DNA of 64,000 nucleotides, taken from assembly GCF_013004105.1 (NCBI RefSeq), contig NZ_CP053085.1, positions 1 to 64,000 on the forward strand. The letters run 5' to 3'. Shown in pieces: positions 1-64,000 of this stretch (position 1 is its first letter; every line of letters begins with the position of its first letter). The translations under genes were made by a program, and so were the position numbers. Origin of the DNA: Gemmatimonas groenlandica (GTDB lineage: Bacteria; Gemmatimonadota; Gemmatimonadetes; Gemmatimonadales; Gemmatimonadaceae). The notes under the pieces are model-generated. The model was not told where the DNA came from, searched no databases, and was given only the letters and a program-made list of their open reading frames with translations.

Positions 1-1390
1 GATCGACGTTCGTGGTCGTTGCGCCGCTCCACGTGAGCCTGGCCGTATTCTGCGTCTTCGTGACCTGCTTGGCGATCGAGAGCTTGATCACCGGGGTCGG
101 CGTCGGCGTGACGACCGTGGTCGTGTCGGGCGGCGGCGTCACGGTGGTGTCGGGCGGAGGCGTCACGGATGCCGCGAACATGTTGGTGAGCAACACGTTC
201 GGCGAACCGGTGCCGGGGCCGACCACGATATTCGCGGTGCCGCCGGCCAGCATGGCGCTGCGGACCTGCGCCGGCGAGTAGGACGGGTAGCTGCCGAGGA
301 TCAAGGCGGCTACTCCGGCCACGTGCGGCGACGCCATCGACGTGCCACTCAGGCTTGCATAGGAGCTGGAGGAGCCGATATACGACGAGTAGATGCCACT
401 GCCCGGGGCGAAGATGTCGAGGCAGCTGCCGTAGTTGGAGTAGCTGGCGCGGTAGTCGTTCGACTCCGTCGCACCGACGGTCAGCGCGTTCGGCGTGCTG
501 GCCGGCGACGAGGTGCAGGCGTCGGCGCCGCTGTTACCGGCGGCAACCGCGAAGGTGACGCCGGCGCTGATCGCCTTCGTGACGGCATCGTTGACCGAGG
601 CGCTGTACCCGCCGCCGAGGCTCATGTTGGCGGCCATCGGGATCGACTTGTTGGCCGTCTTCTGGCCCGTCACCCAATCGATGCCGGCGATGACGCCGCT
701 CCAGGATCCGCTGCCGCTACAATCGAGGACGCGAACCGGCACCACGTTGACGCCGCGTGCCACACCGGTCGAGCTGCCACCGATCGTGCCGGCGACGTGC
801 GTACCGTGTCCGTTGCAGTCTTCCGGGTTGTTGTCGCCGAAGGCCGAGTACCCGGCCAGCGCACGGCCCGCGAACTGTTCATGCGAGGTCAGGATGCCGG
901 TGTCGACGATGTAGACGCGGACGCCCGCGCCGTTGCCGGCGAAGCTGTACGAGCCATCGAGCGGCAGCGGGCGCTGGTCGAGGCGATCGAGTCCCCACGA
1001 CGCCGCCGCGACGGTTTCGGTGATGAACACCTTGCCGTCCTGTTCGACGCGGAAAATGCCGTCGGCCGATTCCAGTCGCTTGGCAGCGGCCGGCGTGAGC
1101 GTGGCCGAGAAGCCCTTGAGCGCGAACTTGAACTCACGCTTGAGCTTTCCCTTCTGCTGCGCGAGCAGCGCCCGGGCGCGACCGGTGGGGTCGGCTTCCG
1201 AGCTATCAAACGTCACGATGTAATCGATCTGCGTACTGTCGTCGTCGGCAGCGCTGGAGGAAGCGGCCGCAGCCAGGCGGGCGGCTGCGGGCACGGCGGG
1301 ACTCGTCACATCAGTGGCATCGGAGCAGGCCGCCAGAGAAACGGCGGCGAGCAGCACAGAGCCAGTGGAGACGCGCGAAAAGAGTGACAT
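1..1390 (-). CDS. S8 subtilisin-like serine protease lipoprotein (3' end outside window)
   Basis: Secreted endopeptidase of the proteinase K/subtilisin type; 463 codons are visible and the gene runs off the left edge. Residues 1-22 form a lipoprotein signal ending in LAAC, so Cys22 is probably lipidated. Residues about 55-125 match the I9 inhibitor/chaperone propeptide. The catalytic triad is visible: Asp163 in VYIVDTGI, His197 in NGHGTHVAG and Ser351 in SGTSMASPHVAG. The oxyanion Asn lies in AAGNSG near residue 286. After the catalytic domain there is a Pro/Thr linker built from two PPPDTT units, then the start of a beta-sandwich domain that is cut by the window edge. The ATG at 1390 has no clear Shine-Dalgarno sequence but gives a proper signal peptide. 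It is divergent from the aminotransferase gene. The family call is firm; the substrate is unknown. Confidence 0.93.
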   Translation of the reverse strand, partial: MSLFSRVSTGSVLLAAVSLAACSDATDVTSPAVPAAARLAAAASSSAADDDSTQIDYIVTFDSSEADPTGRARALLAQQKGKLKREFKFALKGFSATLTPAAAKRLESADGIFRVEQDGKVFITETVAAASWGLDRLDQRPLPLDGSYSFAGNGAGVRVYIVDTGILTSHEQFAGRALAGYSAFGDNNPEDCNGHGTHVAGTIGGSSTGVARGVNVVPVRVLDCSGSGSWSGVIAGIDWVTGQKTANKSIPMAANMSLGGGYSASVNDAVTKAISAGVTFAVAAGNSGADACTSSPASTPNALTVGATESNDYRASYSNYGSCLDIFAPGSGIYSSYIGSSSSYASLSGTSMASPHVAGVAALILGSYPSYSPAQVRSAMLAGGTANIVVGPGTGSPNVLLTNMFAASVTPPPDTTVTPPPDTTTVVTPTPTPVIKLSIAKQVTKTQNTARLTWSGATTTNVD

Positions 1391-1644
1391 CGATGGGTAC
1401 GGTTCAAAATGTTATGACCGCCCTCGGCGCCTCGTGCGTCGTGCAGTCGAGGTAGTGACGGATGACTCCGCTCGATCGGCACAACGAAAAGCGCAGTTTG
1501 TGTGACACAGGTCCCAACTTGTGACAGTCTTCATCCTCTCGACATGAAACGCGGGCTCAGCCATCCCGATCCGGCCCCCAAAGGCGGCATTTGTGACGCC
1601 GTCTTCACCCTCGCGATCCGCAGATTCGAGCCGCATGTTCCCTC

Positions 1645-3009
1645 ATGGACCGCCGACTCTTCGTTTCCGCCGTGGCCGGGGCGACCGCCCTGCCCAGCCT
1701 CGCCGCCGCGCTCGCGCCGCGATTTTCGCCGCACGCGATCCGGCGCCTGATCGATGCCGCCGATGTCGCCAAGGATCGCGGCGTGGCCTTGTTCGATCCG
1801 GCTGCCCCCGCCTGGCGCGGTGACGCGGCACAGGCGGACGCGTTTGCCGCCGACGAAGATTTCTGGGAACCGATTCAACGTGCGTTCGATCTCGACCGCA
1901 CGTGGATCAACTTGAACAACGGCGGCTGCTCACCGGCCCCGTCGCACGTGATGGCACAGCTCGAACGCGACCTGCGCTTTTCGAATGAGCTGCCCGTGAT
2001 CCAGATGTGGCAGACGCTGGAGCCGCGCATCGAGATCGTACGTCGCGAACTCGCGCTGGAGTTCGGCTGCGGCACCAACGAGATGGCCATTACGCGGAAT
2101 GCATCGGAAGCGCTCGAGACACTGATCTTCGGCATCGATCTCAAGCGCGGCGATGAAGTGGTGGTGAGCAACCAGAATTACGGGCGCATGATCAACGCGT
2201 GGAAGCAGCGCGCGCGCCGCGATGGCATCGTGCTGAAGGAAGTGTCGTTCCCGGTGCCGTGCACGGAGCCGCAGCAGATCGTGGACGCGTTCGCCGCCGC
2301 GATCACGCCACGCACGCGGGTGATGGAGATCACGCACATCACGAACCTGACCGGGCAGATTCTGCCCGTGAAAGAGTTGATCGCGATGGCGCGCGCGAAG
2401 GGTGTGGTGACGTTCGTGGACGGCGCGCACGCCTTCGCGCAGTTCCCGTTCACGCGCGATGAACTCGACGTGGACTACTACGGCACCAGCCTGCACAAAT
2501 GGCTGCTGGCGCCGATCGGCACGGGCTTCCTGTATGTGCGCCAAGACAAGATCGAGTCGATGTGGCCGCTGATGGCGGGCAACCCGGGGCAGGAAGCCGA
2601 CATTCGCAAGTACGAAGAGATCGGCACGCATCCGGCGGCGAATCACAACGCGATTTCGGTGTCGCTGGCATTTCACCGCGCGATCGGCGCGGCGCGTAAG
2701 CAGGCGCGTCTCAAGTTCCTGCGCGACCGTTGGGCCAAGCGACTGCTGGCCGACGGAAAGGGGCGCGTGAAGGTGCTCACGCCGCTCGACTCCAAGTGGG
2801 GCGGCGGTATCGGCTTCTTCAACGTGGACGGCCTCGACCCGGTGAAGCTCGGCAGCTGGTTGGTGTCGCAGCACCGTGTGGTGCAGACGCCGATCGTGCA
2901 CGCCGAATTCAGCGGGATCCGAGTCACCCCCAACGTGTATACCACGTTGGATGAGATCGACCGGTTCTCCGAGCTTGTGCTCAAAGCGATGCGAAACGGC
3001 ATCGCCTGA
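1645..3009 (+). CDS. Exported class V aminotransferase (isopenicillin-N-epimerase-like)
   Basis: PLP-dependent fold-type I enzyme of 454 residues. The likely PLP lysine is Lys285 in GTSLHKW, preceded by the cofactor Asp in FVDGAHAF. The family includes cysteine desulfurases and isopenicillin N epimerase-like proteins; the NNGGCSP segment near residue 92 is typical of the epimerase-like branch. The N-terminus (MDRRLFVSAVAGATALPSLA) is a short Tat-like signal with one Arg pair, suggesting export of the folded holoenzyme. About 22 bases separate it from the DUF4412 gene downstream on the same strand. The reaction is not deducible from sequence: desulfurase, lyase and epimerase activities all remain possible. 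Confidence 0.88.
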   Translation: MDRRLFVSAVAGATALPSLAAALAPRFSPHAIRRLIDAADVAKDRGVALFDPAAPAWRGDAAQADAFAADEDFWEPIQRAFDLDRTWINLNNGGCSPAPSHVMAQLERDLRFSNELPVIQMWQTLEPRIEIVRRELALEFGCGTNEMAITRNASEALETLIFGIDLKRGDEVVVSNQNYGRMINAWKQRARRDGIVLKEVSFPVPCTEPQQIVDAFAAAITPRTRVMEITHITNLTGQILPVKELIAMARAKGVVTFVDGAHAFAQFPFTRDELDVDYYGTSLHKWLLAPIGTGFLYVRQDKIESMWPLMAGNPGQEADIRKYEEIGTHPAANHNAISVSLAFHRAIGAARKQARLKFLRDRWAKRLLADGKGRVKVLTPLDSKWGGGIGFFNVDGLDPVKLGSWLVSQHRVVQTPIVHAEFSGIRVTPNVYTTLDEIDRFSELVLKAMRNGIA

Positions 3010-3031
3010 TGTCTTTTACCCGAGTGTGCTG

Positions 3032-3682
3032 ATGTCTCGCGTGTTCTCCGTACCCCTTACTGTGGCGTTCTTCCTGGCGGTCGTGCCCGATGTGCTCCTG
3101 GCTCAACCGTTTGAAGGCGCGGTGACGATGCGCATGACGGGCAAGGGTGCGGGTAGTGTGCAGCAGCAGGAGATCGAGTATCTCGTGCGCAACGGGAAAG
3201 TGCGTGTGTCGACTGGCGGGCCCGGCGGAGCCATGGCGCTGATCTCGGTTCCCCAGGAGCAGAAAGTGTACGTGTTGCTGGCCGCCCAGAACACGTACAT
3301 GGAGATGCCCATCGCTGAGGCTGCGTCGAGCGTGGCGGCCAAGACCCCGGCGGATGCGAAGATCACGCGCACGGGGCGCATGGAAACGGTGGCCGGCTAT
3401 ACCTGCGAGCACGTCACTGTGGCGAGCGCGTCACAGACAGTGGACATCTGCATGGCGAAGGGGCTTGGCGGCTACGTGAATCCACTGGCGTCGATGCAGC
3501 GCGGCAGCGAGCCGGCGTGGCAGAAGATGCTGACGGCCGACGGTGGCTTCCCGCTCAAAGTCACGATGCCCGACGGGAGCGTGCCGATCGAAGTGATCAA
3601 GATCGAGAAGAAAAAGCTAGCGATCGACGTGTTCTCGGTGCCGCTCAACTACACGAAGATGGAGATGCCACGGCGTCGTTGA
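3032..3682 (+). CDS. DUF4412 family secreted protein
   Basis: A protein of 216 residues with a cleavable signal peptide (MSRVFSVPLTVAFFLAVVPD, cleavage expected near LLAQP). The remainder is the beta-rich DUF4412 fold, which in its family resembles LolA-like periplasmic proteins. Visible hallmarks are a start of the type FEGAVTMRM, a YLVRNGKVRV strand and a conserved Cys in YTCEHVTV followed by a second Cys in VDICMAKG. The ATG at 3032 is chosen because it starts the signal peptide; the frame stays open further upstream inside the aminotransferase gene. It is probably cotranscribed with that gene. No biochemical role is established for the family. Confidence 0.85.
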   Translation: MSRVFSVPLTVAFFLAVVPDVLLAQPFEGAVTMRMTGKGAGSVQQQEIEYLVRNGKVRVSTGGPGGAMALISVPQEQKVYVLLAAQNTYMEMPIAEAASSVAAKTPADAKITRTGRMETVAGYTCEHVTVASASQTVDICMAKGLGGYVNPLASMQRGSEPAWQKMLTADGGFPLKVTMPDGSVPIEVIKIEKKKLAIDVFSVPLNYTKMEMPRRR

Positions 3683-3720
3683 GGCCGCACCACCATGGTC
3701 GCGACCGTGGCAGATTGACA

Positions 3721-3753
3721 CGACGGGACGGAGCTGAAACCTCCGTCCCGTCG
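3721..3753. terminator. Perfect 13-bp hairpin after the DUF4412 gene
   Basis: The arm CGACGGGACGGAG (3721-3733) pairs perfectly with 3741-3753 across a 7-base loop, 38 bases after the upstream stop codon. There is no T-run, so it may act as a GC-rich terminator or as an mRNA 3' end stabiliser. Confidence 0.6.
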
Positions 3754-3839
3754 TCGCGTTAGGGAGGACAGCGGGAAGCGGTAGCACGACGCCCAGGGCT
3801 CTGTGACGCGCTCCGTTCCCGAATACTCAGGAGGTTTTC

Positions 3840-4130
3840 GTGTTCTTTCTCATCTCGTTTGCGATCGCCAGCATCCTGGCCATCGTGCTCCACGGCACCA
3901 CCCGTCGGTTCGTCCGCAACCGACTGCGTTACGTCGATTCCGTGCAGAAGGGCATCGCGCCGTGGGCCGCCGGTGGGGCGGCATTTCTGCTGGGCGCGGT
4001 GTTGGTGCCATTCCTTCCGCTCGTGGGGCTCGGCACGGCGTTGACCGCGGGCTTGGCGGTGGGCTCGGGCGTGGCCGCCGGTGCTCGTGACATCAAGCAG
4101 GGCACCTCTCCGATCGTCTACGGCCCGTGA
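3840..4130 (+). CDS. Small membrane protein of unknown function
   Basis: A 96-residue protein starting at GTG 3840, fixed by a strong AGGAGG at 3829-3834 with a 5-base spacer. It has two hydrophobic segments, residues about 1-17 and 37-66, separated by a basic stretch (TTRRFVRNRLRYVD) that should stay in the cytoplasm. The second segment is Gly/Ala-rich and could form a hairpin. The C-terminus (DIKQGTSPIVYGP) is polar. I do not recognise a family. It follows the hairpin at 3721-3753, so it probably has its own promoter, and it precedes the CPBP protease gene by 56 bases on the same strand. Confidence 0.75.
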   Translation: MFFLISFAIASILAIVLHGTTRRFVRNRLRYVDSVQKGIAPWAAGGAAFLLGAVLVPFLPLVGLGTALTAGLAVGSGVAAGARDIKQGTSPIVYGP

Positions 4131-4186
4131 TCGCCTGAGCGGGCTCTGGGGGGCCACAGCGGGCCGTCCGGCGATACAATTGGTGC

Positions 4187-4873
4187 ATGTCAGAACTATC
4201 ATTGACCCGGCAGTACCCGTCGCTCCCATGGATCGCGCCGTTCGCGGTGTTCATGATCTTGTTGGCGGTCGGTCCCTCCCTGCCCATCCCGCAGCCGTGG
4301 GAGTCGATTCTCCGCGTCGGCGTGCTGGTCGCGGTGATGCTCACGATTTCGAAGGACGTAGTGCTGTCGCTTCGCGTGCGCCACGTGGTGCCGAGCGTGC
4401 TGCTCGGGCTGGCGGTGTGCGCCATGTGGGTGGCGCCCGATCAGCTGTTTCCCGGATGGCGCGAGCACTGGCTGTTCCAGAACAGCATCACCGGCACGGT
4501 AAAGACCTCGATCGCGCCGTCGGAACTGGCCGACCCGCTGGTCGTCATGCTGCGGGTGGTCCGCGCGGCGCTGCTGGTGCCCATTCTCGAGGAGCTGTTC
4601 TGGCGCGGCTGGCTGCCCCGCTGGATCGTGAACAACGACTGGCAGAAGGTGCCGCTGGGCACGTACAACGTGATGGCCTTCGTGGTCACCGCCGTCCTGT
4701 TCGCGAGCGAGCATGGCCCCTTCTGGGAAGTCGGGCTGCTCTGCGGTTTCATCTACAACTGGTGGATGTGGAAGACGAAGTCGCTGGGGGACATCGTACT
4801 GGTCCACGCGGTCACGAATGCGGCGTTGTCGGGATTCGTGATGGTGACGAAGCAGTACGCTTACTGGATGTAA
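4187..4873 (+). CDS. CPBP-family intramembrane metalloprotease, PEP-CTERM-associated type
   Basis: Integral membrane protease of the Abi/CAAX superfamily, 228 residues, with about seven hydrophobic segments. The catalytic signature is complete: Glu135-Glu136 and Arg140 in EELFWRGW, His176 in FASEHGPF and His207 in VLVHAVTN. The N-terminal half and the stretches VPLGTYNVMAF and LLCGFIYNW resemble the CAAX prenyl protease-related subfamily known from PEP-CTERM/exosortase genomes rather than classical Rce1. No exosortase or PEP-CTERM protein is visible nearby. The stop codon overlaps the end of the convergent gene by 13 bases. The superfamily call is firm; the subfamily call is moderate. Confidence 0.82.
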   Translation: MSELSLTRQYPSLPWIAPFAVFMILLAVGPSLPIPQPWESILRVGVLVAVMLTISKDVVLSLRVRHVVPSVLLGLAVCAMWVAPDQLFPGWREHWLFQNSITGTVKTSIAPSELADPLVVMLRVVRAALLVPILEELFWRGWLPRWIVNNDWQKVPLGTYNVMAFVVTAVLFASEHGPFWEVGLLCGFIYNWWMWKTKSLGDIVLVHAVTNAALSGFVMVTKQYAYWM

Positions 4874-5184
4874 CGCTCGGGATGCTCGACTTCGCGTACG
4901 AGCATCGCCTGCGGGCCGCCGAAGTCGAGCAGGAGTACGTCGCCGACACCGTGTTCGATCCGGACGCTCATGCTGTGTGGCGCGGCGGGATTGTCGGTGT
5001 GCAGCATCTCCCCGTCCACGCGATAGACGAGATCGACCACCTGGTCCTGACCGCCGACGTCCACGTGATAGCGAAGCACGCCGTCTACGAGAAACTCCAT
5101 GCGTACACCCGGGGCGAAGTCGAGTGACGCGTCGGCGCGCATGAGGCGCCAGATGCCCAACAACCAGTTCGTGCTCATCGCCAT
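4861..5184 (-). CDS. Conserved-looking hypothetical protein
   Basis: A 107-residue protein predicted to be soluble and beta-rich. It begins with NWLLGIWRLM and continues with alternating strands (VRMEFLVDGVLRYHV, VVDLVYRVDGEML), which resembles small lipocalin-like proteins of the 'how much does it deviate from blank' type (GxW near the N-terminus). I do not assign a family. The frame extends to a GTG at 5193, but the ATG at 5184 or 5178 is more likely. It is divergent from the DUF547 gene, whose ATG is only 11 bases away, and convergent with the CPBP protease gene. Low-complexity shadow coding was excluded because this frame lacks the Arg/Pro bias of shadow frames. Confidence 0.6.
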   Translation of the reverse strand: MAMSTNWLLGIWRLMRADASLDFAPGVRMEFLVDGVLRYHVDVGGQDQVVDLVYRVDGEMLHTDNPAAPHSMSVRIEHGVGDVLLLDFGGPQAMLVREVEHPERYIQ

Positions 5185-5194
5185 ACTATACACG

Positions 5195-6034
5195 ATGTCA
5201 TTCTCGCTGCGCAGGGTCTCGGATGTCGCACGCCGCTCGGCACTGGCGGTACTGTTCGCTGCGCCGCCACTGGCGGCTCAGCCTACGGCTCGGCCGGCGG
5301 CTCCACCAGCGGTCGCCCCGCGGGCGGCTCGTGTCGCGATCGACCACTCGGCCTTCGACAGTCTGTTGCGCGCGCACGTCACCGACGGTCTCGTGGACTA
5401 CGATGCCTTTCGCGATGCCGCCACGTTTCGCCGCTACCTCACCTCGCTCGAGCGGGTGTCGCTGGCCGGTCTCGACGACGAGGAGCGACTGGCGTTCTGG
5501 CTCAACGCGTACAACGCGTACACCATCCAGCTGATCGTCACGCACGCGGAGCGGGAAAGCATTCGCAACATCGACCGGACGCTCGGTGTGCTGCGACTCA
5601 AAGGGCCGTGGAGCGAGCCGATCGTGCGCGCGGCGGGACGCACGCTGTCGCTCGACGAAGTGGAACACCGGATCATCCGCAAGGATTTCAAGGATCCCCG
5701 CATTCACTTCGCGCTGGTGTCGGCGGCCAAGGGGAGCCCGCCGCTGCGGTCGGAGGCATACACTGGCGCCGAGCTAGATCGTCAGCTGTTCGACCAGGGC
5801 AGGCGGTTCCTGAAGGACACCACCAAGAACCAGATCGAGACGCCGTTCCCGCGACTGAGCCCCATTTTCACCTACTACCGGTCCGACTTCGGGAATTCAC
5901 GTTCGGATCTTGGCAGCTATCTGGCTACCTGGTTCGACGGCGAGACCAAGAAGAAGCTCGAATCCGGCCGCTTCGGGATGCGGGAAATCCCCTTTGACTG
6001 GTCGCTCAACGGGAAGGCTGTTACGCCGAGGTAG
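5195..6034 (+). CDS. DUF547 domain secreted protein
   Basis: A 279-residue exported protein. The ATG at 5195 is chosen because it gives a normal signal peptide (MSFSLRRVSDVARRSALAVL, cleavage near PLAAQ), followed by a Pro/Ala-rich linker. DUF547 spans residues about 45-265: the hallmark LAFWLNAYNAYTI is present, as are a VSLAGLDDEE lead-in and a PRIHFALVSAAKG stretch that corresponds to the family's conserved HFAL(N/V)C region. The usual Cys in that last motif is replaced by Ser-Ala. The function of the domain is unknown; in plants it occurs with glutaredoxin-like domains. A 42-residue ORF follows. Confidence 0.85.
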   Translation: MSFSLRRVSDVARRSALAVLFAAPPLAAQPTARPAAPPAVAPRAARVAIDHSAFDSLLRAHVTDGLVDYDAFRDAATFRRYLTSLERVSLAGLDDEERLAFWLNAYNAYTIQLIVTHAERESIRNIDRTLGVLRLKGPWSEPIVRAAGRTLSLDEVEHRIIRKDFKDPRIHFALVSAAKGSPPLRSEAYTGAELDRQLFDQGRRFLKDTTKNQIETPFPRLSPIFTYYRSDFGNSRSDLGSYLATWFDGETKKKLESGRFGMREIPFDWSLNGKAVTPR

Positions 6035-6077
6035 GCTCCGGCGTCGGAAAGCACATGCCCTTTCTCCGGAGCCGCCC

Positions 6078-6206
6078 ATGCACCGTCCCGTTCCCCCGCA
6101 TCTCACGCGCGCCCGTTCGATCCGCTTCGACATGCAGTCGCTCGCGCAGGGCGGACTCGCGTTCCTGATTGCCTACGCGATCGCGTACGCATTCAACGCA
6201 TTCTGA
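6078..6206 (+). CDS. Possible small membrane peptide
   Basis: A 42-residue open frame with a GGAG at 6068-6071 about 6 bases before the ATG. It has a basic N-terminus and a hydrophobic, aromatic tail (GGLAFLIAYAIAYAFNAF) that could span the membrane once. There is no recognised family. Chance occurrence in high-GC sequence is possible. Confidence 0.35.
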   Translation: MHRPVPPHLTRARSIRFDMQSLAQGGLAFLIAYAIAYAFNAF

Positions 6207-6238
6207 GCATACCGCGCGGCACACTGCACGGCATGCCC

Positions 6239-6269
6239 ACGGCGGCCCGGCTCAACGCCAGGCCGCCGT
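6239..6269. terminator. Hairpin spanning the 3' end of the HerA-like gene
   Basis: ACGGCGGCC (6239-6247) pairs with GGCCGCCGT (6261-6269) around a 13-base loop that contains the stop codon of the minus-strand gene. No T-run follows on either side. It is plausible as the end of the minus-strand operon, but weak. Confidence 0.3.
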
Positions 6270-8699
6270 TGCCATTCCTGCCGCATCGCGGTGGAACGGC
6301 ACCCACACCAGCGCCACCAGCTGGACGTGCACGTCGCCACTCTTCGCCTTGATCGGGATCGCCTCGAGCACGTCTTGCTGCGCGTCGTAGGTCGCCCCCA
6401 ACGCGTCGATGTCCTGCTGCAGCGCCGCTTCCAGATCGGTGTACTGCAGCTGCAGCGCCTGCACACTCTCATTGGCGCGTGTCACGTCTCCCTGCTGCTG
6501 CGCGGCGCGTCCAGCACCACGCGCCGCGGTGCCGACTTTGCCGATGGCGCCAGCGGAAATCTTGCCGCGGCCAAAGATCGCGCCGAGGATGGCGCCGCCG
6601 ACGGAGATCGCGGTGTCCATCTTCGCCTGCGACGCCTGGGCCTGCTCGCGCTGCACGGCCTGTTCGGCGCGACGCAACCGCTCCTGCAAGGACGCGAGTT
6701 TGGTGGCGTATTTGCCGCGCAGCGTTTCGATCTGATTGTCCCGCGCTTCCCGCGCCATCAACTGCAGTCGAATGCGGAAATCACGCTCCGACTCGCCCGG
6801 GTGTGAGGTCTGCTTGAAGGCGGCGCTGCGCAGCAACGACACACTTTCGTTGGTGACGATCCACTTCTGAAAGGCTTTGCTCCAGGCGGGGTAGCTCTTC
6901 GCGTTGGTCGCAGCCTTGGGCAGCGCTCCATACGCCGCCCCGTTGGTCGGTCCGCGCTCGAGCGCCGACGGATCGAGTTCGATACGCTCCGCGTTGTCCC
7001 ACTCGAGCGTGATCGGACCGTCGTCCATTGTCGCCAACAGCGCGACGCGACGTTGCTCGGTCACACCGTGCTTCGCGCTGGCGAACGACACGTCGGCGAC
7101 ACCGAGCACCGCCGGGTGATAGGTGATGGGACCGCCGTCGGTGTGCACCGGCAGGAAGTACTGCGGCACATCCGCCGTCAATACGGGAGCCTGCGCCGAC
7201 GCCGACGGGTCGAGCGACGACATGCTGCCACTGCCGCTCGCGATGGCATTCGCGCTCGCGGGCTTCGGGGCGGTGCCGGCTGACACCGCGCCGCTCGCGC
7301 GCGCGCTGACTGTTTTGATCTGCTCGCGGGTCATCGGGCCGGCGAGATACGACATGGTCCAGCGTGTCTCGAACGTGATCGGCGCCGACTCGTGCACGCT
7401 GTGCATGAGAAACACGCGCTTGCCGAGGCCGGCAATCGTCTGCTCCATCGCGGCCTTGTCGAACGGCTGTCCACCGGAGGCGCCTTCGAGTCCCTCCATC
7501 ACGCGCATCTTGTCGCGTTCGGTCTGCAAGCGTCCGATGAACCACGTGCCGGTGTTCGACAGTCCGCGGTAGTCCAGATCCACCGGATTCTGGGTGGCCA
7601 AGACGACGCCGAGTCCGTAGGCGCGCGCCTGCTTGAGCAGTGTGAGCAGCAGCACCCTCGACGGTGGATTCGCCACCGGCGGCATGTAACCGAACAACTC
7701 GTCGATATACAGAACGGCGCGTAGCGAGCCGGTGCCCGGCTGCGTACGCACCCACGCCAGAATGTCGGCGAGCAGCAGCGTCATGAAGAACATGCGCTCG
7801 GCGTCGCCGAGATGCGCGATGGAGACAATCGAACCCTTGGGCTTCCCGCTGGGGTCGTACAACAGCGTGGCCGTGTCGAGCGGCTCGCCCTGCATCCACG
7901 TCTGGAATCCCGGCGCGGCCAACAGGTTGTTGAGCTTCATCGCGAGCTCGGTGCGATCCTTCGGCGGGAATACGGTGTCGAGTGGCATCACGCCGACGGT
8001 CGTGAACGGCGGCGACTGAATGCCGCCGATCAAACCGGCGAGATCGAGATCACGTCCGTCACTCCAGGCGGCGTGCAGCAGATTCGCGAGTAGGATGTGT
8101 TCGCGGCTCGAGATCGGATCGCCGTCGATCCCGAGCAAGGCGAGCACGCTGGTGGCGGTGGCATCGACGCGCTCCTGCATGGCTTCGGTGTCGTCGCGAA
8201 TCACCGGCGGCGGCGCGACGAACGCCTTGAGCAGCGAGAGGGGGCGTCCGGCGGTGCTGCCCGGTGTGTAGATGGTGACATCGGCCGCGTCGACCAGACG
8301 CTGAATCCGCGCGCCGTCTTCCCCCCAGCCGGCGAGTCCGTCCTTCCAGAGCGCCGCCTGCTTTTCCGCGAATTGGTCGGCGGAGAGACCGGCATTCGTC
8401 GCTTGCTGCGGGTCGACCCACGGGCGGAAATCGGCCGCGGCGAGCGACGGGAATCGCAACGCGAGATTGCCAAGATCGCCTTTGGGATCGATCGCGATCA
8501 CGGGAATGTGATCGATCAGCGCTTCTTCGATGAGCCCGACGCCGAGACCCGTTTTACCGCTGCCCGTCATGCCGATGATCACGGCATGCGTCGTGAGATC
8601 CTTCGCGTCGTACAATACGAAGTCGTCCTGCCGCGTGCGGGCGGCGAGGTCGTAGCGCTTGCCGAGGTAGAAGGCGCCCAGCGTCTCGAAGTCGGTCAT
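6252..8699 (-). CDS. HerA/DUF853-like ATP-binding protein
   Basis: An 815-residue P-loop ATPase of the HerA/FtsK superfamily. Walker A is GMTGSGKT at residues 43-50; Walker B is AVLYIDELFGYMP, about residues 336-348; an ATQNPVDLD sensor-type motif follows near residue 373. The N-terminal start (FYLGKRYD) and these motifs are typical of the DUF853/HerA-like helicase-type ATPases found in many bacteria. After about residue 600 a long charged coiled coil occurs (arginine/glutamate/alanine-rich, around 640-690), then a Gly-rich patch and a second helical part. The usual family members are shorter, so the C-terminal extension is notable. Only 2 bases separate it from the lipoprotein gene upstream, so cotranscription is likely. 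The DNA-related role is inferred from family. Confidence 0.85.
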   Translation of the reverse strand: MTDFETLGAFYLGKRYDLAARTRQDDFVLYDAKDLTTHAVIIGMTGSGKTGLGVGLIEEALIDHIPVIAIDPKGDLGNLALRFPSLAAADFRPWVDPQQATNAGLSADQFAEKQAALWKDGLAGWGEDGARIQRLVDAADVTIYTPGSTAGRPLSLLKAFVAPPPVIRDDTEAMQERVDATATSVLALLGIDGDPISSREHILLANLLHAAWSDGRDLDLAGLIGGIQSPPFTTVGVMPLDTVFPPKDRTELAMKLNNLLAAPGFQTWMQGEPLDTATLLYDPSGKPKGSIVSIAHLGDAERMFFMTLLLADILAWVRTQPGTGSLRAVLYIDELFGYMPPVANPPSRVLLLTLLKQARAYGLGVVLATQNPVDLDYRGLSNTGTWFIGRLQTERDKMRVMEGLEGASGGQPFDKAAMEQTIAGLGKRVFLMHSVHESAPITFETRWTMSYLAGPMTREQIKTVSARASGAVSAGTAPKPASANAIASGSGSMSSLDPSASAQAPVLTADVPQYFLPVHTDGGPITYHPAVLGVADVSFASAKHGVTEQRRVALLATMDDGPITLEWDNAERIELDPSALERGPTNGAAYGALPKAATNAKSYPAWSKAFQKWIVTNESVSLLRSAAFKQTSHPGESERDFRIRLQLMAREARDNQIETLRGKYATKLASLQERLRRAEQAVQREQAQASQAKMDTAISVGGAILGAIFGRGKISAGAIGKVGTAARGAGRAAQQQGDVTRANESVQALQLQYTDLEAALQQDIDALGATYDAQQDVLEAIPIKAKSGDVHVQLVALVWVPFHRDAAGMATAAWR

Positions 8700-8701
8700 C
8701 G

Positions 8702-9235
8702 TCAGCGTTCGGTGCGAGGAGCAGTGTAGGTCATGGGCACGCGCGCGAAGATCTCTCGCTCATGCTTGCGCATGTTCTCGATCTCGTAGGGCTGCACGGT
8801 CTTCTTCACGAAGTCGACCTGCTTGGCGGCGGAGTCGACCTTGTCGCCGGTGAGGTAGATGTTCATGAGCGAATGCAATGTCTTCGGCGTACTGTTGCTC
8901 GAGGCGGCGGTGAGCGCGCGATGCTCGAAAAGGCGCGTCGGTTTGAAGTCGGCGCTGTAGAAGTACGCGCGCTCGGAGCGCGTTCGGTCGGCGAGCAACA
9001 TCTGCTCTTCGATGACGACGAGCTTACCGTTGACGTACTCCGCCAAATAGCCGGATTCAGCGGTGACGCTGTCCGACCAGATGCCTTGCACCTTCATGGT
9101 GTCGGTCGACGATGCCGTGGACATTGCGGCGGTGCTATCGGCGGTTGGTGCCGCCTTCTTGTCTGCGCACGCGGAGAGGGCGAAGGCGGCCGCGCACGTG
9201 AGCGTGGCCACGAGCAGAGATTTTGAGCGAGTCAT
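8702..9235 (-). CDS. Putative lipoprotein
   Basis: A 177-residue protein with a lipobox (FALSAC, Cys about residue 23) after a hydrophobic segment, then a Thr/Ser/Ala-rich linker. The globular part (about 47-177) has alternating strands and a charged C-terminal helix (NMRKHEREIFARVP). The ATG at 9235 is preferred over a start 15 codons upstream because it places the basic residues directly before the hydrophobic core. I do not recognise a domain. It lies between the kinase gene (54 bases upstream) and the HerA-like gene (2 bases downstream). Confidence 0.75.
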   Translation of the reverse strand: MTRSKSLLVATLTCAAAFALSACADKKAAPTADSTAAMSTASSTDTMKVQGIWSDSVTAESGYLAEYVNGKLVVIEEQMLLADRTRSERAYFYSADFKPTRLFEHRALTAASSNSTPKTLHSLMNIYLTGDKVDSAAKQVDFVKKTVQPYEIENMRKHEREIFARVPMTYTAPRTER

Positions 9236-9289
9236 GTGAAATCGGGTTCGGGATCTCCGGGCAGCGCGAGAGGCGCCCATCCCGCAATC

Positions 9290-11227
9290 TCACACCGGCG
9301 TTGGCTCCGACGCGAGTCGCGCCGCGGGGGTGATCGGCGCCACCGCCGCGCGGCGGACGAGTACCTGTTCGACATCGCGGACCGCATCGACCCGGCGCTG
9401 CAGATCGCGCACGACCTCGAGCTGCTCGGTGAGGCTGCCTGGCAACGTGCTACCTGTGTCGATGCGGAGCAGGTCGAGTCGGATGGCCTCGAGGGCGGCG
9501 ATGGTGGCGCCCAGGCGCCCGTGCACGGCTTCGCGCTCGCGATCGAGGGCTTCGGTGGCCTGCCGCTGCTCGCGTGGCATATCGGGCCGCGTCGCGGCGC
9601 GCCGGACTCGTTGTTCTCCCGAGATCTCGAGCGCGCGTCGACGGAGGATGATGGCATCCTGGGCCAGGGCCGCGGCCGCGGCGGGAAGTGCCTGCAGATC
9701 CCGACGGGCGGCCTCCGGCAAGCGCGCGAAGATCTCCTCGGCCGCCTGGCCTAGCAGGATCTCGGTGGGCGCGTCGGCCGGGATCGGCCGCCAGGCGCGG
9801 GATGCGCTCTTGCCACCGAGCCAGCTCACGAGGCGCGTGGCGATCGGTTTCCGCACAAAGCTGTAGAACCAGGCGCTGAAGCCGCCGGTCTGCCGCGTGG
9901 CCGTGAGACTGCGCTTGATCATGACGGGCGGCAGGAGCCACGTCATGAGACTCAGGATGGTTTCAATCGCCGAGGGCAGCCCCCACTGGTCCACGTGCCC
10001 CTGAGCGATGGCCAGCAGGAACGCGGAAGCGAGGACGGCGGCGCTCTTGGTCGGCCCCATGGGCTGTCGGAGCGCAGACGGTCCAGGGGCGAGTGCGTCG
10101 GCCACATCCTGCGGGGACACGCCGTGGGTGAGGGCGCGTCGGGCGGCCAGAAGCGTCTCGCCACTGCGCAACGCGATGCCGGCAGCGGCCAGCATCGAAA
10201 CGGCCTGCAGCATGCCCACGAGGAGTCCGCGCCCGAGCGACCCCGCGCGCTCACCGACGACCAGGAAGAACCCGGCGAAGGCGATCGCGATCGACCATTC
10301 CACCAGCGTCATGGTGCCCGACGCGCCGAGGCGTACTTCGCGGGCCTCGACCGGCAGTTCGCCGCCATCAGGCGTGCGCTCGATGGCGGCGACGAAGCGG
10401 GCGGCCGTATCGAACCGATCGACCACGTTGGTCGCGAGGCACTGATCGATCGCGTCCGCCAGTGATTCGGGAAGTTGTGGCGCGAGCGTGCGCACCGACG
10501 GGGCGCGGGCGACCGACTGCTGGGCGATGATGGCGAACGCGCTGTTGCCGTCGTACGGATATCGACCGGCGGCCGCGAGATAAAGGGTCACCCCCAGCGC
10601 GTACAGGTCGGCGCGACCGTCCACCGGCTCGCCGAGGGCCTGCTCCGGCGCCATGAACCGTGCGGTGCCGGCGACTTCGCCGGACGACGAGGTGCCGACC
10701 CGCGTCGCTGCTGCCGCGTCCTCGTGAAAGGCGATACCGAAATCGGCGATGAGGGCGCGATCGGTGCCGTGCTCGAGGAGGATGTTTTCGGGCTTCACAT
10801 CGCGGTGCACGACGCCGCGCTCGTGCGCGTACGACAAGGCCCAGCCAATCTCGCGGCCGATGCGGCGAATGCTCTCGGCGGGAAGACGTCCCACCCGGCG
10901 TAGGCGATCGGCCAAGGTTTCGCCCGGCACGTAGGCCATGACGAACCACGCCAGATCGCCCGACTCCTCAACCCCGTGAATGGGGACGATGTTCGGATGA
11001 AAACACTGGGCCGCGATGCGCGCTTCACGCAGGAAACGGCGCCGTACATCGGTGCGCGCGGCGATGGCTGGCGCCAACAACTTGATCGCGACCGGACGTT
11101 CGAGAATCACGTCGCGCGCGAGATAGACGATGCCCATGCCACCGCGGCCGATCTCGCTTTCGAGTGAGAATCGGCCAGCCAAGGCGGTCTGCAGTGCGAC
11201 GAAGGCCGGATCAGGAGCGGTACTCAT
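9290..11227 (-). CDS. Membrane-anchored Ser/Thr protein kinase (PknB-type)
   Basis: A 645-residue eukaryote-like kinase. The catalytic domain (about 20-285) is complete: glycine loop IGRGGMG (26-32), Lys49 in VAIKLL, HRDVKPEN with Asp143, DFG at 162-164, and MAPEQ in the activation-loop end. It should therefore be active. After the kinase domain there are hydrophobic segments around 310-330, 340-360 and about 405-450, so the protein is multi-spanning rather than single-pass, without a visible PASTA or propeller sensor. The C-terminal 150 residues are Arg/Glu-rich helices, probably a cytoplasmic coiled coil. It is the fourth gene of a close-packed minus-strand run. Substrates are unknown; the small basic protein just upstream and the HerA-like ATPase are the obvious candidates. 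Confidence 0.9.
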   Translation of the reverse strand: MSTAPDPAFVALQTALAGRFSLESEIGRGGMGIVYLARDVILERPVAIKLLAPAIAARTDVRRRFLREARIAAQCFHPNIVPIHGVEESGDLAWFVMAYVPGETLADRLRRVGRLPAESIRRIGREIGWALSYAHERGVVHRDVKPENILLEHGTDRALIADFGIAFHEDAAAATRVGTSSSGEVAGTARFMAPEQALGEPVDGRADLYALGVTLYLAAAGRYPYDGNSAFAIIAQQSVARAPSVRTLAPQLPESLADAIDQCLATNVVDRFDTAARFVAAIERTPDGGELPVEAREVRLGASGTMTLVEWSIAIAFAGFFLVVGERAGSLGRGLLVGMLQAVSMLAAAGIALRSGETLLAARRALTHGVSPQDVADALAPGPSALRQPMGPTKSAAVLASAFLLAIAQGHVDQWGLPSAIETILSLMTWLLPPVMIKRSLTATRQTGGFSAWFYSFVRKPIATRLVSWLGGKSASRAWRPIPADAPTEILLGQAAEEIFARLPEAARRDLQALPAAAAALAQDAIILRRRALEISGEQRVRRAATRPDMPREQRQATEALDREREAVHGRLGATIAALEAIRLDLLRIDTGSTLPGSLTEQLEVVRDLQRRVDAVRDVEQVLVRRAAVAPITPAARLASEPTPV

Positions 11228-11244
11228 GGTGCCACCCTACGGCA

Positions 11245-11424
11245 TCAGAACTCGCGGCGCTTCATTTCCTTGAAAATTCCTTCCGCTTCGGAGCCTTCGA
11301 GGGGTTCGCTCTTTCCACGCGTGGCTTCGAGCGTGGGGTCGAACAGGCTGCGGGAGGGCTTCTTCTGCTGCGACGCCTTGGCGGCCGTCTTCTTGAGCAA
11401 GGCCTTGAGCTGCGAATCCTTCAT
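11245..11424 (-). CDS. Small basic protein of unknown function
   Basis: A 59-residue, Lys-rich soluble protein (MKDSQLKALLKKTAAKASQQ, then KKPSR). The ATG at 11424 is favoured by a GGAG with a 6-base spacer. It ends 17 bases before the kinase start. Several Ser/Thr residues flanked by basic residues make it a conceivable kinase substrate or nucleic-acid binder; both are guesses. Confidence 0.65.
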   Translation of the reverse strand: MKDSQLKALLKKTAAKASQQKKPSRSLFDPTLEATRGKSEPLEGSEAEGIFKEMKRREF

Positions 11425-11484
11425 GAGCACTCCGGTTGGGGGCTCCTTGATGTTGCCGGTAGCGGAGGCCCCTGTAAAGGCCGA

Positions 11485-12753
11485 TCAGGAAGACCGTGTC
11501 ACGCAAGCGGCCGTGATTCCGGCCACCCCGGTACAGCCCGCCAGCCCCATGGTGAGGTCGAATTCGGCGTGCACGTTGCGCAACACCTCGGCCACCCCCT
11601 CCTCGCCCGCCAGCGCGAGCCCGTACGCATACGGTCGTCCCAGCAGCACGGCCGAGGCACCGAGGGCGAGAGCCTTGAACACATCGGCGCCACCGCGAAT
11701 CCCCGAGTCGAGCAGGAGCGGGCACTGCCCGCGCACTTCCGCGGCGATCGCCGGGAGCGCGTCGAGACTGGCGATCTCGCCGTCGATCTGTCGGCCGCCA
11801 TGGTTCGACACGATGATGGCGTCGACGCCGTGCTCGACCGCGAGGCGCGCGTCGAGGGGGTGCAGGATGCCTTTGAGCAGGATCGGGAGCGACGTCATCG
11901 TGCGCAGCCGCGCAAGATCGCTCCATTGCAAGCTTGGTCGCGAGTACGTGGCCACGAATCGCCGCACCGCTTTGCGGGGCCAGTCGGTGCGCAGCTTTTC
12001 GGCCAGCGGTCCCGGCGTGCGACGCAGCAGATCACGCAACACGGTGAGGGCCTGCCACGTGAGGCGTGTGGTCGGCGCGTTGCCAGCGGCACCAGCGAGC
12101 GGCAGATCGAGTTCGCGGCGGAAGACGGGATCGGACGTGTACTGCGCGATCCCCATGCCGCGCAGGAACGGCAGGTTGGCCAGATCGAGATCGCGCGGAC
12201 GCCAGCCGAGCATCGATGTGTCGAGGGTGAGCACGATGCCGCGGCAGCCGCAGCGTTCGGCACGTTCGACAAAGCTGCGGACCAGATCGTCGGAGCGCGA
12301 CCAGTACAGCTGGAACAGCCGCGGGGTGTCGCCCAGCGCTTCGGCACACGCTTCCATCGGCACCGATGCCTGGTTCGAAAAGATCATCGGAATGCGTGCA
12401 CGGCCGGCGGCGCGTGCCACGGCGAGGTCGGCATCGGGGTGCGCCATCTCTAGCACGCCGATCGGTGCGGTGAGCATCGGCATCGGCAAGGGCATGCCGA
12501 GGAGCGTGTTGCTCGTGTCGCGATGCTCGACGTTACGCAACACGCGCGGCACGATTTTCCACGCGCGGAAGGCGGCGAGGTTGTCGTGCATCGTGTCCTC
12601 GCGACCAGCACCCCCGGCGATGTAGCCACCGGCTTCGGGGGACATGGCCTGCATCGCCTGCGCTTCGAGTTCTCGCATCGCAGTGGGGACGCGCGGCCGG
12701 GTACCGGCGACGCCCGCGCTGTAGATCGCGCCCTGTGTCTGCGGCCCGAACAT
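11485..12753 (-). CDS. FMN-dependent alpha-hydroxy-acid oxidase (lactate 2-monooxygenase-like)
   Basis: A 422-residue TIM-barrel flavoenzyme. The catalytic and FMN-binding signature SNHGGRQIDG (active-site His) is present, as are LLDSGIRGGADVFKALALGA (phosphate binding) and an ILKGILHP lysine motif. The N-terminal YIAGGAGREDTMHDN and the LDTSMLGWRPRDLD segment resemble the lactate 2-monooxygenase/lactate oxidase branch more than glycolate oxidase. The expected reaction is oxidation of an L-2-hydroxy acid with O2 as acceptor. It starts 2 bases after the formamidase-like gene ends, so the two are likely translated from one mRNA. The true substrate cannot be read from the sequence. Confidence 0.88.
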   Translation of the reverse strand: MFGPQTQGAIYSAGVAGTRPRVPTAMRELEAQAMQAMSPEAGGYIAGGAGREDTMHDNLAAFRAWKIVPRVLRNVEHRDTSNTLLGMPLPMPMLTAPIGVLEMAHPDADLAVARAAGRARIPMIFSNQASVPMEACAEALGDTPRLFQLYWSRSDDLVRSFVERAERCGCRGIVLTLDTSMLGWRPRDLDLANLPFLRGMGIAQYTSDPVFRRELDLPLAGAAGNAPTTRLTWQALTVLRDLLRRTPGPLAEKLRTDWPRKAVRRFVATYSRPSLQWSDLARLRTMTSLPILLKGILHPLDARLAVEHGVDAIIVSNHGGRQIDGEIASLDALPAIAAEVRGQCPLLLDSGIRGGADVFKALALGASAVLLGRPYAYGLALAGEEGVAEVLRNVHAEFDLTMGLAGCTGVAGITAACVTRSS

Positions 12754-12755
12754 GC

Positions 12756-13754
12756 TCAGTGCTTGTCTGAGGGCAGGCCGAGCATGTCGCGAATCGCGTC
12801 GATCACGGCGCGGCCGGCGGCCTTGTATGGTGTCATCGCTTCGAAGTGTCCGTCACCCACAATCGTGATCACTCGTGCGTTGTCGCCCCGGGCTGTGGCG
12901 GCGGTCGCATAGGCCTCACGTACGGCGACAGGCGCGATGAAATCGCGATCGCCGGCGATGTGCACGGAAGGCACGCCCAGCGGCAGGCGCTCGATCGGCG
13001 ACGCGTCACGCAGGCGAGCGGGTACGCTATCCGGCACGCCGCCGAGCAAGGATTCCACGGCGGGATTGCCGCAGGTGTTGCGCTCGCGGCCATAGAACTC
13101 GCGCAAATCGGCGATACCCCCCACGGACACGACACCACGCACGGGCATCGGTGTGCCGCCGAAGAGCGGGCTGGATCGGTCGAGTGCGCGGCGGGAAGCC
13201 AGCCAGAGGGCGAGATGGCCGCCAGCGGAATGCCCGGTGAGCACGATACGGGTGGTGTCGATGGGATACAGCTTGGCGAGCGTGCGGAGGTAGTCGGCCC
13301 CGTCGGCGACATCGCGGAAGGTGCCGGTCCAGCCGCCCCCGGCGTTGTTGTAGCGCCGATACTCGACGTTCCAGGTGGCTACCCCGGCCTGCGCGAGGGC
13401 GTCGGCCAACGGCGCGCTATTCCGAACGGAGGCATAGGGCGAGTACCAGCAGCCGCCATGGATGACGATGGCAATCGGTGCCCGATTGCTGTTCGTCGCG
13501 CCGTTGGGGAGTCGGAGGTCACCGAACTGCAACGAGTCGCGACCGTAGGCGATGCGCACACCGGCATTACGGAGCGGCACCGTGTCCACATCGCCCGCCC
13601 GCATGAGGCGCGGCGCGGGACTCGCCGGCGCCGCGCCGCCTTGCGCTGTCGCCGTCACGGGGGCGATGGACGCCGGCGCCGTGAGGATCAGCGCGATGCT
13701 GGCGCGCAGGAATGCGGAGCGGAGGGGCGTCTGGTGGCGCGTGGGAATCGGCAT
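12756..13754 (-). CDS. Secreted alpha/beta hydrolase, kynurenine-formamidase-like
   Basis: A 332-residue esterase/lipase-type protein with a signal peptide (cleavage near TATAQ). The oxyanion motif HGGCW and nucleophile motif GHSAGGHLALW are those of the kynurenine formamidase/BD-FAE branch; the Asp in IAGDRDFIAPV and the His in VGDGHFEAM complete the triad. An upstream in-frame ATG at 13802 would add 16 residues; 13754 is preferred because it gives a compact signal peptide. Export argues against a role in cytoplasmic tryptophan breakdown, so the enzyme more likely hydrolyses an external ester or amide. It is the first gene of the minus-strand run and is divergent from the cold-shock gene. 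Confidence 0.85.
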   Translation of the reverse strand: MPIPTRHQTPLRSAFLRASIALILTAPASIAPVTATAQGGAAPASPAPRLMRAGDVDTVPLRNAGVRIAYGRDSLQFGDLRLPNGATNSNRAPIAIVIHGGCWYSPYASVRNSAPLADALAQAGVATWNVEYRRYNNAGGGWTGTFRDVADGADYLRTLAKLYPIDTTRIVLTGHSAGGHLALWLASRRALDRSSPLFGGTPMPVRGVVSVGGIADLREFYGRERNTCGNPAVESLLGGVPDSVPARLRDASPIERLPLGVPSVHIAGDRDFIAPVAVREAYATAATARGDNARVITIVGDGHFEAMTPYKAAGRAVIDAIRDMLGLPSDKH

Positions 13755-13802
13755 GGCGTGAAGCTGGGGGGCCGGGCGACGGGCGTCCAGCCGGAGTGTC
13801 AT

Positions 13803-14096
13803 GAGAGCGGAATCCTCGGGGGAAAAATGCTGTTGACACTCCGCAAAGACGACGCTACCGTGTGGGGCATTCGAAACACGATAGCCGCGCCACGGTGCGG
13901 GAAACGCGCAGCAGGCGACTTCGGGGACCTGGCGAGATGCGGGTCCCTTTTCTGTGGACGGTCGTCGCGAATCGGATGCTGAGACGATGTCGCGTGACAT
14001 CGTCGACCCACGCGGGGGTCTGGTCCGCGAATTACACGAGTGCTCGGTGCGTACGGCAGGGCCGGACTCCGAACACACAGCAACGGGAGCAGTGCC
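13803..14096 (+). promoter_or_regulatory. Promoter region and structured leader of the cold-shock gene
   Basis: No gene is seen here. A TTGACA at 13833-13838 with TACCGT 17 bases downstream is a possible promoter for the cold-shock gene, which would give a leader of about 230 bases, as is usual for csp mRNAs. The leader contains a perfect 9-bp hairpin, GACGATGTC (13983-13991) and GACATCGTC (13996-14004), with a GCGT loop. A GGGAG at 14085-14089 is the ribosome binding site. Confidence 0.4.
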
Positions 14097-14306
14097 ATGC
14101 GTACGACCGGCAAGGTGAAGTGGTTCAACGACGCCAAGGGCTTTGGATTCATCACGCCCGACGACGGCTCGAAGGATTGCTTCGTTCACCACTCGGCGAT
14201 TCAGGGCGGCGGATTCCGCACCTTGGCTGAGGGCGAGCGTGTCGAATTCGACATCGTGCAGGGGCAGAAGGGTCCGGCGGCCGAACAGGTCGTCAAGGTC
14301 CACTAA
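14097..14306 (+). CDS. Cold-shock protein, single CSD domain
   Basis: A 69-residue OB-fold nucleic-acid chaperone that binds single-stranded RNA and DNA. RNP1 is KGFGFIT and RNP2 is DCFVHHSAI (the usual Ile/Val-Phe-Val-His form, here with Cys). The typical [11 protein letters not shown] start is present. The ATG at 14097 has a GGGAG 7 bases upstream. It is monocistronic, between its own promoter region and the 20-bp hairpin at 14328. The long structured leader suggests post-transcriptional control. Confidence 0.95.
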
Positions 14307-14327
14307 GACCGCGCTGGTCGTCATGGA

Positions 14328-14372
14328 ATACACGAAGGGCCACCAGCATCGCGCTGGTGGCCCTTCGTGTAT
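14328..14372. terminator. Perfect 20-bp hairpin between convergent genes
   Basis: ATACACGAAGGGCCACCAGC (14328-14347) pairs without mismatch with 14353-14372 around the loop ATCGC. It lies 21 bases after the cold-shock stop and 19 bases beyond the stop of the convergent DUF2721 gene, so it can terminate both strands. No T-run follows. Confidence 0.75.
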
Positions 14373-14391
14373 CGTGGCGCGACGGACGCCG

Positions 14392-14832
14392 TCAGTGCGG
14401 CCCGATTCGCAATGATCGCATGGCCAGCTGAATTTCCCGTAAAAAGCTGACGAGGCCGGCAATCAGCGCCGCCATGGACAGCACGAAGCAGGTGGCCACC
14501 ACGCGCGAAATGTCGGCGGTGAAGAACGCGCTGATGAACAGGATGGCGATCATCAGGCAGACCAGCAGGGCGGCGATCGTACACAGGCTGATCGCGTGAT
14601 TGATGTGCCGGGCGCGCCGGGCAAGCATGTTCAGGTCGGAGCCCATCACATGCTTGTGCTCGCCAGTAACATCCATGAGTCGGTCCTCGAGCGCGCGCGC
14701 GCGGTCGATGATCCGTCCCAGCCGGTTCGTGAGCACGCCGAGCAGCGAGCCGATACCGGTGAGCATGAAGACCGGTGCAATCGCCAGCTGAATGACGTGA
14801 GCGATGGCGGAAATTCTGACATCTGGCTGCAT
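14392..14832 (-). CDS. DUF2721 family membrane protein
   Basis: A 146-residue protein with three hydrophobic segments: residues about 12-35 (AIAPVFMLTGIGSLLGVLTN), 80-103 and 107-125. Between the first and second lies a charged cytoplasmic loop with RLGRIIDRARALE, the usual DUF2721 signature, and LARRARHINHAI just before the second segment. The length equals the family norm. The function is unknown. The gene is monocistronic and convergent with the cold-shock gene. Confidence 0.88.
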   Translation of the reverse strand: MQPDVRISAIAHVIQLAIAPVFMLTGIGSLLGVLTNRLGRIIDRARALEDRLMDVTGEHKHVMGSDLNMLARRARHINHAISLCTIAALLVCLMIAILFISAFFTADISRVVATCFVLSMAALIAGLVSFLREIQLAMRSLRIGPH

Positions 14833-14938
14833 GCGTGAAAGATGACACCGCGGAGGCTCCTACGGGATCGGCGAAGCGTCCGCAGATTATCGAAGCCTCC
14901 ATGCCGCGTGTCGGCACCTCATATCCATCCCACCAGCC

Positions 14939-15847
14939 ATGCAGACGGACCGCTCGGATTGTGCAATCTGCGGAAAGATCATTCCTGCGTGGCGCGGCGC
15001 CACCTCGGTGGTGTGCGAATCGCCGAACTGTGCCTTTCGCTTTGCAGCGATTCCCGCGCACGAAAAGTGTCTGATTTGCACACGGCCGGTGCCGCCGCTG
15101 CTACGCGCCGAGCGGCACTGCGGCGGCGCGCGATGCCGGCAGGTGCTGCTGGTGGAGCGCCCGACCGCGGCGTTGCGCGAGGCGCGGGCGACCATTCTCG
15201 CGACGGCGCCGTCGTATCAGGACCAGGCGGCGGCCGAGCACGGACTGACCGCCGCCGAAGGCCGCAGCTACGCGTTGTCGGTGATTCCGAAAAACCCGGA
15301 CCGCGTGACGCGCTTGCCGGCGCGCCGCCGCCGCGAATTCGAAGCGCACCTGCGCAAGAAGCTTGCTGGTGCACGGCAGCGACTGTCGGTGGGGGCCGCG
15401 CCGTCGCTCGCGGCCCTGACACTGCCGGAGGAGGAGCCGCTCACGCCGCGGCGTCGGGCTGAGTTGGCGATCCTGGGAGCCGGATGTGGCGCATGCCGCG
15501 GCAACTGCTGCCGTGGCGGTGGTGATCACGCGTATCACGGCGAGGACTCCATGGCGCGGTATCTGCTTCGACACCCCGGTCGCGAGGACGACGCGGTGAT
15601 CGCCGACTATCTCGGTCATGTCCCTGCTCGCACGATGTCCACCGGATGCATCTACCAAGAGTCTGGCGGCTGCTCGCTTCCGAGGGATATGCGGGCCGAC
15701 ATCTGCAATCAGTTCTTCTGTGACGGGCTGAATGAGATTCGATTCCTGTACGGCGACGGTCGCCCGGTGCGCGCGTTCTTCGTGCACTATGACGGGACGA
15801 TGCTGCACGGCGGGCAGTTCGTCGAGATCCCCGAAGTCGCCGACTGA
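14939..15847 (+). CDS. 16-cysteine protein with YkgJ-like C-terminal cluster
   Basis: A 302-residue soluble protein with two cysteine clusters. The N-terminal one has four pairs (Cys8/11, 26/31, 44/47, 61/66), consistent with two zinc-ribbon-like knuckles. A charged helical linker follows (about 70-175). The C-terminal cluster has Cys183, 186, 190 and 191 (CGACRGNCC), then Cys237, 245, 256 and 261 (GCIYQESGGC, DICNQFFC), a spacing that resembles the YkgJ/Fe-S or zinc cysteine-cluster family. No signal peptide is seen. The fusion of the two parts is not one I recognise. It is flanked by divergent DUF2721 and convergent S9 peptidase genes, so its context gives no clue. Metal binding is inferred; the metal (Zn or Fe-S) is open. 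Confidence 0.8.
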   Translation: MQTDRSDCAICGKIIPAWRGATSVVCESPNCAFRFAAIPAHEKCLICTRPVPPLLRAERHCGGARCRQVLLVERPTAALREARATILATAPSYQDQAAAEHGLTAAEGRSYALSVIPKNPDRVTRLPARRRREFEAHLRKKLAGARQRLSVGAAPSLAALTLPEEEPLTPRRRAELAILGAGCGACRGNCCRGGGDHAYHGEDSMARYLLRHPGREDDAVIADYLGHVPARTMSTGCIYQESGGCSLPRDMRADICNQFFCDGLNEIRFLYGDGRPVRAFFVHYDGTMLHGGQFVEIPEVAD

Positions 15848-15870
15848 GCAAACGCGCGCAGTCGGCGACT
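15835..15870. terminator. 12-bp hairpin at the convergent 3' ends
   Basis: AGTCGCCGACTG (15835-15846) pairs perfectly with 15859-15870 around a 12-base loop. The left arm overlaps the last codons and stop of the cysteine-rich gene. It sits 11 bases past the S9 peptidase stop, so it can serve both strands. Confidence 0.65.
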
Positions 15871-15880
15871 CCGGTGTGTC

Positions 15881-18499
15881 TTACTTGATCTCGCCGTTAC
15901 CGCGGTAGTAATCGCCCAGCAGATGCTCGGCGAAATACTCCATCAGCATGCGCTGGTTGTACGGGCCCGTGCCGCGATACCCGTGTGGCTCACCCGGATA
16001 GATGAAGAAGTCGAAGCGCTTGTTGGCCTTGATCAGCGCATTCGCCAAGCGGATGGTACCGCCCGGGTGCACGTTGTTGTCGAGATCACCGGTCGCGAGG
16101 GCGAGGTTGCCCTTGAGGTTGCCGGCGAGTTCGTCGTTGGTAGGCACGCGGATGTCGAACTTGATCTTGTCGGCGTTCGTGGAGTCCTGCACCACTTCGC
16201 GCGCAGCGGCGTTCGCTGCCGGTCCACCGCGCCGCGCCGCGCCGGTACCACCGGCACGCACCGCACCGGCGGCGCTATCGGCCTTGGCGATGACCTTCAC
16301 GCCGTGGTTCCACTCGCTCCAGTTCTGGTTGTAGATGTTGTTGTCGTGATTGCCCGATTCCGACCAGCCCACCTTGAAGAATTCGTTGTACGGCGGGAGG
16401 AGCAGGGCGGCGGCCGTCATGAAGCCACCACCGGAGTGGCCGAAGATGCCGACCTTGTCGAGATCGATGAACTTGTGGCGCGCACCGAGCTGCTCGATCG
16501 CGTACTTCTTGTCGGCCAGCGCATAGTCGCGCATGTTGCCGTAGCCGTAGCGATGGTAGGCGAGCGAGCGGAGCGGGCTGCCGCCGCGATGACCAACTTC
16601 GATCACGATGAAGCCGAGCTGCGCGAGCTGCATGAGCGGGCCACGCACGCTGAAGCCCGTGGTCATGCCTTCGGTCTGCGGGCCCGGGTACACGTAGGTG
16701 ATGATCGGATACTTCTTCGTGCTGTCGAAGTCGAACGGCTTCCACATGTTGCCGTACAGTTCTGTGACGCCGTCAGCGGCTTTCACCGAAAACGTCTCGG
16801 CGTTCTTGAAGCCGAGTTCCTTCAGCTTCGTGAGATCCATCTCCTCGAGCGTGCTGAGGATACGGCCCGTGGCCCCGTCACGCAGCACCGACTTGAACGG
16901 CATGTCCATGCGCGAGAACGAGTCGTAGATGTAGCGCTTGGTGGGCGACACCACACTGGGCGTGCCGTTCTCACCGAGGGTCGTGGCATGGTGCGCATTG
17001 CCCGCGTCGAGCAGCGTGAAGCCGGTGCCGTCGCCGTTCACGCGATAGAGGTGCGTCTGGTAGAGCTGTTCACCCGCTTCACGGCCCTGGCCCGACACCC
17101 ACACCTGCTGCGTCGTGGAATCGATCTTGACGATGCTGTTGGCGTTCCACTGTCCCGTGGTGAGCGGGCGCTTCTCGCCGCCGTCGAAGCCGTACACGTA
17201 GTACATGCCCCAGCCGGTCTTCTGCGACCACCAGAGGAAATCACCGCCCTGCTTGAGGTAGGCGATGTTCTTGGGCTCGAGCGCGGCGCCTTCGATGGCA
17301 TCGGCGAGCAATGACTTGATGGCGCCGGTGGCGACGTCCACTTCGATGAAGTCGACGGCGCGCTGCGGACGGTCGCGACGCACGACGCGCACTTTATCAC
17401 CGTTCACGGGCCAGTGCACATTCATGAGCGACTGGTCCTTCCACTTCGCCACGTTGATCTGCTTCACGGCCTTGTCGCCGCGACGGTACGTCCAGAGTTC
17501 ACTACGCGTGACGTCTTCTTCGCCCGGCATCGTGTACTTGTAGTGGATCAGCACTGGACGCGGCTGCGCGAGCACGTTCACGAGGAACAGCTCCTTCACC
17601 TTGCGCTGATCGCGGCGCACGAAGGCGAAGGACTTGCCGTCCGGCGACCACGAGACATTCGGGCGGATGCGCTGATCGCGGTTGTTGGCGTCGTCGGTGT
17701 CGTCCTGCTCCCCGTCGGTCTGCTGTCCGCCGCCGGCGAGGGCGGCGAGCTGGCGCGCGTTCTCCGTGGTGTCACGGTAGCCGAACGAGTAGTCCATGGC
17801 GCCGTCGGTGCTGATCTGCACCGTGTCGTTGCTGCTTTTCTCCACGATGTAGAGATTGTGCATGCGCGCGAACACGAACGCCGAGCTGTCCTTGTTGTAG
17901 TTGCGGAACTCGCCGCGGGCCCCGCCGCCGCCCGGGCCACCACCGCCCTGCGTGTTGACCTCTTCGTCAACCGGCGTCGGCGCGTTGCGCACCACGCGGC
18001 CGTTCGACTTGAGCGTCTCCGTGGCCAGCGTCCACTCGTAGCGCACGGTGTCCACCGTGAAGCGGAACGCCTTGTGGCTCTTGAGGAACGTGATGGTCTG
18101 GAAGGGCAGATTGGTGGCATCATACGGCTTCTTGCTGAGCATCGTGAGCTGTTCGGCCAGCTTGGCCGGATCGAACAGCAGACGCTTGGTGCCGCCCGTC
18201 GGCGACGGCACGAAGAGCATGAAGCGATTGCCGTTCCGGTCCTTCCAGTTGTAGTACATCGAGTCAGTCTGCCCGAGGAAGCGGGGCTGGACGGCCTGGG
18301 TGTACGAGATGGCGCGGAGCGCGGCGGTGCTGAAGCGATTGGCGAGTGTCCAGTTGCCCTTATTGGCGCGACCTTCGTCGGCCTGGGTCGACTGGGGGCC
18401 AAGCTGCGCCTGCGCGACACTTCCGCTGGCGGCGCTGGCGGCAGCCAAAGCCAAGAGAGTGGCGGTCCATCGACCGAAACGGCGCACTGCGTGAACCAT
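15881..18499 (-). CDS. S9 family prolyl oligopeptidase (DPP-IV-like), secreted
   Basis: An 872-residue exported serine peptidase. It has a signal peptide (cleavage near VAQAQ), then a beta-propeller domain (about 100-560, with SPDGKSFAFVRR blade motif) and a C-terminal alpha/beta hydrolase domain. The triad is visible: Ser689 in GHSGGG, Asp807 in DLDNNVH and His839 in GEPHGYR. The blade region carries a Gly-rich insertion near 180 (GGGGPGGGGARG), and an Ala/Gly-rich insertion near 745-765 lies inside the hydrolase domain. The ATG at 18499 has a GGAGG at 18509-18513; the frame stays open further upstream but without a signal. It should release N-terminal dipeptides from peptides in the periplasm. 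A PHP-domain gene lies 143 bases upstream on the same strand. Confidence 0.93.
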   Translation of the reverse strand: MVHAVRRFGRWTATLLALAAASAASGSVAQAQLGPQSTQADEGRANKGNWTLANRFSTAALRAISYTQAVQPRFLGQTDSMYYNWKDRNGNRFMLFVPSPTGGTKRLLFDPAKLAEQLTMLSKKPYDATNLPFQTITFLKSHKAFRFTVDTVRYEWTLATETLKSNGRVVRNAPTPVDEEVNTQGGGGPGGGGARGEFRNYNKDSSAFVFARMHNLYIVEKSSNDTVQISTDGAMDYSFGYRDTTENARQLAALAGGGQQTDGEQDDTDDANNRDQRIRPNVSWSPDGKSFAFVRRDQRKVKELFLVNVLAQPRPVLIHYKYTMPGEEDVTRSELWTYRRGDKAVKQINVAKWKDQSLMNVHWPVNGDKVRVVRRDRPQRAVDFIEVDVATGAIKSLLADAIEGAALEPKNIAYLKQGGDFLWWSQKTGWGMYYVYGFDGGEKRPLTTGQWNANSIVKIDSTTQQVWVSGQGREAGEQLYQTHLYRVNGDGTGFTLLDAGNAHHATTLGENGTPSVVSPTKRYIYDSFSRMDMPFKSVLRDGATGRILSTLEEMDLTKLKELGFKNAETFSVKAADGVTELYGNMWKPFDFDSTKKYPIITYVYPGPQTEGMTTGFSVRGPLMQLAQLGFIVIEVGHRGGSPLRSLAYHRYGYGNMRDYALADKKYAIEQLGARHKFIDLDKVGIFGHSGGGFMTAAALLLPPYNEFFKVGWSESGNHDNNIYNQNWSEWNHGVKVIAKADSAAGAVRAGGTGAARRGGPAANAAAREVVQDSTNADKIKFDIRVPTNDELAGNLKGNLALATGDLDNNVHPGGTIRLANALIKANKRFDFFIYPGEPHGYRGTGPYNQRMLMEYFAEHLLGDYYRGNGEIK

Positions 18500-18642
18500 G
18501 TCCTGCTTCCTCCGGAGGGCGAGAATGGCAGTTCCACGAATCGGACTGCCAACGAGAGATTTACTCTCCGGAAGCGATCGCCGTTGAGCCCGCAGCCGAA
18601 AAATCGTGGATGGCAGGCGCTTCGGGTGGGACGAGCGCCGGG

Positions 18643-19683
18643 TTACGGCGCCGCGCGCTCCCGGTATCGGGTGGTGAAGACCGGCTGGATCCAGGCCGTC
18701 GCGCCACTGGAATCGACCACGCGCGCCCGCACGTACGTCTCGGTGCCCCGGAGGCGGTAGGAGGGCGTGAGTGACTTGTCGGTGGCGAGGATCTCGCCGT
18801 TCGCGCCCACGAACTGCGTGGTGTACTTGAAGTCGCCGGTCCGGGCGATGGTGATCGACAAGGCAGATTCGGTCACCGTGATGGCGTCGACCACCGGTCC
18901 GGCGCTCGCGTAAAAGCGGCCGTCGTCGAGGGCGGTCACGATCTCCCGTGCGTCGCGCGAGCGGGCCCGTACCACGACCCAGCCGCGCCCGGGGTTGGCG
19001 CGTGCCTTCGCGAACTCGCCCTGGAAGTGGTGCGCGTCGTCGACCGCGATCCCGTAGATCCTCTTGCCGCGGGTGAGCAGCGCGTCCCACGCGTCTTCCA
19101 TGCCGGGCCAGTCTCCACCGCCGATGTTGTGCACGGTGGGGTGCCCGTTGAAGATCTCGAGCAGCCGGTCGTTTTTCACGCGGAAGAGCGTGGCCGTGTC
19201 GATGCTCCAGAGAAAATTCGGATGGTTGATGTGCGGCACGGCGCCCTCGGCGCGAATGGCGTCGACGGCTTTCTGCACGGTGCCGAAGAGCGTGCTGTCG
19301 CGCGGCGCGGCGATGACGCGAGTAATGCCCAACGCATTCACATGGACCGCCGCCTTCTGAAAGCCGGTCGTGACTTCTTCGCCGGGGATCAGCAGAAACG
19401 TCGAGTCCATCAACGACGTCAGCGTGGCCGGATCGGTGAAGACATTGTGATCGGAGAGCACGAGAAAGTCGTACTTCCGGTTCTTGTACCAACGAGCGAC
19501 TTCCTCAGGCGCCGTATCACCGTCGGAGTTGGTGGTGTGCGTATGGGTGTTGCCTTTGAGCCAGCGTGTCCCGGGGGCCGCCGCCGGGACGAGAAAGCGC
19601 GCCGGCTGCGCGGCGGCCGCGCGCGCGAGGCCGGAGAGTACGAGCGCGAGCGCGATCGCGCGCCGCATCGGGAATGAAGTCAT
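18643..19683 (-). CDS. Secreted PHP-domain metal-dependent hydrolase
   Basis: A 346-residue protein with a signal peptide (cleavage near AAAAQ; ATG at 19683, or 19668). The PHP metal-binding motifs are present in order: NTHTHTTNSDG near residue 45, LVLSDHN near 76, GEE near 101, HINHPN near 152, and VDDAHHF near 218. They support a di- or trinuclear metal site. PHP proteins hydrolyse phosphoesters; exported relatives act on unknown phosphorylated compounds. The C-terminal third (about 245-346) is a beta-rich domain that does not belong to PHP. It may be cotranscribed with the S9 peptidase. Confidence 0.85.
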   Translation of the reverse strand: MTSFPMRRAIALALVLSGLARAAAAQPARFLVPAAAPGTRWLKGNTHTHTTNSDGDTAPEEVARWYKNRKYDFLVLSDHNVFTDPATLTSLMDSTFLLIPGEEVTTGFQKAAVHVNALGITRVIAAPRDSTLFGTVQKAVDAIRAEGAVPHINHPNFLWSIDTATLFRVKNDRLLEIFNGHPTVHNIGGGDWPGMEDAWDALLTRGKRIYGIAVDDAHHFQGEFAKARANPGRGWVVVRARSRDAREIVTALDDGRFYASAGPVVDAITVTESALSITIARTGDFKYTTQFVGANGEILATDKSLTPSYRLRGTETYVRARVVDSSGATAWIQPVFTTRYRERAAP

Positions 19684-19816
19684 GTCTCACATACTGCCAC
19701 GTAATGCCTGCGCCCGCGAGCCGGTTACGGCTTCGTGACGGCGACGTGGGGGGATGGTGACACCGCTGTCGGACGTTGACCGTTTCGCTGTCCCTTCCCT
19801 ATTCGAGCCCGTTCCC

Positions 19817-22561
19817 ATGTCCGCTCTCCATCGCCTGCGGCGCGCCATCGCGCCGCTGATCGTCGCGTTCGGCGTTGCTGCCTGCACCGATCCCAGCGAA
19901 CCGCCGCAGCTCACACAGATGACGCTGTCGATGCCGTCCACGACGGTGGTGACCGGTCAAGCGGTCGCGGTCACGCCGCTGCCGATCGATCAGTTCGGGG
20001 TGAGCATGCCACCGGCGACCATTGACTGGAGTTCGACGGCACCCTCCATCGCGACGGTGTCGGCGGCTGGCGTCGTGACCGGTGTCGCGCCTGGATCGGC
20101 CGCCGTGGTCGCGACGTCGGGTGGGCTCACGACGCAGCTCACGATCACCGTGGTCGGCGCCACGTTGTCGTCGCTCACCATTACGATCCCATCGCTCACC
20201 TTGATGCAGGGACAGACGGCGGCCGCCACCGCGAACGGACTCGACCAGCTGAGTCGCCCGCTGGCCAGCGGGCGGGTAACGTGGGTGAGTGGGTCGCCCA
20301 CCGTCGCCACCGTGGACAGCCTCGGCAATGTCCGCGCAGTCGCGCCCGGCACGTCGACGCTCACGGCAACGGTCGGCACCATTTCGGCGCAGCGCACGAT
20401 CACGGTGACGGCGCTGCCAGCGATCCGCATTACGGAAGTCGAATCGAACGGCGGTACACCCGGCGATTGGACGGAGCTGTTCAATCCCACGGCCACGGCC
20501 GTTGACATCTCCGGCTGGAGCTTCAAAGACAACGACAACACGCGGACGTTCGCGTTTCCCGCAGGCACCCTGATTCCGGCGGGCGGCTACTACGTCGTGG
20601 AGGAAGCAGCGTTCGGCTTCGGACTCGGCGCCGCCGACGAAGCGCGGCTGTTCAGCCAGTACGGCGTGTTGGTGGACAGCTACGCGTGGACCGCGCACGC
20701 CGCCACCACGTACGGACGCTGCCCGAGCGTGACCGGTGCGGTCGTGACGACCGCCGAGTCGACGAAGGGCGCAGCGAACGATTGCCGCGTGTTGGTGGTC
20801 GTGAATGAAGTCGAGTCGAACGGCGGCACGCCGGGCGACTGGATCGAGTTGTACAATCGCGGTACCACCGTCGTGAACCTTTCCGGGTTCGTGGTCAAGG
20901 ACAACGACGATTCGCGCACGACCACACTGCCCGCCGGCACGACCATCGCCGCTGGCGGATTCCTGGTCATCGAAGAAGCGCAACTCGGCTTCGGACTCGG
21001 TGCGGCCGACGCGGCGCGTCTCTTCGATCCGTCAGGTACGCTGGTGGACTCGTACACGTGGACGGCACACGCCACGACCACGTTCGGCCGTTGCCCGGAC
21101 GGTACCGGCCCGTTCTCAACGACGGCCTTCGCCACTAAGTCGGCGGCAAACGACTGTCGGTCGGCCGTCCGTATCAACGAAGTGGAATCGAACGGCGGCA
21201 CGCCGGGTGACTGGATCGAGTTGTACAACGCTGGCAGCACGGCGGTCGACCTGTCGAACTTCCTCGTGAAGGACAACGACGACACGCGCACCACGCGACT
21301 CCCCGCCGGCGCGACGATCGCGCCGGGCGGATACTACGTAATCGAGGAAGACGTACTCGGCTTCGGGCTCGGCGCGGGTGACGCGGCGCGCATCTTCGAC
21401 GCCAACGGCACGCTGCTCGATTCGTACACGTGGACGGCGCACGCGACAATCACCTACGGTCGCTGTCCGAATGGCACGGGCGACTTCGCCGACGCGACGG
21501 CATCCACCAAGGGCGCTGCCAACAGCTGCACGCCGGTGACGGGGCCCACCACCTCGCCGTGGCCGGGAAGCGATGACGTGCAGACCGTGGATGGAACCGC
21601 AGTGTTCGGCGGCAATCTGAGTGGACTCACGTACGAGGCTGCCGGCGGCGGTCAGCCCGCCGTGCTATGGGCCGCCCGCAACGGACCGGGATCGATCTTC
21701 CGACTCGTGTTCAGCGGCGGGATCTGGACGCCGGATGCCACGAATGGTTGGAGCGCCGGCAAGCTGCTGCGCTATCCCGACGGACTTGGAGAGCCCGACG
21801 CCGAAGGGATTACGCTCGTGGCGGGTGCCGCTGGCGGTGGCGTGTACGTGGCGTCTGAGCGCAACAACAGCGCGAATTCGGTGAGTCGGAACAGCATTCT
21901 GCGATTCGATGCGACGGCCGCGGGCAGCACGCTCACGGCGACGCACGAATGGAACCTCACGGCCGATCTGCCGGCCGTCGGCGCGAACCTCGGTATTGAG
22001 GCGATCACCTGGATTCCCGACAGCATGCTGGTGGCCAACGGCTTCTACGACGAATCGAAAGCGCGCGCGTACGCACCCGCGGACTACGCGAGTCACGGTA
22101 CCGGCCTCTTCTTCGTGGGCGTCGAGGCCAACGGCACGATCTACGCTTATGCGCTGAACCACGCCACGAACAGTGCCACACGCGTGGCGACGATCGTGAC
22201 CGGCTTCCCCGGCGTCATGGGTATGGAGTACGATCGCGACACCGGCTATCTGTGGGCGACCTGCGATGACGGTTGTGGCAACACCACCGGCGTGCTGCAG
22301 ATCGACGTGAGCGTCGCATCACCCACTCGTGGACGTTTCCTCGCGCCGCGGCGCTATGCCCGTCCGTCGACGCTGCCGAACATCAACAACGAAGGTTTCG
22401 CCTTCGCGCCGCAGTCGTCATGTGTCGCGGGACGGAAGTCGGTCTTCTGGGCCGACGACAGCGAAACGGCTGGCCATTCGATTCGCAGCGCCACGATCCC
22501 GTGCGCGACCTTCCCGCGCGCCCCGATTAACTTCATGCGGACGCGTGGCCCAATGCCCTGA
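19817..22561 (+). CDS. Lipoprotein with Ig-like (BIG2) and triple lamin-tail domains
   Basis: A 914-residue surface or periplasmic lipoprotein. The ATG at 19817 opens a signal ending in a FGVAAC lipobox. Two BIG2-type Ig-like domains follow (about residues 35-115 and 120-200; motif IATVSAAGVVTGVAPGSAAV in the first). Three lamin-tail domains, each 124 residues, come next (about 207-578), with the repeated pattern ESNGGTPGDW...ELYN and DNDDxRTTxLPAG. The remaining third (about 590-914) looks like a beta-propeller-type domain of the kind found in secreted phytase or esterase-like proteins, with PDGLGEPDAEGITLV and a Cys pair in CDDGCGN. Lamin-tail domains in bacteria accompany extracellular nucleases and phosphoesterases; a metallophosphoesterase gene lies 17 bases downstream on the same strand. 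Confidence 0.85.
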   Translation: MSALHRLRRAIAPLIVAFGVAACTDPSEPPQLTQMTLSMPSTTVVTGQAVAVTPLPIDQFGVSMPPATIDWSSTAPSIATVSAAGVVTGVAPGSAAVVATSGGLTTQLTITVVGATLSSLTITIPSLTLMQGQTAAATANGLDQLSRPLASGRVTWVSGSPTVATVDSLGNVRAVAPGTSTLTATVGTISAQRTITVTALPAIRITEVESNGGTPGDWTELFNPTATAVDISGWSFKDNDNTRTFAFPAGTLIPAGGYYVVEEAAFGFGLGAADEARLFSQYGVLVDSYAWTAHAATTYGRCPSVTGAVVTTAESTKGAANDCRVLVVVNEVESNGGTPGDWIELYNRGTTVVNLSGFVVKDNDDSRTTTLPAGTTIAAGGFLVIEEAQLGFGLGAADAARLFDPSGTLVDSYTWTAHATTTFGRCPDGTGPFSTTAFATKSAANDCRSAVRINEVESNGGTPGDWIELYNAGSTAVDLSNFLVKDNDDTRTTRLPAGATIAPGGYYVIEEDVLGFGLGAGDAARIFDANGTLLDSYTWTAHATITYGRCPNGTGDFADATASTKGAANSCTPVTGPTTSPWPGSDDVQTVDGTAVFGGNLSGLTYEAAGGGQPAVLWAARNGPGSIFRLVFSGGIWTPDATNGWSAGKLLRYPDGLGEPDAEGITLVAGAAGGGVYVASERNNSANSVSRNSILRFDATAAGSTLTATHEWNLTADLPAVGANLGIEAITWIPDSMLVANGFYDESKARAYAPADYASHGTGLFFVGVEANGTIYAYALNHATNSATRVATIVTGFPGVMGMEYDRDTGYLWATCDDGCGNTTGVLQIDVSVASPTRGRFLAPRRYARPSTLPNINNEGFAFAPQSSCVAGRKSVFWADDSETAGHSIRSATIPCATFPRAPINFMRTRGPMP
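20435..21550 (+). repeat. Three tandem 372-bp coding repeats (lamin-tail domains)
   Basis: Units begin at 20435, 20807 and 21179 with an exact 372-base period (124 codons). The second and third units are the most alike, with long runs of shared codons around GGCACGCCGGG and TGGATCGAGTTGTACAA. The period keeps the frame, so the copy number can change without breaking the protein. Confidence 0.85.
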
Positions 22562-22578
22562 CCTCGACGACTGATGTG

Positions 22579-23421
22579 ATGATTTCTCGACGCGCATTCC
22601 TGGTGACCGCCGGTGGCATGGCGGTCACCATGGCGGGCACCGTCGGCTACACCTTCGAGGTGGAGCCGGAGTGGCTCGAGGTCACGACGGCGGCGCTGCC
22701 GATTCGTCGATTGCCGTCGTCGTTGGTGGGGAAGCGACTCGCGCAGCTTTCCGACATCCACATCGGGCCGAACGTCGCCGACCGCTACGTGAGACGCACG
22801 TTCGACACGGTTCGCGCCCTGCAGCCCGACATCGTCGTCGTGAGCGGCGATCTGATCTCGCTGCATCCGACGCAACAAAAGCATGCCGAGGCGATCTACG
22901 CGGAACTCCCGCGTGGATCGCTCGGCACCTTCGTGACGTTCGGCAACCACGACTACGGTCGCAATTGGGCACAGCCAAGCGTCGCGGCCGGCCTGCGCGG
23001 TGCACTCGAGAATCTCGGCATCACCGTACTCGTGAACGAGGTGGGCGTGGCCGGCGGGCTGCAGCTGGTGGGGCTCGGCGATCTCTGGGCGGGACAGTTC
23101 CGCCCGGAAGAGGCCTTTGCACGAGTCGACCCGGCCATCGCGCAGCTGGCGGTGAGTCACAACCCGGACACCGTCGATCTGCCGGGATGGGGTAACTACG
23201 ACGGCTGGATCCTCGCCGGGCACACCCACGGTGGACAGTGCAAGCCGCCGTTCTTGCCGCCGCCGATCCTTCCCGTGCAGAATCGGCGCTACACCAGCGG
23301 CGCTTTCGAACTCTCCCGCGGACGGCACATGTACATCAGCCGAGGAGTGGGAACGTTTCTTCCGGTGCGATTCAATGTCCGGCCGGAAGTCACCGTGTTC
23401 TCGCTACAGAGCGCGGACTAG
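22579..23421 (+). CDS. Tat-exported metallophosphoesterase (YaeI-like)
   Basis: A 280-residue calcineurin-like phosphoesterase. The N-terminus MISRRAFLVTAGGMAVTMAG is a Tat-type signal. The metal ligands are all visible: QLSDIHIG, VVSGDLIS, FGNHDYG, and the C-terminal AGHTHGGQ. The family hydrolyses phosphodiesters or UDP-diacylglucosamine-type bonds; the membrane-linked YaeI branch fits best by the spacing of the HTHGGQ motif and the length. The ATG at 22579 is preferred over the GTG at 22576. It is 17 bases behind the lamin-tail lipoprotein gene and probably cotranscribed; the two may act together on extracytoplasmic phosphate esters. Confidence 0.9.
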   Translation: MISRRAFLVTAGGMAVTMAGTVGYTFEVEPEWLEVTTAALPIRRLPSSLVGKRLAQLSDIHIGPNVADRYVRRTFDTVRALQPDIVVVSGDLISLHPTQQKHAEAIYAELPRGSLGTFVTFGNHDYGRNWAQPSVAAGLRGALENLGITVLVNEVGVAGGLQLVGLGDLWAGQFRPEEAFARVDPAIAQLAVSHNPDTVDLPGWGNYDGWILAGHTHGGQCKPPFLPPPILPVQNRRYTSGAFELSRGRHMYISRGVGTFLPVRFNVRPEVTVFSLQSAD

Positions 23422-23435
23422 CGAAGCCGCGTACG

Positions 23436-24395
23436 TCAGCGGGTCACGGTCCGCAACAATCCGTCCAGCGATTTTCCGCGGGCAAGCTCGCTCACGCGCG
23501 ACTCGACGCGCGGGAATATGGTGACGGCGTCCGCGCGAAACTTCGTGAAGAGCGCCTTGAGATCCGTTGACGACAGCGAGCGCCCCTGCGCGTAGTACTG
23601 GTCGGCGGCATGCCCGAGCGCATAGGTGCTGGCGAAAGTCACCGCGGCGCCACTGGCGATACCGGCGCCTCCGCCCAACAGCCCGCCAAGCAGGCCACCG
23701 GCGATGCCGCCGAAGGCGCGACGCACCACCTTTTCGAGTACCTGCGCCGCAGCACCCAATCCGAAGGTCGCCACGAGATCCGTCACCTGCTGCGTGTCGA
23801 GCTGCTGCCCGTGACGCTGACCGATGTGATGCACCAAGCGGAGCTGCAGCGGCAGAATGCCGAGATTGGCCAGGCGATCCGGAAGAAGTTCGAGCGATGC
23901 CGTGAGCAATGCCTGATCGAGGATGTGCTCGTCGAGTTGCGCCGCCGCCGCCGCGACGGTCGCGGTATCTGATGTAGCATCCGGGATGACCGGCACGCCC
24001 AGCGATGGCGTGGCCGACAGCACCGGGTGATCACCGACCGCGCGATTGATGTCGGCGATCACGTCGTCGTTGGCCGATGTGTCGAGCTGCAGGGCGTCGG
24101 CGAGATCGTGCAGAAACTTTCCCTCGCTCGGATTGATCCAGCCGTTGGCGTGGCACACCGCGGTCGCCGTGTCATGGGCCAGGCGTTTCGCCTCTGGCGA
24201 CTCCAGTCGAGCGGCCAGTGTGGTAATCGTGAGCGCACCGCTCATCGCCTGCGCGATCACTGTTTCGGGGGCGAGCAGACCGAGGCTCCGTGCCACCTCG
24301 ACGACGCGGGCCTGTTCTGCCTCGTCCTGTAGTCCATCGGAGATGGAGGCCAGCGTGGCCAGAGCGATGATGGTTTCGAGTTCTTCGGTCGTCAC
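23436..24395 (-). CDS. TerB-like / DUF697-type membrane-associated protein
   Basis: A 319-residue protein. The GTG at 24395 is the likely start because AAGGAG lies 5 bases upstream (24401-24406); a start at 24413 or 24422 would put this site inside the gene. Residues 1-110 are helical and acidic and resemble TerB-type domains (IIALATLASISDGLQDEAE, then WINPSEGKFLHDLADAL). Residues about 150-300 contain a Gly-rich hydrophobic hairpin (FGGIAGGLLGGLLGGGAGIA) followed by a helical end, as in DUF697/EcsC-like proteins. It probably binds the membrane peripherally. The role is unknown; TerB domains are linked to stress response and metal sensing. It is convergent with the phosphoesterase gene. Confidence 0.7.
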   Translation of the reverse strand: MTTEELETIIALATLASISDGLQDEAEQARVVEVARSLGLLAPETVIAQAMSGALTITTLAARLESPEAKRLAHDTATAVCHANGWINPSEGKFLHDLADALQLDTSANDDVIADINRAVGDHPVLSATPSLGVPVIPDATSDTATVAAAAAQLDEHILDQALLTASLELLPDRLANLGILPLQLRLVHHIGQRHGQQLDTQQVTDLVATFGLGAAAQVLEKVVRRAFGGIAGGLLGGLLGGGAGIASGAAVTFASTYALGHAADQYYAQGRSLSSTDLKALFTKFRADAVTIFPRVESRVSELARGKSLDGLLRTVTR

Positions 24396-24556
24396 GGATT
24401 CTCCTTGTTTCATGACTTGCATACAGCCTGCCTACATCAAGATGCTGTCGAAACGGGTTCGCGGGGGCACGATCGGTGTATCGATTCTCGATATCCGGTG
24501 TGCAGGCTGCGTGCCGGATTCATGTATATCGCGGATCGACTCTCTTCGGAGGAACA

Positions 24557-25243
24557 ATGCGGCACCTCACCCTGATCGCCCTTCTGCTCTCGTCCCTGGC
24601 TCTGTCAGGGTGCAGTGACGGTAATAGCGTGCAACCGGGACCGGTGGGTGGCGGCTCTTCCCCGACCCTCCACGTGGTGAATGGCACGGCCGCCACCGTC
24701 GAAGTGCGCGTGGACGGGGCCGTCCGTCAGGCCGCGCTGGCGCCATACTCGATTTCGCCGTCGATCTCGACCACCGTCGGCAGTCGCACCGTGCAGTTGG
24801 TTGCCACCGGGGCGTTTGCCGGCACGGCACAGGTGGTTGTGCAGACGGAAAGCGGTGCGCGCGAAACCGTGGCGGCATTGCCCGGCTCGGGCCTGCCGCT
24901 GCTCGCGGTGACGCTCCCCGACACCGGCTATCAGGTGGGCGCCAACCGGAGCAAGCTGCGCGTCGTGCATCTGGCGGCGGCGAGCCCACCCCTCACCATC
25001 TGGCGTACGCAACCCGACTTCCAGACCCCGATCTCGATCATGACGCCGTATGCCTATCTGGCCACGGCCATCGTGGAGAGCTCGGCGGGTGAATGGAACG
25101 TTCGCGTCTGGCCCACGGGCAACGGCTCGTGGACGGCGGCGGCCGGCGCGATCGCACTCACAATCCCCGCTGGACAGCTGCGTACCGTGGCCACCATGGA
25201 TGCGCCGGGCGGAGGGGTGCAGCTCAAAGTCGTCGAACCCTGA
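24557..25243 (+). CDS. DUF4397 domain lipoprotein
   Basis: A 228-residue lipoprotein with a LALSGC lipobox after a hydrophobic segment. The ATG at 24557 has GGAGGA at 24548-24553. Two similar beta-sandwich halves follow: the first begins LHVVNGTAATVEVRVDG and the second LRVVHLAAASPPLTI, each with the N(G/x)-V-R-V-x-(W/D) pattern of DUF4397. This family is common on Bacteroidota and Gemmatimonadota surfaces; function is unknown. The gene is alone between divergent and DUF937 neighbours. Confidence 0.82.
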   Translation: MRHLTLIALLLSSLALSGCSDGNSVQPGPVGGGSSPTLHVVNGTAATVEVRVDGAVRQAALAPYSISPSISTTVGSRTVQLVATGAFAGTAQVVVQTESGARETVAALPGSGLPLLAVTLPDTGYQVGANRSKLRVVHLAAASPPLTIWRTQPDFQTPISIMTPYAYLATAIVESSAGEWNVRVWPTGNGSWTAAAGAIALTIPAGQLRTVATMDAPGGGVQLKVVEP

Positions 25244-25330
25244 CCGTGTCGTTGACGGTGGCCTGTTGACGATTGCCCTGCGACACGTGTTCGTATGGCA
25301 CACAGGCACACGACCTTTTCAGGAGTCACG

Positions 25331-25795
25331 ATGGGATTGTTTGACGGAGCGTTGGGCGACATGGCTGGTTCGCTGCTGGGCGGCAAGGCTGGTGGCGTTG
25401 AGCAAATCCTCGGCGGACTGCTGGGAAACACGACGGCGCCGGGCGGCACGTCCTCGACGGCGCTGTTGAAAATGGCGATGACGCTCGTGCAGCAGAACGG
25501 TGGTGTCGGTGGACTCGTGCAGAAGCTGCAGAGCGGTGGGTTGGGCGAGATCGTATCCTCGTGGGTGAGTACGGGGACGAACCGTTCCGTTACGCCGGCG
25601 CAGCTCGAACAGGCGCTCGGTGGTGCCGCCGTCACGCAGGCCGCCGCGACGGCGGGCGTCGATCCGTCGCAGGCGATGGGCGGGCTCGCCGCCATGCTGC
25701 CGCAGTTGGTCGATAAGCTCACGCCCGACGGCGACGTCACGCCCGGCAGCAACGCGATGCTCACGCAGGTGATGGGTATGCTGCAGGGGAAATAA
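25331..25795 (+). CDS. DUF937/YidB-like protein
   Basis: A 154-residue Gly/Ala-rich protein starting MGLFDGALGDMAGSLLGG, typical of the YidB/DUF937 family, with the conserved helix-turn stretches SVTPAQLEQALGG, LAAMLPQLVDKLTPDG and a PGSNAMLTQ end. The ATG at 25331 has AGGAG 5 bases upstream. The family is thought to be a small helical bundle resembling homeodomain-like folds; no biochemical role is known. It precedes the glycan operon by 67 bases, which seems too far for a shared ribosome but not for a shared mRNA. Confidence 0.85.
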   Translation: MGLFDGALGDMAGSLLGGKAGGVEQILGGLLGNTTAPGGTSSTALLKMAMTLVQQNGGVGGLVQKLQSGGLGEIVSSWVSTGTNRSVTPAQLEQALGGAAVTQAAATAGVDPSQAMGGLAAMLPQLVDKLTPDGDVTPGSNAMLTQVMGMLQGK

Positions 25796-25862
25796 CCGCG
25801 TCGACCGCGCTATATTTGGCTGTAATGCTTCACAACCAATCCACGGCGCGGTCGCCACGGCA

Positions 25863-26951
25863 ATGCCCCATGTGACAAACGTACGAATCGGTGTGATCGG
25901 CTGCGGTGCCATCGCCACGGCGGTGCACCTGCCCACCCTTGTGGGCTTGCGCGGGGTTTCGGTGGTGAGCGTCGCCGATCCCGCGCTCGCGGCCCGGGAG
26001 GCGGCACAGCGCATTGTCGTTGGTGCGCGCGCCTTCGACTCGGCGCAGGAGTTGCTCGACGCGGGCGGACTGGACGCGGTCGTGCTGGCGATGCCGTCAC
26101 CGTTGCATGCCTCGACGGCCATCGCGGCGTTCGCGGCCGGATATCACGTGTATGTCGAGAAGCCAGTAGCCACCACCGTTGCCGACGCGCAGGCCCTGCT
26201 CGCCAGCTGGCAGCGCGCGCAGCGCGTGGGCGTGGTGGGGTTCAACTACCGGCAGCATCCGCTCGTGCAGCAAGCGCACGCGCTGCTGCGTACGGACGCG
26301 ATCGGCGAGGTGGTGGCGCTGCAGACCAACTTCACGTCACGTCCCGACACGGTCCCCGTGTGGAAGCAGCAGTCGAGCGGCGGTGCGCTCTTCGACAAGG
26401 GGGCGCATCACATCGACATCGCGGCCTACCTACTCGGCGCCTATCCCGAGGCCGTGTCGTCGCGCGTCATGTCGCGCCGCACGGCGGGTGATACCGCAAC
26501 GCTCGAGTGTCTGTTTCCGAACGGCGTCACAATGCAGAGCACGTTCTCGTTCGATGCGACGGCAGACGACCGCGTCACGGTGGTCGGTCGCGACGGCCGT
26601 CTCTCGTTTGATCGGCTCGCAGGACTGTCGGTGGAACGCTCACGTAGCGCGGCCGAGCGCAGCGCCGTCTCCCGTGCGCGGACCGCGGTGTCGTCACTGC
26701 TGCGCGAACCATTTGCGCGCTCGCGTTTGCTGCGCGCCGACGCGGAACCATCGTTTCGTCGCGCGCTGTGTGCATTCTCGGAGGCGGTGCGCGCGTGGCC
26801 CACGCCCGTGACGACGTTGCCGACGCTGGCCGACGGTGTGCGTTGCGTGGCGGTATTGCTGGCGGCCGCCGAGGCGGCGGAGCAGGGCACTCGGGTTCCG
26901 GTGCGTGATCTCGTGCGCGACAGTGTGCGCGAGAGTGTGCGCGATGCCTGA
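25863..26951 (+). CDS. Gfo/Idh/MocA family NAD(P)-dependent oxidoreductase
   Basis: A 362-residue sugar oxidoreductase. The Rossmann motif GVIGCGAIATAVHLPTL is at residues about 10-26, EKPVATT (catalytic Lys) near 99, and KGAHHIDIAAYLLGAYPE near 180 carries the conserved His-Asp pair. The C-terminal part is Arg-rich and has an unusual tail, VRDLVRDSVRESVRDA, a run of near-repeated VRDxVRES units. Such enzymes oxidise or reduce nucleotide sugars or inositols. It is the first gene of a five-gene cluster with overlapping starts and stops and therefore most likely makes or modifies a sugar for the polymer built by the glycosyltransferases. The coenzyme preference is not visible. Confidence 0.9.
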   Translation: MPHVTNVRIGVIGCGAIATAVHLPTLVGLRGVSVVSVADPALAAREAAQRIVVGARAFDSAQELLDAGGLDAVVLAMPSPLHASTAIAAFAAGYHVYVEKPVATTVADAQALLASWQRAQRVGVVGFNYRQHPLVQQAHALLRTDAIGEVVALQTNFTSRPDTVPVWKQQSSGGALFDKGAHHIDIAAYLLGAYPEAVSSRVMSRRTAGDTATLECLFPNGVTMQSTFSFDATADDRVTVVGRDGRLSFDRLAGLSVERSRSAAERSAVSRARTAVSSLLREPFARSRLLRADAEPSFRRALCAFSEAVRAWPTPVTTLPTLADGVRCVAVLLAAAEAAEQGTRVPVRDLVRDSVRESVRDA

Positions 26952-28161
26952 TCCACTCCGCATCCTGCTGGTGCACGACTACGCGCCCCTGTTCGGTGGC
27001 GCGGAAGTCGTGAACGACGCCTTGGTGCACGGACTGCGACAGCGTGGACACGAAGTGCGACGCTTTACGAGTACGGCCGGTCTCGATGCATTGCCGCAGG
27101 ACTCGCCGCTGCGTCCCGAATACGTCTGTCGCGGCACGCTGTCGCGATGGCGGACGGCGCTGCAGTCGGCGAACCCGTGGGCACCTGTGGCGCTCCGACA
27201 GGCGATCGAAGACTTCAAGCCCGACCTCGTGCACGTCGGCATCTTCAGCACACAGTTGTCGCCGCTCATTCTACCGGTACTTCGTCACGTGCCGTCGGTG
27301 TTTCATGCGGCCTGGTATCGCGCGGTCTGCCCGACGGGAACGAAGCTCATGCCGAACGGCACGGCGTGCTCACGGCGCGCGGGGGCGGTGTGTTTTACGG
27401 CGGGCTGCGTGCCAGCGCGCGACTGGATACCGCTGATGGGGCAGATGCAGCTGCTGCGTCGGTGGCGCCACGTGTTTCCTGCAACGATCGCCAATAGTGA
27501 AGCGACGGCACGTGTCCTCGCGGCCGACGGCGTGGGCGATCTCGTCGTCGTACCGAACGGGGTGCCAGACGCGCCAGCGCGGGAAGCGATGGTGGATACC
27601 CCGTCGGCCGTCTTCGCGGGGCGCCTTGTGCACGAGAAAGGCGTGGATACGTTGCTCCACGCCTTCGCCGCCGTGCATGCGCAGATCCCGCACGCGACGC
27701 TGGATATCGTCGGCGATGGCGTCGAGCGGCCAGCGCTCGAGGCGTTGAGCCGGTCGTTGAACGTGGAGGAGGTTGTGCGTTTTCACGGGTTCCAGTCGCG
27801 CCAGCAGACCGAGAGCATCGCGCGCTCGGCGTGGGTGCAGGTCGTACCGTCGCGATGGGCAGAGCCGTTTGGACTCGTCGCGGCCGAGGCCATGATGCGG
27901 GGCACCGCCGTGGTGGCGTCGGCCGCTGGCGGGCTGGCCGAGGTGGTGCGCAACGAGGACACCGGGCTGCTCGTGCGACCCGACCACGTGCCGCCGCTGG
28001 CTGAGGCGTTGCATCGCGTATTGGCCAATCGAGCCCTCGCTGAGCAGTGGGGACGCAAGGGACGCGAGGTGGCGCAGGCTGAGTACAGTCATGCGCGATT
28101 CGTTGATCGGATTCTCGCCGTCTATGCGAACGTGATCGACACGCCGGTGAGGTCGCCATGA
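26944..28161 (+). CDS. GT4 family glycosyltransferase
   Basis: A 405-residue GT-B-fold retaining glycosyltransferase. The acceptor half starts LRILLVHDYAPLFGGAEVV; the donor half has VVPNGVPDAP, VFAGRLVHEKGVDTLL and the E-x7-E nucleotide-sugar motif in EPFGLVAAEAMMRG. A CTAGC-type set of four Cys (residues about 131-160, VCPTGTKL, TACSRRAGAVCFTAGCVPA) is unusual for GT4 and matches the subset of glycan-cluster transferases with a small Cys-rich loop, perhaps zinc-binding. The start ATGCCTGA overlaps the upstream stop by 8 bases, so translation is coupled. It probably adds a sugar to a lipid-linked intermediate in the cytoplasm. Confidence 0.9.
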   Translation: MPDPLRILLVHDYAPLFGGAEVVNDALVHGLRQRGHEVRRFTSTAGLDALPQDSPLRPEYVCRGTLSRWRTALQSANPWAPVALRQAIEDFKPDLVHVGIFSTQLSPLILPVLRHVPSVFHAAWYRAVCPTGTKLMPNGTACSRRAGAVCFTAGCVPARDWIPLMGQMQLLRRWRHVFPATIANSEATARVLAADGVGDLVVVPNGVPDAPAREAMVDTPSAVFAGRLVHEKGVDTLLHAFAAVHAQIPHATLDIVGDGVERPALEALSRSLNVEEVVRFHGFQSRQQTESIARSAWVQVVPSRWAEPFGLVAAEAMMRGTAVVASAAGGLAEVVRNEDTGLLVRPDHVPPLAEALHRVLANRALAEQWGRKGREVAQAEYSHARFVDRILAVYANVIDTPVRSP

Positions 28162-29645
28162 CCGGCGCGCGTCCCACGCCGCTGCTGGTGTTCGGCATCG
28201 ATGCCGGTGATCCCGATCTGCTCGAATCGTGGATCGCCGACGGTTCGCTGCCACACCTCGCGGCGCTCGTGCGCGACGGCTCGCACGCACGTACCGGCGG
28301 TGATGAGCTGTCGATGGAGCATGGAGCATGGATCGCCCTCATGAGCGGCGTTCCGCGCGCGCGGCACGGCTATCACTACTACCGGCAACTGGTGCCCTGC
28401 AGCTACCGCCTCGCACTCACCACAGGTCCGGAGCCGATGGTGACTCCGTTCTGGTCGGCGCTGCGTGACCGGCGCGTGGTGATTGTCGACGTGCCGGACT
28501 TCGATCCGATCGCAGGACTGGCCGGCGTGCAGCTGTTCGATCTGGCGGTGCACAACCGCGAACGTGATGGCGCGTCGCTGCCGGCGCAGGCACTGCAACA
28601 CGCGCTGCGCGTCGTCGGCGACGTGCGCGACATTCCCGAGGCGTTCCGTAGCGCCGAGAGCGTTGACCGCCAGATTCTCGCGCGACTGCTTACGCGAGTG
28701 GAACGGAAGGGGCAGGTTGTTCGAGAGCTGGTGGCCGACACCGCGCCGGACGTGAGTGTGATCGTGTTCGGCGAAGGACATACGGCGGGGCATCAGTTCT
28801 GGCGACACCACCATGGTGGTGGCACGGATGCAGCGCTGCGCGAGGGCATTCGTACGGTGTATCAGGCAATCGACGCAGAGCTGGGTGCGTTACGCGCGTT
28901 GTTGCCCGAATCGCACAACGTCGCCGTTGTCTCGTCGGTGGGACTGCGCTCGCTCTTTCCGGGCGGTGGGGTCGGCGAGGCCATGCTGCGCGCCCTCGGC
29001 TACCAGCACGCCCCGCGTCCAGCGGCGTCCGCCAGCGGGTTCCCTGGACCGCTTACGATCGCGCGTGCGTTGTTACCCACCTCGGTACGGGAATGGCTGT
29101 CGCGACTGCTGTTGTCGCGCGATGCGCGCGAGCGCCTGTTAGCCGACGGATTTGCCAATGGGACTGATTGGTCGCGCACACGCGCGTTCGCGATTCCGAG
29201 CGCATTTCAGAGTTTTATTCGCGTAAACCTGCGGGGCCGAGAGCCGCAGGGTATCGTGGCGTCCGGTGCGGAGTACGCCGCACTGTTGGACGAGCTGGAA
29301 GCCGATCTGCGTGCACTACGTGATGCCGAGACGGGCCGTACTTTGGCCACGTACGTCACGCGGATGACGTCGGCGAATGGTGAGGCGCCGCACACGTTAC
29401 CGGATCTGATCGTAGATTGGGACTTCAGCGAGCGCTTCATCACCGCGATCGATCATCCGCGTGCCCGCATCACGATCAGTGAGCCCGAGTTCTTTCGCGA
29501 CAGCGAGCATACCAGGCAGGGCTTTCTGGCGATGGCGGGTCCTGACGTTCCCACGCTCGACGCGACGAGTCCGTTCGATGCCGGGGGAGTTGCGCCTCTC
29601 CTGCATCGCTTGGCGGCGGACGTGCCGGCCGGTGAGGGCGCGTGA
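28158..29645 (+). CDS. Alkaline-phosphatase-superfamily protein (nucleotide pyrophosphatase/phosphodiesterase type)
   Basis: A 495-residue protein with the fold's N-terminal metal site visible in LLVFGIDAGDPDLLESWIADG and the position of the usual Thr/Ser nucleophile in DELSMEHGAWIALMSGVP (the Ser or Thr of this region). A second metal motif lies in VIVFGEGHTAGHQFW. Compared with classical NPP enzymes, the C-terminal metal site (IDHPRARITI) is weak. It has no signal peptide. The same family type occurs in exopolysaccharide clusters and may handle a phosphorylated sugar or lipid carrier, which would fit here. ATGA overlap with the GT4 gene and GTGA overlap with the flippase gene tie it into the operon. 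Confidence 0.75.
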   Translation: MTGARPTPLLVFGIDAGDPDLLESWIADGSLPHLAALVRDGSHARTGGDELSMEHGAWIALMSGVPRARHGYHYYRQLVPCSYRLALTTGPEPMVTPFWSALRDRRVVIVDVPDFDPIAGLAGVQLFDLAVHNRERDGASLPAQALQHALRVVGDVRDIPEAFRSAESVDRQILARLLTRVERKGQVVRELVADTAPDVSVIVFGEGHTAGHQFWRHHHGGGTDAALREGIRTVYQAIDAELGALRALLPESHNVAVVSSVGLRSLFPGGGVGEAMLRALGYQHAPRPAASASGFPGPLTIARALLPTSVREWLSRLLLSRDARERLLADGFANGTDWSRTRAFAIPSAFQSFIRVNLRGREPQGIVASGAEYAALLDELEADLRALRDAETGRTLATYVTRMTSANGEAPHTLPDLIVDWDFSERFITAIDHPRARITISEPEFFRDSEHTRQGFLAMAGPDVPTLDATSPFDAGGVAPLLHRLAADVPAGEGA

Positions 29646-31111
29646 GCGATAGCTCGGCGCATCGTCCGTGGCGAGGCTCGGCCTGGATCTTCGCGGCGGA
29701 GCTGCTGATCCTGCCCACGGGATTGGTGACCGCGGGATTCCTGACCCGACGACTCGGTCCCGAGGGCTATGGCTTGCTCACACTCGCGGCCACGGCGATG
29801 GCATGGCTGCAGTGGACGGCGAGTTCGATGTTGGCGCGCGCGTCGAATCGCGCGATTGCCGCCGTCGGTGACTGGCGGCCGGTTGCCGCCGAGGTAATGC
29901 ATCTGCATCTGCTCGCTGGTGGCGGCCTTGGGTTGGTGGTGTTGCTGGTGGCGCCGTGGCTATCGGCGTTTCTCGGCCACCCTGTGCTGACGCCGACGTT
30001 GCGATTGCTCGCGGTGGAGCTGCCGATACTCGTGCTCGTGCAGGGGTATCGCGGTGCGCTCATCGCGAATGGCGATCACACGTGGGTCTCGCTGATATCG
30101 GCCGTCCGATGGATCGTGCGCATGCTGGCGGTGCTGGGTCTGGTGAGTCTGGGCTGGTCGATCGACGGCGCGGTCGCCGGCATGGTGCTCTCGAGTGTCG
30201 CGGCGTTGCTGCTGTCGCGCTGGCGTATCGGGCCACTCCGTCGTGCGGAGCCGTCCGAGCGTAGGGCGGTGCGGCTCGGCCTGCTCACGATGGCTGCGCC
30301 GATCGCGATGGCGGCGGTCGGCGCCCGCCTCTTTGAACGCGCCGACCTGTTCCTGTTGGCGACGCTCGGCAGCACAGCCACCAGTCTCGGGCACTATGGC
30401 GCGGCGCAGAATCTGACGATCGTGCTGTCACTGCTCACGGGTGCCGTGTCACCGGTGGTGCTGGCGACGGTCACGCGAATGCGGCGTGATGGTAGTGACG
30501 CCGATGTGCGCATGCTTCAGGTGGATGTACTGCGTCTGCCGTTTCTGCTGTTGCCGTTCGCTGCGCTGGCGGCGGGCGCCGCGCCCGAGATCATGCGCGT
30601 GATTTATGGGGCCGCGTTTCTGGATGCGGCGGTGCCGTTTGCCCTGCTCATTCTCGGTGCGACGGCGCTGATCGCCGTCTCGGTGTCGACGGTGCTGCTG
30701 GTGGCGTCCAATCGCGCGTGGCACGTTGTGGGTCTGACCGCGCCGATGCTGGTCGCACTGGTCGTGTGTACGCTGCTCCTGGTGCCTCGCTACGGGTCGA
30801 CGGGGGCCGCGCTTGCCTCGGTACTGGTGTCGACGGGAGCGGCCGCGGCAGGACAGCTGTTGATCGCGCGCTTCGAGAGCGTTCATGTGCCGCTGCGCAC
30901 GGTGGTCGTGGGAGTCGGGCTCGCGTTTGCGGCGTACGCCGTCGGTGCGGAGTGGCACGTGTCGACCACCGTGGGCACGGTGGCGAAGCTGACCGCGATC
31001 TGCGTCCTGCTGGTATCGGCGCTGCTGCTGCTTCGCGAGATTCCGACGCATCTGCTCCCCTTCGTGGCCGCGCCCGTCGAGCCCGCGAAGTCGGCACCAT
31101 CAGCCTCATGA
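29642..31111 (+). CDS. Oligosaccharide flippase / polysaccharide biosynthesis membrane protein
   Basis: A 489-residue MOP-superfamily membrane protein (Wzx/MurJ/RfbX-like) with about 12-14 hydrophobic segments, beginning FAAELLILPTGLVTAGFL and RLGPEGYGLLTLAATAMA, a canonical Wzx start. The middle has APIAMAAVGARLFERADLFLL, typical of the second half of the fold. The GTG at 29642 overlaps the previous stop (GTGA). It should move lipid-linked glycan units across the inner membrane. It lies between the phosphatase-fold and GT2 genes. Confidence 0.88.
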   Translation: MSDSSAHRPWRGSAWIFAAELLILPTGLVTAGFLTRRLGPEGYGLLTLAATAMAWLQWTASSMLARASNRAIAAVGDWRPVAAEVMHLHLLAGGGLGLVVLLVAPWLSAFLGHPVLTPTLRLLAVELPILVLVQGYRGALIANGDHTWVSLISAVRWIVRMLAVLGLVSLGWSIDGAVAGMVLSSVAALLLSRWRIGPLRRAEPSERRAVRLGLLTMAAPIAMAAVGARLFERADLFLLATLGSTATSLGHYGAAQNLTIVLSLLTGAVSPVVLATVTRMRRDGSDADVRMLQVDVLRLPFLLLPFAALAAGAAPEIMRVIYGAAFLDAAVPFALLILGATALIAVSVSTVLLVASNRAWHVVGLTAPMLVALVVCTLLLVPRYGSTGAALASVLVSTGAAAAGQLLIARFESVHVPLRTVVVGVGLAFAAYAVGAEWHVSTTVGTVAKLTAICVLLVSALLLLREIPTHLLPFVAAPVEPAKSAPSAS

Positions 31112-31989
31112 CGTCCCCGCGCTTCTCCGTCATCGTTCCCACCCGCGCCCGTCTGCCACAGCTGCGTCGGTGCCTCACGGCACTCGCGGCGCAGACGGTG
31201 GCGCGCGATGACTTCGAAGTGGTGATCGTGAATGACGGCTCGCCGCCGCTGCCCGACGTGGAGCTCGACGCCTTCCGCGAGCGGCTCACCATCCGGTCGA
31301 TTCACCAGGAGTGGGGCGGTCCCGCGTCGGCGCGCAACACCGGCATTCGGGAAGCGCACGGCGCGTTTCTGGCGTTCACCGATGACGATTGCGCACCGAC
31401 GCCGCAGTGGCTGGCCACCCTCGACGAGGCATTGCGCGCCACACCAAATGCGCTGGTCGGTGGACACGTGCGCAATGCGCTCGACGACAACGTGTTTTCC
31501 GAAGCGAGTCAGCTACTGATCGATTTTCTGTACGATCGCTTCGACTCGGCGGCCACGCGTGGTCCGCGCTTCTTCACCTCGAACAATTTCGCCGGGGCCA
31601 CCGCATCGTTCCGGGAGATCGGCGGCTTCGACACCACGTTCCGGCTCCCGGCCGGTGAAGACCGCGATCTCACCGATCGCTGGCAGGCGGCCGGTTGGCC
31701 GCACGTGTACGCGCGCGAGGCGCTCGTGCAGCATCATCACGTGATGAGCTTTCGCAGTTACACGCGCCAGCATCTGAATTACGGGCGTGGCGCGTGGACC
31801 TTTCACCAGGCGCGCGCGAGACGGCAGACCGGCGTACGGGAAACCGAATCACCGGGGTTCTACGCAGCGCTACTGGGCTATCCGCTGCAGCGAGGGCGCA
31901 CGCGCCGACCTGTTGTGCAGGTGGCGCTGCTGGCCTGGTCGCAGGGGGCGAATGCGCTGGGATACTTTCTCGAGAAGTTGCGCTCCTGA
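31108..31989 (+). CDS. GT2 family glycosyltransferase
   Basis: A 293-residue inverting GT-A enzyme. It starts with FSVIVPTRARLPQLRRCLTA, has VVIVNDGSPP, the nucleotide-binding WGGPASARNTGI, and the metal-binding DDDCAP (DxD-type). The acceptor motif region reads GEDRDLTDRWQAAGWP (ED.D.), which supports a catalytic base at Asp/Glu there. The ATG at 31108 overlaps the flippase stop (ATGA). It is the last gene of the glycan operon. Donor and acceptor sugars are not deducible. Confidence 0.9.
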   Translation: MTSPRFSVIVPTRARLPQLRRCLTALAAQTVARDDFEVVIVNDGSPPLPDVELDAFRERLTIRSIHQEWGGPASARNTGIREAHGAFLAFTDDDCAPTPQWLATLDEALRATPNALVGGHVRNALDDNVFSEASQLLIDFLYDRFDSAATRGPRFFTSNNFAGATASFREIGGFDTTFRLPAGEDRDLTDRWQAAGWPHVYAREALVQHHHVMSFRSYTRQHLNYGRGAWTFHQARARRQTGVRETESPGFYAALLGYPLQRGRTRRPVVQVALLAWSQGANALGYFLEKLRS

Positions 31990-31999
31990 TCTCGCCGCG

Positions 32000-32040
32000 T
32001 TGACATTCTGTGTCAGTATGACCATAGTCATGACTATGGT
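32000..32040 (+). promoter_or_regulatory. Autoregulated promoter and operator of the toxin-antitoxin pair
   Basis: A TTGACA (32000-32005) and CATAGT (32023-32028) with a 17-base spacer form a promoter. A 20-bp perfect palindrome, ACCATAGTCATGACTATGGT at 32021-32040, covers the -10 element and the start codons, and a smaller inverted repeat TGACA-N5-TGTCA (32001-32015) overlaps the -35. This is the layout expected for a Phd-type antitoxin that represses its own operon. The start site predicted near 32035 would make the mRNA nearly leaderless for the ATG at 32036. Confidence 0.75.
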
Positions 32041-32266
32041 AACAGTGTCGAAGAGCGCCTTAAAAGCACGCATGCTCGAGTATTTCCGCGAAGTGGAGCG
32101 GACGGGCGAGGAACTGGTGGTCACCAGCGATGGTGTGCCCGTGCTGAAAGTGGTGCCGTTCAGCCAGGCACGGTCCGTCGGGGACGCGTTTGCCGACGTG
32201 CGTGGGCAGCTCACGTGGACGGGTGACATCGACGCCCCGACAGACGCCGAGTGGCCGGCGTCATGA
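32036..32266 (+). CDS. Phd/YefM-type antitoxin
   Basis: A 76-residue protein (from ATG 32036; in-frame ATGs at 32018 and 32030 are alternatives). It begins MVTVSKSALKARMLEYFREVE and continues with TGEELVVTSDGVPVLKVVPF, the DNA-binding and dimerisation domain of the Phd/YefM family. The C-terminal part, ending GQLTWTGDIDAPTDAEW, should wrap around the toxin. The choice of start is set by the promoter layout and by the usual family N-terminus. It is followed by a PIN-domain toxin 7 bases later. Confidence 0.9.
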   Translation: MVTVSKSALKARMLEYFREVERTGEELVVTSDGVPVLKVVPFSQARSVGDAFADVRGQLTWTGDIDAPTDAEWPAS

Positions 32267-32273
32267 GAACGTC

Positions 32274-32666
32274 GTGAGTCGCGTGGTGCTCGATACGTCG
32301 GCGCTGTTGTTCTGGACCTTGGCGCCCGAGCGGCTGTCGGAACGGGCCCGTGCGGCAATTGATGCAGCCGCACCGTTCGGCTGGATGGCCAGCGCGATCT
32401 CACTCTGGGAGATCGGCCTCAAGGAGCAGCGCGGTCAACTCTCGCTCGGCGTCACGTTCACGGAGTACGTGCAAAGGCTGCAACTCGTGGATGGCCTCGT
32501 GCTGGCACCGGTGGATGTCCGCACGTGGTTGCGCACGTTGGACTTGGACTGGGCGCACCGCGATCCGGCCGACCGCGTGATCGTGGCGACCGCGGAGTTG
32601 CACTCGCTGCCGTTGATCACGTCGGATGCGGAGATGGGCCGGTACTACCCGGACGTGGTGTGGTGA
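32274..32666 (+). CDS. VapC-family PIN-domain toxin
   Basis: A 130-residue ribonuclease-type toxin. The PIN acidic residues are visible: Asp in VVLDTSALLFW, Glu in SLWEIGLK, and Asp in HRDPADRVIVATA, with a final acidic position near TSDAEMGRYY. The start is GTG 32274, 7 bases after the antitoxin stop. VapC proteins cut tRNA or rRNA and are neutralised by the adjacent antitoxin. Pairing of a PIN toxin with a Phd-type antitoxin is well known. Cotranscription from the promoter at 32000 is expected. Confidence 0.92.
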   Translation: MSRVVLDTSALLFWTLAPERLSERARAAIDAAAPFGWMASAISLWEIGLKEQRGQLSLGVTFTEYVQRLQLVDGLVLAPVDVRTWLRTLDLDWAHRDPADRVIVATAELHSLPLITSDAEMGRYYPDVVW

Positions 32667-32696
32667 CAAGTAACGCGCAATCGTTATCGTCTTTGC

Positions 32697-33470
32697 ATGA
32701 ATAATCCGATCGTCGGCTTGCTCATGCTGATCGGCGCCGCGGCGATCGCCCTACCCGCTGCCGCCAGCGCCCAGCAGCTGCGCGGAGCTATCCGTGATTC
32801 ATTGGCACGGCCACTCGCGGGTGCCGAGGTGATCCTGTCATCCACTGGGGATCGTGTGCGCAGCGACTCATTAGGGCGCTTTGTGTTGGCGGTCCCGCCT
32901 CGCACCGTCGATACCCTCCGTGTGCGGTTGGTCGGCTATCGACCCGCTGAACAACGCATTTCAACCGCGGACGTTGCGAGCGCTTTGGTCGTCGTGTTGC
33001 GTCGTTATCCGCAGATGCTGGATACGTTGCGCGCGCGGACTGATCAGGATCGATGCATTCGCGACGCATTGGTTGGGTTCGAATGTCGCCGAGCGGCAGG
33101 GCGTGGTCTGTTTCGCGATGCCGGGCAGCTCCGTGCGCTCCGTCCGCAGACGTGGGCGGACATGTTCGACGGAATGCCCGGCTTGCGTCGCGTGCCGCGA
33201 TATGGCCCGAGTGGCTATGAGGTGCGCGTGGGGGTCGCGCCGAGTCGTTGCCTCGTTGAGCTGTGGAACGGACAGCTCCCCATGACGAAGTCTCTGGACA
33301 CGCCGTTCGCCCCCGACGAGGCGTGGAGCCCGAACGATGTGATCGCCCTCGAGATGTACGCTGAATACCGCGACGTGCCTGGGCCGTACCGCGGGGCGGC
33401 GTGGCCCGTGGACTCTTCTCAGCCATGCGCCTTGGTGATCTACTGGCTGCGTGGCGCCGCTCGCCGTTAA
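32697..33470 (+). CDS. Exported carboxypeptidase-regulatory-like / TonB-plug-like protein
   Basis: A 257-residue protein with a signal peptide (cleavage near ASAQQ). Residues about 27-105 form a carboxypeptidase regulatory-like (CarbopepD_reg) domain: LRGAIRDSLARPLAGAEVIL, then RSDSLGRFVLAVPP. The second half has the look of a short plug domain (TWADMFDGMPGLRRVPRYGP) and contains four Cys (CIRDALVGFEC, RCLVELWNG, QPCALVIYW) that could form disulfides. It is related to the N-terminal modules of TonB-dependent receptors but no beta-barrel follows, so it is a stand-alone version. It directly abuts the convergent TetR gene. Confidence 0.75.
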   Translation: MNNPIVGLLMLIGAAAIALPAAASAQQLRGAIRDSLARPLAGAEVILSSTGDRVRSDSLGRFVLAVPPRTVDTLRVRLVGYRPAEQRISTADVASALVVVLRRYPQMLDTLRARTDQDRCIRDALVGFECRRAAGRGLFRDAGQLRALRPQTWADMFDGMPGLRRVPRYGPSGYEVRVGVAPSRCLVELWNGQLPMTKSLDTPFAPDEAWSPNDVIALEMYAEYRDVPGPYRGAAWPVDSSQPCALVIYWLRGAARR

Positions 33471-34082
33471 TCACGCCGGCCACGCCTGCATCGTGCTCTC
33501 CACAATCTTGAGCAGCTTGTCCCGCGACGCTCCGTCGCGGGCGAGCGTCGACATGCCCTGAATCACAGCCATCGTCAGGGCGGCGAGCGCGGTCGCGTCG
33601 GCGTGGTCTGGCAAGATGCCGTGGTCGATATCGTGGGCGATCTTTTTCCTGAGTCGCTGCTCGATGCCGCGACGGATGGTGGCCAGCTGTTCCTTCACAT
33701 CCGTCGCGGCGTCGGAGCAGCTGATGGCCGAACTCGCCAGCAGACACCCGGGTGGCGTGTGTTTGCCGGTAAATCCTCGTGCGGACACGCGAAGTAAGTC
33801 GTGGGCTGCCTCACGCGCGGTGGCCGCGTCGGCAATGATCGACGTCGACGTGACCGGCCCCGACAGATAGCGATCGAGCGCCTCGAAGAAGAGCGCCTTC
33901 TTGTCGCCGAACGCGCCGTACAAGCTGGGCGGCGTAATCCCCATGGCGGCGGTCAGTTCACTCAACGACGTGGACTCGAAGCCGTGCCGCCAGAACAACA
34001 ACATGGCCTGGTCAAGGGCCGCGTCACGGTCGAACGACCGGGGCCGGCCGGGGCGTGGCAGGGAGGCGCGCTCAGGTTCCAT
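33471..34082 (-). CDS. TetR/AcrR family repressor
   Basis: A 203-residue regulator. The N-terminal HTH reads FDRDAALDQAMLLFWRHGFE then TSLSELTAAMGITPPSLYGAF, a clear TetR signature. The C-terminal ligand domain carries PPGCLLASSAISCSD with two Cys. The ATG at 34082 is used; a GTG lies 9 bases upstream. The divergent aldo-keto reductase and two matching operators identify its probable targets: its own gene and the reductase. The ligand is unknown; the reductase suggests an aldehyde or quinone. Confidence 0.9.
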   Translation of the reverse strand: MEPERASLPRPGRPRSFDRDAALDQAMLLFWRHGFESTSLSELTAAMGITPPSLYGAFGDKKALFFEALDRYLSGPVTSTSIIADAATAREAAHDLLRVSARGFTGKHTPPGCLLASSAISCSDAATDVKEQLATIRRGIEQRLRKKIAHDIDHGILPDHADATALAALTMAVIQGMSTLARDGASRDKLLKIVESTMQAWPA

Positions 34083-34149
34083 AGTGTTCACTAATAAACG
34101 CGCTTGACGGGCGCCGGCAAGTGGTCTATGGTTTCATAGTGCTCACTAT
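34082..34149. promoter_or_regulatory. Twin TetR operators in the divergent promoter
   Basis: Two nearly identical inverted repeats, TAGTGTTCACTA (34082-34093) and TAGTGCTCACTA (34137-34148), share the arms TAGTG/CACTA. On the plus strand, TTGACG (34104-34109) and TATGGT (34127-34132), 17 bases apart, place the reductase start site at the second operator. On the minus strand, TTGCCG and TTTATT (complement of 34115-34120 and 34093-34098), 16 bases apart, place the repressor start site at the first. Each operator thus blocks one promoter. Confidence 0.8.
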
Positions 34150-34167
34150 AAAACCAACAGGAGTCGC

Positions 34168-35289
34168 ATGTCGCTGACCAATGTTCGTACGCTGGGCCGT
34201 TCGGGGCTGGTCGTCAGCCCGCTGGCACTGGGCACGATGACGTTCGGCGCGGATCGCTGGGGATCGGCGGAGCAGGGCTCGCGCGCGGTGTTCGACGCCT
34301 ACGTGGACGCGGGCGGAAACTTCATCGATACCGCCGATGTGTACTCGGGTGGCCGCAGCGAAGAGATGGTGGGTCGGTTCATCGAGGAGCGCGGACTTCG
34401 CGAGCAGCTCGTGCTGGCCACCAAGGCCGGCTTCTCGCGGGCGCGCGGCAATGTGAATGCCGGCGGCAACGGCGCCAAGAACCTGTATGCGGCGCTGGAT
34501 CGTTCGCTGTCGCGCCTGCGCACCGACTACATCGATCTGTACTGGATCCACATCTGGGACATGGTCACTCCCGCGGAAGAAGTGCTGCACACCATGGACG
34601 CGCTGGTCACGTCGGGGAAGGTGCGCTACTTCGGCATCTCGAATGCACCGGCGTGGTACGTCGCGCAGCTGGCGGTACTGGCGGCCGAACGCGATCGTGC
34701 GGTGCCGATTGCGCTGCAGTACGAATACTCGTTGGTGGAGCGTCACGTCGAGCACGAGGTGTTGCCGGCGGCGCGGGCCCTTGGCATGGGACTGCTGGCG
34801 TGGAGTCCACTGGGTGGTGGCCTGCTCACGGGCAAGTATCGCCGCGAGGTGGTCGCCGCACAGCGGGGCGTGGGCTTTGCGCTGCCGGATACGTCGGCGA
34901 GCGCGTCGGCCGCTCCGTCGGTGGACAGTGACGGTCGCTTGAATGGCGCCAATCCGTTTGGCGATACCAAGTTCTCCGAACGCAACTGGGCGATACTTGA
35001 GGTCGTGGCCGCCGTGGCGCAGGAGCTCGAATGCACGCCGGCGTCGGTGGCGTTGCGTTGGTCGTCGCAGCAGCCCACCGTGGCGGGGCTCATCGTCGGC
35101 GCGAGCCGTGTGTCGCAGCTGCAAGAGAACATGGCCGCGCTCAACATCGCGCTCAGCGCTGATCAGCTCGCGCGGCTCGACGCGGCGAGTGCGATCGTGC
35201 CCACCTATCCCGCCACGGTGGCGTCACCGGCCATCAACCGCATGCTGTTTGGCGGGCACGCGGTGGCCGCGTGGGACGCCTATCGGTAG
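34168..35289 (+). CDS. Aldo/keto reductase
   Basis: A 373-residue NADPH-dependent reductase. The AKR tetrad is visible: Asp54 (NFIDTADVY), Tyr59, Lys86 (LATKAGF) and His128 (LYWIHIWD). At the C-terminus SRVSQLQENMAAL is the usual cofactor-phosphate-binding region. It is about 40 residues longer than typical AKRs, with an insertion around residues 225-265. AGGAG lies at 34159-34163. It is controlled by the divergent TetR. The probable role is reduction of reactive aldehydes or ketones; it could act on chlorinated or quinoid toxicants, but that is a guess. Confidence 0.92.
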   Translation: MSLTNVRTLGRSGLVVSPLALGTMTFGADRWGSAEQGSRAVFDAYVDAGGNFIDTADVYSGGRSEEMVGRFIEERGLREQLVLATKAGFSRARGNVNAGGNGAKNLYAALDRSLSRLRTDYIDLYWIHIWDMVTPAEEVLHTMDALVTSGKVRYFGISNAPAWYVAQLAVLAAERDRAVPIALQYEYSLVERHVEHEVLPAARALGMGLLAWSPLGGGLLTGKYRREVVAAQRGVGFALPDTSASASAAPSVDSDGRLNGANPFGDTKFSERNWAILEVVAAVAQELECTPASVALRWSSQQPTVAGLIVGASRVSQLQENMAALNIALSADQLARLDAASAIVPTYPATVASPAINRMLFGGHAVAAWDAYR

Positions 35290-35290
35290 T

Positions 35291-35442
35291 TGTGCCCCTT
35301 TACAAAGTGACTCCCGCCAGCTGGACAGAACGGGGTAATGGTTTGACCTTCGAAACAGCCCCTTGAAGGATGTATGACCAGGATGAACCGACGGTTCAGC
35401 ACCGAGTTCAAGCGCGGGGGCGTGGAGGCGTACCGCAAATGA
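35291..35442 (+). mobile_element. IS3-like element remnant (left end and OrfA start)
   Basis: A short frame at 35374-35442 reads MTRMNRRFSTEFKRGGVEAY then ends after two more residues. This closely resembles the N-terminus of IS3/IS911-type OrfA transposases (RRFSxEFKREAV). The preceding bases from TGTGCCCC at 35291 onward have no other function and look like an IS end. The rest of the element is missing. The remnant sits exactly between the AKR gene and the pentose-phosphate genes. Confidence 0.4.
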
Positions 35443-35471
35443 AGACACACATCGAGCAAAGGAGCGGTCAC

Positions 35472-36482
35472 ATGCACATAGGTATGGTGGGACTTGGGCG
35501 AATGGGCGCCAACATGGTTCGCCGCTTGATGCGGGGCGGCCATCAGGCGGTGGCCTTTGATCGGTCGCCCGACGCGGTCGCAGCGCTCGTGAAGGACGGC
35601 GCCGATGGCGCGATTTCCTTCGCCGATCTGGCCCGCCAACTCGACACACCACGTGTGGTATGGCTGATGGTGCCTGCCGGGGTGGTCGACGCGACCATCG
35701 CCGATCTGCTCCCGCATCTCTCCCCGAACGACACGATCGTCGATGGTGGGAACTCTTACTACGTGGATGACATCCGGCGCGCCAAGGAGCTTGCCGCCGC
35801 CGGCGTGCACTACGTCGACGTCGGCGTGAGTGGCGGCGTGTTCGGACTCGAGCGCGGCTACTGCCAAATGATTGGTGGCGAGAGCGACATCGTCGCGCAT
35901 CTGGAGCCGATCTTCGCGACCCTTGCGCCGCCGACCGAAGCGGCCGCACCAACACCGGGTCGAGCACATCGCGTTGGCACGGCCGACCGTGGGTATCTGC
36001 ACTGTGGAAACGTCGGCGCGGGACACTTTGTAAAGATGGTGCACAACGGCATCGAGTACGGAATGATGGCGGCGTACGCCGAGGGGTTGGGCATATTACG
36101 ACACGCCAACATCGGGCGCGCCGACCAGGAGCATGACGCGGAAACGACACCGCTTGGCAACCCGCAGCATTATCAGTATGACTTTGCGCTTGACGAGATC
36201 ACGGAGCTGTGGCGCCGAGGCAGTGTGATCACGTCGTGGCTGCTCGATTTGACGGCGGAGGCGCTGCTGCAGTCGCCCGACCTCTCAGCGTATGCTGGTC
36301 GCGTCTCCGATTCCGGGGAGGGTCGATGGACGATCAAGGCGGCCATCGACGAAGCCGTGCCGGTTCCGGTGCTGACCGCTGCACTCTTCTCCCGCTTTGC
36401 CTCACGGGGTGAGGCCGACTATTCGAACCGCGTGCTCTCGGCGATGCGCGCAGGGTTCGGCGGTCACTCGGAAAAGAAATGA
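35472..36482 (+). CDS. gnd: 6-phosphogluconate dehydrogenase, decarboxylating (YqeC-type)
   Basis: A 336-residue enzyme that oxidises 6-phosphogluconate to ribulose 5-phosphate and CO2. It has the dinucleotide site [20 protein letters not shown], the conserved GGNSYYVDD and the catalytic [15 protein letters not shown] (Lys, Asn-Gly-Ile-Glu). The length matches the short, often NAD-preferring GndA class rather than the 470-residue Gnd. A perfect AAAGGAG at 35458-35464 with a 7-base spacer fixes the ATG at 35472. An in-frame upstream ATG at 35439 is rejected for that reason. A small insert, [18 protein letters not shown] near 155-172, is unusual. It overlaps zwf by ATGA. Confidence 0.93.
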
Positions 36483-37840
36483 GACCGACACCATCAGGCG
36501 CGTTGGTCTTTTACGGCGCCACCGGAGACCTCGCCTTCAAGAAGATCTTCCCGGCCATGCAACGCATGGTGAAGGCTGGCGTCCTGTACGTACCAGTAGT
36601 CGGGATGGCGCGCGGGGCTGGCTCACTGGAAGCACTGCAGAAGCGTGCGGAAGAGAGCGTCATCAAGTATGGCGGCGGTGTGGATCCGGTGGCGTTTCCG
36701 AAACTCATGCAGTTGATGCGATACGTGGAAGGCGAGTACACCGCACCGGACACGTTCGACCGACTGAAAGAGACCCTCGGAGACGTGAACAATCCGCTGC
36801 ATTACCTCGCCGTACCCCAGACTTTGTTCGAGACCGTCGTATCGCAGTTGAGCCGCAGCGGCGACCCAGCTAACACCCGCCTCATGCTGGAGAAACCGTT
36901 CGGCACCGACTTGGCGTCTGCCCGCCGCCTCAACATGATTCTTCACGCATCATTCGGTGAACATCAAATCTTCCGGATCGATCACTACCTCGGAAAGGAG
37001 GCCGTGCAGAACCTCGTCTTCTTCCGCTTCGCCAACACGTTTCTCGAGCCGATCTGGAATCGACAGTTCGTCGAGAGCGTACAAATCACGATGGCGGAAC
37101 CGTTCGGTATTTCGGGACGGGGCGCGTTCTACGACGCAACCGGGGCAATCCGCGACGTCGTGCAGAATCATCTCCTGCAGGTGCTATCCAACATCGCGAT
37201 GGAACCGCCGCCGAGCAGTCGGGACACGGAAACGCTGCGCGACGAAAAGGTGAAGGTGCTGAAGGCAATTGCCCCGCTCGACCGGAGACAGGTGGTTCGC
37301 GGACAGTTCCGCGGATACCTCGACGAGTCGGGCGTGGCCGCTCGTTCGCGCACCGAGACGTTTGTCGCGCTCAAGCTGGCAGTGGATTCATGGCGTTGGC
37401 ACGGCGTTCCATTCTATATCCGCGCCGGAAAACAGATGCCCGAACTGCGGACCGAGGTGGTGGTCAAGCTCCACCGCCCACCGCCGATTGGCGGGATGCG
37501 TCTGCACTCCAATTATGTGCGCTTCCAGCTCGGCCCGAAGTTCGAGCTCGCGCTGGGCGCCACGGTGCGTGAGGCAGGCGTTGCCAGCGGTCATCGACTG
37601 GAGCTGGCAACACGTCACGAACATGAAGGCGCTGAAACCGATGCCTATGCTGAACTGCTTGGCGATGCGATGCATGGCGAGACGTTTCGCTTTGCACGTC
37701 AAGACTACGTGGAGGAGGCCTGGCGCATTGTCGATCCGATTCTGGAGGACGGCGTCCCCATCCTTTACGAACCCGGCACTTGGGGACCCGAGGAATCCGA
37801 CGAACTCATACCCGGCGGGTGGTATGAGGTCGACCGATGA
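36479..37840 (+). CDS. zwf: Glucose-6-phosphate 1-dehydrogenase
   Basis: A 453-residue enzyme for the first oxidative pentose phosphate step, reducing NADP. The dinucleotide site is [18 protein letters not shown] and the active site [13 protein letters not shown]. The C-terminal half carries the expected [11 protein letters not shown] and [14 protein letters not shown] motifs. The coupling ATGA with gnd (36479-36482) and with the following fragment (37837-37840) shows a compact operon. It starts with [14 protein letters not shown], shorter than E. coli Zwf at the N-terminus, as is usual in such compact operons. It supplies NADPH and 6-phosphogluconolactone, the substrate of Pgl. Confidence 0.95.
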
Positions 37841-38196
37841 CAACATTGCAGGAATGGGACTACGGCGAGTTCGAAGGTAAGACCACGCTTGAAATCCGGC
37901 GCGCACATCCGGGGTGGAGTGTCTGGGTGCACGGCGGTCCGGGCGGTGAATCGCCTGCGGAGGTTGCACGCCGCGCGGATCAGGTGATCGAACGGGCACT
38001 TGCACTGGCCAGTGACGTCGCGGTTTCCGCGCATGGTCACCTGCTCCGGGTGCTCGCGGCGCGATGGCTCGGACATCCGCCAAGCGCCGGCGCCGGACTG
38101 CTGCTGGACACCGCCTCTCTCAGCGTGCTGGGCACCTACCTCGATGATCGGGTCATCCGCCAATGGCACGAGATCTGTCATCTCGGCGGACACTGA
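37837..38196 (+). CDS. N-terminally truncated histidine phosphatase (phosphoglycerate-mutase-like)
   Basis: A 119-residue frame that matches only the C-terminal part of the histidine phosphatase superfamily. It starts [20 protein letters not shown], which corresponds to the family's central [11 protein letters not shown], and keeps [17 protein letters not shown] with the second catalytic His. The first 80 or so residues, including the phosphate-accepting RHG motif, are absent. Even so, the start is coupled to zwf by ATGA, so the fragment is probably translated. It cannot be an ordinary phosphatase. It may be a frozen deletion product or a scaffold. A normal gene of this type often lies with pgl/zwf in related bacteria, so an in-place deletion is likely. 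Confidence 0.8.
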
Positions 38197-38200
38197 AGAC

Positions 38201-38896
38201 ATGCGCGAGGAAATCCTTGCCGACGTGCACGCCGTGGCCAGACGGGGGGCCGACGTCATCGCCGACGCGGCGCGCGAGGCGGTGACCGCGCGTGGACGGT
38301 TCTTGCTCGCGATCAGCGGCGGCACCACGCCGTGGTTGATGCTACGCCATCTGGCCGACTTGCACGTGCAGTGGTCCGCCGTCGAACTCTTCCAGACCGA
38401 TGAACGGATCGCGCCTGCCGGTCACATCGAGCGCAATCTGACCCACCTGACGCACGCACTGCTCGACCGTGTGCCTGAACCACCAGCTGCGGTTCATGCC
38501 ATGCCTGTGGAAATGCCCGACTACGCAGACGCAGCGCGTCGCTACGCCGACAGCATTCGCGCCGTTGCCGGTGACCCTCCAGTGTTCGACCTCGTGCATC
38601 TCGGCCTCGGCGAGGATGGACACACCGCGTCCCTCGTCCCGAACGACCCGGTGCTCGACGAGGCAGCGACCGCAGTCGCCGTCACCGGCGAATACGGCGG
38701 CCGCCGGCGCATGACGCTCACGTACCCGGTGCTCGCTCACGCCCGACGCATCCTCTGGGTCGTGACTGGCGCCGGCAAAGCCCCCATGCTCAACCGACTG
38801 CGGGCTGGAGACCAGACGATTCCAGCCGGTCGGGTTCGCTCCGACCGCGCGCTGCTGCTGGCCGATCGCGCGGCCGGCCATCTTTCGCAGCCCTGA
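38201..38896 (+). CDS. pgl: 6-phosphogluconolactonase
   Basis: A 231-residue hydrolase that opens 6-phosphogluconolactone. It has ISGGTTPWLMLRHLA, QTDERIAP, and the catalytic motif LGLGEDGHTASL, all from the DevB/NagB-like Pgl family. The ATG at 38201 gives the right length. It is 4 bases beyond the phosphatase fragment and closes the gnd-zwf-pgl group, which together convert glucose 6-phosphate to ribulose 5-phosphate with two reducing equivalents. Confidence 0.93.
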   Translation: MREEILADVHAVARRGADVIADAAREAVTARGRFLLAISGGTTPWLMLRHLADLHVQWSAVELFQTDERIAPAGHIERNLTHLTHALLDRVPEPPAAVHAMPVEMPDYADAARRYADSIRAVAGDPPVFDLVHLGLGEDGHTASLVPNDPVLDEAATAVAVTGEYGGRRRMTLTYPVLAHARRILWVVTGAGKAPMLNRLRAGDQTIPAGRVRSDRALLLADRAAGHLSQP

Positions 38897-38986
38897 ACCG
38901 GACTCAACGCGTGCTGAGGTCGGCCGACCCCAACGTGCTCCCCATCACGACAACGCGTATGGAGAGCGGTTTCGACGACGTGGAAG

Positions 38987-40618
38987 TCACGGCCTACCCT
39001 CCGAGGGGAACTCACGGCGGCGGGGCGTCAGTATCCCCAAGCGTTCCATCCGGGAGCGGAGCGTCGTGGGGTTGACCTTCAATAGCGCGGCAGCACCGCC
39101 GGGACCGTGGATGACACCGTCGGTTCTCTGAAGCGCCTCGCGAATGTGCGTACGTTCTGCGTCTTCGAGTGACGCAAATACTGTGTGCTCGGGGGCTTGG
39201 ACCATCGCGCCCGTGTTCGGGTCCGGCACGTCCACAATCGGGCCGCGCGCCAGTACCGCGGCGCGTTCAAGCACGTTTTGCAACTCGCGCACGTTTCCAG
39301 GCCAGGTATACCGCTCGAGTCTGGTCATGCTCTCTGCGGTGATCGCGCGGAGCGGCTTTGCGAGTTTGCGCTGCAAGTGCATGAGCAGGTGCTGCACGAG
39401 AAGCGGCACGTCGCCCCGTCGTTCGCGAAGCGCAGGTACGCGCATGGGAAATACGTGCAGGCGATAGTACAGATCTGCGCGGAAGCGCCCGGTCTTTACT
39501 TCATCCGCGAGATCGCGGTTTGTCGCGGCTACGACACGCACGTCCACGCGGATGGATCGCGCACCTCCCACGCGCTCGAACTCCTGTTCTTGCAACACGC
39601 GCAAGAGCTTCACCTGCGCGTCGGCGGGGAGTTCGCCAACCTCGTCGAGAAAGAGCGTACCTTTGTCCGCCAGCTCGAATCGGCCAATGCGTTGCTGTAG
39701 CGCACCAGTGAACGCGCCCTTTTCGTGCCCGAACAATTCGCTCTCGACAAGTCCAGCGGGAAAGGCGCCGCAGTTCACTTTTACAAGGGTGTGGGCCGAG
39801 CGCCGACTCATTCGATGAATGGCGCGGGCAATCAGCTCTTTTCCGGTACCTGTCTCGCCGGTGAGCAGAACCGTCGCGTCGGTCCTGGCAACTTGTTCGA
39901 TCTCGTGCAACACCGCACGAAGTGCCGGACTGTCCCCGACAATGTCCTCAAAGCCTCCCTCCTCGCGTATCTCCTGCTGCAGATAGGCGTTCTCCAGAGC
40001 CAGTCGGCCATTCAGGTGTGCGATCTCGGCGAAAAGCTGCGCATTCCTGATTGCCGTCGCTGCCTGATCCGCAAAGATCTGTAGGTCCTGGAAATCGTGC
40101 TCTGAGATGGCGCCGGTCGAGAAGATTCCGATAACGCCGAGTAGTTCGTCACGAAAGATCAGTGGGTAGCCCGCGAAAGCGCGGATGGCCTGCGCCTCAA
40201 TCCATTGCTTATCCACGAATCGATCGTCGTCGAAGACATTGTTGCAGAACACCGGTGTGCGCGATGCTGCGATCTGACCGATCTTCAATGCGCCGACGCG
40301 AATCCGATGATAATGCCCAGCGAGATTCGTGTGCGACCCGTGACTCGCACGCAGGTGGAGCGCCGCCGTTACGGGGCCTTCGTCCGCCCCCCTCGCCGGA
40401 ACGGGCCCGTGCGCGCTGCACACCGGGCATTCTATGTCCGTGCTCAACAGCCAGATGCGTGCGAGCACAGCGTCGCAACTCTCCACCAACCCGCGTGTAA
40501 TGCTCGCCAGTACGTCGTCGAGGTCACGCGTGGCCGTTATCCGCGCGGTGATGTCGCGCAACGCGTCAAGGTGCCGCCGCGATGCGGGTTCGATTGGAGT
40601 CGGAGTGCCAGCAGTCAT
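38987..40618 (-). CDS. Sigma-54-dependent activator with N-terminal GAF domain
   Basis: A 543-residue bacterial enhancer-binding protein of FhlA/NorR type. Residues about 20-190 form a GAF domain ([39 protein letters not shown]). The AAA+ core follows: Walker [16 protein letters not shown], the sigma-54 loop EKGAFTGAL, Walker [15 protein letters not shown]-terminal Fis-type HTH ([20 protein letters not shown]) binds enhancer DNA. The ATG at 40618 is preferred; a TTG at 40648 could extend it. GAF domains of this group sense small molecules such as nitric oxide, formate or phenolics. The divergent DUF983-kinase operon with a sigma-54 promoter is its likely target. Confidence 0.92.
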
Positions 40619-40666
40619 CAAACGCGTGAAGAGAGTCAACGTGTCCAAGCGTCAAGCTACGACTAA

Positions 40667-40680
40667 TCGTAACGTTACGA
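40667..40680. promoter_or_regulatory. Candidate enhancer site of the sigma-54 activator
   Basis: TCGTAACGTTACGA is a perfect 14-bp palindrome in the divergent region, 99 bases upstream of the sigma-54 promoter and 49 bases from the activator start. The position is normal for an upstream activating sequence. Binding is inferred. Confidence 0.5.
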
Positions 40681-40778
40681 AATACCGTTGTCGGCGACTG
40701 TTGCGCGCGAAGTCGCGGACGCTCTCGAACCGCATATCACGCAACAACTTGCCCATCACTGCTCGGCACCCCAGTGAG

Positions 40779-40794
40779 TGGCCCCGGAATTGCC
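40779..40794 (+). promoter_or_regulatory. Sigma-54 promoter of the DUF983-kinase operon
   Basis: TGGCCCCGGAATTGCC has the invariant GG (40780-40781) and GC (40792-40793) separated by exactly 10 bases, and matches TGGCAC-N5-TTGC at most other positions. Transcription should start near 40805, giving a 27-base leader before ATG 40832. Confidence 0.65.
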
Positions 40795-40831
40795 CATGAC
40801 CTGTTCCGAAGCTCCACTACTAAGAGGTCGT

Positions 40832-41398
40832 ATGCAAGCAGGGCATGGCAAACACACCGGAATGGAGACGGAGGCGGGCTTAGAGCTTGCGTCCGTGGGG
40901 CGGGCCCTTCGTTTGTTTACGCGCGCGCTGCGGTTGCACTGTCCCCATTGTGGGCGGGGGCCTGTGCTCGATCATCTGATTACTCTGCGCGTGAAATGCG
41001 GCACCTGTGGGCTCCGGCTGCAGCGCGGCGAACATGACGCGTTCACGGGGTCAATGTTCGTGTTGTTTACGTTGGTCGGATTGGTGAACTACGCGTTCCT
41101 GGCGATCACGCTCTTGGTCACGGACGTGGTGCCGTGGGATCTGCTGGAGTACGGGCTGCCAACACTCACGCTGGCGTTGGTTGTCGTCGGATTCCCGTTC
41201 TCGAAGCTCCTATGGCTCGCGTTCGACTTAATGCTCCGGCCCGTTACTGCTGCTGAGCTGACGTGGCATCAGGCGGCCGAGGTTGAATTCGAAGTTGATC
41301 TCCTCGGTTCGCGTCGTGAGTCAATAGACAGACTAGCCATGCCGCACGTCGCAGGGGATGCACGGACGGAGACGGCACGAAAGGACACAGCCCGATGA
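40832..41398 (+). CDS. DUF983 membrane protein with zinc-ribbon motif
   Basis: A 188-residue protein. Residues about 40-70 hold two CxxC knuckles (LHCPHCGRGPV and VKCGTCGLRL), a zinc-ribbon-like module. Two transmembrane segments follow (about 78-103 and 110-135). The C-terminal tail is acidic and polar. DUF983 has no known biochemistry; in proteobacteria it is found near cytochrome oxidase assembly genes. ATG 40832 has AAGAGG 4 bases upstream; ATG 40862 is an alternative. It overlaps the hybrid kinase gene by ATGA and is expected to be sigma-54 dependent. Confidence 0.85.
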   Translation: MQAGHGKHTGMETEAGLELASVGRALRLFTRALRLHCPHCGRGPVLDHLITLRVKCGTCGLRLQRGEHDAFTGSMFVLFTLVGLVNYAFLAITLLVTDVVPWDLLEYGLPTLTLALVVVGFPFSKLLWLAFDLMLRPVTAAELTWHQAAEVEFEVDLLGSRRESIDRLAMPHVAGDARTETARKDTAR

Positions 41399-42621
41399 GT
41401 AGTCGGCCGGACCGCGAGGTTGGTGTTGCTGTGGACATAGCGGAACGACAGTTGATGGAATCGCGACTGCGCCAAACGCAGAAGATGGAGGCGATGGGGC
41501 GCCTCGCCGGCGGTATCGCGCATGACTTCAACAACTTGCTGACGGTGATTGGCTCCAGCGCGATGTTTTTGCAACAATGCCTGCCGCCAGAGATGTACGC
41601 GGCGCTTGATGATGCCCGTCAGATCGAAGTGGCCGTGGAACGCGCAGCGCTGCTGACACGGCAGCTGTTGCGCTTCAGTCGTGAACAACTCCCCCTCTCC
41701 GAGCTCGTTGTCATCGACGCTCTCGTTGAGAATACGGAGCCGCTACTAAGGCGACTCGTTGGCAGTCACATCGAAGTCGCAGCGCTGGCTGGAGCGCCGG
41801 GAGTAGGCGTGCTCGCGGATCAGGGGCAACTCGTGCAGGTCCTCTTGAACCTTGCAGCGAATGCGCGCGACGCGATGCCGGAGGGCGGAGTGTTGACGCT
41901 CGAGACGGCAATACGCGCCGTCGACGGTGCGATGGCGGATCGGATGCAACTTCCAAGGGCGGGCGAGTACGTCGAGCTCTCGGTGAGCGATACGGGTATG
42001 GGGATGGACGACGCCACGTTGGCGCGCGCCTTCGACGCCTTCTACACCACGAAGGCAGCTGAACGTGGAACCGGCCTGGGTCTCGCGACAGTACGCAGCA
42101 TCGTGACCGGAATGCACGGCGCTGTTACTGCGGTCAGCCGCAAGGGGATTGGCTCGATCTTCAAAGCGCTCTTACCCGCGCAGTCAGGTCGCATCAGCGC
42201 GGACACCGGCACACCAAGTCCGGTGCGGGGACAGGGCGAAACCATCGTGGTTGTGGAGGACGAGGGGTATGCACGAGTCGCTCTCAGCCGCATGCTGACG
42301 CACCTCGGATACGTCGTGCTATCGGCCAGACACGGGCGGGATGCCGTGCGAATCTGGGAGGACGCAGGCGGTCCTGCGGGACGTGTGGATCTCGTCGTGA
42401 CAGACGTCGTGATGCCGGAGCTCACGGGGCCGGCGCTGGCCGATGAGTTACGTGCGCGTCATCCACATCAGGCGCTGCTGTTCGTCACCGGCTATACCGG
42501 CCGTGAAATGGATGAAGCGCACGACCATCGCGACATCCGCACGTTAAGCAAGCCTCTCTCTGTCGGGACGCTGTCGCAGGCCGTTCGACGCGAGATACGT
42601 CGCATGAATGCGGCAGCGTAA
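41395..42621 (+). CDS. Sensor-less hybrid histidine kinase with receiver domain
   Basis: A 408-residue cytoplasmic protein. The dimerisation box LAGGIAHDFNNLLTV carries His43; the ATPase has NLAANARDAMPEGG (N box), DTGMGMD (G1) and GTGLGLATVRSIV (G2). A receiver domain follows from about 285 (VVVEDEGYARVALSRML; phosphoacceptor Asp in VVTDVVMPELTG; conserved Lys in LSKPLSVGTL). The first 30 residues (VGVAVDIAERQLMESRLRQ) look like the end of a PAS domain, but the rest of the PAS is missing, so there is no input domain. The start is fused to the DUF983 stop by ATGA. Either DUF983 acts as its sensor or the gene is a truncated leftover; the intact catalytic motifs favour function. Confidence 0.9.
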   Translation: MSSRPDREVGVAVDIAERQLMESRLRQTQKMEAMGRLAGGIAHDFNNLLTVIGSSAMFLQQCLPPEMYAALDDARQIEVAVERAALLTRQLLRFSREQLPLSELVVIDALVENTEPLLRRLVGSHIEVAALAGAPGVGVLADQGQLVQVLLNLAANARDAMPEGGVLTLETAIRAVDGAMADRMQLPRAGEYVELSVSDTGMGMDDATLARAFDAFYTTKAAERGTGLGLATVRSIVTGMHGAVTAVSRKGIGSIFKALLPAQSGRISADTGTPSPVRGQGETIVVVEDEGYARVALSRMLTHLGYVVLSARHGRDAVRIWEDAGGPAGRVDLVVTDVVMPELTGPALADELRARHPHQALLFVTGYTGREMDEAHDHRDIRTLSKPLSVGTLSQAVRREIRRMNAAA

Positions 42622-42966
42622 CCCTCCGGCGACTCCCGACGCCAAATCCCCGAGAATGGCAGAGAAATTTGGTGGACGTTCTGCACCGGCGAAATCATCC
42701 ATGGCGCTGGGCAGTATGCGCATTCACCCCGTGTCCCAGGGCAGAACGATGAAAATTCAATCGCTCGATGTATCGAACGGCCTTTCATTGCGGGAATGGA
42801 AGGACTTCTACGAGAGCGCAGTGCCGCCGAGGAGCAGATTCAGCAAGGGTTTCAGCAACTCATGAGGGCCTTTGTCTATGAGCAGAAGGGTACGATGGTC
42901 GATCGTCGAAGCAAGTGAGTCTTCACGTTGGTCGAGTCCTCAGCGTCAGTAGCGTAGCGGGAACGT
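42622..42966 (+). other. Intergenic stretch with a possible 40-residue ORF
   Basis: No recognised gene. A frame at 42796-42918 encodes 40 residues starting MEGLLRERSAAEEQIQQGFQ, with a coiled-coil look and no Arg/Pro shadow bias; it is the best candidate for a small gene or the relic of one. Its upstream bases stay open in the same frame for about 45 codons without a clear start, which suggests the 3' end of a lost gene. No ribosome binding site of good quality is seen before 42796. Confidence 0.3.
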
Positions 42967-43266
42967 ATGGATCTGACACTTGCAGGCAAACGCGCGCTGG
43001 TGACCGGCAGTAGCTCGGGCATCGGTGCAGAGATTGCAAGGATGTTGGCGTACGAAGGTGTGAAGGTCGTGATTCACGGCCGAGACGTGGGGCGCGCAGG
43101 CCGTTTGTTGGAAGAGATCCGCGCAACGGATGGCGATGCTGAGCTCGCGCTGGGGGACCTCACCACGGATGACGGCACATTGTCCGTGATTGCCTGCGTA
43201 GATCTGGGGGGCGGGCGGGAGCGTAGCCGGGAGTTGTTCACGGGAGCGACCGGTTCGCCGGTCTGA
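42967..43266 (+). pseudogene. Truncated short-chain dehydrogenase/reductase
   Basis: A 99-codon frame that keeps only the N-terminal Rossmann unit: LAGKRALVTGSSSGIGAEIA and KVVIHGRDVGRAG, then GDLTTDDG. After about residue 70 the sequence departs from the SDR pattern: no NNAG motif and no SxnYxxxK active site are present. Weak frame-shifted matches to an SDR C-terminus (GRMEDS, AAPGGVAF) occur just before the isochorismatase gene, around 43395-43440, so the gene seems to have lost its middle. It cannot be an active reductase. Confidence 0.75.
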
Positions 43267-43468
43267 GCGCACACCGCGTGATCACCGATCGACGAGCGCG
43301 CGTGCGCTGCGACGTGAGGGAACTTCATGCGCCCCACAGAAGCCGCGGCGGCCGTGACCAGTCGATCATCCGATCGAGGTACCGAAAGACCGGGCGGATG
43401 GAGGATTCGCGGCGCCGGGGGGAGTGGCATTCTCCGTCGACTGCTTCCTCCCCGAACTGGAGCCTGAT

Positions 43469-44176
43469 GTGTCGAACGCGAATGGTCGTCGTGCACTCAC
43501 CGAGAAAGGCCTGCTTACCCCGCAGAACTCGGTGGTTGCCATCATCGATATTCAGCCTCAGATGGTTTTCGGAGTCGCCAGTGCGGACCGCCAGTCCATC
43601 ATCGATGCGAACCTGGTTTTTGCAAAGGCCGCACGCGCCTTTGGTGTGCCCACGGTGCTTTCGGGCGTGGAGAGTTCAAGCTTCAGTGGTGCCCTCCTGC
43701 CGCAGCTGCAGGCCGTGTTCCCGGACCATACGCCGATCGAGCGTAGTTCCATGAATGCGTGGGACGATGCGGACTTTCAACGCGCGATACTCGCAACCGG
43801 CCGGCGCAATCTTGTACTGGCCGGACTCTGGACGGAAACGTGTGTCGCCCTGCCAACCGTCCAGGCGCTGCACGATGGCTTCAACGTGTTCGTGGTCGAG
43901 GATGCATGCGGCGACGTGAGTGAACTGGCGCACCGCAATGCGATGCAGCGCGTCGTTCAGGCCGGCGCAAAGCCGGTCACGGCGCTCTCGGTCATGCTTG
44001 AATGGCAGCGTGACTGGGCTATCCGAGAGACATACGATGCAGTCGTCGACATCGTGAAGACCCACTGTGGTGCCTACGGCGTGGGTCTTGAATATGCGAC
44101 CACGATGGTCCATGGCGGCGCGACGACGCCGTGGCCTCCGTATACGCCTCGCCTTGTTGCTGGCGTACCGACATGA
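43469..44176 (+). CDS. Isochorismatase-family hydrolase, YcaC-like
   Basis: A 235-residue cysteine hydrolase. The best start is GTG 43469 with GGAG 6 bases upstream; GTG 43424 would add 15 residues. Catalytic Asp27 lies in VAIIDIQPQM and the nucleophile Cys125 in GLWTETCVALPT. ERSSMNAWDDADF follows the YcaC pattern, in which the Lys of nicotinamidases is not at the usual place. YcaC-type enzymes form octamers and their substrate is unknown. Overlap of 4 bases (ATGA) with the amidohydrolase gene implies one operon and probably one pathway. Confidence 0.9.
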   Translation: MSNANGRRALTEKGLLTPQNSVVAIIDIQPQMVFGVASADRQSIIDANLVFAKAARAFGVPTVLSGVESSSFSGALLPQLQAVFPDHTPIERSSMNAWDDADFQRAILATGRRNLVLAGLWTETCVALPTVQALHDGFNVFVVEDACGDVSELAHRNAMQRVVQAGAKPVTALSVMLEWQRDWAIRETYDAVVDIVKTHCGAYGVGLEYATTMVHGGATTPWPPYTPRLVAGVPT

Positions 44177-46002
44177 CCGTCGCCAGCCTGCTGCTGACCA
44201 ACGCTCGCATCCACACGATGGATTCGCAGCGGCCGAACGGCGCTGCACTCGCCGCGCACAACGGTCGTGTGCTGGCAGTCGGCTCAGCGCGAGAAATCGA
44301 ACCGTATCGCGGTGCAGGGACGCTCGAGATCGATGCTGCGGGCCGCACCGTCATTCCGGGGCTCATCGATTCGCACATCCACAGTATCCGCGGAGGCCTT
44401 AACTACAATCTCGAGCTGCGGTGGGACGGCGTTCCAGCGCTCGCAGACGCCCTGCGGATGCTGCGGGCACAGGCTGCGCGCACGCCGCCCGGCCACTGGG
44501 TGCGCGTCATTGGCGGCTGGAACGAGTTCCAGTTCGCCGAGCGGCGGTTGCCGACTCTCGACGAGATCAATGCGGCCGCCCCCGAAACACCGGTGTTCAT
44601 CCTCTACCTCTACGGCTTCGCGCTGTTGAATCGCGCTGCGCTGGCCGCCGTAGGCTACACGCGCGACACGCCGGATCCACCAGGCGGGGAGATCCAGCGG
44701 AATAAGGCAGGGCATCCAACCGGGCTGCTCCTGGCGAAGCCCAATGCGAGCATCCTCTACTCGACGCTCGCCAAGGGACCGCGCCTGTCGTTCGACGACC
44801 AGGTCAATTCGTCGCGCCACTTCAATCGGGAGCTGAACCGGCTGGGGGTCACCAGTGTGATCGACGCGGGTGGCGGCTTTCAGAACTACCCGGAGGATTA
44901 CCGGGTCGTCGAGGCACTGCACGCGAGCGGTGAGCTGACGGTGCGCATCGCGTACAACCTTTTCACGCAGAAGCCGGGTGGAGAGTTGTCCGACTTCCAG
45001 CGCTGGGCCGGTCTGGTACGGCCAGGCGATGGCGACGCCTTCTACCGCATGAATGGCGCGGGCGAAATGTTGGTCTTCTCTGCGGCCGACTTCGAAAACT
45101 TCCTCGAACCACGGCCGGACCTGTCTCCGACCCTCGAGTCGGACCTCGAGGCGGTGGTACGTCACCTCGTGGCGCAGCGGTGGCCGTTTCGACTGCATGC
45201 TACCTATGATGAATCGATCGCGCGATTCCTCGACGTGTTTGAGCGGGTGGAGCGCGATGTGCCCTTCAACGGACTTCGTTGGTGGTTCGACCACGCCGAG
45301 ACGATTTCACCGCGCAGCCTCGAGCGTACCGCTGCGCTTGGCGGTGGCGTAGCCATCCAGCACCGCATGGCCTTTCAGGGCGAACACTTCGTGGCACGTC
45401 ACGGCGCAGCAGCGGCCGAGGCCGCACCGCCAGTGCGGCGGATGCTCGAGATGGGACTGCGCGTGGGGGCGGGGACGGACGCGACGCGTGTTGCCAGTTA
45501 CAACCCGTGGGTCGGCCTCTACTGGCTCGTGAGCGGACGTACGGTGGGAGGCACCGCCATTCATCCTCGGCGCAACCGATTGAGCCGTCTCGAAGCGCTG
45601 CGCCTCTTTACGCACGGCAGTGCGTGGTTCTCAGGTGAGGACGCGGACAAGGGAACACTCGCGCCCGGTATGCTCGCGGATTTCGCGATGCTGTCGAGCG
45701 ACTTCTTCAGCGTGCCCGAGGACGAAATCAAGCGGATCGACTCGCTGCTGACGGTAGTGAATGGACGGGTTGTGCATGCTGCCGGCCCCTATGCGCAACT
45801 CGCCCCACCGATCCCACCGGTGCGGCCCGACTGGTCACCTGTCGCGCACCGAGAGGATACCCCCGTTGGGGCCCCTTCCGGCCATGCGTGCCATGGCCCG
45901 CCCAACGCGGGCATGCGTCGACACTCGAATCATGCACACGGGGGCCATGGGCTCGGCGCCGTCGGCTTCGCCGGCAGCGGCTGCGACTGCTTCGTGTTCT
46001 AG
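44173..46002 (+). CDS. YtcJ-type amidohydrolase with His/Cys-rich C-terminal tail
   Basis: A 609-residue metal-dependent hydrolase. The start LLTNARIHTMDSQRPNGAAL and the metal motif GLIDSHIHSI are typical of the amidohydrolase 3 group; the later ligands appear in FRLHATYDES, WWFDHAETIS and the Asp in GAGTDATRVAS. The domain ends with the usual PGMLADFAMLSSDFF near residue 515. An added tail from about residue 560 is rich in His, Gly and Cys (GHACHGPPNAGMRRHSNHAH, then GGHGLGAVG and GCDCF) and looks like a metal-binding segment. It probably hydrolyses an amide or cyclic imide. ATGA-coupled to the YcaC-like gene. Confidence 0.88.
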   Translation: MTVASLLLTNARIHTMDSQRPNGAALAAHNGRVLAVGSAREIEPYRGAGTLEIDAAGRTVIPGLIDSHIHSIRGGLNYNLELRWDGVPALADALRMLRAQAARTPPGHWVRVIGGWNEFQFAERRLPTLDEINAAAPETPVFILYLYGFALLNRAALAAVGYTRDTPDPPGGEIQRNKAGHPTGLLLAKPNASILYSTLAKGPRLSFDDQVNSSRHFNRELNRLGVTSVIDAGGGFQNYPEDYRVVEALHASGELTVRIAYNLFTQKPGGELSDFQRWAGLVRPGDGDAFYRMNGAGEMLVFSAADFENFLEPRPDLSPTLESDLEAVVRHLVAQRWPFRLHATYDESIARFLDVFERVERDVPFNGLRWWFDHAETISPRSLERTAALGGGVAIQHRMAFQGEHFVARHGAAAAEAAPPVRRMLEMGLRVGAGTDATRVASYNPWVGLYWLVSGRTVGGTAIHPRRNRLSRLEALRLFTHGSAWFSGEDADKGTLAPGMLADFAMLSSDFFSVPEDEIKRIDSLLTVVNGRVVHAAGPYAQLAPPIPPVRPDWSPVAHREDTPVGAPSGHACHGPPNAGMRRHSNHAHGGHGLGAVGFAGSGCDCFVF

Positions 46003-46050
46003 CGCGGTACGAGATCTTGAATTCATACGCGTAAACTCGAGAGGTATCCG

Positions 46051-46686
46051 ATGAGTGGTACTCGAAACGGTACGGCGATAGGGTTACACGATGAGCGCAT
46101 GACACCCACTACCGATCACCCGCGCGGTGCGTCGGTGTCACCGCCCGCCAAGCTCGTGATCGAGAGACGCGTGCGACCCGGTAGGGAGCGCGAGTTCGAG
46201 GTCTGGGTGCGTGCCTTGATCCACAGCGCGTCGGCGGCCAACGCGCACGAGGGCTCGAGTGTGCTGGACGCTGGCGGCGGCGAATACTTCGTGCTCGTGC
46301 GCTTCGCGAGTCCGGAAGCACTCGACCGCTGGCGCGAGTCCGACGAGGTCGTCGCCTTGAGCGCGGACGGAGATACGCTTTCAACCGCGGTAGACTGGCC
46401 AATCGTTCGCAGCGGCCTCGAAACCTGGTTTACGGCGCCTGGGCACCGATCGCGTGTCGCGCCACGGTGGAAGATGGCGTTGGTGACGTGGTGCGCGTTG
46501 ATGCCGCAGGTGCTCCTGCTCAGCGTTGTCATGCCTGAGGGTATTCCACTCGTGCTCGGCGTCGGACTGACCACTGCGATCTCGGTCTCTATGCTCACCT
46601 GGGTCGTGATGCCGCGCCTGACCGCGCTCCTCGCCGGATGGTTGTTCAGCCCCGATCAGGAAGGCGCGCGCGCGGTTCGGGCGTGA
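46051..46686 (+). CDS. Antibiotic-biosynthesis-monooxygenase-fold membrane protein
   Basis: A 211-residue protein. GAGAGG at 46040-46045 fixes ATG 46051. Residues about 32-125 fit a dimeric alpha/beta-barrel (ABM) domain: KLVIERRVRPGREREFEVWV, then SSVLDAGGGEYFVLVRFAS. Two transmembrane segments follow (about 142-160 and 165-195), with a short cytoplasmic tail. Membrane-tethered ABM proteins of this type often sit next to transporters. No catalytic residue set is established for the family. It follows the amidohydrolase by 48 bases and precedes the MFS gene by 16 bases. Confidence 0.82.
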   Translation: MSGTRNGTAIGLHDERMTPTTDHPRGASVSPPAKLVIERRVRPGREREFEVWVRALIHSASAANAHEGSSVLDAGGGEYFVLVRFASPEALDRWRESDEVVALSADGDTLSTAVDWPIVRSGLETWFTAPGHRSRVAPRWKMALVTWCALMPQVLLLSVVMPEGIPLVLGVGLTTAISVSMLTWVVMPRLTALLAGWLFSPDQEGARAVRA

Positions 46687-46702
46687 CGGCCCTACCGCGC
46701 TA

Positions 46703-48280
46703 GTGACATCGGTTGCACTTCGCCCGTTCGGGAGCCCCGCCTTCCGAGTGCTGTGGGTCGCTACCGTGGTGAGCACGACGGGCACGTGGATTCACGACGT
46801 AGGTGCCACGTGGCTGATGACGGGGCTCACGCCGTCACCGATCATGGTGTCGCTCGTTCAGACAGCCACAACGATGCCGGTGCTTGCGCTCGCGTTGCCC
46901 GCGGGTGTCCTGGCGGACGTGCTCGACCGACGACGCGTGCTGATCGCTGCACAGTTGTGGATGACGATCGCGGCGCTTGTGCTGGGTTTGCTCACGCTCT
47001 CCGGTAGGACGACACCGGCGACACTGTTGGTCATGACGTTCGTGCTCGGCATCGGTGCGGCGCTCACCGCGCCGGCATGGCAGGCGATCGTGCCCGAACT
47101 CGTGGCGACCGTCGATGTTCCGGCAGCGATCACCCTTAATAGCGCCGGCGTGAACGTGGCGCGCGCCATCGGTCCCGCCGTCGGTGGCCTGCTCATCGCG
47201 GCGAACGGTCCGGCCCCTGCGTTCCTGATCAACGCGGTCACATTTATGGGAGTAACCGCTGCCTTGGTCTGGTGGAGACGCTCAGTGCCACCGAGCGTGC
47301 TGCCGCCCGAACCCCTCGTGGCGGCGCTCGGCGTCGGGCTGCGCTACGTGCGAAACACGCCCCCGCTCATCACGGTACTCGTGCGGACGCTGGCGTTTAT
47401 TGCCTTCGGGAGTGCGCTGTGGGCCCTGTTGCCGCTGGTTGCCCGCGTACGATTGGGCGCGAGCGTCGCTGGCTACGGACTGCTGCTCGGAGCCATCGGT
47501 ATTGGTGCGCTGAGTGCGACGGTGCTGCTGCCGGTTCTCCGGCGCCGGTATTCGATTGAACGCCTCGTCGTCGTCGCGACACTTGCCTACGCAGTCGTGC
47601 TGCTGGTCCTCGCGACGAGCAACAGTTACTTCGTGGTGTTCGTTACGTTGCTGCTCGCGGGCTCGGCATGGCTCACGCTGCTCTCCACGCTCCAGACGAG
47701 CGCGCAGGCGACCGTCCCGTCCTGGGTGAGGGGGCGCGCACTCGCGGTGTACCTGATGGTGTTCTTCGGCGGTCAGGCAGGAGGCAGCATCGTGTGGGGC
47801 GCCGTTGCTGAACTCCTGGGAAGCTCGGCGTCACTCGTCATCGCCGCTTGCGGCCTTGTGCTCGGCCTCACGACCGCCCGCAGGTACCCGTTGCATACGG
47901 CCGGCCATTCCGACCAGTCGCCGTCGCACCACTGGCCGATGCCCGAATCGTCACCCGGCGGTGCGCCCGAACGCGGCACGCGCGTTGTCGTAGTGATGAC
48001 CGAATACCTGATCGATCCCGGGTCGAGCGTCGCATTCTCCGCCGCGATGCGTGAGATGCGTGCCGCGCGAATGCGAAGCGGGGCGGTGCGTTGGCAACTC
48101 GCCAATGACCTCTCGCGTCCGGAGCGGTTCGTCGAGCAGTTCACGGTGCCGACCTGGGATGAGCATCTGCGGCAGCACGCGCGTGTCAGCATTGCCGATG
48201 AGGACGTGCAGCGGAAGGTGCGTGCGTTTCATCGCGGAGTCGATCCTCCAGCCGTTACGCATCTCATCGCCGTGTATTGA
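46703..48280 (+). CDS. MFS_3-family transporter with C-terminal ABM-like domain
   Basis: A 525-residue membrane exporter. It starts at GTG 46703. Twelve hydrophobic segments fill residues about 10-400, with the motif VLADVLDRRRVLIAAQLWMT typical of MFS_3 (EntS-like). A Pro-rich linker follows, then a soluble domain (about 425-525; VVVMTEYLIDPGSSVAFSAA, WQLANDLSRPERFVEQF) of the ABM/dimeric barrel type that is standard in this subfamily. It probably exports a small aromatic or siderophore-like compound. It ends 82 bases before the convergent DoxX-porin gene. Confidence 0.9.
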   Translation: MTSVALRPFGSPAFRVLWVATVVSTTGTWIHDVGATWLMTGLTPSPIMVSLVQTATTMPVLALALPAGVLADVLDRRRVLIAAQLWMTIAALVLGLLTLSGRTTPATLLVMTFVLGIGAALTAPAWQAIVPELVATVDVPAAITLNSAGVNVARAIGPAVGGLLIAANGPAPAFLINAVTFMGVTAALVWWRRSVPPSVLPPEPLVAALGVGLRYVRNTPPLITVLVRTLAFIAFGSALWALLPLVARVRLGASVAGYGLLLGAIGIGALSATVLLPVLRRRYSIERLVVVATLAYAVVLLVLATSNSYFVVFVTLLLAGSAWLTLLSTLQTSAQATVPSWVRGRALAVYLMVFFGGQAGGSIVWGAVAELLGSSASLVIAACGLVLGLTTARRYPLHTAGHSDQSPSHHWPMPESSPGGAPERGTRVVVVMTEYLIDPGSSVAFSAAMREMRAARMRSGAVRWQLANDLSRPERFVEQFTVPTWDEHLRQHARVSIADEDVQRKVRAFHRGVDPPAVTHLIAVY

Positions 48281-48362
48281 CGCAGCGTTTTCACTTCGAC
48301 CAATTTCGACGCGGCGCACATCAGATCGCGTATGTGTGGGCGACGGACTCGGCGTGAGCTTG

Positions 48363-50228
48363 CTAGAACCGATACGCAGCATATCCGCCGAGGTACGTGA
48401 TGTTGCGACGCGCGCTCGCCGGCGCTGTCTCCCGCACGTACGGGCCCACCACGAATGCGCCCGCTGTCGCCAGCAGGGTGACACGCCGGTTGACCTCCCA
48501 TTCCAGCTCCACGCCGGGCTGATGGCCGACGAAGCGTGCCGACGTTCGTGCCCCCGTGCGAAGTGGCACGCCCACCGGATTGTAAACGCCGTCGGCGGCG
48601 CTATCCCGCCAGTATACGAGCCACTCGACGGAGAGTGACGCCCCCCGCCAGGGCTCCACTTCCAGTCGCGGGTGCAGGTCGCGGACATTCGCGGGGCCGA
48701 CGGGTGAGAGGAGACCAAAGTAGTCGCCGCGCGGATACAGTGGATGAAACGTTTGCAGGTCCGCGTTGTCGCGATCGCGGTCACCGCTTGCGACGTCCGC
48801 CCGCAGTGAGATTCGTGGTGACAACGGCGTGTGCGGCCAGCGCACACCAGTCTCTGTGGCCAGGGTCCACGCACGTATGCGGCCCGCCGCGGGGCCATCG
48901 CCGAATGCTCCGAACTGCAGCATCGGCTCCCAGTTGTAGTCGATAACCGTTCCGTTGAGCGCGACGGCTCCCCACAACCGCGTGCCCAGGGTGTGGCGAA
49001 GTTCACGCCGTGGCGGGCCGCTCGCATTCTGATCGAACCGTGCCCCGCGTCGCCAATGTCCGATGTAGTAGCCGTCGACGCGAAGACCTGCTTTCTTCGT
49101 CGCGCCGGGCACCCTGAGACCTGCGGCGTACGCCCCCCACAGCGTGCGTGTGCGGTCGATCCCGTCGTCGAAGACGCCGCGCCGCGTCATCGCCGGCGAG
49201 GCGACGAAGATGTCCACGCGCGCCTGGTCTTGCCGCGGTGAGCGCGGTCCCGCCCAGCCGCTGACGGACAAGCGCACCGCGTCGAAGCTCTGTCTCACGT
49301 TCTCGCCTTCGCGGAAGTTGATCAGGCGTGCGGACCCATAAAACAACTCTTGTCGACCGAGGCGCAGGGCAACACGGCGCCGTCGCGCTGCGCCTCCGAC
49401 TTCGACGTAGGCCTGATGCACGTCCAACCGGTCCACGTCTGCCGGCCGCGCACTGCCCTCACGTCCGCTCGCCAGCCCGCTCTTCAACTGCAGAAATGCT
49501 GCTGGCGCGAGCCAGATCGTTGGACGACTGAGGCGGGCGTGCAGCATGTAGCGCTGCAGAAGGTATGCATCACGAGGAATCGCGTCGACGCCGAAGTCTT
49601 CCCATCCATAGCGTTCCATGAACAAGCGCACCTCGCCGCCCAACTCGATCGCTCCCAATGATGGGGATTGCGCAGCAGCGGCCGGAGCACGCAGGCTCGC
49701 GGTGGCGACAGCGATCCCGAGCAGTATCACCGAGCTGATGCCGAATCGTCGGCACGATCGGAGAGCGGCGCGCGCGTGCCGGGCGAACCATTCCCATGCA
49801 GGTTGCTCGAGTCGCGTATCCATCGCGACCGCACCGGCGCCGGTGAGCGTGAGGGCTCCCGCGATCACGATGTACGTGAGCGCTGGCTCCAGCGCCAGAA
49901 ATCCGAGCGGCCATTTGTCGATGACGGCCACGACCATGGTGCTCGCAAGTGCGACGGCGGCCGGTCGCGTCGCGAGCCCGAGCAGCAGGCATAGGCCAGC
50001 GCCAAGCTGAGCCCCAACGGCGAGCGCCGCGAAGGCAGCAGGCGCAGGGAAGCCCAATGCAGCGACCGTTTCAACGAACGCGCGGTTGCCGACAATCAGC
50101 TCCTGCGCCTTGTGTCGTCCGTGGAAGCCAAGGAACGTGGCCGCCACATACCAGCGGAGCAGGGTCGGCCCCCAACGGGCGATGGCTGCACCGCGCGCGG
50201 ACGGCCTGTCGTCGGCAGAGCGGGTCAT
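48363..50228 (-). CDS. DoxX domain fused to an alginate-export-type outer-membrane porin
   Basis: A 621-residue fusion. Residues about 20-145 are a DoxX-type inner-membrane domain with four hydrophobic segments (LLRWYVAATFLGFHGRHKAQ, LGAGLCLLLGLATRPAAVAL). Residues about 165-187 look like an internal signal peptide (ISSVILLGIAVATASLRAP, then AAAAQ). From 190 to the end the sequence is a beta-barrel of the alginate export family (GGEVRLFMERYGWEDFG, RLGRQELFYGSARLINF; last residue Phe). A GAGGA with a 6-base spacer supports ATG 50228. I see no frameshift at the junction. An internal GTG at the junction could make a separate porin. It is divergent from the alpha/beta hydrolase and convergent with the MFS gene. 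Confidence 0.85.
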   Translation of the reverse strand: MTRSADDRPSARGAAIARWGPTLLRWYVAATFLGFHGRHKAQELIVGNRAFVETVAALGFPAPAAFAALAVGAQLGAGLCLLLGLATRPAAVALASTMVVAVIDKWPLGFLALEPALTYIVIAGALTLTGAGAVAMDTRLEQPAWEWFARHARAALRSCRRFGISSVILLGIAVATASLRAPAAAAQSPSLGAIELGGEVRLFMERYGWEDFGVDAIPRDAYLLQRYMLHARLSRPTIWLAPAAFLQLKSGLASGREGSARPADVDRLDVHQAYVEVGGAARRRRVALRLGRQELFYGSARLINFREGENVRQSFDAVRLSVSGWAGPRSPRQDQARVDIFVASPAMTRRGVFDDGIDRTRTLWGAYAAGLRVPGATKKAGLRVDGYYIGHWRRGARFDQNASGPPRRELRHTLGTRLWGAVALNGTVIDYNWEPMLQFGAFGDGPAAGRIRAWTLATETGVRWPHTPLSPRISLRADVASGDRDRDNADLQTFHPLYPRGDYFGLLSPVGPANVRDLHPRLEVEPWRGASLSVEWLVYWRDSAADGVYNPVGVPLRTGARTSARFVGHQPGVELEWEVNRRVTLLATAGAFVVGPYVRETAPASARRNITYLGGYAAYRF

Positions 50229-50681
50229 GGATGTTCCTCAGTTGCTCGTGACGGTCCGACGCTGTGTCGTCGGTCCGTGGCATCTACGTGAGCGTCGAGT
50301 CTCGCCGAACGCTGTTGACGAGTACCGCATCGGGACACCTGGAGCCGCATCGGCTCGCAGTGGCTGCGCCCGCACGCGCACAGGCATGATGACGCGCGCA
50401 CACCCCGCCGCGCGTCGGGCGTTCGGCGAGTCCTGCAGTATGTCACTCGGAGCGGTCGCACCTACCCCCTACGGGTACTCGGCGCTGAGTGCGCGGGCGG
50501 CTCCTGCGCCCTCGCCATACCCCATTCGGCGTACGCGACGGCTTCACAAAAGGTGAAGTCGATGACCTCCCGCACGGGCGACGCGCGCGTCGGTAGTCCG
50601 CGGCAATGATTACCGCGAGGCCACGCAGGGTGCGCGGCCGTCAATGGGCCTGCGCCCGCATCAACGACCCGGAGGAGTGCC
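50229..50681. promoter_or_regulatory. Divergent control region between DoxX-porin and hydrolase genes
   Basis: 453 bases without a supported gene. A small inverted repeat TACCC-N5-GGGTA at 50463-50477 is a possible binding site for a LuxR/NarL-type regulator. GGAGGAG at 50671-50677 is the ribosome binding site of the hydrolase. I see no convincing -35/-10 pair. Open frames here have the Arg/Pro-rich look of shadow coding. Confidence 0.35.
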
Positions 50682-51809
50682 ATGCACAGCGTGGACGACA
50701 TTCAGCGTGTGACCGATCCCACCGAGACCACCAATGAGTTCAATCCGATGCAGAGCCGGCGAGACGCGCTGAAGGTCGCCGCTGCAATCACGGCACTGCC
50801 GATCGTGTCGGCAATCGTGCCCGCACAGGCGTCGGCTTCGACGCCCGTGTCACTCACCCCTCTGCCTCCCGCCCCCATGCGACTCGAACCCGTCACCCAG
50901 AAATTCATCGCCGGACTCGCCGGTGCACCATCGCTCTCGACGCTCACGCCGGAGCGCGCGCACGCCGTGCTCACCGACCTGCAGTCAAAGCCGGTGCCGC
51001 TCCGTCCCGCTGATATCGAGGACACCACGTGGCCGGTAGGCCCGACGGGGACGACGCGCATCCGGATCGTCCGTCCACGTGGCGTGAAGGACACACTGCC
51101 ACTGCTGATGTATTTCCACGGCGGTGGCTGGGTGCTGGGCGACAAGGTCACGCACGACCGGCTTGTGCGCGAACTCGCCGAGGGCGTTCGCGCCACGGTG
51201 GTATTCGTGGACTACATCAACTCGCCCGAGGCCAAGTACCCGACTCAAAACGAGCAGGCCTACGCGGCGATGCTGTACGCCGTCGAGCACGCGAAGGAGC
51301 TCAACGTGGACCCCTCTCGGCTTGCGATCGCTGGCGACAGCGTCGGTGGCAATATGTCTGCAGTCGTGACGCTGATGGCCAAGGAGCGAAGAGGGCCAAA
51401 GATCGCCTATCAAGTGCTGTTCTACCCGCTGGTCGACTACCTGGGTGCAACCGAGTCGTACAAGAAGTACGCGGATGGCCCGTGGCTCACCCGACAGACG
51501 ATGAAGTGGATGTTCGACTTACAGGGGCTCGACGGCACGGAGGATTATCATGCGTTCCCGCTACGCGCAACCGTCGAGCAGCTGAGCGGGTTGCCGGACG
51601 CACTCCTCATCACGGACGACGACATCCTGCAGGACGAGGGCGAAACGTACGCGCACAAGCTCGCACAGGGCGGGGCACGCGTCACCACCGTGCGCTACAA
51701 CGGCACGGTGCACGATTTCGCCATGCTCAACCCGCTGTCAGACACGCCGGCCGCGCGGGGCGCCATCCAGCAGGCCATCACGGCTCTCAAGACCGCACTC
51801 CGCTCTTGA
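50682..51809 (+). CDS. Exported alpha/beta hydrolase, hormone-sensitive-lipase group
   Basis: A 375-residue esterase-like protein. A Tat-type signal lies at QSRRDALKVAAAITALPIVS with cleavage near AQASA. The HSL motifs follow: oxyanion HGGGW near residue 146, nucleophile GDSVGGN near 220, Asp in LLITDDDILQDEG near 308, His in GTVHDFAML near 344. A strong GGAGGAG fixes ATG 50682. Such enzymes hydrolyse short-chain esters. It stands divergent to the DoxX-porin gene with which it may share regulation. Whether it belongs to the YcaC-amidohydrolase pathway is only suggested by proximity. Confidence 0.9.
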   Translation: MHSVDDIQRVTDPTETTNEFNPMQSRRDALKVAAAITALPIVSAIVPAQASASTPVSLTPLPPAPMRLEPVTQKFIAGLAGAPSLSTLTPERAHAVLTDLQSKPVPLRPADIEDTTWPVGPTGTTRIRIVRPRGVKDTLPLLMYFHGGGWVLGDKVTHDRLVRELAEGVRATVVFVDYINSPEAKYPTQNEQAYAAMLYAVEHAKELNVDPSRLAIAGDSVGGNMSAVVTLMAKERRGPKIAYQVLFYPLVDYLGATESYKKYADGPWLTRQTMKWMFDLQGLDGTEDYHAFPLRATVEQLSGLPDALLITDDDILQDEGETYAHKLAQGGARVTTVRYNGTVHDFAMLNPLSDTPAARGAIQQAITALKTALRS

Positions 51810-51823
51810 GTCTTGCGCCTCGT

Positions 51824-51856
51824 TGACAGCACGCCGGGGGCCGGGTGGTGCTGTCA
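51824..51856. terminator. 9-bp hairpin between convergent genes
   Basis: TGACAGCAC (51824-51832) pairs with GTGCTGTCA (51848-51856) around a 15-base G/C-rich loop, 14 bases past the hydrolase stop. No T-run follows. Confidence 0.45.
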
Positions 51857-51927
51857 TCGAGTGTCGGACAGCAGCGTCATTCATGAGACGCTGAGCGTCA
51901 GTGAGCGCACGAATCCAGCTCAGTACG

Positions 51928-53880
51928 TCAAGGCGCGGTCTGCTCCCGGCGAAGAGGCACTTCAATGCTGATCTTGGTTCCGCGTCCCGGTGCGCTCGAC
52001 GTCGAAAACGCTGCCCCGATTGTCGCGGCTCGCTCGCGCATACCGACAAGTCCGAAGTGACGTGCGCGTTCTCTCGATTCGCCAGGCACCGACAGGCCAC
52101 AGCCGTCGTCGCGAAGTGAAAGGCGTAGATGCGTTTCACCAAACGCGACGGATAGCCTGATGGTCCCCGCTCGCGCGTGCTTCACCACATTGGTCATCGC
52201 CTCCGCGACTATCGACACCGCGGCGTCTCGGACGTGCTCCGGGACGAGTCGCGGCTGCCCGGATACCCGCATATGCAGCGCGAGCTCCGCCGGTGCGGAC
52301 AAGCGCTGCGCCGCGTCGTGTACGGCCGCGACCAGATCTGCATACGCGCGATGGCTGCGCATCCCGTGTAGCGCCAAGCGCGCCTTGCGGCCGACGTGCT
52401 GCGTCATCTGCAAAAGTTCCTGAAAGCGGGCAGACAGCGTTGGCACCGCACGTGCGTGCAGAGCCAGAGCTTCGAGTTGCAGTGCAACACCGGTGAAGTC
52501 CTGAAGCAGTCCGTCGTGCAAGTCGCGCGCGATTCGGGTGCGCTCCGCGATCACTGCCTCGTAGCGAGCCTTTCTCGAGCGGCGGAGACGGCGATCGGCG
52601 ACGCGACGCTCGGTGACATCCACTACGGTCCCGACGAATTCTACGAGTCTCCCGTCTTCGTCGCGCACGGGGTGACCATAGGTCTCCACCCACTTCATCC
52701 GTTCGCCGGGAACGAGGATGCGCGTGAGCAGCCGGAGCTCTGTGCCTGCGGAGAACGCGAGAAGTAATGCCTGGTGTACGATTGAGGCGTCGTCAGGGTG
52801 CGCGCGCCCAAGTACTGCCTCGTAAGACGGCGTTCCGTCTGCCGGATCGAATCCGTAAATGCAAAACATCTCTCGCGACCAGAAGATCTCCCTTCCAGGG
52901 ATCTTCCATGCCCAGCTTCCCGTGTGGCTCAGTCGCTGCGCTTCGGCGAGGTATGCCTCGCTCCGTCGCAATTCCTCCTGAGCATGTCGTTCCGCCGTGA
53001 CGTCCATGGTCGTGCCGATGTACTCGTCCCCGCTTACCTGCCCACCCTCGCTGCGTAAGTGCTTTACGGACCCATCGCGCAGCAGGAGCCGGTATTCCAG
53101 CGACAGCGGAGTCATGTCGCGGATGGCGAGGCCGATGGCATCTTCAACGAGTGCGCGGTCCGCGGGATGTACACGATCACGGAAGATCTCTCGCACGGCG
53201 TCTGCCGACCAAGGGCGTGTGGACGCGGGCTCGACCTCGAAGATCCGGTAGTGCTCGTCGGACCAGGTCACTGCCCCCGTTAGCCGGTTTCGGCTCCAGC
53301 TGCCGGTCCGGGTGATACGCTGTCCTACAGCCAGAAATGCCTCACTGCGTCGGAATGCGTCTTCCGCCTGTCGCCGTTCGGTGACATCTCGCGTGATGCC
53401 GAGCAGAAACTGCATCGTGCCATCGCGACTCCATTCTGGCACGAAGCGTGACTCGAAATGCCTCGGCCCGGAGGGCGAGGCGAAGGTAAATTCCATAGAT
53501 CCTGCTATGCCGGTGCGGAGAACATCGGCAAGGCCCTGCTCCCACTCGCGAACGTTCTGCTCGGATAGACCAAGCTGGCCAACGCGTCGGCCCAGGAGCA
53601 TCGCTGGCGAGAGGCCAGTGTACTGCTCCACAATGCGATTCACGTAGCGGATACGCAGCTCCCGATCGAACCGGATAATGACATCGGGGGCGTTGTCCGT
53701 GAGTGCGCGGAGTTCGTGATCGTGTCGGGTGGCTTCAGCACGACGGTGCCAAGCGGCCGCCGCGACCACGCCGCCAAATCCGGCGGGCTCGCCGGTGCGG
53801 GACAGCCGAGTGCGCAACGGAGGCACGGCGATGTTCGGCACCGACATCGGCACTTTCGAGCGTGCGTAAGACTGATCCAT
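51928..53880 (-). CDS. Multi-PAS sensor histidine kinase (HisKA_3 type)
   Basis: A 650-residue, apparently cytoplasmic kinase. Three PAS domains are visible: about 55-165 (ALTDNAPDVIIRFDRELRIR), 180-295 (the HTGSW-like RTGSWSRNRLTG) and 310-425 (LSHTGSWAWKIPG, FWSREMFCIYGFDPADG). The HisKA_3 dimerisation helix has RTRIARDLHDGLLQDFTGV with the phosphoacceptor His, and the HATPase has AEAMTNVVKHA (N box), DDGCGL (G1) and HFGLVGMRERAATIG. It therefore should phosphorylate a NarL-type response regulator. The only intact one nearby is at 59462. An ATG at 53847 is an alternative start. The signal is unknown. Confidence 0.93.
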   Translation of the reverse strand: MDQSYARSKVPMSVPNIAVPPLRTRLSRTGEPAGFGGVVAAAAWHRRAEATRHDHELRALTDNAPDVIIRFDRELRIRYVNRIVEQYTGLSPAMLLGRRVGQLGLSEQNVREWEQGLADVLRTGIAGSMEFTFASPSGPRHFESRFVPEWSRDGTMQFLLGITRDVTERRQAEDAFRRSEAFLAVGQRITRTGSWSRNRLTGAVTWSDEHYRIFEVEPASTRPWSADAVREIFRDRVHPADRALVEDAIGLAIRDMTPLSLEYRLLLRDGSVKHLRSEGGQVSGDEYIGTTMDVTAERHAQEELRRSEAYLAEAQRLSHTGSWAWKIPGREIFWSREMFCIYGFDPADGTPSYEAVLGRAHPDDASIVHQALLLAFSAGTELRLLTRILVPGERMKWVETYGHPVRDEDGRLVEFVGTVVDVTERRVADRRLRRSRKARYEAVIAERTRIARDLHDGLLQDFTGVALQLEALALHARAVPTLSARFQELLQMTQHVGRKARLALHGMRSHRAYADLVAAVHDAAQRLSAPAELALHMRVSGQPRLVPEHVRDAAVSIVAEAMTNVVKHARAGTIRLSVAFGETHLRLSLRDDGCGLSVPGESRERARHFGLVGMRERAATIGAAFSTSSAPGRGTKISIEVPLRREQTAP

Positions 53881-54854
53881 CGGTGGCTAAGTCCGCGTTG
53901 AGTTCTGGAGACCTCGGCAGCAAGTGAGGGGTCGCTAAAACTGTGCAAAGCGCGGTTTCGTGATGGTGAGTCGAATCCGGGCTGGTCCGATTCAATCCGA
54001 AATCCGGCTTTTTATATGATTCATCGTCACGGCTTGCGCGTCAAATCCTTTGTGTCGGAGCGCCAGCGTGCTAAGCGAGGACATCCGTATGCGGTATGTC
54101 CCGCGCAGTTGCGCCACCGCTTCCGTAGACCGGCGGGCTGCGCCGTTCTGTCTGATGACGTTTCGCGCGTCAGCTACCGCCGCCGCAGGCGCCCACGCTC
54201 GGCACGAGTACCGGCATCGGCAATACGCGCGACGTACAACATCACCGATTGAGGCGCGGTAAACGCTGGGAGCATGAATACTCAGACGTCTGGTGCAATG
54301 GGTCGAACTGCTCTCGCACATTCGTCCCTCAACAGATCGCCCACATTCCGCTGTGATGCGGCGAGCGCCGTCCGATGAGGCGCAGAAGATGTGCGCGTGC
54401 GATGAGCGCGTGCCGTAACCACTCGTTTTGATTCCCGACGTAGCACCTCCCCGCTTGATCGTCGACGCGCCGATCGCAGAACCCTCATGTCGAGGGCCGT
54501 TCTCACTCAAAACCGCAAAGAGCACCTGCAAGTTGTGCTGGCTTTCGGTGTCGGTGCGTTAAGCGTCTCGCCCCGAATCGGGCAGGTGCATATCACCGTC
54601 GACGACTTGCCGTGCAGTTTGTCGGCGCGAGCGGCGAGGCCGCTTCTCTGGTCGGCCGGCCGCGAGGTCCGTACAAGGTGCTCTTCGCACGCGCGGACGC
54701 TATCCACCACGTTATCATCACGCAAACGGTTCACTTCGTAGTTGCAGTGTCTGCGCCGCCGACCAGTTTCCGGCCGGGTGTCAAGTCTTGTTCGTCGCAG
54801 TGATCGCAGCGTGGGTCCTCACTGGCGCTCGGCCTTGCTGTAGAATCGTCGTCG
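53881..54854. other. Gene-poor stretch with probable decayed coding DNA
   Basis: No intact gene is supported in these 974 bases. On the plus strand around 54090-54250 shifted frames read QLRHRFRR, then APFCLMTF, then ATYNITD, a series reminiscent of the N-terminus of MacB/ADOP-type ABC permeases (QLRHAxRRL, LALGIGANTAxxNxxD). This is a weak match. The rest (54260-54850) has short frames without good starts on either strand. The stretch adjoins the decayed response regulator, so it may be a graveyard of lost genes. Confidence 0.35.
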
Positions 54855-55468
54855 AAATGCTTATCGTGACGGAGATAGCCCAGCGGGAGAGCCAAGGTGA
54901 CGGCTTCGGTCTAGTCTTCTACTCCAATCGTTTTGCGGTGGACCTTCACCGTCCTGGTGGTTCGCGCGCTGAGCCGCGCCACCTGTACGTTCAAAAGGCC
55001 TTTCGCGACGAGCCGGCGCATCCTTCACATCGCGTGTGGTCAGCCAAGCGCGCAGCGTGAACTCGCGGAGCGCGCGCGACGGCAGTGAGTCGAGCGCGTC
55101 GATCCGCGGCGGGGTTTCGGCTCGCCTGAAGCACTTCCGGCGTGGGCACCCTCCCGAGGGCGCGTCCAATGGAGCCGGCGACCACTGCGCGATCGATATC
55201 GACATCTCCGACGTAAATCAGGAGAACGACGATCTTGCCATGTTCGCTCGCGCGCCGTGACGCCGCACGTTGCGGCCATGACATCTAAACCGAGAATGCG
55301 AAGATCCATCTACATGGCGTCGGGAGTGAGGGCGGCGAACTTCTCGACGGCCTCGCAACGGTCGCGCGCTTCGCAGACAACTCCAATGCTCGGCTCAGCC
55401 CCGACGCGTGAAGCGAGCCCCTCCCGCACCAGCAAGTGGTCGTCCGCAGTCAGGATGCGAGTTGCCAT
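54855..55468 (-). pseudogene. Decayed NarL/LuxR-type response regulator
   Basis: Reading minus from ATG 55468: MATRILTADDHLLVREGLAS is a receiver N-terminus with the acidic pair, followed by RDRCEAVEKFAALTPDA, then a stop codon exactly before MDLRILGLDVMAA, the phosphoacceptor Asp region. After a frame shift, KIVVLLIYVGDVDIDRAVVA continues the receiver; further shifts give RALREFTLRAWLTTRDVK and RRLVAKGLLNVQVARL, then RTTRTVKVHRKTIG and TEAVTLALPLGYLRHDK, the whole LuxR-type HTH. One stop in the receiver, a second within the HTH end and at least three frame shifts make it non-functional. It lies 51 bases after the Reg_prop kinase stop, so it was once that kinase's partner. Confidence 0.8.
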
Positions 55469-55519
55469 GTGGGCGAAAGCGCGACCAGGAGGCGTGTCGG
55501 CAATTTGCCATTGGGCATT

Positions 55520-58500
55520 TTACCCAGGGGGCGCAGTGGGGATAGCCAGCTGGACCCGTACGCCCCGCCCAGGCGCGCTCTCGATGGTAAGCCGTGCGCC
55601 GATTGCGCCCGCGCGCTCGCGCATGCCGACAAGCCCGAAGTGGCCGTTTGCCGCCGCCTGTTTCACGTCGAACCCCTGCCCGTCGTCACTCACCTCCAGA
55701 AGCAGCGCGCGCCTGCTATACGCGCACTTCACCTCCACGCAACCACACGCCGCGTGGTTGCGCGCATTGGTCAGTGCCTCGAGGCCAATCTGCAGCGCCT
55801 CAACCTCGAGGCTCACTGGGTATCGGCGTCGCGCGCCCGTCCAGCTCACGCGCACGTCCACTTCCGAAGCCGCAAAGACCCGACGAGCAGCCTTGGCCAG
55901 CTGCTCGTCGATCGGCTGCGCCTCTTCCACTGACGTTCGCATCTCTACCACCGCTTGCCGCGCGTTCACCAGCACGTGACTCGTCTGATCGCGGATCGCT
56001 GCGAGGGTAGGGCCTATCCCCGTCGACCCGGCGGTCCTCACGACCGCGTCCAGCTGCATCCGGACACCGGCGACTTCGGAGAGCAAGGTGTCGTGCAACT
56101 CGCGGGCGACGCGCGTGCGTTCGGCGAGCGTAGCGTCAAATCGCGCACGCATTCCGGCTGCTAGTCGCCGCTGGCGCCACAGAATCAGGAGCCAGACCGC
56201 GCCGACAGTCGCCACGGCGCAGAGCCCCTTGAACGCAGTGGTCTCTGCGAACGCCGGCGGGATCAGAACGTCCATGGCTGCGGGCGTCACGCTCCACAGA
56301 CCGTCGTCGTTCGCCGCGGTCACCTCGAAACGGTACGCGCCTGGCCTCAGGTTCGTGTAAAACGCTTCGCGCCGCGGCCCGGCGTCCTGCCACATCGTGT
56401 CGAGACCAACGAGCCGATAACGGAACTGCACGCGCTCCGGCACTGCCATCGACAGCGCGGTGTAGGAGATGCTGAGCGCGCTCGTGCGCTCGGGGAGTTT
56501 CACGCGGCTCGAATTAGTGTACGTCCGTCCACCGGCCGCTAGCGCGCGCACCATGACGGGCGGGGGCACGACATTGCGACGGATATTCGCCGGATCAATG
56601 AAGCCGAAGCCGCCCATCCACGAGAACCAGATTCGCCCATCCGTCCCGAGGATCGCTGTCGGCGCGACGCCGAAAAAAGATCCGCGATCGACTCCGTCCC
56701 GCGCGTCGAAATGCTCGGCGCGCATTGCGTAACCGGGCTCTCGTAGCACGCGGCGCACCTCGTCCGGGCTCAGCCGAACAACACCATCGGCTCCGCTCAG
56801 CCAGACTGCAGTAGCAGTCGGTACGATGCCACTGACGCCACGAAAGGCTCCCTCGCGTGTCACGATCGGTGAGAACCGGGCGCGTACGTTGGCGAAATCA
56901 TCCAGCAGGGCAGCGCCGAGCTCGCCGCCGGCCCAGACGCGCCGGCCCTGAACGACAAGTGTGCGTACGCCGCCGACGCCCACGTCAGCGGGGCCATACT
57001 CCCTCTCGCCGCCCTCTCCGACGCGCACGACGCGACCATCGGCACATCCGAGCCAGACCTGGCCGGAGCTATCGGCCTGGATGGTGGCGACGATCCGCTC
57101 CGACGGACCATAGCGCTCCCAACCTGTTACGGTCGTCCTGAAAAGACCACGGCGCTCAGCCAACGCCCAGATCGTCCCGCTCGTGTCGCGGACCACGTCG
57201 AGGATCGTGGCGCCCTTGAGTCCGTCGGCCAACATGAGCGGGGCCAGCGATCCATCGCCCCCGTGCCACAATCGCGAGAAGCCAGCGACCCAGAGACTGC
57301 CTCTGAGGTCACGACGCAGCCTCATGATTCCGCGCGGGGCCACCTCTGTCGCTCCACCGGAACCATCGACTCGCGTGAGCAAACTGGACCGACTGCCCAC
57401 CCAGAGTGCGCCGGAGTCTGCAGCGGCGATCGTCGGTATCTCTGATGACGAAGGCCATGACGTGGGTGTCACTTTAGGAACGCGAAACTGGTCCAGTCCT
57501 CCTTCTGTCGCGACCCAGATGGTTCCCTCCCGGTCTTCCAGCACCGAGAACACGTAACTCCCGCTGGTTCCGCTCAGCGGTGAAAACGCGAGGGTATCCG
57601 ATACCGCAGCGACACTCGGCGCGCGGTCGACATCGGCAAGCGACACGCGAACGAGGCGACCCGTTGTGAAGAACCCCCACGCACGCGCCTGCCTGTCGAT
57701 GAGCATTGAAGACCAACCGCGCGCGGCTCCGCGGTCGCGAGAAAAGTACGGCGCGTCATTCACCGCCCTCCCGGCTGTGTCGGCTATCCGCGAGATGCCC
57801 CGCATTTGCGACACCACCCATACTTCGCCGTTCGGCGCAGCGCGCACTCCACCAGTCCCGACTTCGCTCTCGCTTGCGGCGAGTGGTGGCGCGCGCCACG
57901 CGAACCGCGTCGTTCCACGCGGAAGCACAAAAACGCCCGCCGACCCGTCTACCCACAAATCACCACGACGATCGACAGTCAGGTCATTGGTGAAGCCACC
58001 CGCGTAGCCAATTTGTTCACCAGCAACTTGCCACGTTGCACCAATGAGTCGCGCAAGCCCCCGACTTGTCGACGCCCACATTGTGCGTGTCGAATCGTAT
58101 GCGAAGGCGGTGACTGTGCCTCCGGGAAGTCCGTCGCGAATGCTGTACGACGCGATGCGCCCGTCTCGGATGACGCTGATACCACCGTAGGTATATCCAA
58201 TCCAGAGCGCGCCGTCGGGCGAAGCGTATAGTATGTTCACCGCATTAGACGGCATCGTCTGACCGGTCGGCGGCGCATACCTTTCGAAGCGGATGCCATC
58301 GAAGCGAAAGAGCCCGCCCCCACCTCCGAGCCAGAGAAATCCATCGCGCGTCTGCACAAGTGCGGTTGTGCCCGTCGGCGCACCGTCTCGCGCGGTCCAC
58401 GTGCGGTGAGAGAGCTGCGAAAGATTGGGTTGAAGTGCCTGTGCGTGCGTCGCGATGCCTGGGAGCGCGCTGCTGGTACCGAGCAGCAAAAGCGCCACGC

Positions 58501-58528
58501 GCCAACGTATCTTGAACGGACAGTGCAT
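55520..58528 (-). CDS. Reg_prop two-component sensor histidine kinase
   Basis: A 1002-residue membrane sensor. The ATG at 58528 opens a signal peptide (cleavage near THAQA). Two beta-propellers of Reg_prop repeats fill residues about 40-640 (TRDGFLWLGGGGGLFRFDG, DGALWIGYTYGG, DREGTIWVATEGGLDQF), then a Y_Y_Y domain (about 665-745; LSISYTALSMAVPERVQFRY, NLRPGAYRFEVTAANDDG). One transmembrane segment follows (TTAFKGLCAVATVGAVWLLI), then HisKA_3 (RTRVARELHDTLLSEVAGV, His phosphoacceptor) and HATPase (ALTNARNHA, DDGQGFD, HFGLVGMRERAGAIG). It senses a periplasmic signal, probably a glycan or oligosaccharide by family analogy. Its partner regulator is either the divergent gene at 59462 or, before decay, the one at 55468. 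Confidence 0.95.
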   Translation of the reverse strand: MHCPFKIRWRVALLLLGTSSALPGIATHAQALQPNLSQLSHRTWTARDGAPTGTTALVQTRDGFLWLGGGGGLFRFDGIRFERYAPPTGQTMPSNAVNILYASPDGALWIGYTYGGISVIRDGRIASYSIRDGLPGGTVTAFAYDSTRTMWASTSRGLARLIGATWQVAGEQIGYAGGFTNDLTVDRRGDLWVDGSAGVFVLPRGTTRFAWRAPPLAASESEVGTGGVRAAPNGEVWVVSQMRGISRIADTAGRAVNDAPYFSRDRGAARGWSSMLIDRQARAWGFFTTGRLVRVSLADVDRAPSVAAVSDTLAFSPLSGTSGSYVFSVLEDREGTIWVATEGGLDQFRVPKVTPTSWPSSSEIPTIAAADSGALWVGSRSSLLTRVDGSGGATEVAPRGIMRLRRDLRGSLWVAGFSRLWHGGDGSLAPLMLADGLKGATILDVVRDTSGTIWALAERRGLFRTTVTGWERYGPSERIVATIQADSSGQVWLGCADGRVVRVGEGGEREYGPADVGVGGVRTLVVQGRRVWAGGELGAALLDDFANVRARFSPIVTREGAFRGVSGIVPTATAVWLSGADGVVRLSPDEVRRVLREPGYAMRAEHFDARDGVDRGSFFGVAPTAILGTDGRIWFSWMGGFGFIDPANIRRNVVPPPVMVRALAAGGRTYTNSSRVKLPERTSALSISYTALSMAVPERVQFRYRLVGLDTMWQDAGPRREAFYTNLRPGAYRFEVTAANDDGLWSVTPAAMDVLIPPAFAETTAFKGLCAVATVGAVWLLILWRQRRLAAGMRARFDATLAERTRVARELHDTLLSEVAGVRMQLDAVVRTAGSTGIGPTLAAIRDQTSHVLVNARQAVVEMRTSVEEAQPIDEQLAKAARRVFAASEVDVRVSWTGARRRYPVSLEVEALQIGLEALTNARNHAACGCVEVKCAYSRRALLLEVSDDGQGFDVKQAAANGHFGLVGMRERAGAIGARLTIESAPGRGVRVQLAIPTAPPG

Positions 58529-59461
58529 AAAGAATTCCAAGCCGCTCTGAGCGCGGATCATTGGCATGGTCGCATCGGGAGATGATCTCGCGATAATCGA
58601 TCGCTGCGCGCGAAGTATGCAGACGGCTTTTGCGGACTATCCAGATCGAGCTCGCACGTGCCAGAGGCAATATTGCGAAGATCGAGCAATTCCGGTTCCA
58701 GGTCAAGCGACGCCTCACCCATGAGAACCTCTTGGCGGGCGCAACAAGAATTCAGTGACGCCGAAGCGCTTATTGGACGCCTCGCATCATTGGGACGCGC
58801 CGGATGCATATTCGGTTAGGCCGAGAATGCACTGCACGATTGCATATGTCCGACCAGGCGACGAAACGCACGCAATCACACGACTTCGCAGACGAAGCCC
58901 AATACAACCGCGGCGTTCCGTACGAATCCGCGTGCCGTTGTCCGACCATCCAACACGGCTTGCGCACCCAGCGACTGGCTTCGGTTTGGAAAGTGGAATC
59001 CGTGCCAAGCGGTCTTTCCTTGGCGCCCCGCACGGCTGAAGCCATGCTTCGAAACGGCCACTATTCGTTCGAGTCCACCCGCGCTCGGTCGACTTCATCA
59101 CTTCGATATCGCGCTACGGAACGGAGAAGGAAGTACACGTCACGCTGAAACCCCTACCGCCCCCGCACGCCGCACGGTGTGCGAGCTCCTCGATGCCCGA
59201 GAGGCACACCCATTGGTCCGGCCATGAAGGCAAAGTCGTCGCATTGGACGGCACGCGGGTCTGCCTTCAGCGAGTGGTATGAGTTGTTGGTTCCCGTGTT
59301 GGACTCGGTCTGAGCGAATGTCGACGTGCTGGCCGAACGCGTCGTGCAGCCGCACGTCGCGCACAGCGCCGAAGCTGGCAACCGTGGTCACGGCGAACTC
59401 AGCCGACGAGTACGCCAAAGGAGGTATTGCCGCCGATCCTTGGGTGATACCTCTTTGTAGC
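58529..59461. other. Divergent stretch between kinase and response regulator, possibly with gene remains
   Basis: 933 bases without a supported gene. On the minus strand, frames around 59160-59420 contain coding-like pieces that change frame: AEFAVTTVASFGAVRDVRLH, then DAFGQHVDIRSD in the same frame, then NTGTNNSYHSLKADPRAVQ and CDDFAFMAGPMGVPLGHRGA in the next. I do not recognise a family. It might be a decayed gene. The promoters of the two divergent two-component genes must also lie here, but I cannot point to them. Confidence 0.35.
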
Positions 59462-60085
59462 ATGACGATTCGAGTGTTGACCGTGGACGACCACGCCGTG
59501 GTGAGAGCCGGCGTCGATGCCATACTCGCGACCGAAGCCGATCTCGAGGTCGTGGGTGGTGCCCGCGACGGAAATGAAGCACTCGCTCGCTACCTCGAGC
59601 TCCGGCCCGACGTAGTCCTCATGGATCTCCGCATGCCGAACCTGGACGGTGTTGCGGCGATCCGCGCCATTCGTTCCGAGGACCCGACGGCGCGGATCAT
59701 TGCGCTGACGATGTACGAGGGTGACATGGACATCCATCGGGCGCTCAGCGCAGGAGCGTGTGGCTATCTGCTGAAGGGCGCTCCCGCCACCGAATTGGTC
59801 GGAGCAATTCGAACCGCCGCTGCCGGCCGACGCGTGCTCTCGGGTGACGTCGCTCGCGCGCTCGCTGAATTCACGCCGCGCAGGGACCTGAGTGCGCGTG
59901 AGGTGGAGGTACTTCGACTCGTCGCCAAGGGCCTTCGCAACGACGACATTGCCCGCGTTATCGGGCGGACCACTGGCACAGTGAAGGTCCACGTCAAGAA
60001 CATCTTCGCGAAACTAACGGTCGACGACCGCACGGAAGCCGTGACGCTCGCGCTGCAGCGCGGCATCATCCATCTCGACGACTGA
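59462..60085 (+). CDS. NarL/LuxR-type response regulator
   Basis: A 207-residue transcription regulator. The receiver (1-120) has Asp9/Asp10 in VLTVDDHAVV, phosphoacceptor Asp55 in VVLMDLRMPN, the Thr switch region in IIALTMYEGDMDI, and Lys in YLLKGAP. The HTH (about 142-207) is LSAREVEVLRLVAKGLRNDD then IARVIGRTTGTVKVHVKNIF. It starts at ATG 59462. The HisKA_3 kinases at 51928 and 55520 are of the class that partners with it. The pseudogene at 54855-55468 is a paralogue with the same motif order. Confidence 0.95.
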   Translation: MTIRVLTVDDHAVVRAGVDAILATEADLEVVGGARDGNEALARYLELRPDVVLMDLRMPNLDGVAAIRAIRSEDPTARIIALTMYEGDMDIHRALSAGACGYLLKGAPATELVGAIRTAAAGRRVLSGDVARALAEFTPRRDLSAREVEVLRLVAKGLRNDDIARVIGRTTGTVKVHVKNIFAKLTVDDRTEAVTLALQRGIIHLDD

Positions 60086-60252
60086 CAATGTGAGGCTGTT
60101 CGTTCCACTTCGCTCCTGTGCGACCGGCGCGTGGTGCGAGGAAATCGTCCAATGGAGGTACGCGGAGTTCATCCATCTTGGGGAGGCGCGCGGTGGCATG
60201 CGAGGCGTACGATGCAGTACACCTCTACCACTCATGCCTGGAGTTCGCAGCG

Positions 60253-60855
60253 ATGCCAAACGTTCGACTCGCCATTGTCTACTACAGCACCTACGGCACC
60301 AATCATCGCATGGCGGAAGTGGCGTCAAACGCCGCCCGTGATGCCGGTGCAGACGTGCGACTTCGGAAGGCGCCGGAGACAGCGCCGGATGCGATCGTGA
60401 ATGGGCAGGATGCGTGGCGCGCTCACGCCGAGCGCACGGCACATGTGCAGCCCGCAACGCTCGATGACCTCGAGTGGGCGAACGCGTACATGATCAGTGG
60501 ACCGACGCGCTACGGTGCGGTCGCCAGTCAACTGCGCGCATTCCTCGACCAGACCGGCCCGCTGTGGGCAGCGGGAAAGCTGGCGAACAAGGCAGCCTCC
60601 GCGATGGCGAGCGCGCAGAACGTGCACGGCGGCCAGGAAATGACCGTGCAATCGTTGAACGCCACCTTCGCACACTGGGGCTGCGTGATTGTGCCGCCTG
60701 GCTACACCGACCCCTCCACCTATGCGGCCGGCGGCAACCCATACGGCGTCACGGTCACGGCGAACGGACAAGCAATCCCCGATGCCGTGCAGGAGGCCAT
60801 TCGGCATCAGACGCGGCGGCTCGTGCACTTCGCCGCGCGCATCGCAGAGGAATGA
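60253..60855 (+). CDS. wrbA: NAD(P)H:quinone oxidoreductase, WrbA family
   Basis: A 200-residue flavodoxin-like enzyme that reduces quinones by two electrons and so limits redox cycling. The FMN loop is VYYSTYGTNHRMAEVA, the second loop SGPTRYGAVASQLRAFLDQT, and the third SAQNVHGGQEMTVQSLNATF; these are the WrbA signatures. An in-frame start 45 codons upstream is rejected because ATG 60253 gives the usual N-terminus. It lies downstream of the response regulator on the same strand with a 167-base gap, so it may have its own promoter under that regulator. Confidence 0.94.
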   Translation: MPNVRLAIVYYSTYGTNHRMAEVASNAARDAGADVRLRKAPETAPDAIVNGQDAWRAHAERTAHVQPATLDDLEWANAYMISGPTRYGAVASQLRAFLDQTGPLWAAGKLANKAASAMASAQNVHGGQEMTVQSLNATFAHWGCVIVPPGYTDPSTYAAGGNPYGVTVTANGQAIPDAVQEAIRHQTRRLVHFAARIAEE

Positions 60856-61061
60856 AGTATCCCGTACGCCGGCGCAGTCACTTCATCGGTGTGGGTAAAG
60901 CAACGCTGGGATACGGCTTGTCGATCCGCGCGCTCGGACGTGATGGCGGTTCGCGCGCCCGGTGAAAGCGGCGGCGCGGTGAGCGCGCCGGGCATCGGGC
61001 GGTCTTCCTTCACTCCTCCGGCGCCTGATGCGCCACCTGCCTTCGCCGTGGGTGTTCGTGC

Positions 61062-62054
61062 ATGACCGCAGCGTCGGCCCACGTGGCGCGGCTTGGCGCG
61101 ATTGAGCAGATCGCTGCCCGGACCCCAGCGAGTTTCTTTGCCGTTGCTCTCGGCGTGGCAGGCCTGGGCGGTGATTGGCGCGCGGCGTCCGAACTCTGGG
61201 GGCTGCCGTCATTCGTCGGTGAGGCGATCATGGCCGCCGCCGTGCTCGTCTGGCTGATGATCGCAGCGCTCTACGCGGGCAAGTGGATCGTCGCGCGAGA
61301 TGCCGCACTCACCGAGTGGCGACATCCCGTGCAATGCTGTTTCATCGCGCTTGGACCGGTCGCGACGATGCTCGTCGCACTCGCCGTTCGCCCGTACAAC
61401 GACGTTGTCGCGCGCGTGCTGTTCGCGGTGGGCGCCGTGAGTCAGGTTGGCTTTGCGGTTTGGCGTACCGGCGGGTTATGGGACGGAGGGCGTGATCCGC
61501 TGGCCACCACACCGGTCCTCTATCTTCCGACGGTGGCCGGGAGCCTCGTGCTGGGCACAGTCGCCGGCACGCTCGGGCACACGACACTTGCCGCGCTGGC
61601 GCTCGGCGCTGGCTTTTTTTCCTGGCTCGCGCTCGAGTCGATCATCCTGCATCGGCTACTCGTTCACGAGCCGCTTTCGCCTGCGCTGCTGCCTACGCTG
61701 GGGATTCAGCTCGCGCCACCCACGGTGGGATGCGTCGCGTATCTCGGCATCACTCGTGGACCACCAGATCTGTTTGCACTGGCGCTCCTTGGCTACGGCC
61801 TGCTGCAAGCTGGTGTGCTGTTGAGGATCGCCGCGCGGCTTCGTACGCAACCCTTCACGCTTGGATTCTGGGCGTTCAGTTTCGGTGTGACGGCGTTGGC
61901 ACAGGGGGCTATCCGCGTCGTGGCACGCGGCGCGGTGGAACTCGAAGTGTTGTCCATCGCACTCTTCACAGTCGCGAATATTGTCATCGCAGCGCTTGCA
62001 CTTCGAACATTGCTGCAAGTGTCGCGCGGTCGCTTGCTCCCGCCGGCGAGCTAG
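61062..62054 (+). CDS. TehA/SLAC1-family membrane transporter
   Basis: A 330-residue protein with about ten transmembrane segments and the order typical of the C4-dicarboxylate/TehA/SLAC1 family: TPASFFAVALGVAGLGGDWR at the start, then FIALGPVATMLVALAV, YLPTVAGSLVLGTVAG, FFSWLALESIILHRLL and LPTLGIQLAPPTVGCVAYLG. The gate Phe expected in SLAC1 may correspond to the FFSW segment. Members are anion channels or tellurite/dicarboxylate transporters. Which ion is moved here cannot be told. It starts about 200 bases after WrbA and precedes the peroxiredoxin by 170 bases on the same strand. Confidence 0.9.
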   Translation: MTAASAHVARLGAIEQIAARTPASFFAVALGVAGLGGDWRAASELWGLPSFVGEAIMAAAVLVWLMIAALYAGKWIVARDAALTEWRHPVQCCFIALGPVATMLVALAVRPYNDVVARVLFAVGAVSQVGFAVWRTGGLWDGGRDPLATTPVLYLPTVAGSLVLGTVAGTLGHTTLAALALGAGFFSWLALESIILHRLLVHEPLSPALLPTLGIQLAPPTVGCVAYLGITRGPPDLFALALLGYGLLQAGVLLRIAARLRTQPFTLGFWAFSFGVTALAQGAIRVVARGAVELEVLSIALFTVANIVIAALALRTLLQVSRGRLLPPAS

Positions 62055-62224
62055 GTCGCTGAGGCGCGTGCTGGTGTCTCGGGTATCTGGCTGGGCGACT
62101 GCGATCTACATCCTTGGAGGTAGCCGTTGATCATCAGGACGGGTCATGCGATTGGCGCCGTCCTGCGCGATGATTCACCGTCCGTCACACCACGCGTCCA
62201 CGTGAACCCGAGCGCAAGACTGCC

Positions 62225-62758
62225 ATGCTACTGCTCTCATCGCCTGTTCCCAACGTGGGAGCGTCCGCCCCGGACTTCGAGCTGCGGATGACACCGCAGC
62301 GTAGTCTACGACTATCGAGTCTCCGCGGTCGTCCAGTGGTGTTGGTGTTCTACCCAGCGGACTGGAGCCCGGTGTGCGGAGACCAGCTCACTCTGCTGAA
62401 CGAAGTACTTCCGGAATTCGAGCAACTCGGGACCGTACTGCTCGGCGTCTCCGTCGATGGTGCATGGTGCCACGGAGCGTATGCGGGTGAGCGTCGCATC
62501 CGATTTCCACTGCTGGCTGACTTTGAGCCGAAGGGTGAAGTCGCGCGAGCATACGGAGTGTTTCGCGCAGAGGACGGCACCAGTGAGCGCGCGCTGTTCG
62601 TGATCGACGCTGCGGGTGAGGTTCGCTGGCGTCATGTCGCCCCGGTCAACGAAAATCCTGGCGCCGACGGAATTCTCACCGCGCTCGAGCAGATCGTGGC
62701 GCGGATCCCGCTGATGCCAGCCGAGACCGATCGGCACGTGCGGGAGGCGATCGTATGA
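62225..62758 (+). CDS. Peroxiredoxin (AhpC/TSA family)
   Basis: A 177-residue thiol peroxidase. The peroxidatic Cys is Cys51 in the P-x3-(S)-x2-C motif YPADWSPVCGDQ (Ser replaces the usual Thr). The start VGASAPDFELRMTPQRSLRL is typical. A second Cys at residue 82 (WCHGAY) is not at the usual resolving position of 2-Cys enzymes, so it may act as a 1-Cys or atypical 2-Cys enzyme. There is no signal peptide. ATGA overlap with the DsbA-like gene suggests that the partner supplies electrons or repairs the thiol. It detoxifies peroxides in the cytoplasm. Confidence 0.93.
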   Translation: MLLLSSPVPNVGASAPDFELRMTPQRSLRLSSLRGRPVVLVFYPADWSPVCGDQLTLLNEVLPEFEQLGTVLLGVSVDGAWCHGAYAGERRIRFPLLADFEPKGEVARAYGVFRAEDGTSERALFVIDAAGEVRWRHVAPVNENPGADGILTALEQIVARIPLMPAETDRHVREAIV

Positions 62759-63330
62759 GCCTCACACCGCTCGTCACTTCACGTGACCATCAGCTCGGAG
62801 TGGCCGACGCGCTCGTCACGCTCGTCGAGTATGGCGACTACGAATGTCCGCACTGCGCGCGGGCACACCCTGTCGTCAAGGAGATGCAGCGTCGTTTCGG
62901 AGAGCACTTGCGGGTCGTGTTCCGGAACTTCCCGTTGGCGCAGGTCCACCCCTTCGCACTGCACGCGGCGGAAGCGGCGGAGTGTGTGGCGGTCCACGGT
63001 GGCGAGGATGCATTTTGGCGAATGCACGACGCACTGTTCGAGCACCAGCAGGATTCCCCAACCTCCCTCGCCGACGAGCGTCTCGCGGCGTATGCCGAGG
63101 CGGTTGGGGTCGATGGTGCACTTGTTGTCCGAGACCTCGCGAACCAAGCACACCTGGATCGTGTACGTGAGGACTTCAGGGGCGGAGTGCGGAGCGGCGT
63201 GAACGGAACACCGTCGTTCTTCGTGAACGGAGAGCGTTACGACGGCGACTGGACCGATGCAGAGCACTTCGCATCCGTGCTCGGACGTGCAGCCAAAGAG
63301 CGTGGGCGATCGATGACCGGCATGCGCTGA
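62755..63330 (+). CDS. DsbA-like thioredoxin-fold disulfide protein
   Basis: A 191-residue protein with the redox motif EYGDYECPHCARAHP (Cys31, Cys34; CPHC). The other fold hallmarks are FRNFPLAQVHPFALHAAEA and the cis-Pro loop VNGTPSFFVNGERYDG. It belongs to the Thioredoxin_4/DsbA-like group. There is no signal peptide, so it works in the cytoplasm, unlike classical DsbA. It starts inside the end of the peroxiredoxin gene (ATGA), which implies a joint role in peroxide defence. Confidence 0.92.
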   Translation: MSLTPLVTSRDHQLGVADALVTLVEYGDYECPHCARAHPVVKEMQRRFGEHLRVVFRNFPLAQVHPFALHAAEAAECVAVHGGEDAFWRMHDALFEHQQDSPTSLADERLAAYAEAVGVDGALVVRDLANQAHLDRVREDFRGGVRSGVNGTPSFFVNGERYDGDWTDAEHFASVLGRAAKERGRSMTGMR

Positions 63331-63427
63331 ATGAACCGACGGCGTAGAATCAGGCGTACGCCGGCGTGAACGTGCATTACCAAGTGGCGCGCGTTCGTGC
63401 GGGTCACAGGCCCTTGCAGGAGGCGAA

Positions 63428-64000
63428 ATGAGCGGTCCACCCGCGAGGCGCGCGGCATTGCTGCTGTGCCTGAGCCTCGTGCCAGCACGGGCGCATGCGC
63501 AAGTCGACAGCGAGCGTCGCATGCCACTGTCGACGCCGGGTTTCTGGCATGCCCATCATACCGTCTGGCGGCTCGGTCCTGACGTCCCCGTCAGCGATCT
63601 GGCGCGCTTTGCCCGAACGTCGGATGGGTATCTCTGGATTTCAGCAGACACCGCTCTCGTCCGCTTCGACGGGGTACGCTTCGCCATGCTCAACGGGCAG
63701 CACGTGCCTGCATTGCGGAACAGTGAGCGTGGGGACGGGGCGTTCGTTCCGAAGTTCGTGGATCGTGCCGGTCGTCTCTGGATCATGCGCCCGGACGGCG
63801 GTGTCGTCACCTACGCCGACGGCGTCTTTCGCGAAGTGCTGACGTCGCCCCCACCCATCCGATATCGCCTGCTGTTCCAGGATGGTGCCGGGACGATATG
63901 GGTTCGTCGGGACTCCGCCCGTCGCCAGGAGATGATGCAGTGGGATGGCCGCCGATTAGTCGCTGGTCGTTGGCCTGTCGGGGTCCCGGACACCGGGATC
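63428..64000 (+). CDS. Reg_prop sensor histidine kinase, 5' part (runs off window)
   Basis: 191 codons are visible before the right edge. A signal peptide (cleavage near ARAHAQ) is followed by propeller repeats: SDLARFARTSDGYLWISADT, ALVRFDGVRFAML, and DRAGRLWIMRPDGGVVTYAD, GTIWVRRD. These match the Reg_prop class of the kinase at 55520. AGGAGG at 63418-63423 with a 4-base spacer fixes ATG 63428. The kinase part must lie outside the window. The full architecture is inferred from the N-terminal pattern; it might instead end in another output domain. Confidence 0.82.
   Translation, partial: MSGPPARRAALLLCLSLVPARAHAQVDSERRMPLSTPGFWHAHHTVWRLGPDVPVSDLARFARTSDGYLWISADTALVRFDGVRFAMLNGQHVPALRNSERGDGAFVPKFVDRAGRLWIMRPDGGVVTYADGVFREVLTSPPPIRYRLLFQDGAGTIWVRRDSARRQEMMQWDGRRLVAGRWPVGVPDTGI

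Follow-up and report, generated by a model that had tools for sequence, protein, structure and literature searches.

In the cytochrome b/c1 precursor FbcH of Bradyrhizobium japonicum, a polytopic inner-membrane protein and an exported protein are linked by an internal signal peptide, at which signal peptidase cuts the precursor in two. Its cleavage has been demonstrated, and both mature products sit in one inner-membrane complex. Here we analyse a stretch of 64,000 nucleotides from the genome of Gemmatimonas groenlandica (the window), in which a single gene joins a DoxX domain to a porin of the AlgE type. An earlier note on this DNA had read the gene as an inner-membrane DoxX domain and an outer-membrane porin in one frame, and this is borne out by Pfam, AlphaFold and Foldseek and by a frame that runs through with no stop; the DoxX–AlgE-type porin observation is confirmed.

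Results

The gene and the parts into which we divide it are the following.

48363 to 50228, minus strand: fused DoxX / Alginate_exp gene, 621 amino acids and a TAG stop
49815 to 50177, minus strand: DoxX domain, residues 18-138, with four transmembrane helices (11-46, 63-83, 87-108, 110-129), from Pfam, alignment and AlphaFold
49671 to 49814, minus strand: linker, residues 139-186 (48 residues), from hydrophobicity, charge and AlphaFold helices 144-162 and 166-179
49668 to 49673, minus strand: candidate signal peptidase I site between A186 and Q187, an A-x-A pattern read from the sequence
48366 to 49670, minus strand: putative mature barrel of the AlgE type with 18 strands, residues 187-621, the last of them aromatic (F621), from Pfam, AlphaFold and Foldseek

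The frame is open throughout and starts at an ATG with a plausible Shine-Dalgarno sequence, CTGAGGAAC (-5.6 kcal/mol). Pfam places DoxX at residues 21-103 with E 2.6e-13 and 50.9 bits, above the gathering score of 23.6, and Alginate_exp (PF13372) at residues 195-608 with E 1.4e-62 and 212 bits (cut-off 25.2). The second match spans profile positions 4-391 of 395 and thus almost the full profile. In the AlphaFold models, for which alignments without plasmid sequences were used, the DoxX part consists of four long helices at confident pLDDT (about 90-96). This is the complete four-helix bundle of the DoxX family (PF07681) with its HG-x-x-K region, but the window copy runs on, with no stop, into a charged linker and a signal-like helix. 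It keeps all 8 residues that are invariant in the DoxX alignment (L24, R25, H36, G37, K40, G84, G130 and G132), and with the HvfX model (NF050144) it scores 40.7 bits, below the cut-off of 80. The porin part forms 18 long strands (residues 194-620), and its best Foldseek matches in the PDB are AlgE (E 2e-17), at 13-14% identity in the structural alignment; it keeps 31 family-invariant residues of the barrel alignment. In whole-domain match, strand number and best structural match it therefore resembles AlgE and the Alginate_exp porins, from which it differs in that it alone carries an N-terminal DoxX domain. These results support the view that both halves are complete and that they belong in different membranes.

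The two halves meet at ...ALRSCRRFG-ISSVILLGIAVATASL-RAPAAAA/QSPS, where the slash marks the candidate cut. This stretch can be laid out as an n-region R157-R161 (RSCRR), a 16-residue h-region I164-L179 and a c-region R180-A186, and residues 163-179 are the 17-residue hydrophobicity peak of the whole protein (2.05). The linker before the hydrophobic segment holds 6 Lys/Arg against 3 Asp/Glu, and residues 139-162 are a positively charged stretch that is probably cytoplasmic. Since an even number of predicted transmembrane helices, four, precedes the signal-like helix, and since the linker is net positive, the arrangement agrees with the positive-inside rule and supports insertion of the segment in the manner of a signal peptide. 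The earlier note had called the junction a perfect signal peptide cleaved after AAAAQ and had proposed a prediction on the internal segment. A rule-based parse does find a signal-like segment, internal in the protein and just before the barrel, although the parse by itself is unspecific, with some parse also found in 37 of 200 shuffles of the same protein. The signal-peptide reading comes instead from this position and from the segment's resemblance to the signal peptides at the N-termini of unfused relatives, such as that of the Novosphingobium porin, MARRVLLALLLVVLSLLRPAPAAAQ/T. Judged by its form, the segment looks like a signal peptide; the cut is moved by one residue: because Gln at -1 is an unusual residue for signal peptidase I, cleavage would probably fall between A186 and Q187, leaving just seven residues (QSPSLGA) before the first strand at 194.

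Two codons near the junction could in principle start a separate porin.

49821 to 49823, minus strand: ATG136, the sole in-frame ATG of the linker region, with a weak Shine-Dalgarno sequence (-3.4 kcal/mol)
49728 to 49730, minus strand: GTG167, overlapped by a TGA in frame +1 (GTGA), with no Shine-Dalgarno sequence (-1.7 kcal/mol), within the h-region

The background median of ribosome-binding energy in the gene is -2.8 kcal/mol, and from codon 136 to codon 167 no further ATG, GTG or TTG stands in frame. Across most of the junction codon usage favours the fused frame; at residues 141-165 it is flat.

The fused gene lies among genes that recur beside related porins elsewhere.

43424 to 44176, plus strand: isochorismatase-type hydrolase (Pfam), upstream cluster member
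44173 to 46002, plus strand: amidohydrolase (Amidohydro_3), which in other phyla is a conserved partner of DoxX, the porin or both
46051 to 46686, plus strand: ABM-domain protein (Pfam ABM) in the interval between amidohydrolase and MFS genes
46703 to 48280, plus strand: MFS_3 transporter (Pfam), a conserved member of the cluster that converges on the fused gene
50682 to 51809, plus strand: Abhydrolase_3 esterase (Pfam), divergent from the fused gene

The amidohydrolase and MFS genes thus stand just past the end of the fused gene, on the opposite strand. The amidohydrolase is 61% identical over 558 amino acids to a Bosea plasmid protein and 73% identical to that of a genome of the same genus (G004), and it is scarce in the class (4 of 394 genomes); the MFS_3 transporter is 44% identical to a Bosea plasmid protein. 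G004 keeps isochorismatase, amidohydrolase and MFS genes together, the first two again adjoining, with DoxX and porin absent at that locus. For the window porin itself, identity is 45% with porins of Verrucomicrobiota, 43% with Oryzomonas and 42% with Edaphobacter, but at most 38% with other porins of Gemmatimonadota. In the porin tree it falls, together with a paralogue, within a 43-row clade (100/100) that spans many phyla and includes the cluster porins, while two other porins of the same genome fall outside. The cluster was likely acquired horizontally.

Genes of this porin clade often adjoin genes for an amidohydrolase, an MFS_3 transporter and DoxX, as in Novosphingobium, Bosea, Sphingobium and unannotated relatives. 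The neighbourhood of amidohydrolase and AlgE-type porin occurs in six phyla (Pseudomonadota, Verrucomicrobiota, Planctomycetota, Acidobacteriota, Thermodesulfobacteriota and Gemmatimonadota), joined by DoxX and MFS_3 at least in Pseudomonadota and by DoxX also in Verrucomicrobiota; to our knowledge it has not been described. No alginate-synthesis genes were found among the scanned neighbours, and since the genes of the clade lie with amidohydrolase, MFS and DoxX genes, alginate is an unlikely substrate. The annotation "alginate export family protein" is probably misleading in these clusters.

Several further features of these loci were observed. The order amidohydrolase - DoxX - AlgE-type porin recurs at L213 and L214 (both in G598), L208 (G858), L203 (G802), and L073 and its relatives. 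The amidohydrolase homologues at L073, L074 and L079 end in a Cys/His-rich tail, CGCxSxCGVHGHDHA...GALGCGCWAV, which is largely altered in the window copy, and the Bosea amidohydrolase begins with a twin-arginine-like sequence. The porin paralogue lies outside the window, about 25 kb away (G000:C1:75621-77060; L170 15621-17060, minus strand); it is 44% identical to the porin half, groups with it in the tree (100/99), lacks DoxX and bears an N-terminal signal peptide of its own. Directly upstream of it (L170 17065-18777, minus strand) is a gene for a 570-residue protein with two alpha/beta hydrolase domains in one frame. The Phyllobacterium plasmid NZ_CP104967.1 matches 92% of this double hydrolase in one piece, at a distance of about 13 kb from a porin of the same clade on that plasmid; the double hydrolase fusion thus seems to be a recurring architecture. 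In another member of Gemmatimonadota (G036), a DoxX gene and an Alginate_exp gene, the latter from a different porin clade, are convergent neighbours (L007 2719-4179, minus strand, and 1123-2697, plus strand).

For comparison with the fused gene we used eight distinct unfused pairs (L073, L077, L081, L083, L203, L208, L213 and L214). In every one DoxX stands directly upstream of the porin, and with start codons of our choosing the two either overlap or are separated by no more than about 14 nt, for example through ATGA in L214, TGATG in L208, 29 nt in L213 and a 14-nt gap in Novosphingobium. The porin is in frame +1 or +2 relative to DoxX in all eight, never in frame 0; the window pair alone is in frame. 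The pairs beside an amidohydrolase (plasmid of Novosphingobium sp. EMRT-2, L073; Verrucomicrobiota G598, L213 and L214) show the same two domains, order and neighbours as the window, with porins about 36-45% identical to the window porin, but there they are two genes in different frames, overlapping or near-touching. The DoxX half is harder to place: where it can be aligned with cluster copies, identity is 31-36%, the tree leaves it on a long branch without a settled position, and a comparison with plasmid DoxX proteins gives no match even at E 0.01, so that direct orthology to the cluster DoxX is not confirmed.

A search for DoxX and Alginate_exp in one protein, which the earlier note had proposed, gave no second case in about 1,420 genomes from five phyla (395 Gemmatimonadota, 194 Verrucomicrobiota, 398 Pseudomonadota, 217 Acidobacteriota and 216 Planctomycetota, the phylum names following the records through which the genomes were reached), a sample that is not exhaustive and in which a fusion with a very divergent DoxX could escape detection. 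The fusion is also absent from 78 plasmid records with matches and from 80 loci around the amidohydrolase, and a single-protein scan of the genome contigs returned no match. Candidates that we rejected are long frames beside some porins (621 amino acids in G030, 732 in G345 and 642 in G009), which are GC-rich stop-to-stop read-throughs without DoxX, and DoxX matches with an in-frame TGA (G116, G277, G026 and G146), which are DoxX genes with their own stop and have no porin near them in the stretch fetched. We found no paper that describes either a fusion of DoxX with alginate_export or this gene cluster. Within our sample the fusion appears to be derived and unique, and as no second genome carries it, its function has no support from conservation.

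Discussion

Our analysis makes it probable that the fusion is genuine and derived, having arisen from a neighbouring DoxX–porin pair; its product would be a precursor cut in two by signal peptidase I. The ancestral pair was probably translationally coupled. Where two genes overlap or nearly touch out of frame, one indel suffices for an in-frame fusion; the DoxX stop and the porin start codon would have been lost while the porin signal peptide was retained in frame, and once this peptide had become internal the start codon would be free to decay. That the window keeps the amidohydrolase and MFS genes of the cluster, and that its porin belongs to the clade of the cluster porins, supports the fusion of a pair of the cluster type. 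Against it count the strand of the fused gene, opposite to that of the amidohydrolase and MFS genes, and the unsettled tree position and low identity of the DoxX half. The earlier note had held that separate genes in all close relatives would count against its reading. Every relative examined does keep the genes apart, which indicates that the fusion is derived and rare, but it is not thereby an error.

How could one polypeptide supply both membranes? From topology rules and the layout of the junction we infer the orientation of the helices, the cleavage, the sorting of the products and their stoichiometry as follows. One ribosome would produce the 621-residue precursor, and SecYEG would insert the four DoxX helices with both termini inside. 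The positive linker would hold the C-terminal end of the bundle in the cytoplasm, so that the fifth hydrophobic segment enters N-in/C-out like a signal peptide, and signal peptidase I would then release the barrel. DoxX would remain behind in the inner membrane, where the former signal peptide would form a fifth helix or be left as a trimmed stub, while the barrel would cross the periplasm and reach BAM. Synthesis of the two halves would be 1:1, and the equal expression of which the earlier note spoke is plausible.

Might the two genes be separate in the living strain and joined here by one miscalled base or indel? The pairs of the relatives, which a single indel would fuse, invite this suspicion, as do the GTGA overlap at codon 167, the flat codon preference nearby, and a fusion that is unique and known from a single assembly of the strain. 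Yet the genome is a single contig of 5,179,092 bp at 99.3% completeness, and the junction itself does not come apart easily. Frame +2 is free of stops across it, so DoxX could end only through a shift to frame +1; a stop can be had by a single-base change, but this would leave the porin with GTG167 as its start, which lacks both a Shine-Dalgarno sequence and a charged n-region, although the n-region RSCRR lies upstream of it in the fused frame. No single-base change therefore restores two conventional genes, and we regard an assembly or sequencing artefact as unlikely. The same codon bears on whether the porin is made separately by internal initiation, from ATG136 or GTG167, with the long product a minor one. 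The earlier note offered an internal GTG as its alternative to cutting after synthesis; a start at codon 167, within the hydrophobic core, would drop the charged n-region, and the cut precursor is the most economical reading. In favour of internal initiation, ATG136 stands in frame and its use would yield a 51-residue signal peptide of the extended type, and in relatives the porin start overlaps the DoxX end; Shine-Dalgarno sequences are also weak at several starts presumed for other genes in the window. However, the binding energies at the two codons are near or below the background median, and ATG136, at the end of the fourth transmembrane helix, is what ordinary DoxX sequence would lead one to expect. 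Internal initiation therefore strikes us as quite improbable.

If instead the precursor stayed uncut, the signal-like helix would be a fifth transmembrane helix and the barrel would be degraded or remain tethered to the inner membrane. Cleavage is here deduced from sequence, and uncut signal anchors exist. Against this, the c-region RAPAAAA/Q is a standard signal peptidase I site, as in the unfused relatives, the few residues before the first strand are too short to span the periplasm, and the conserved barrel residues argue for a working pore; we consider the uncut protein very unlikely. A variant that we hold to be still more remote is that an uncut fraction of the precursor acts as a physical tether or conduit from inner to outer membrane that couples DoxX to the barrel.

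Returning to the cut precursor, the window would offer a natural experiment in which an inner-membrane protein and an outer-membrane barrel share one polypeptide, for which topology parity and a retained signal peptide would suffice. As a Rosetta-stone sign, the fusion hints that DoxX and the porin act in one pathway. The closest known parallel is FbcH: in the window protein too a polytopic part with an even number of transmembrane helices is followed in frame by a signal-peptide-like segment. The difference is that the second product would here go to the outer membrane, and that cleavage, demonstrated for FbcH, is in our case predicted. The fusion is rare yet mechanistically ordinary, probably a processed precursor like FbcH, extended to an outer-membrane product.
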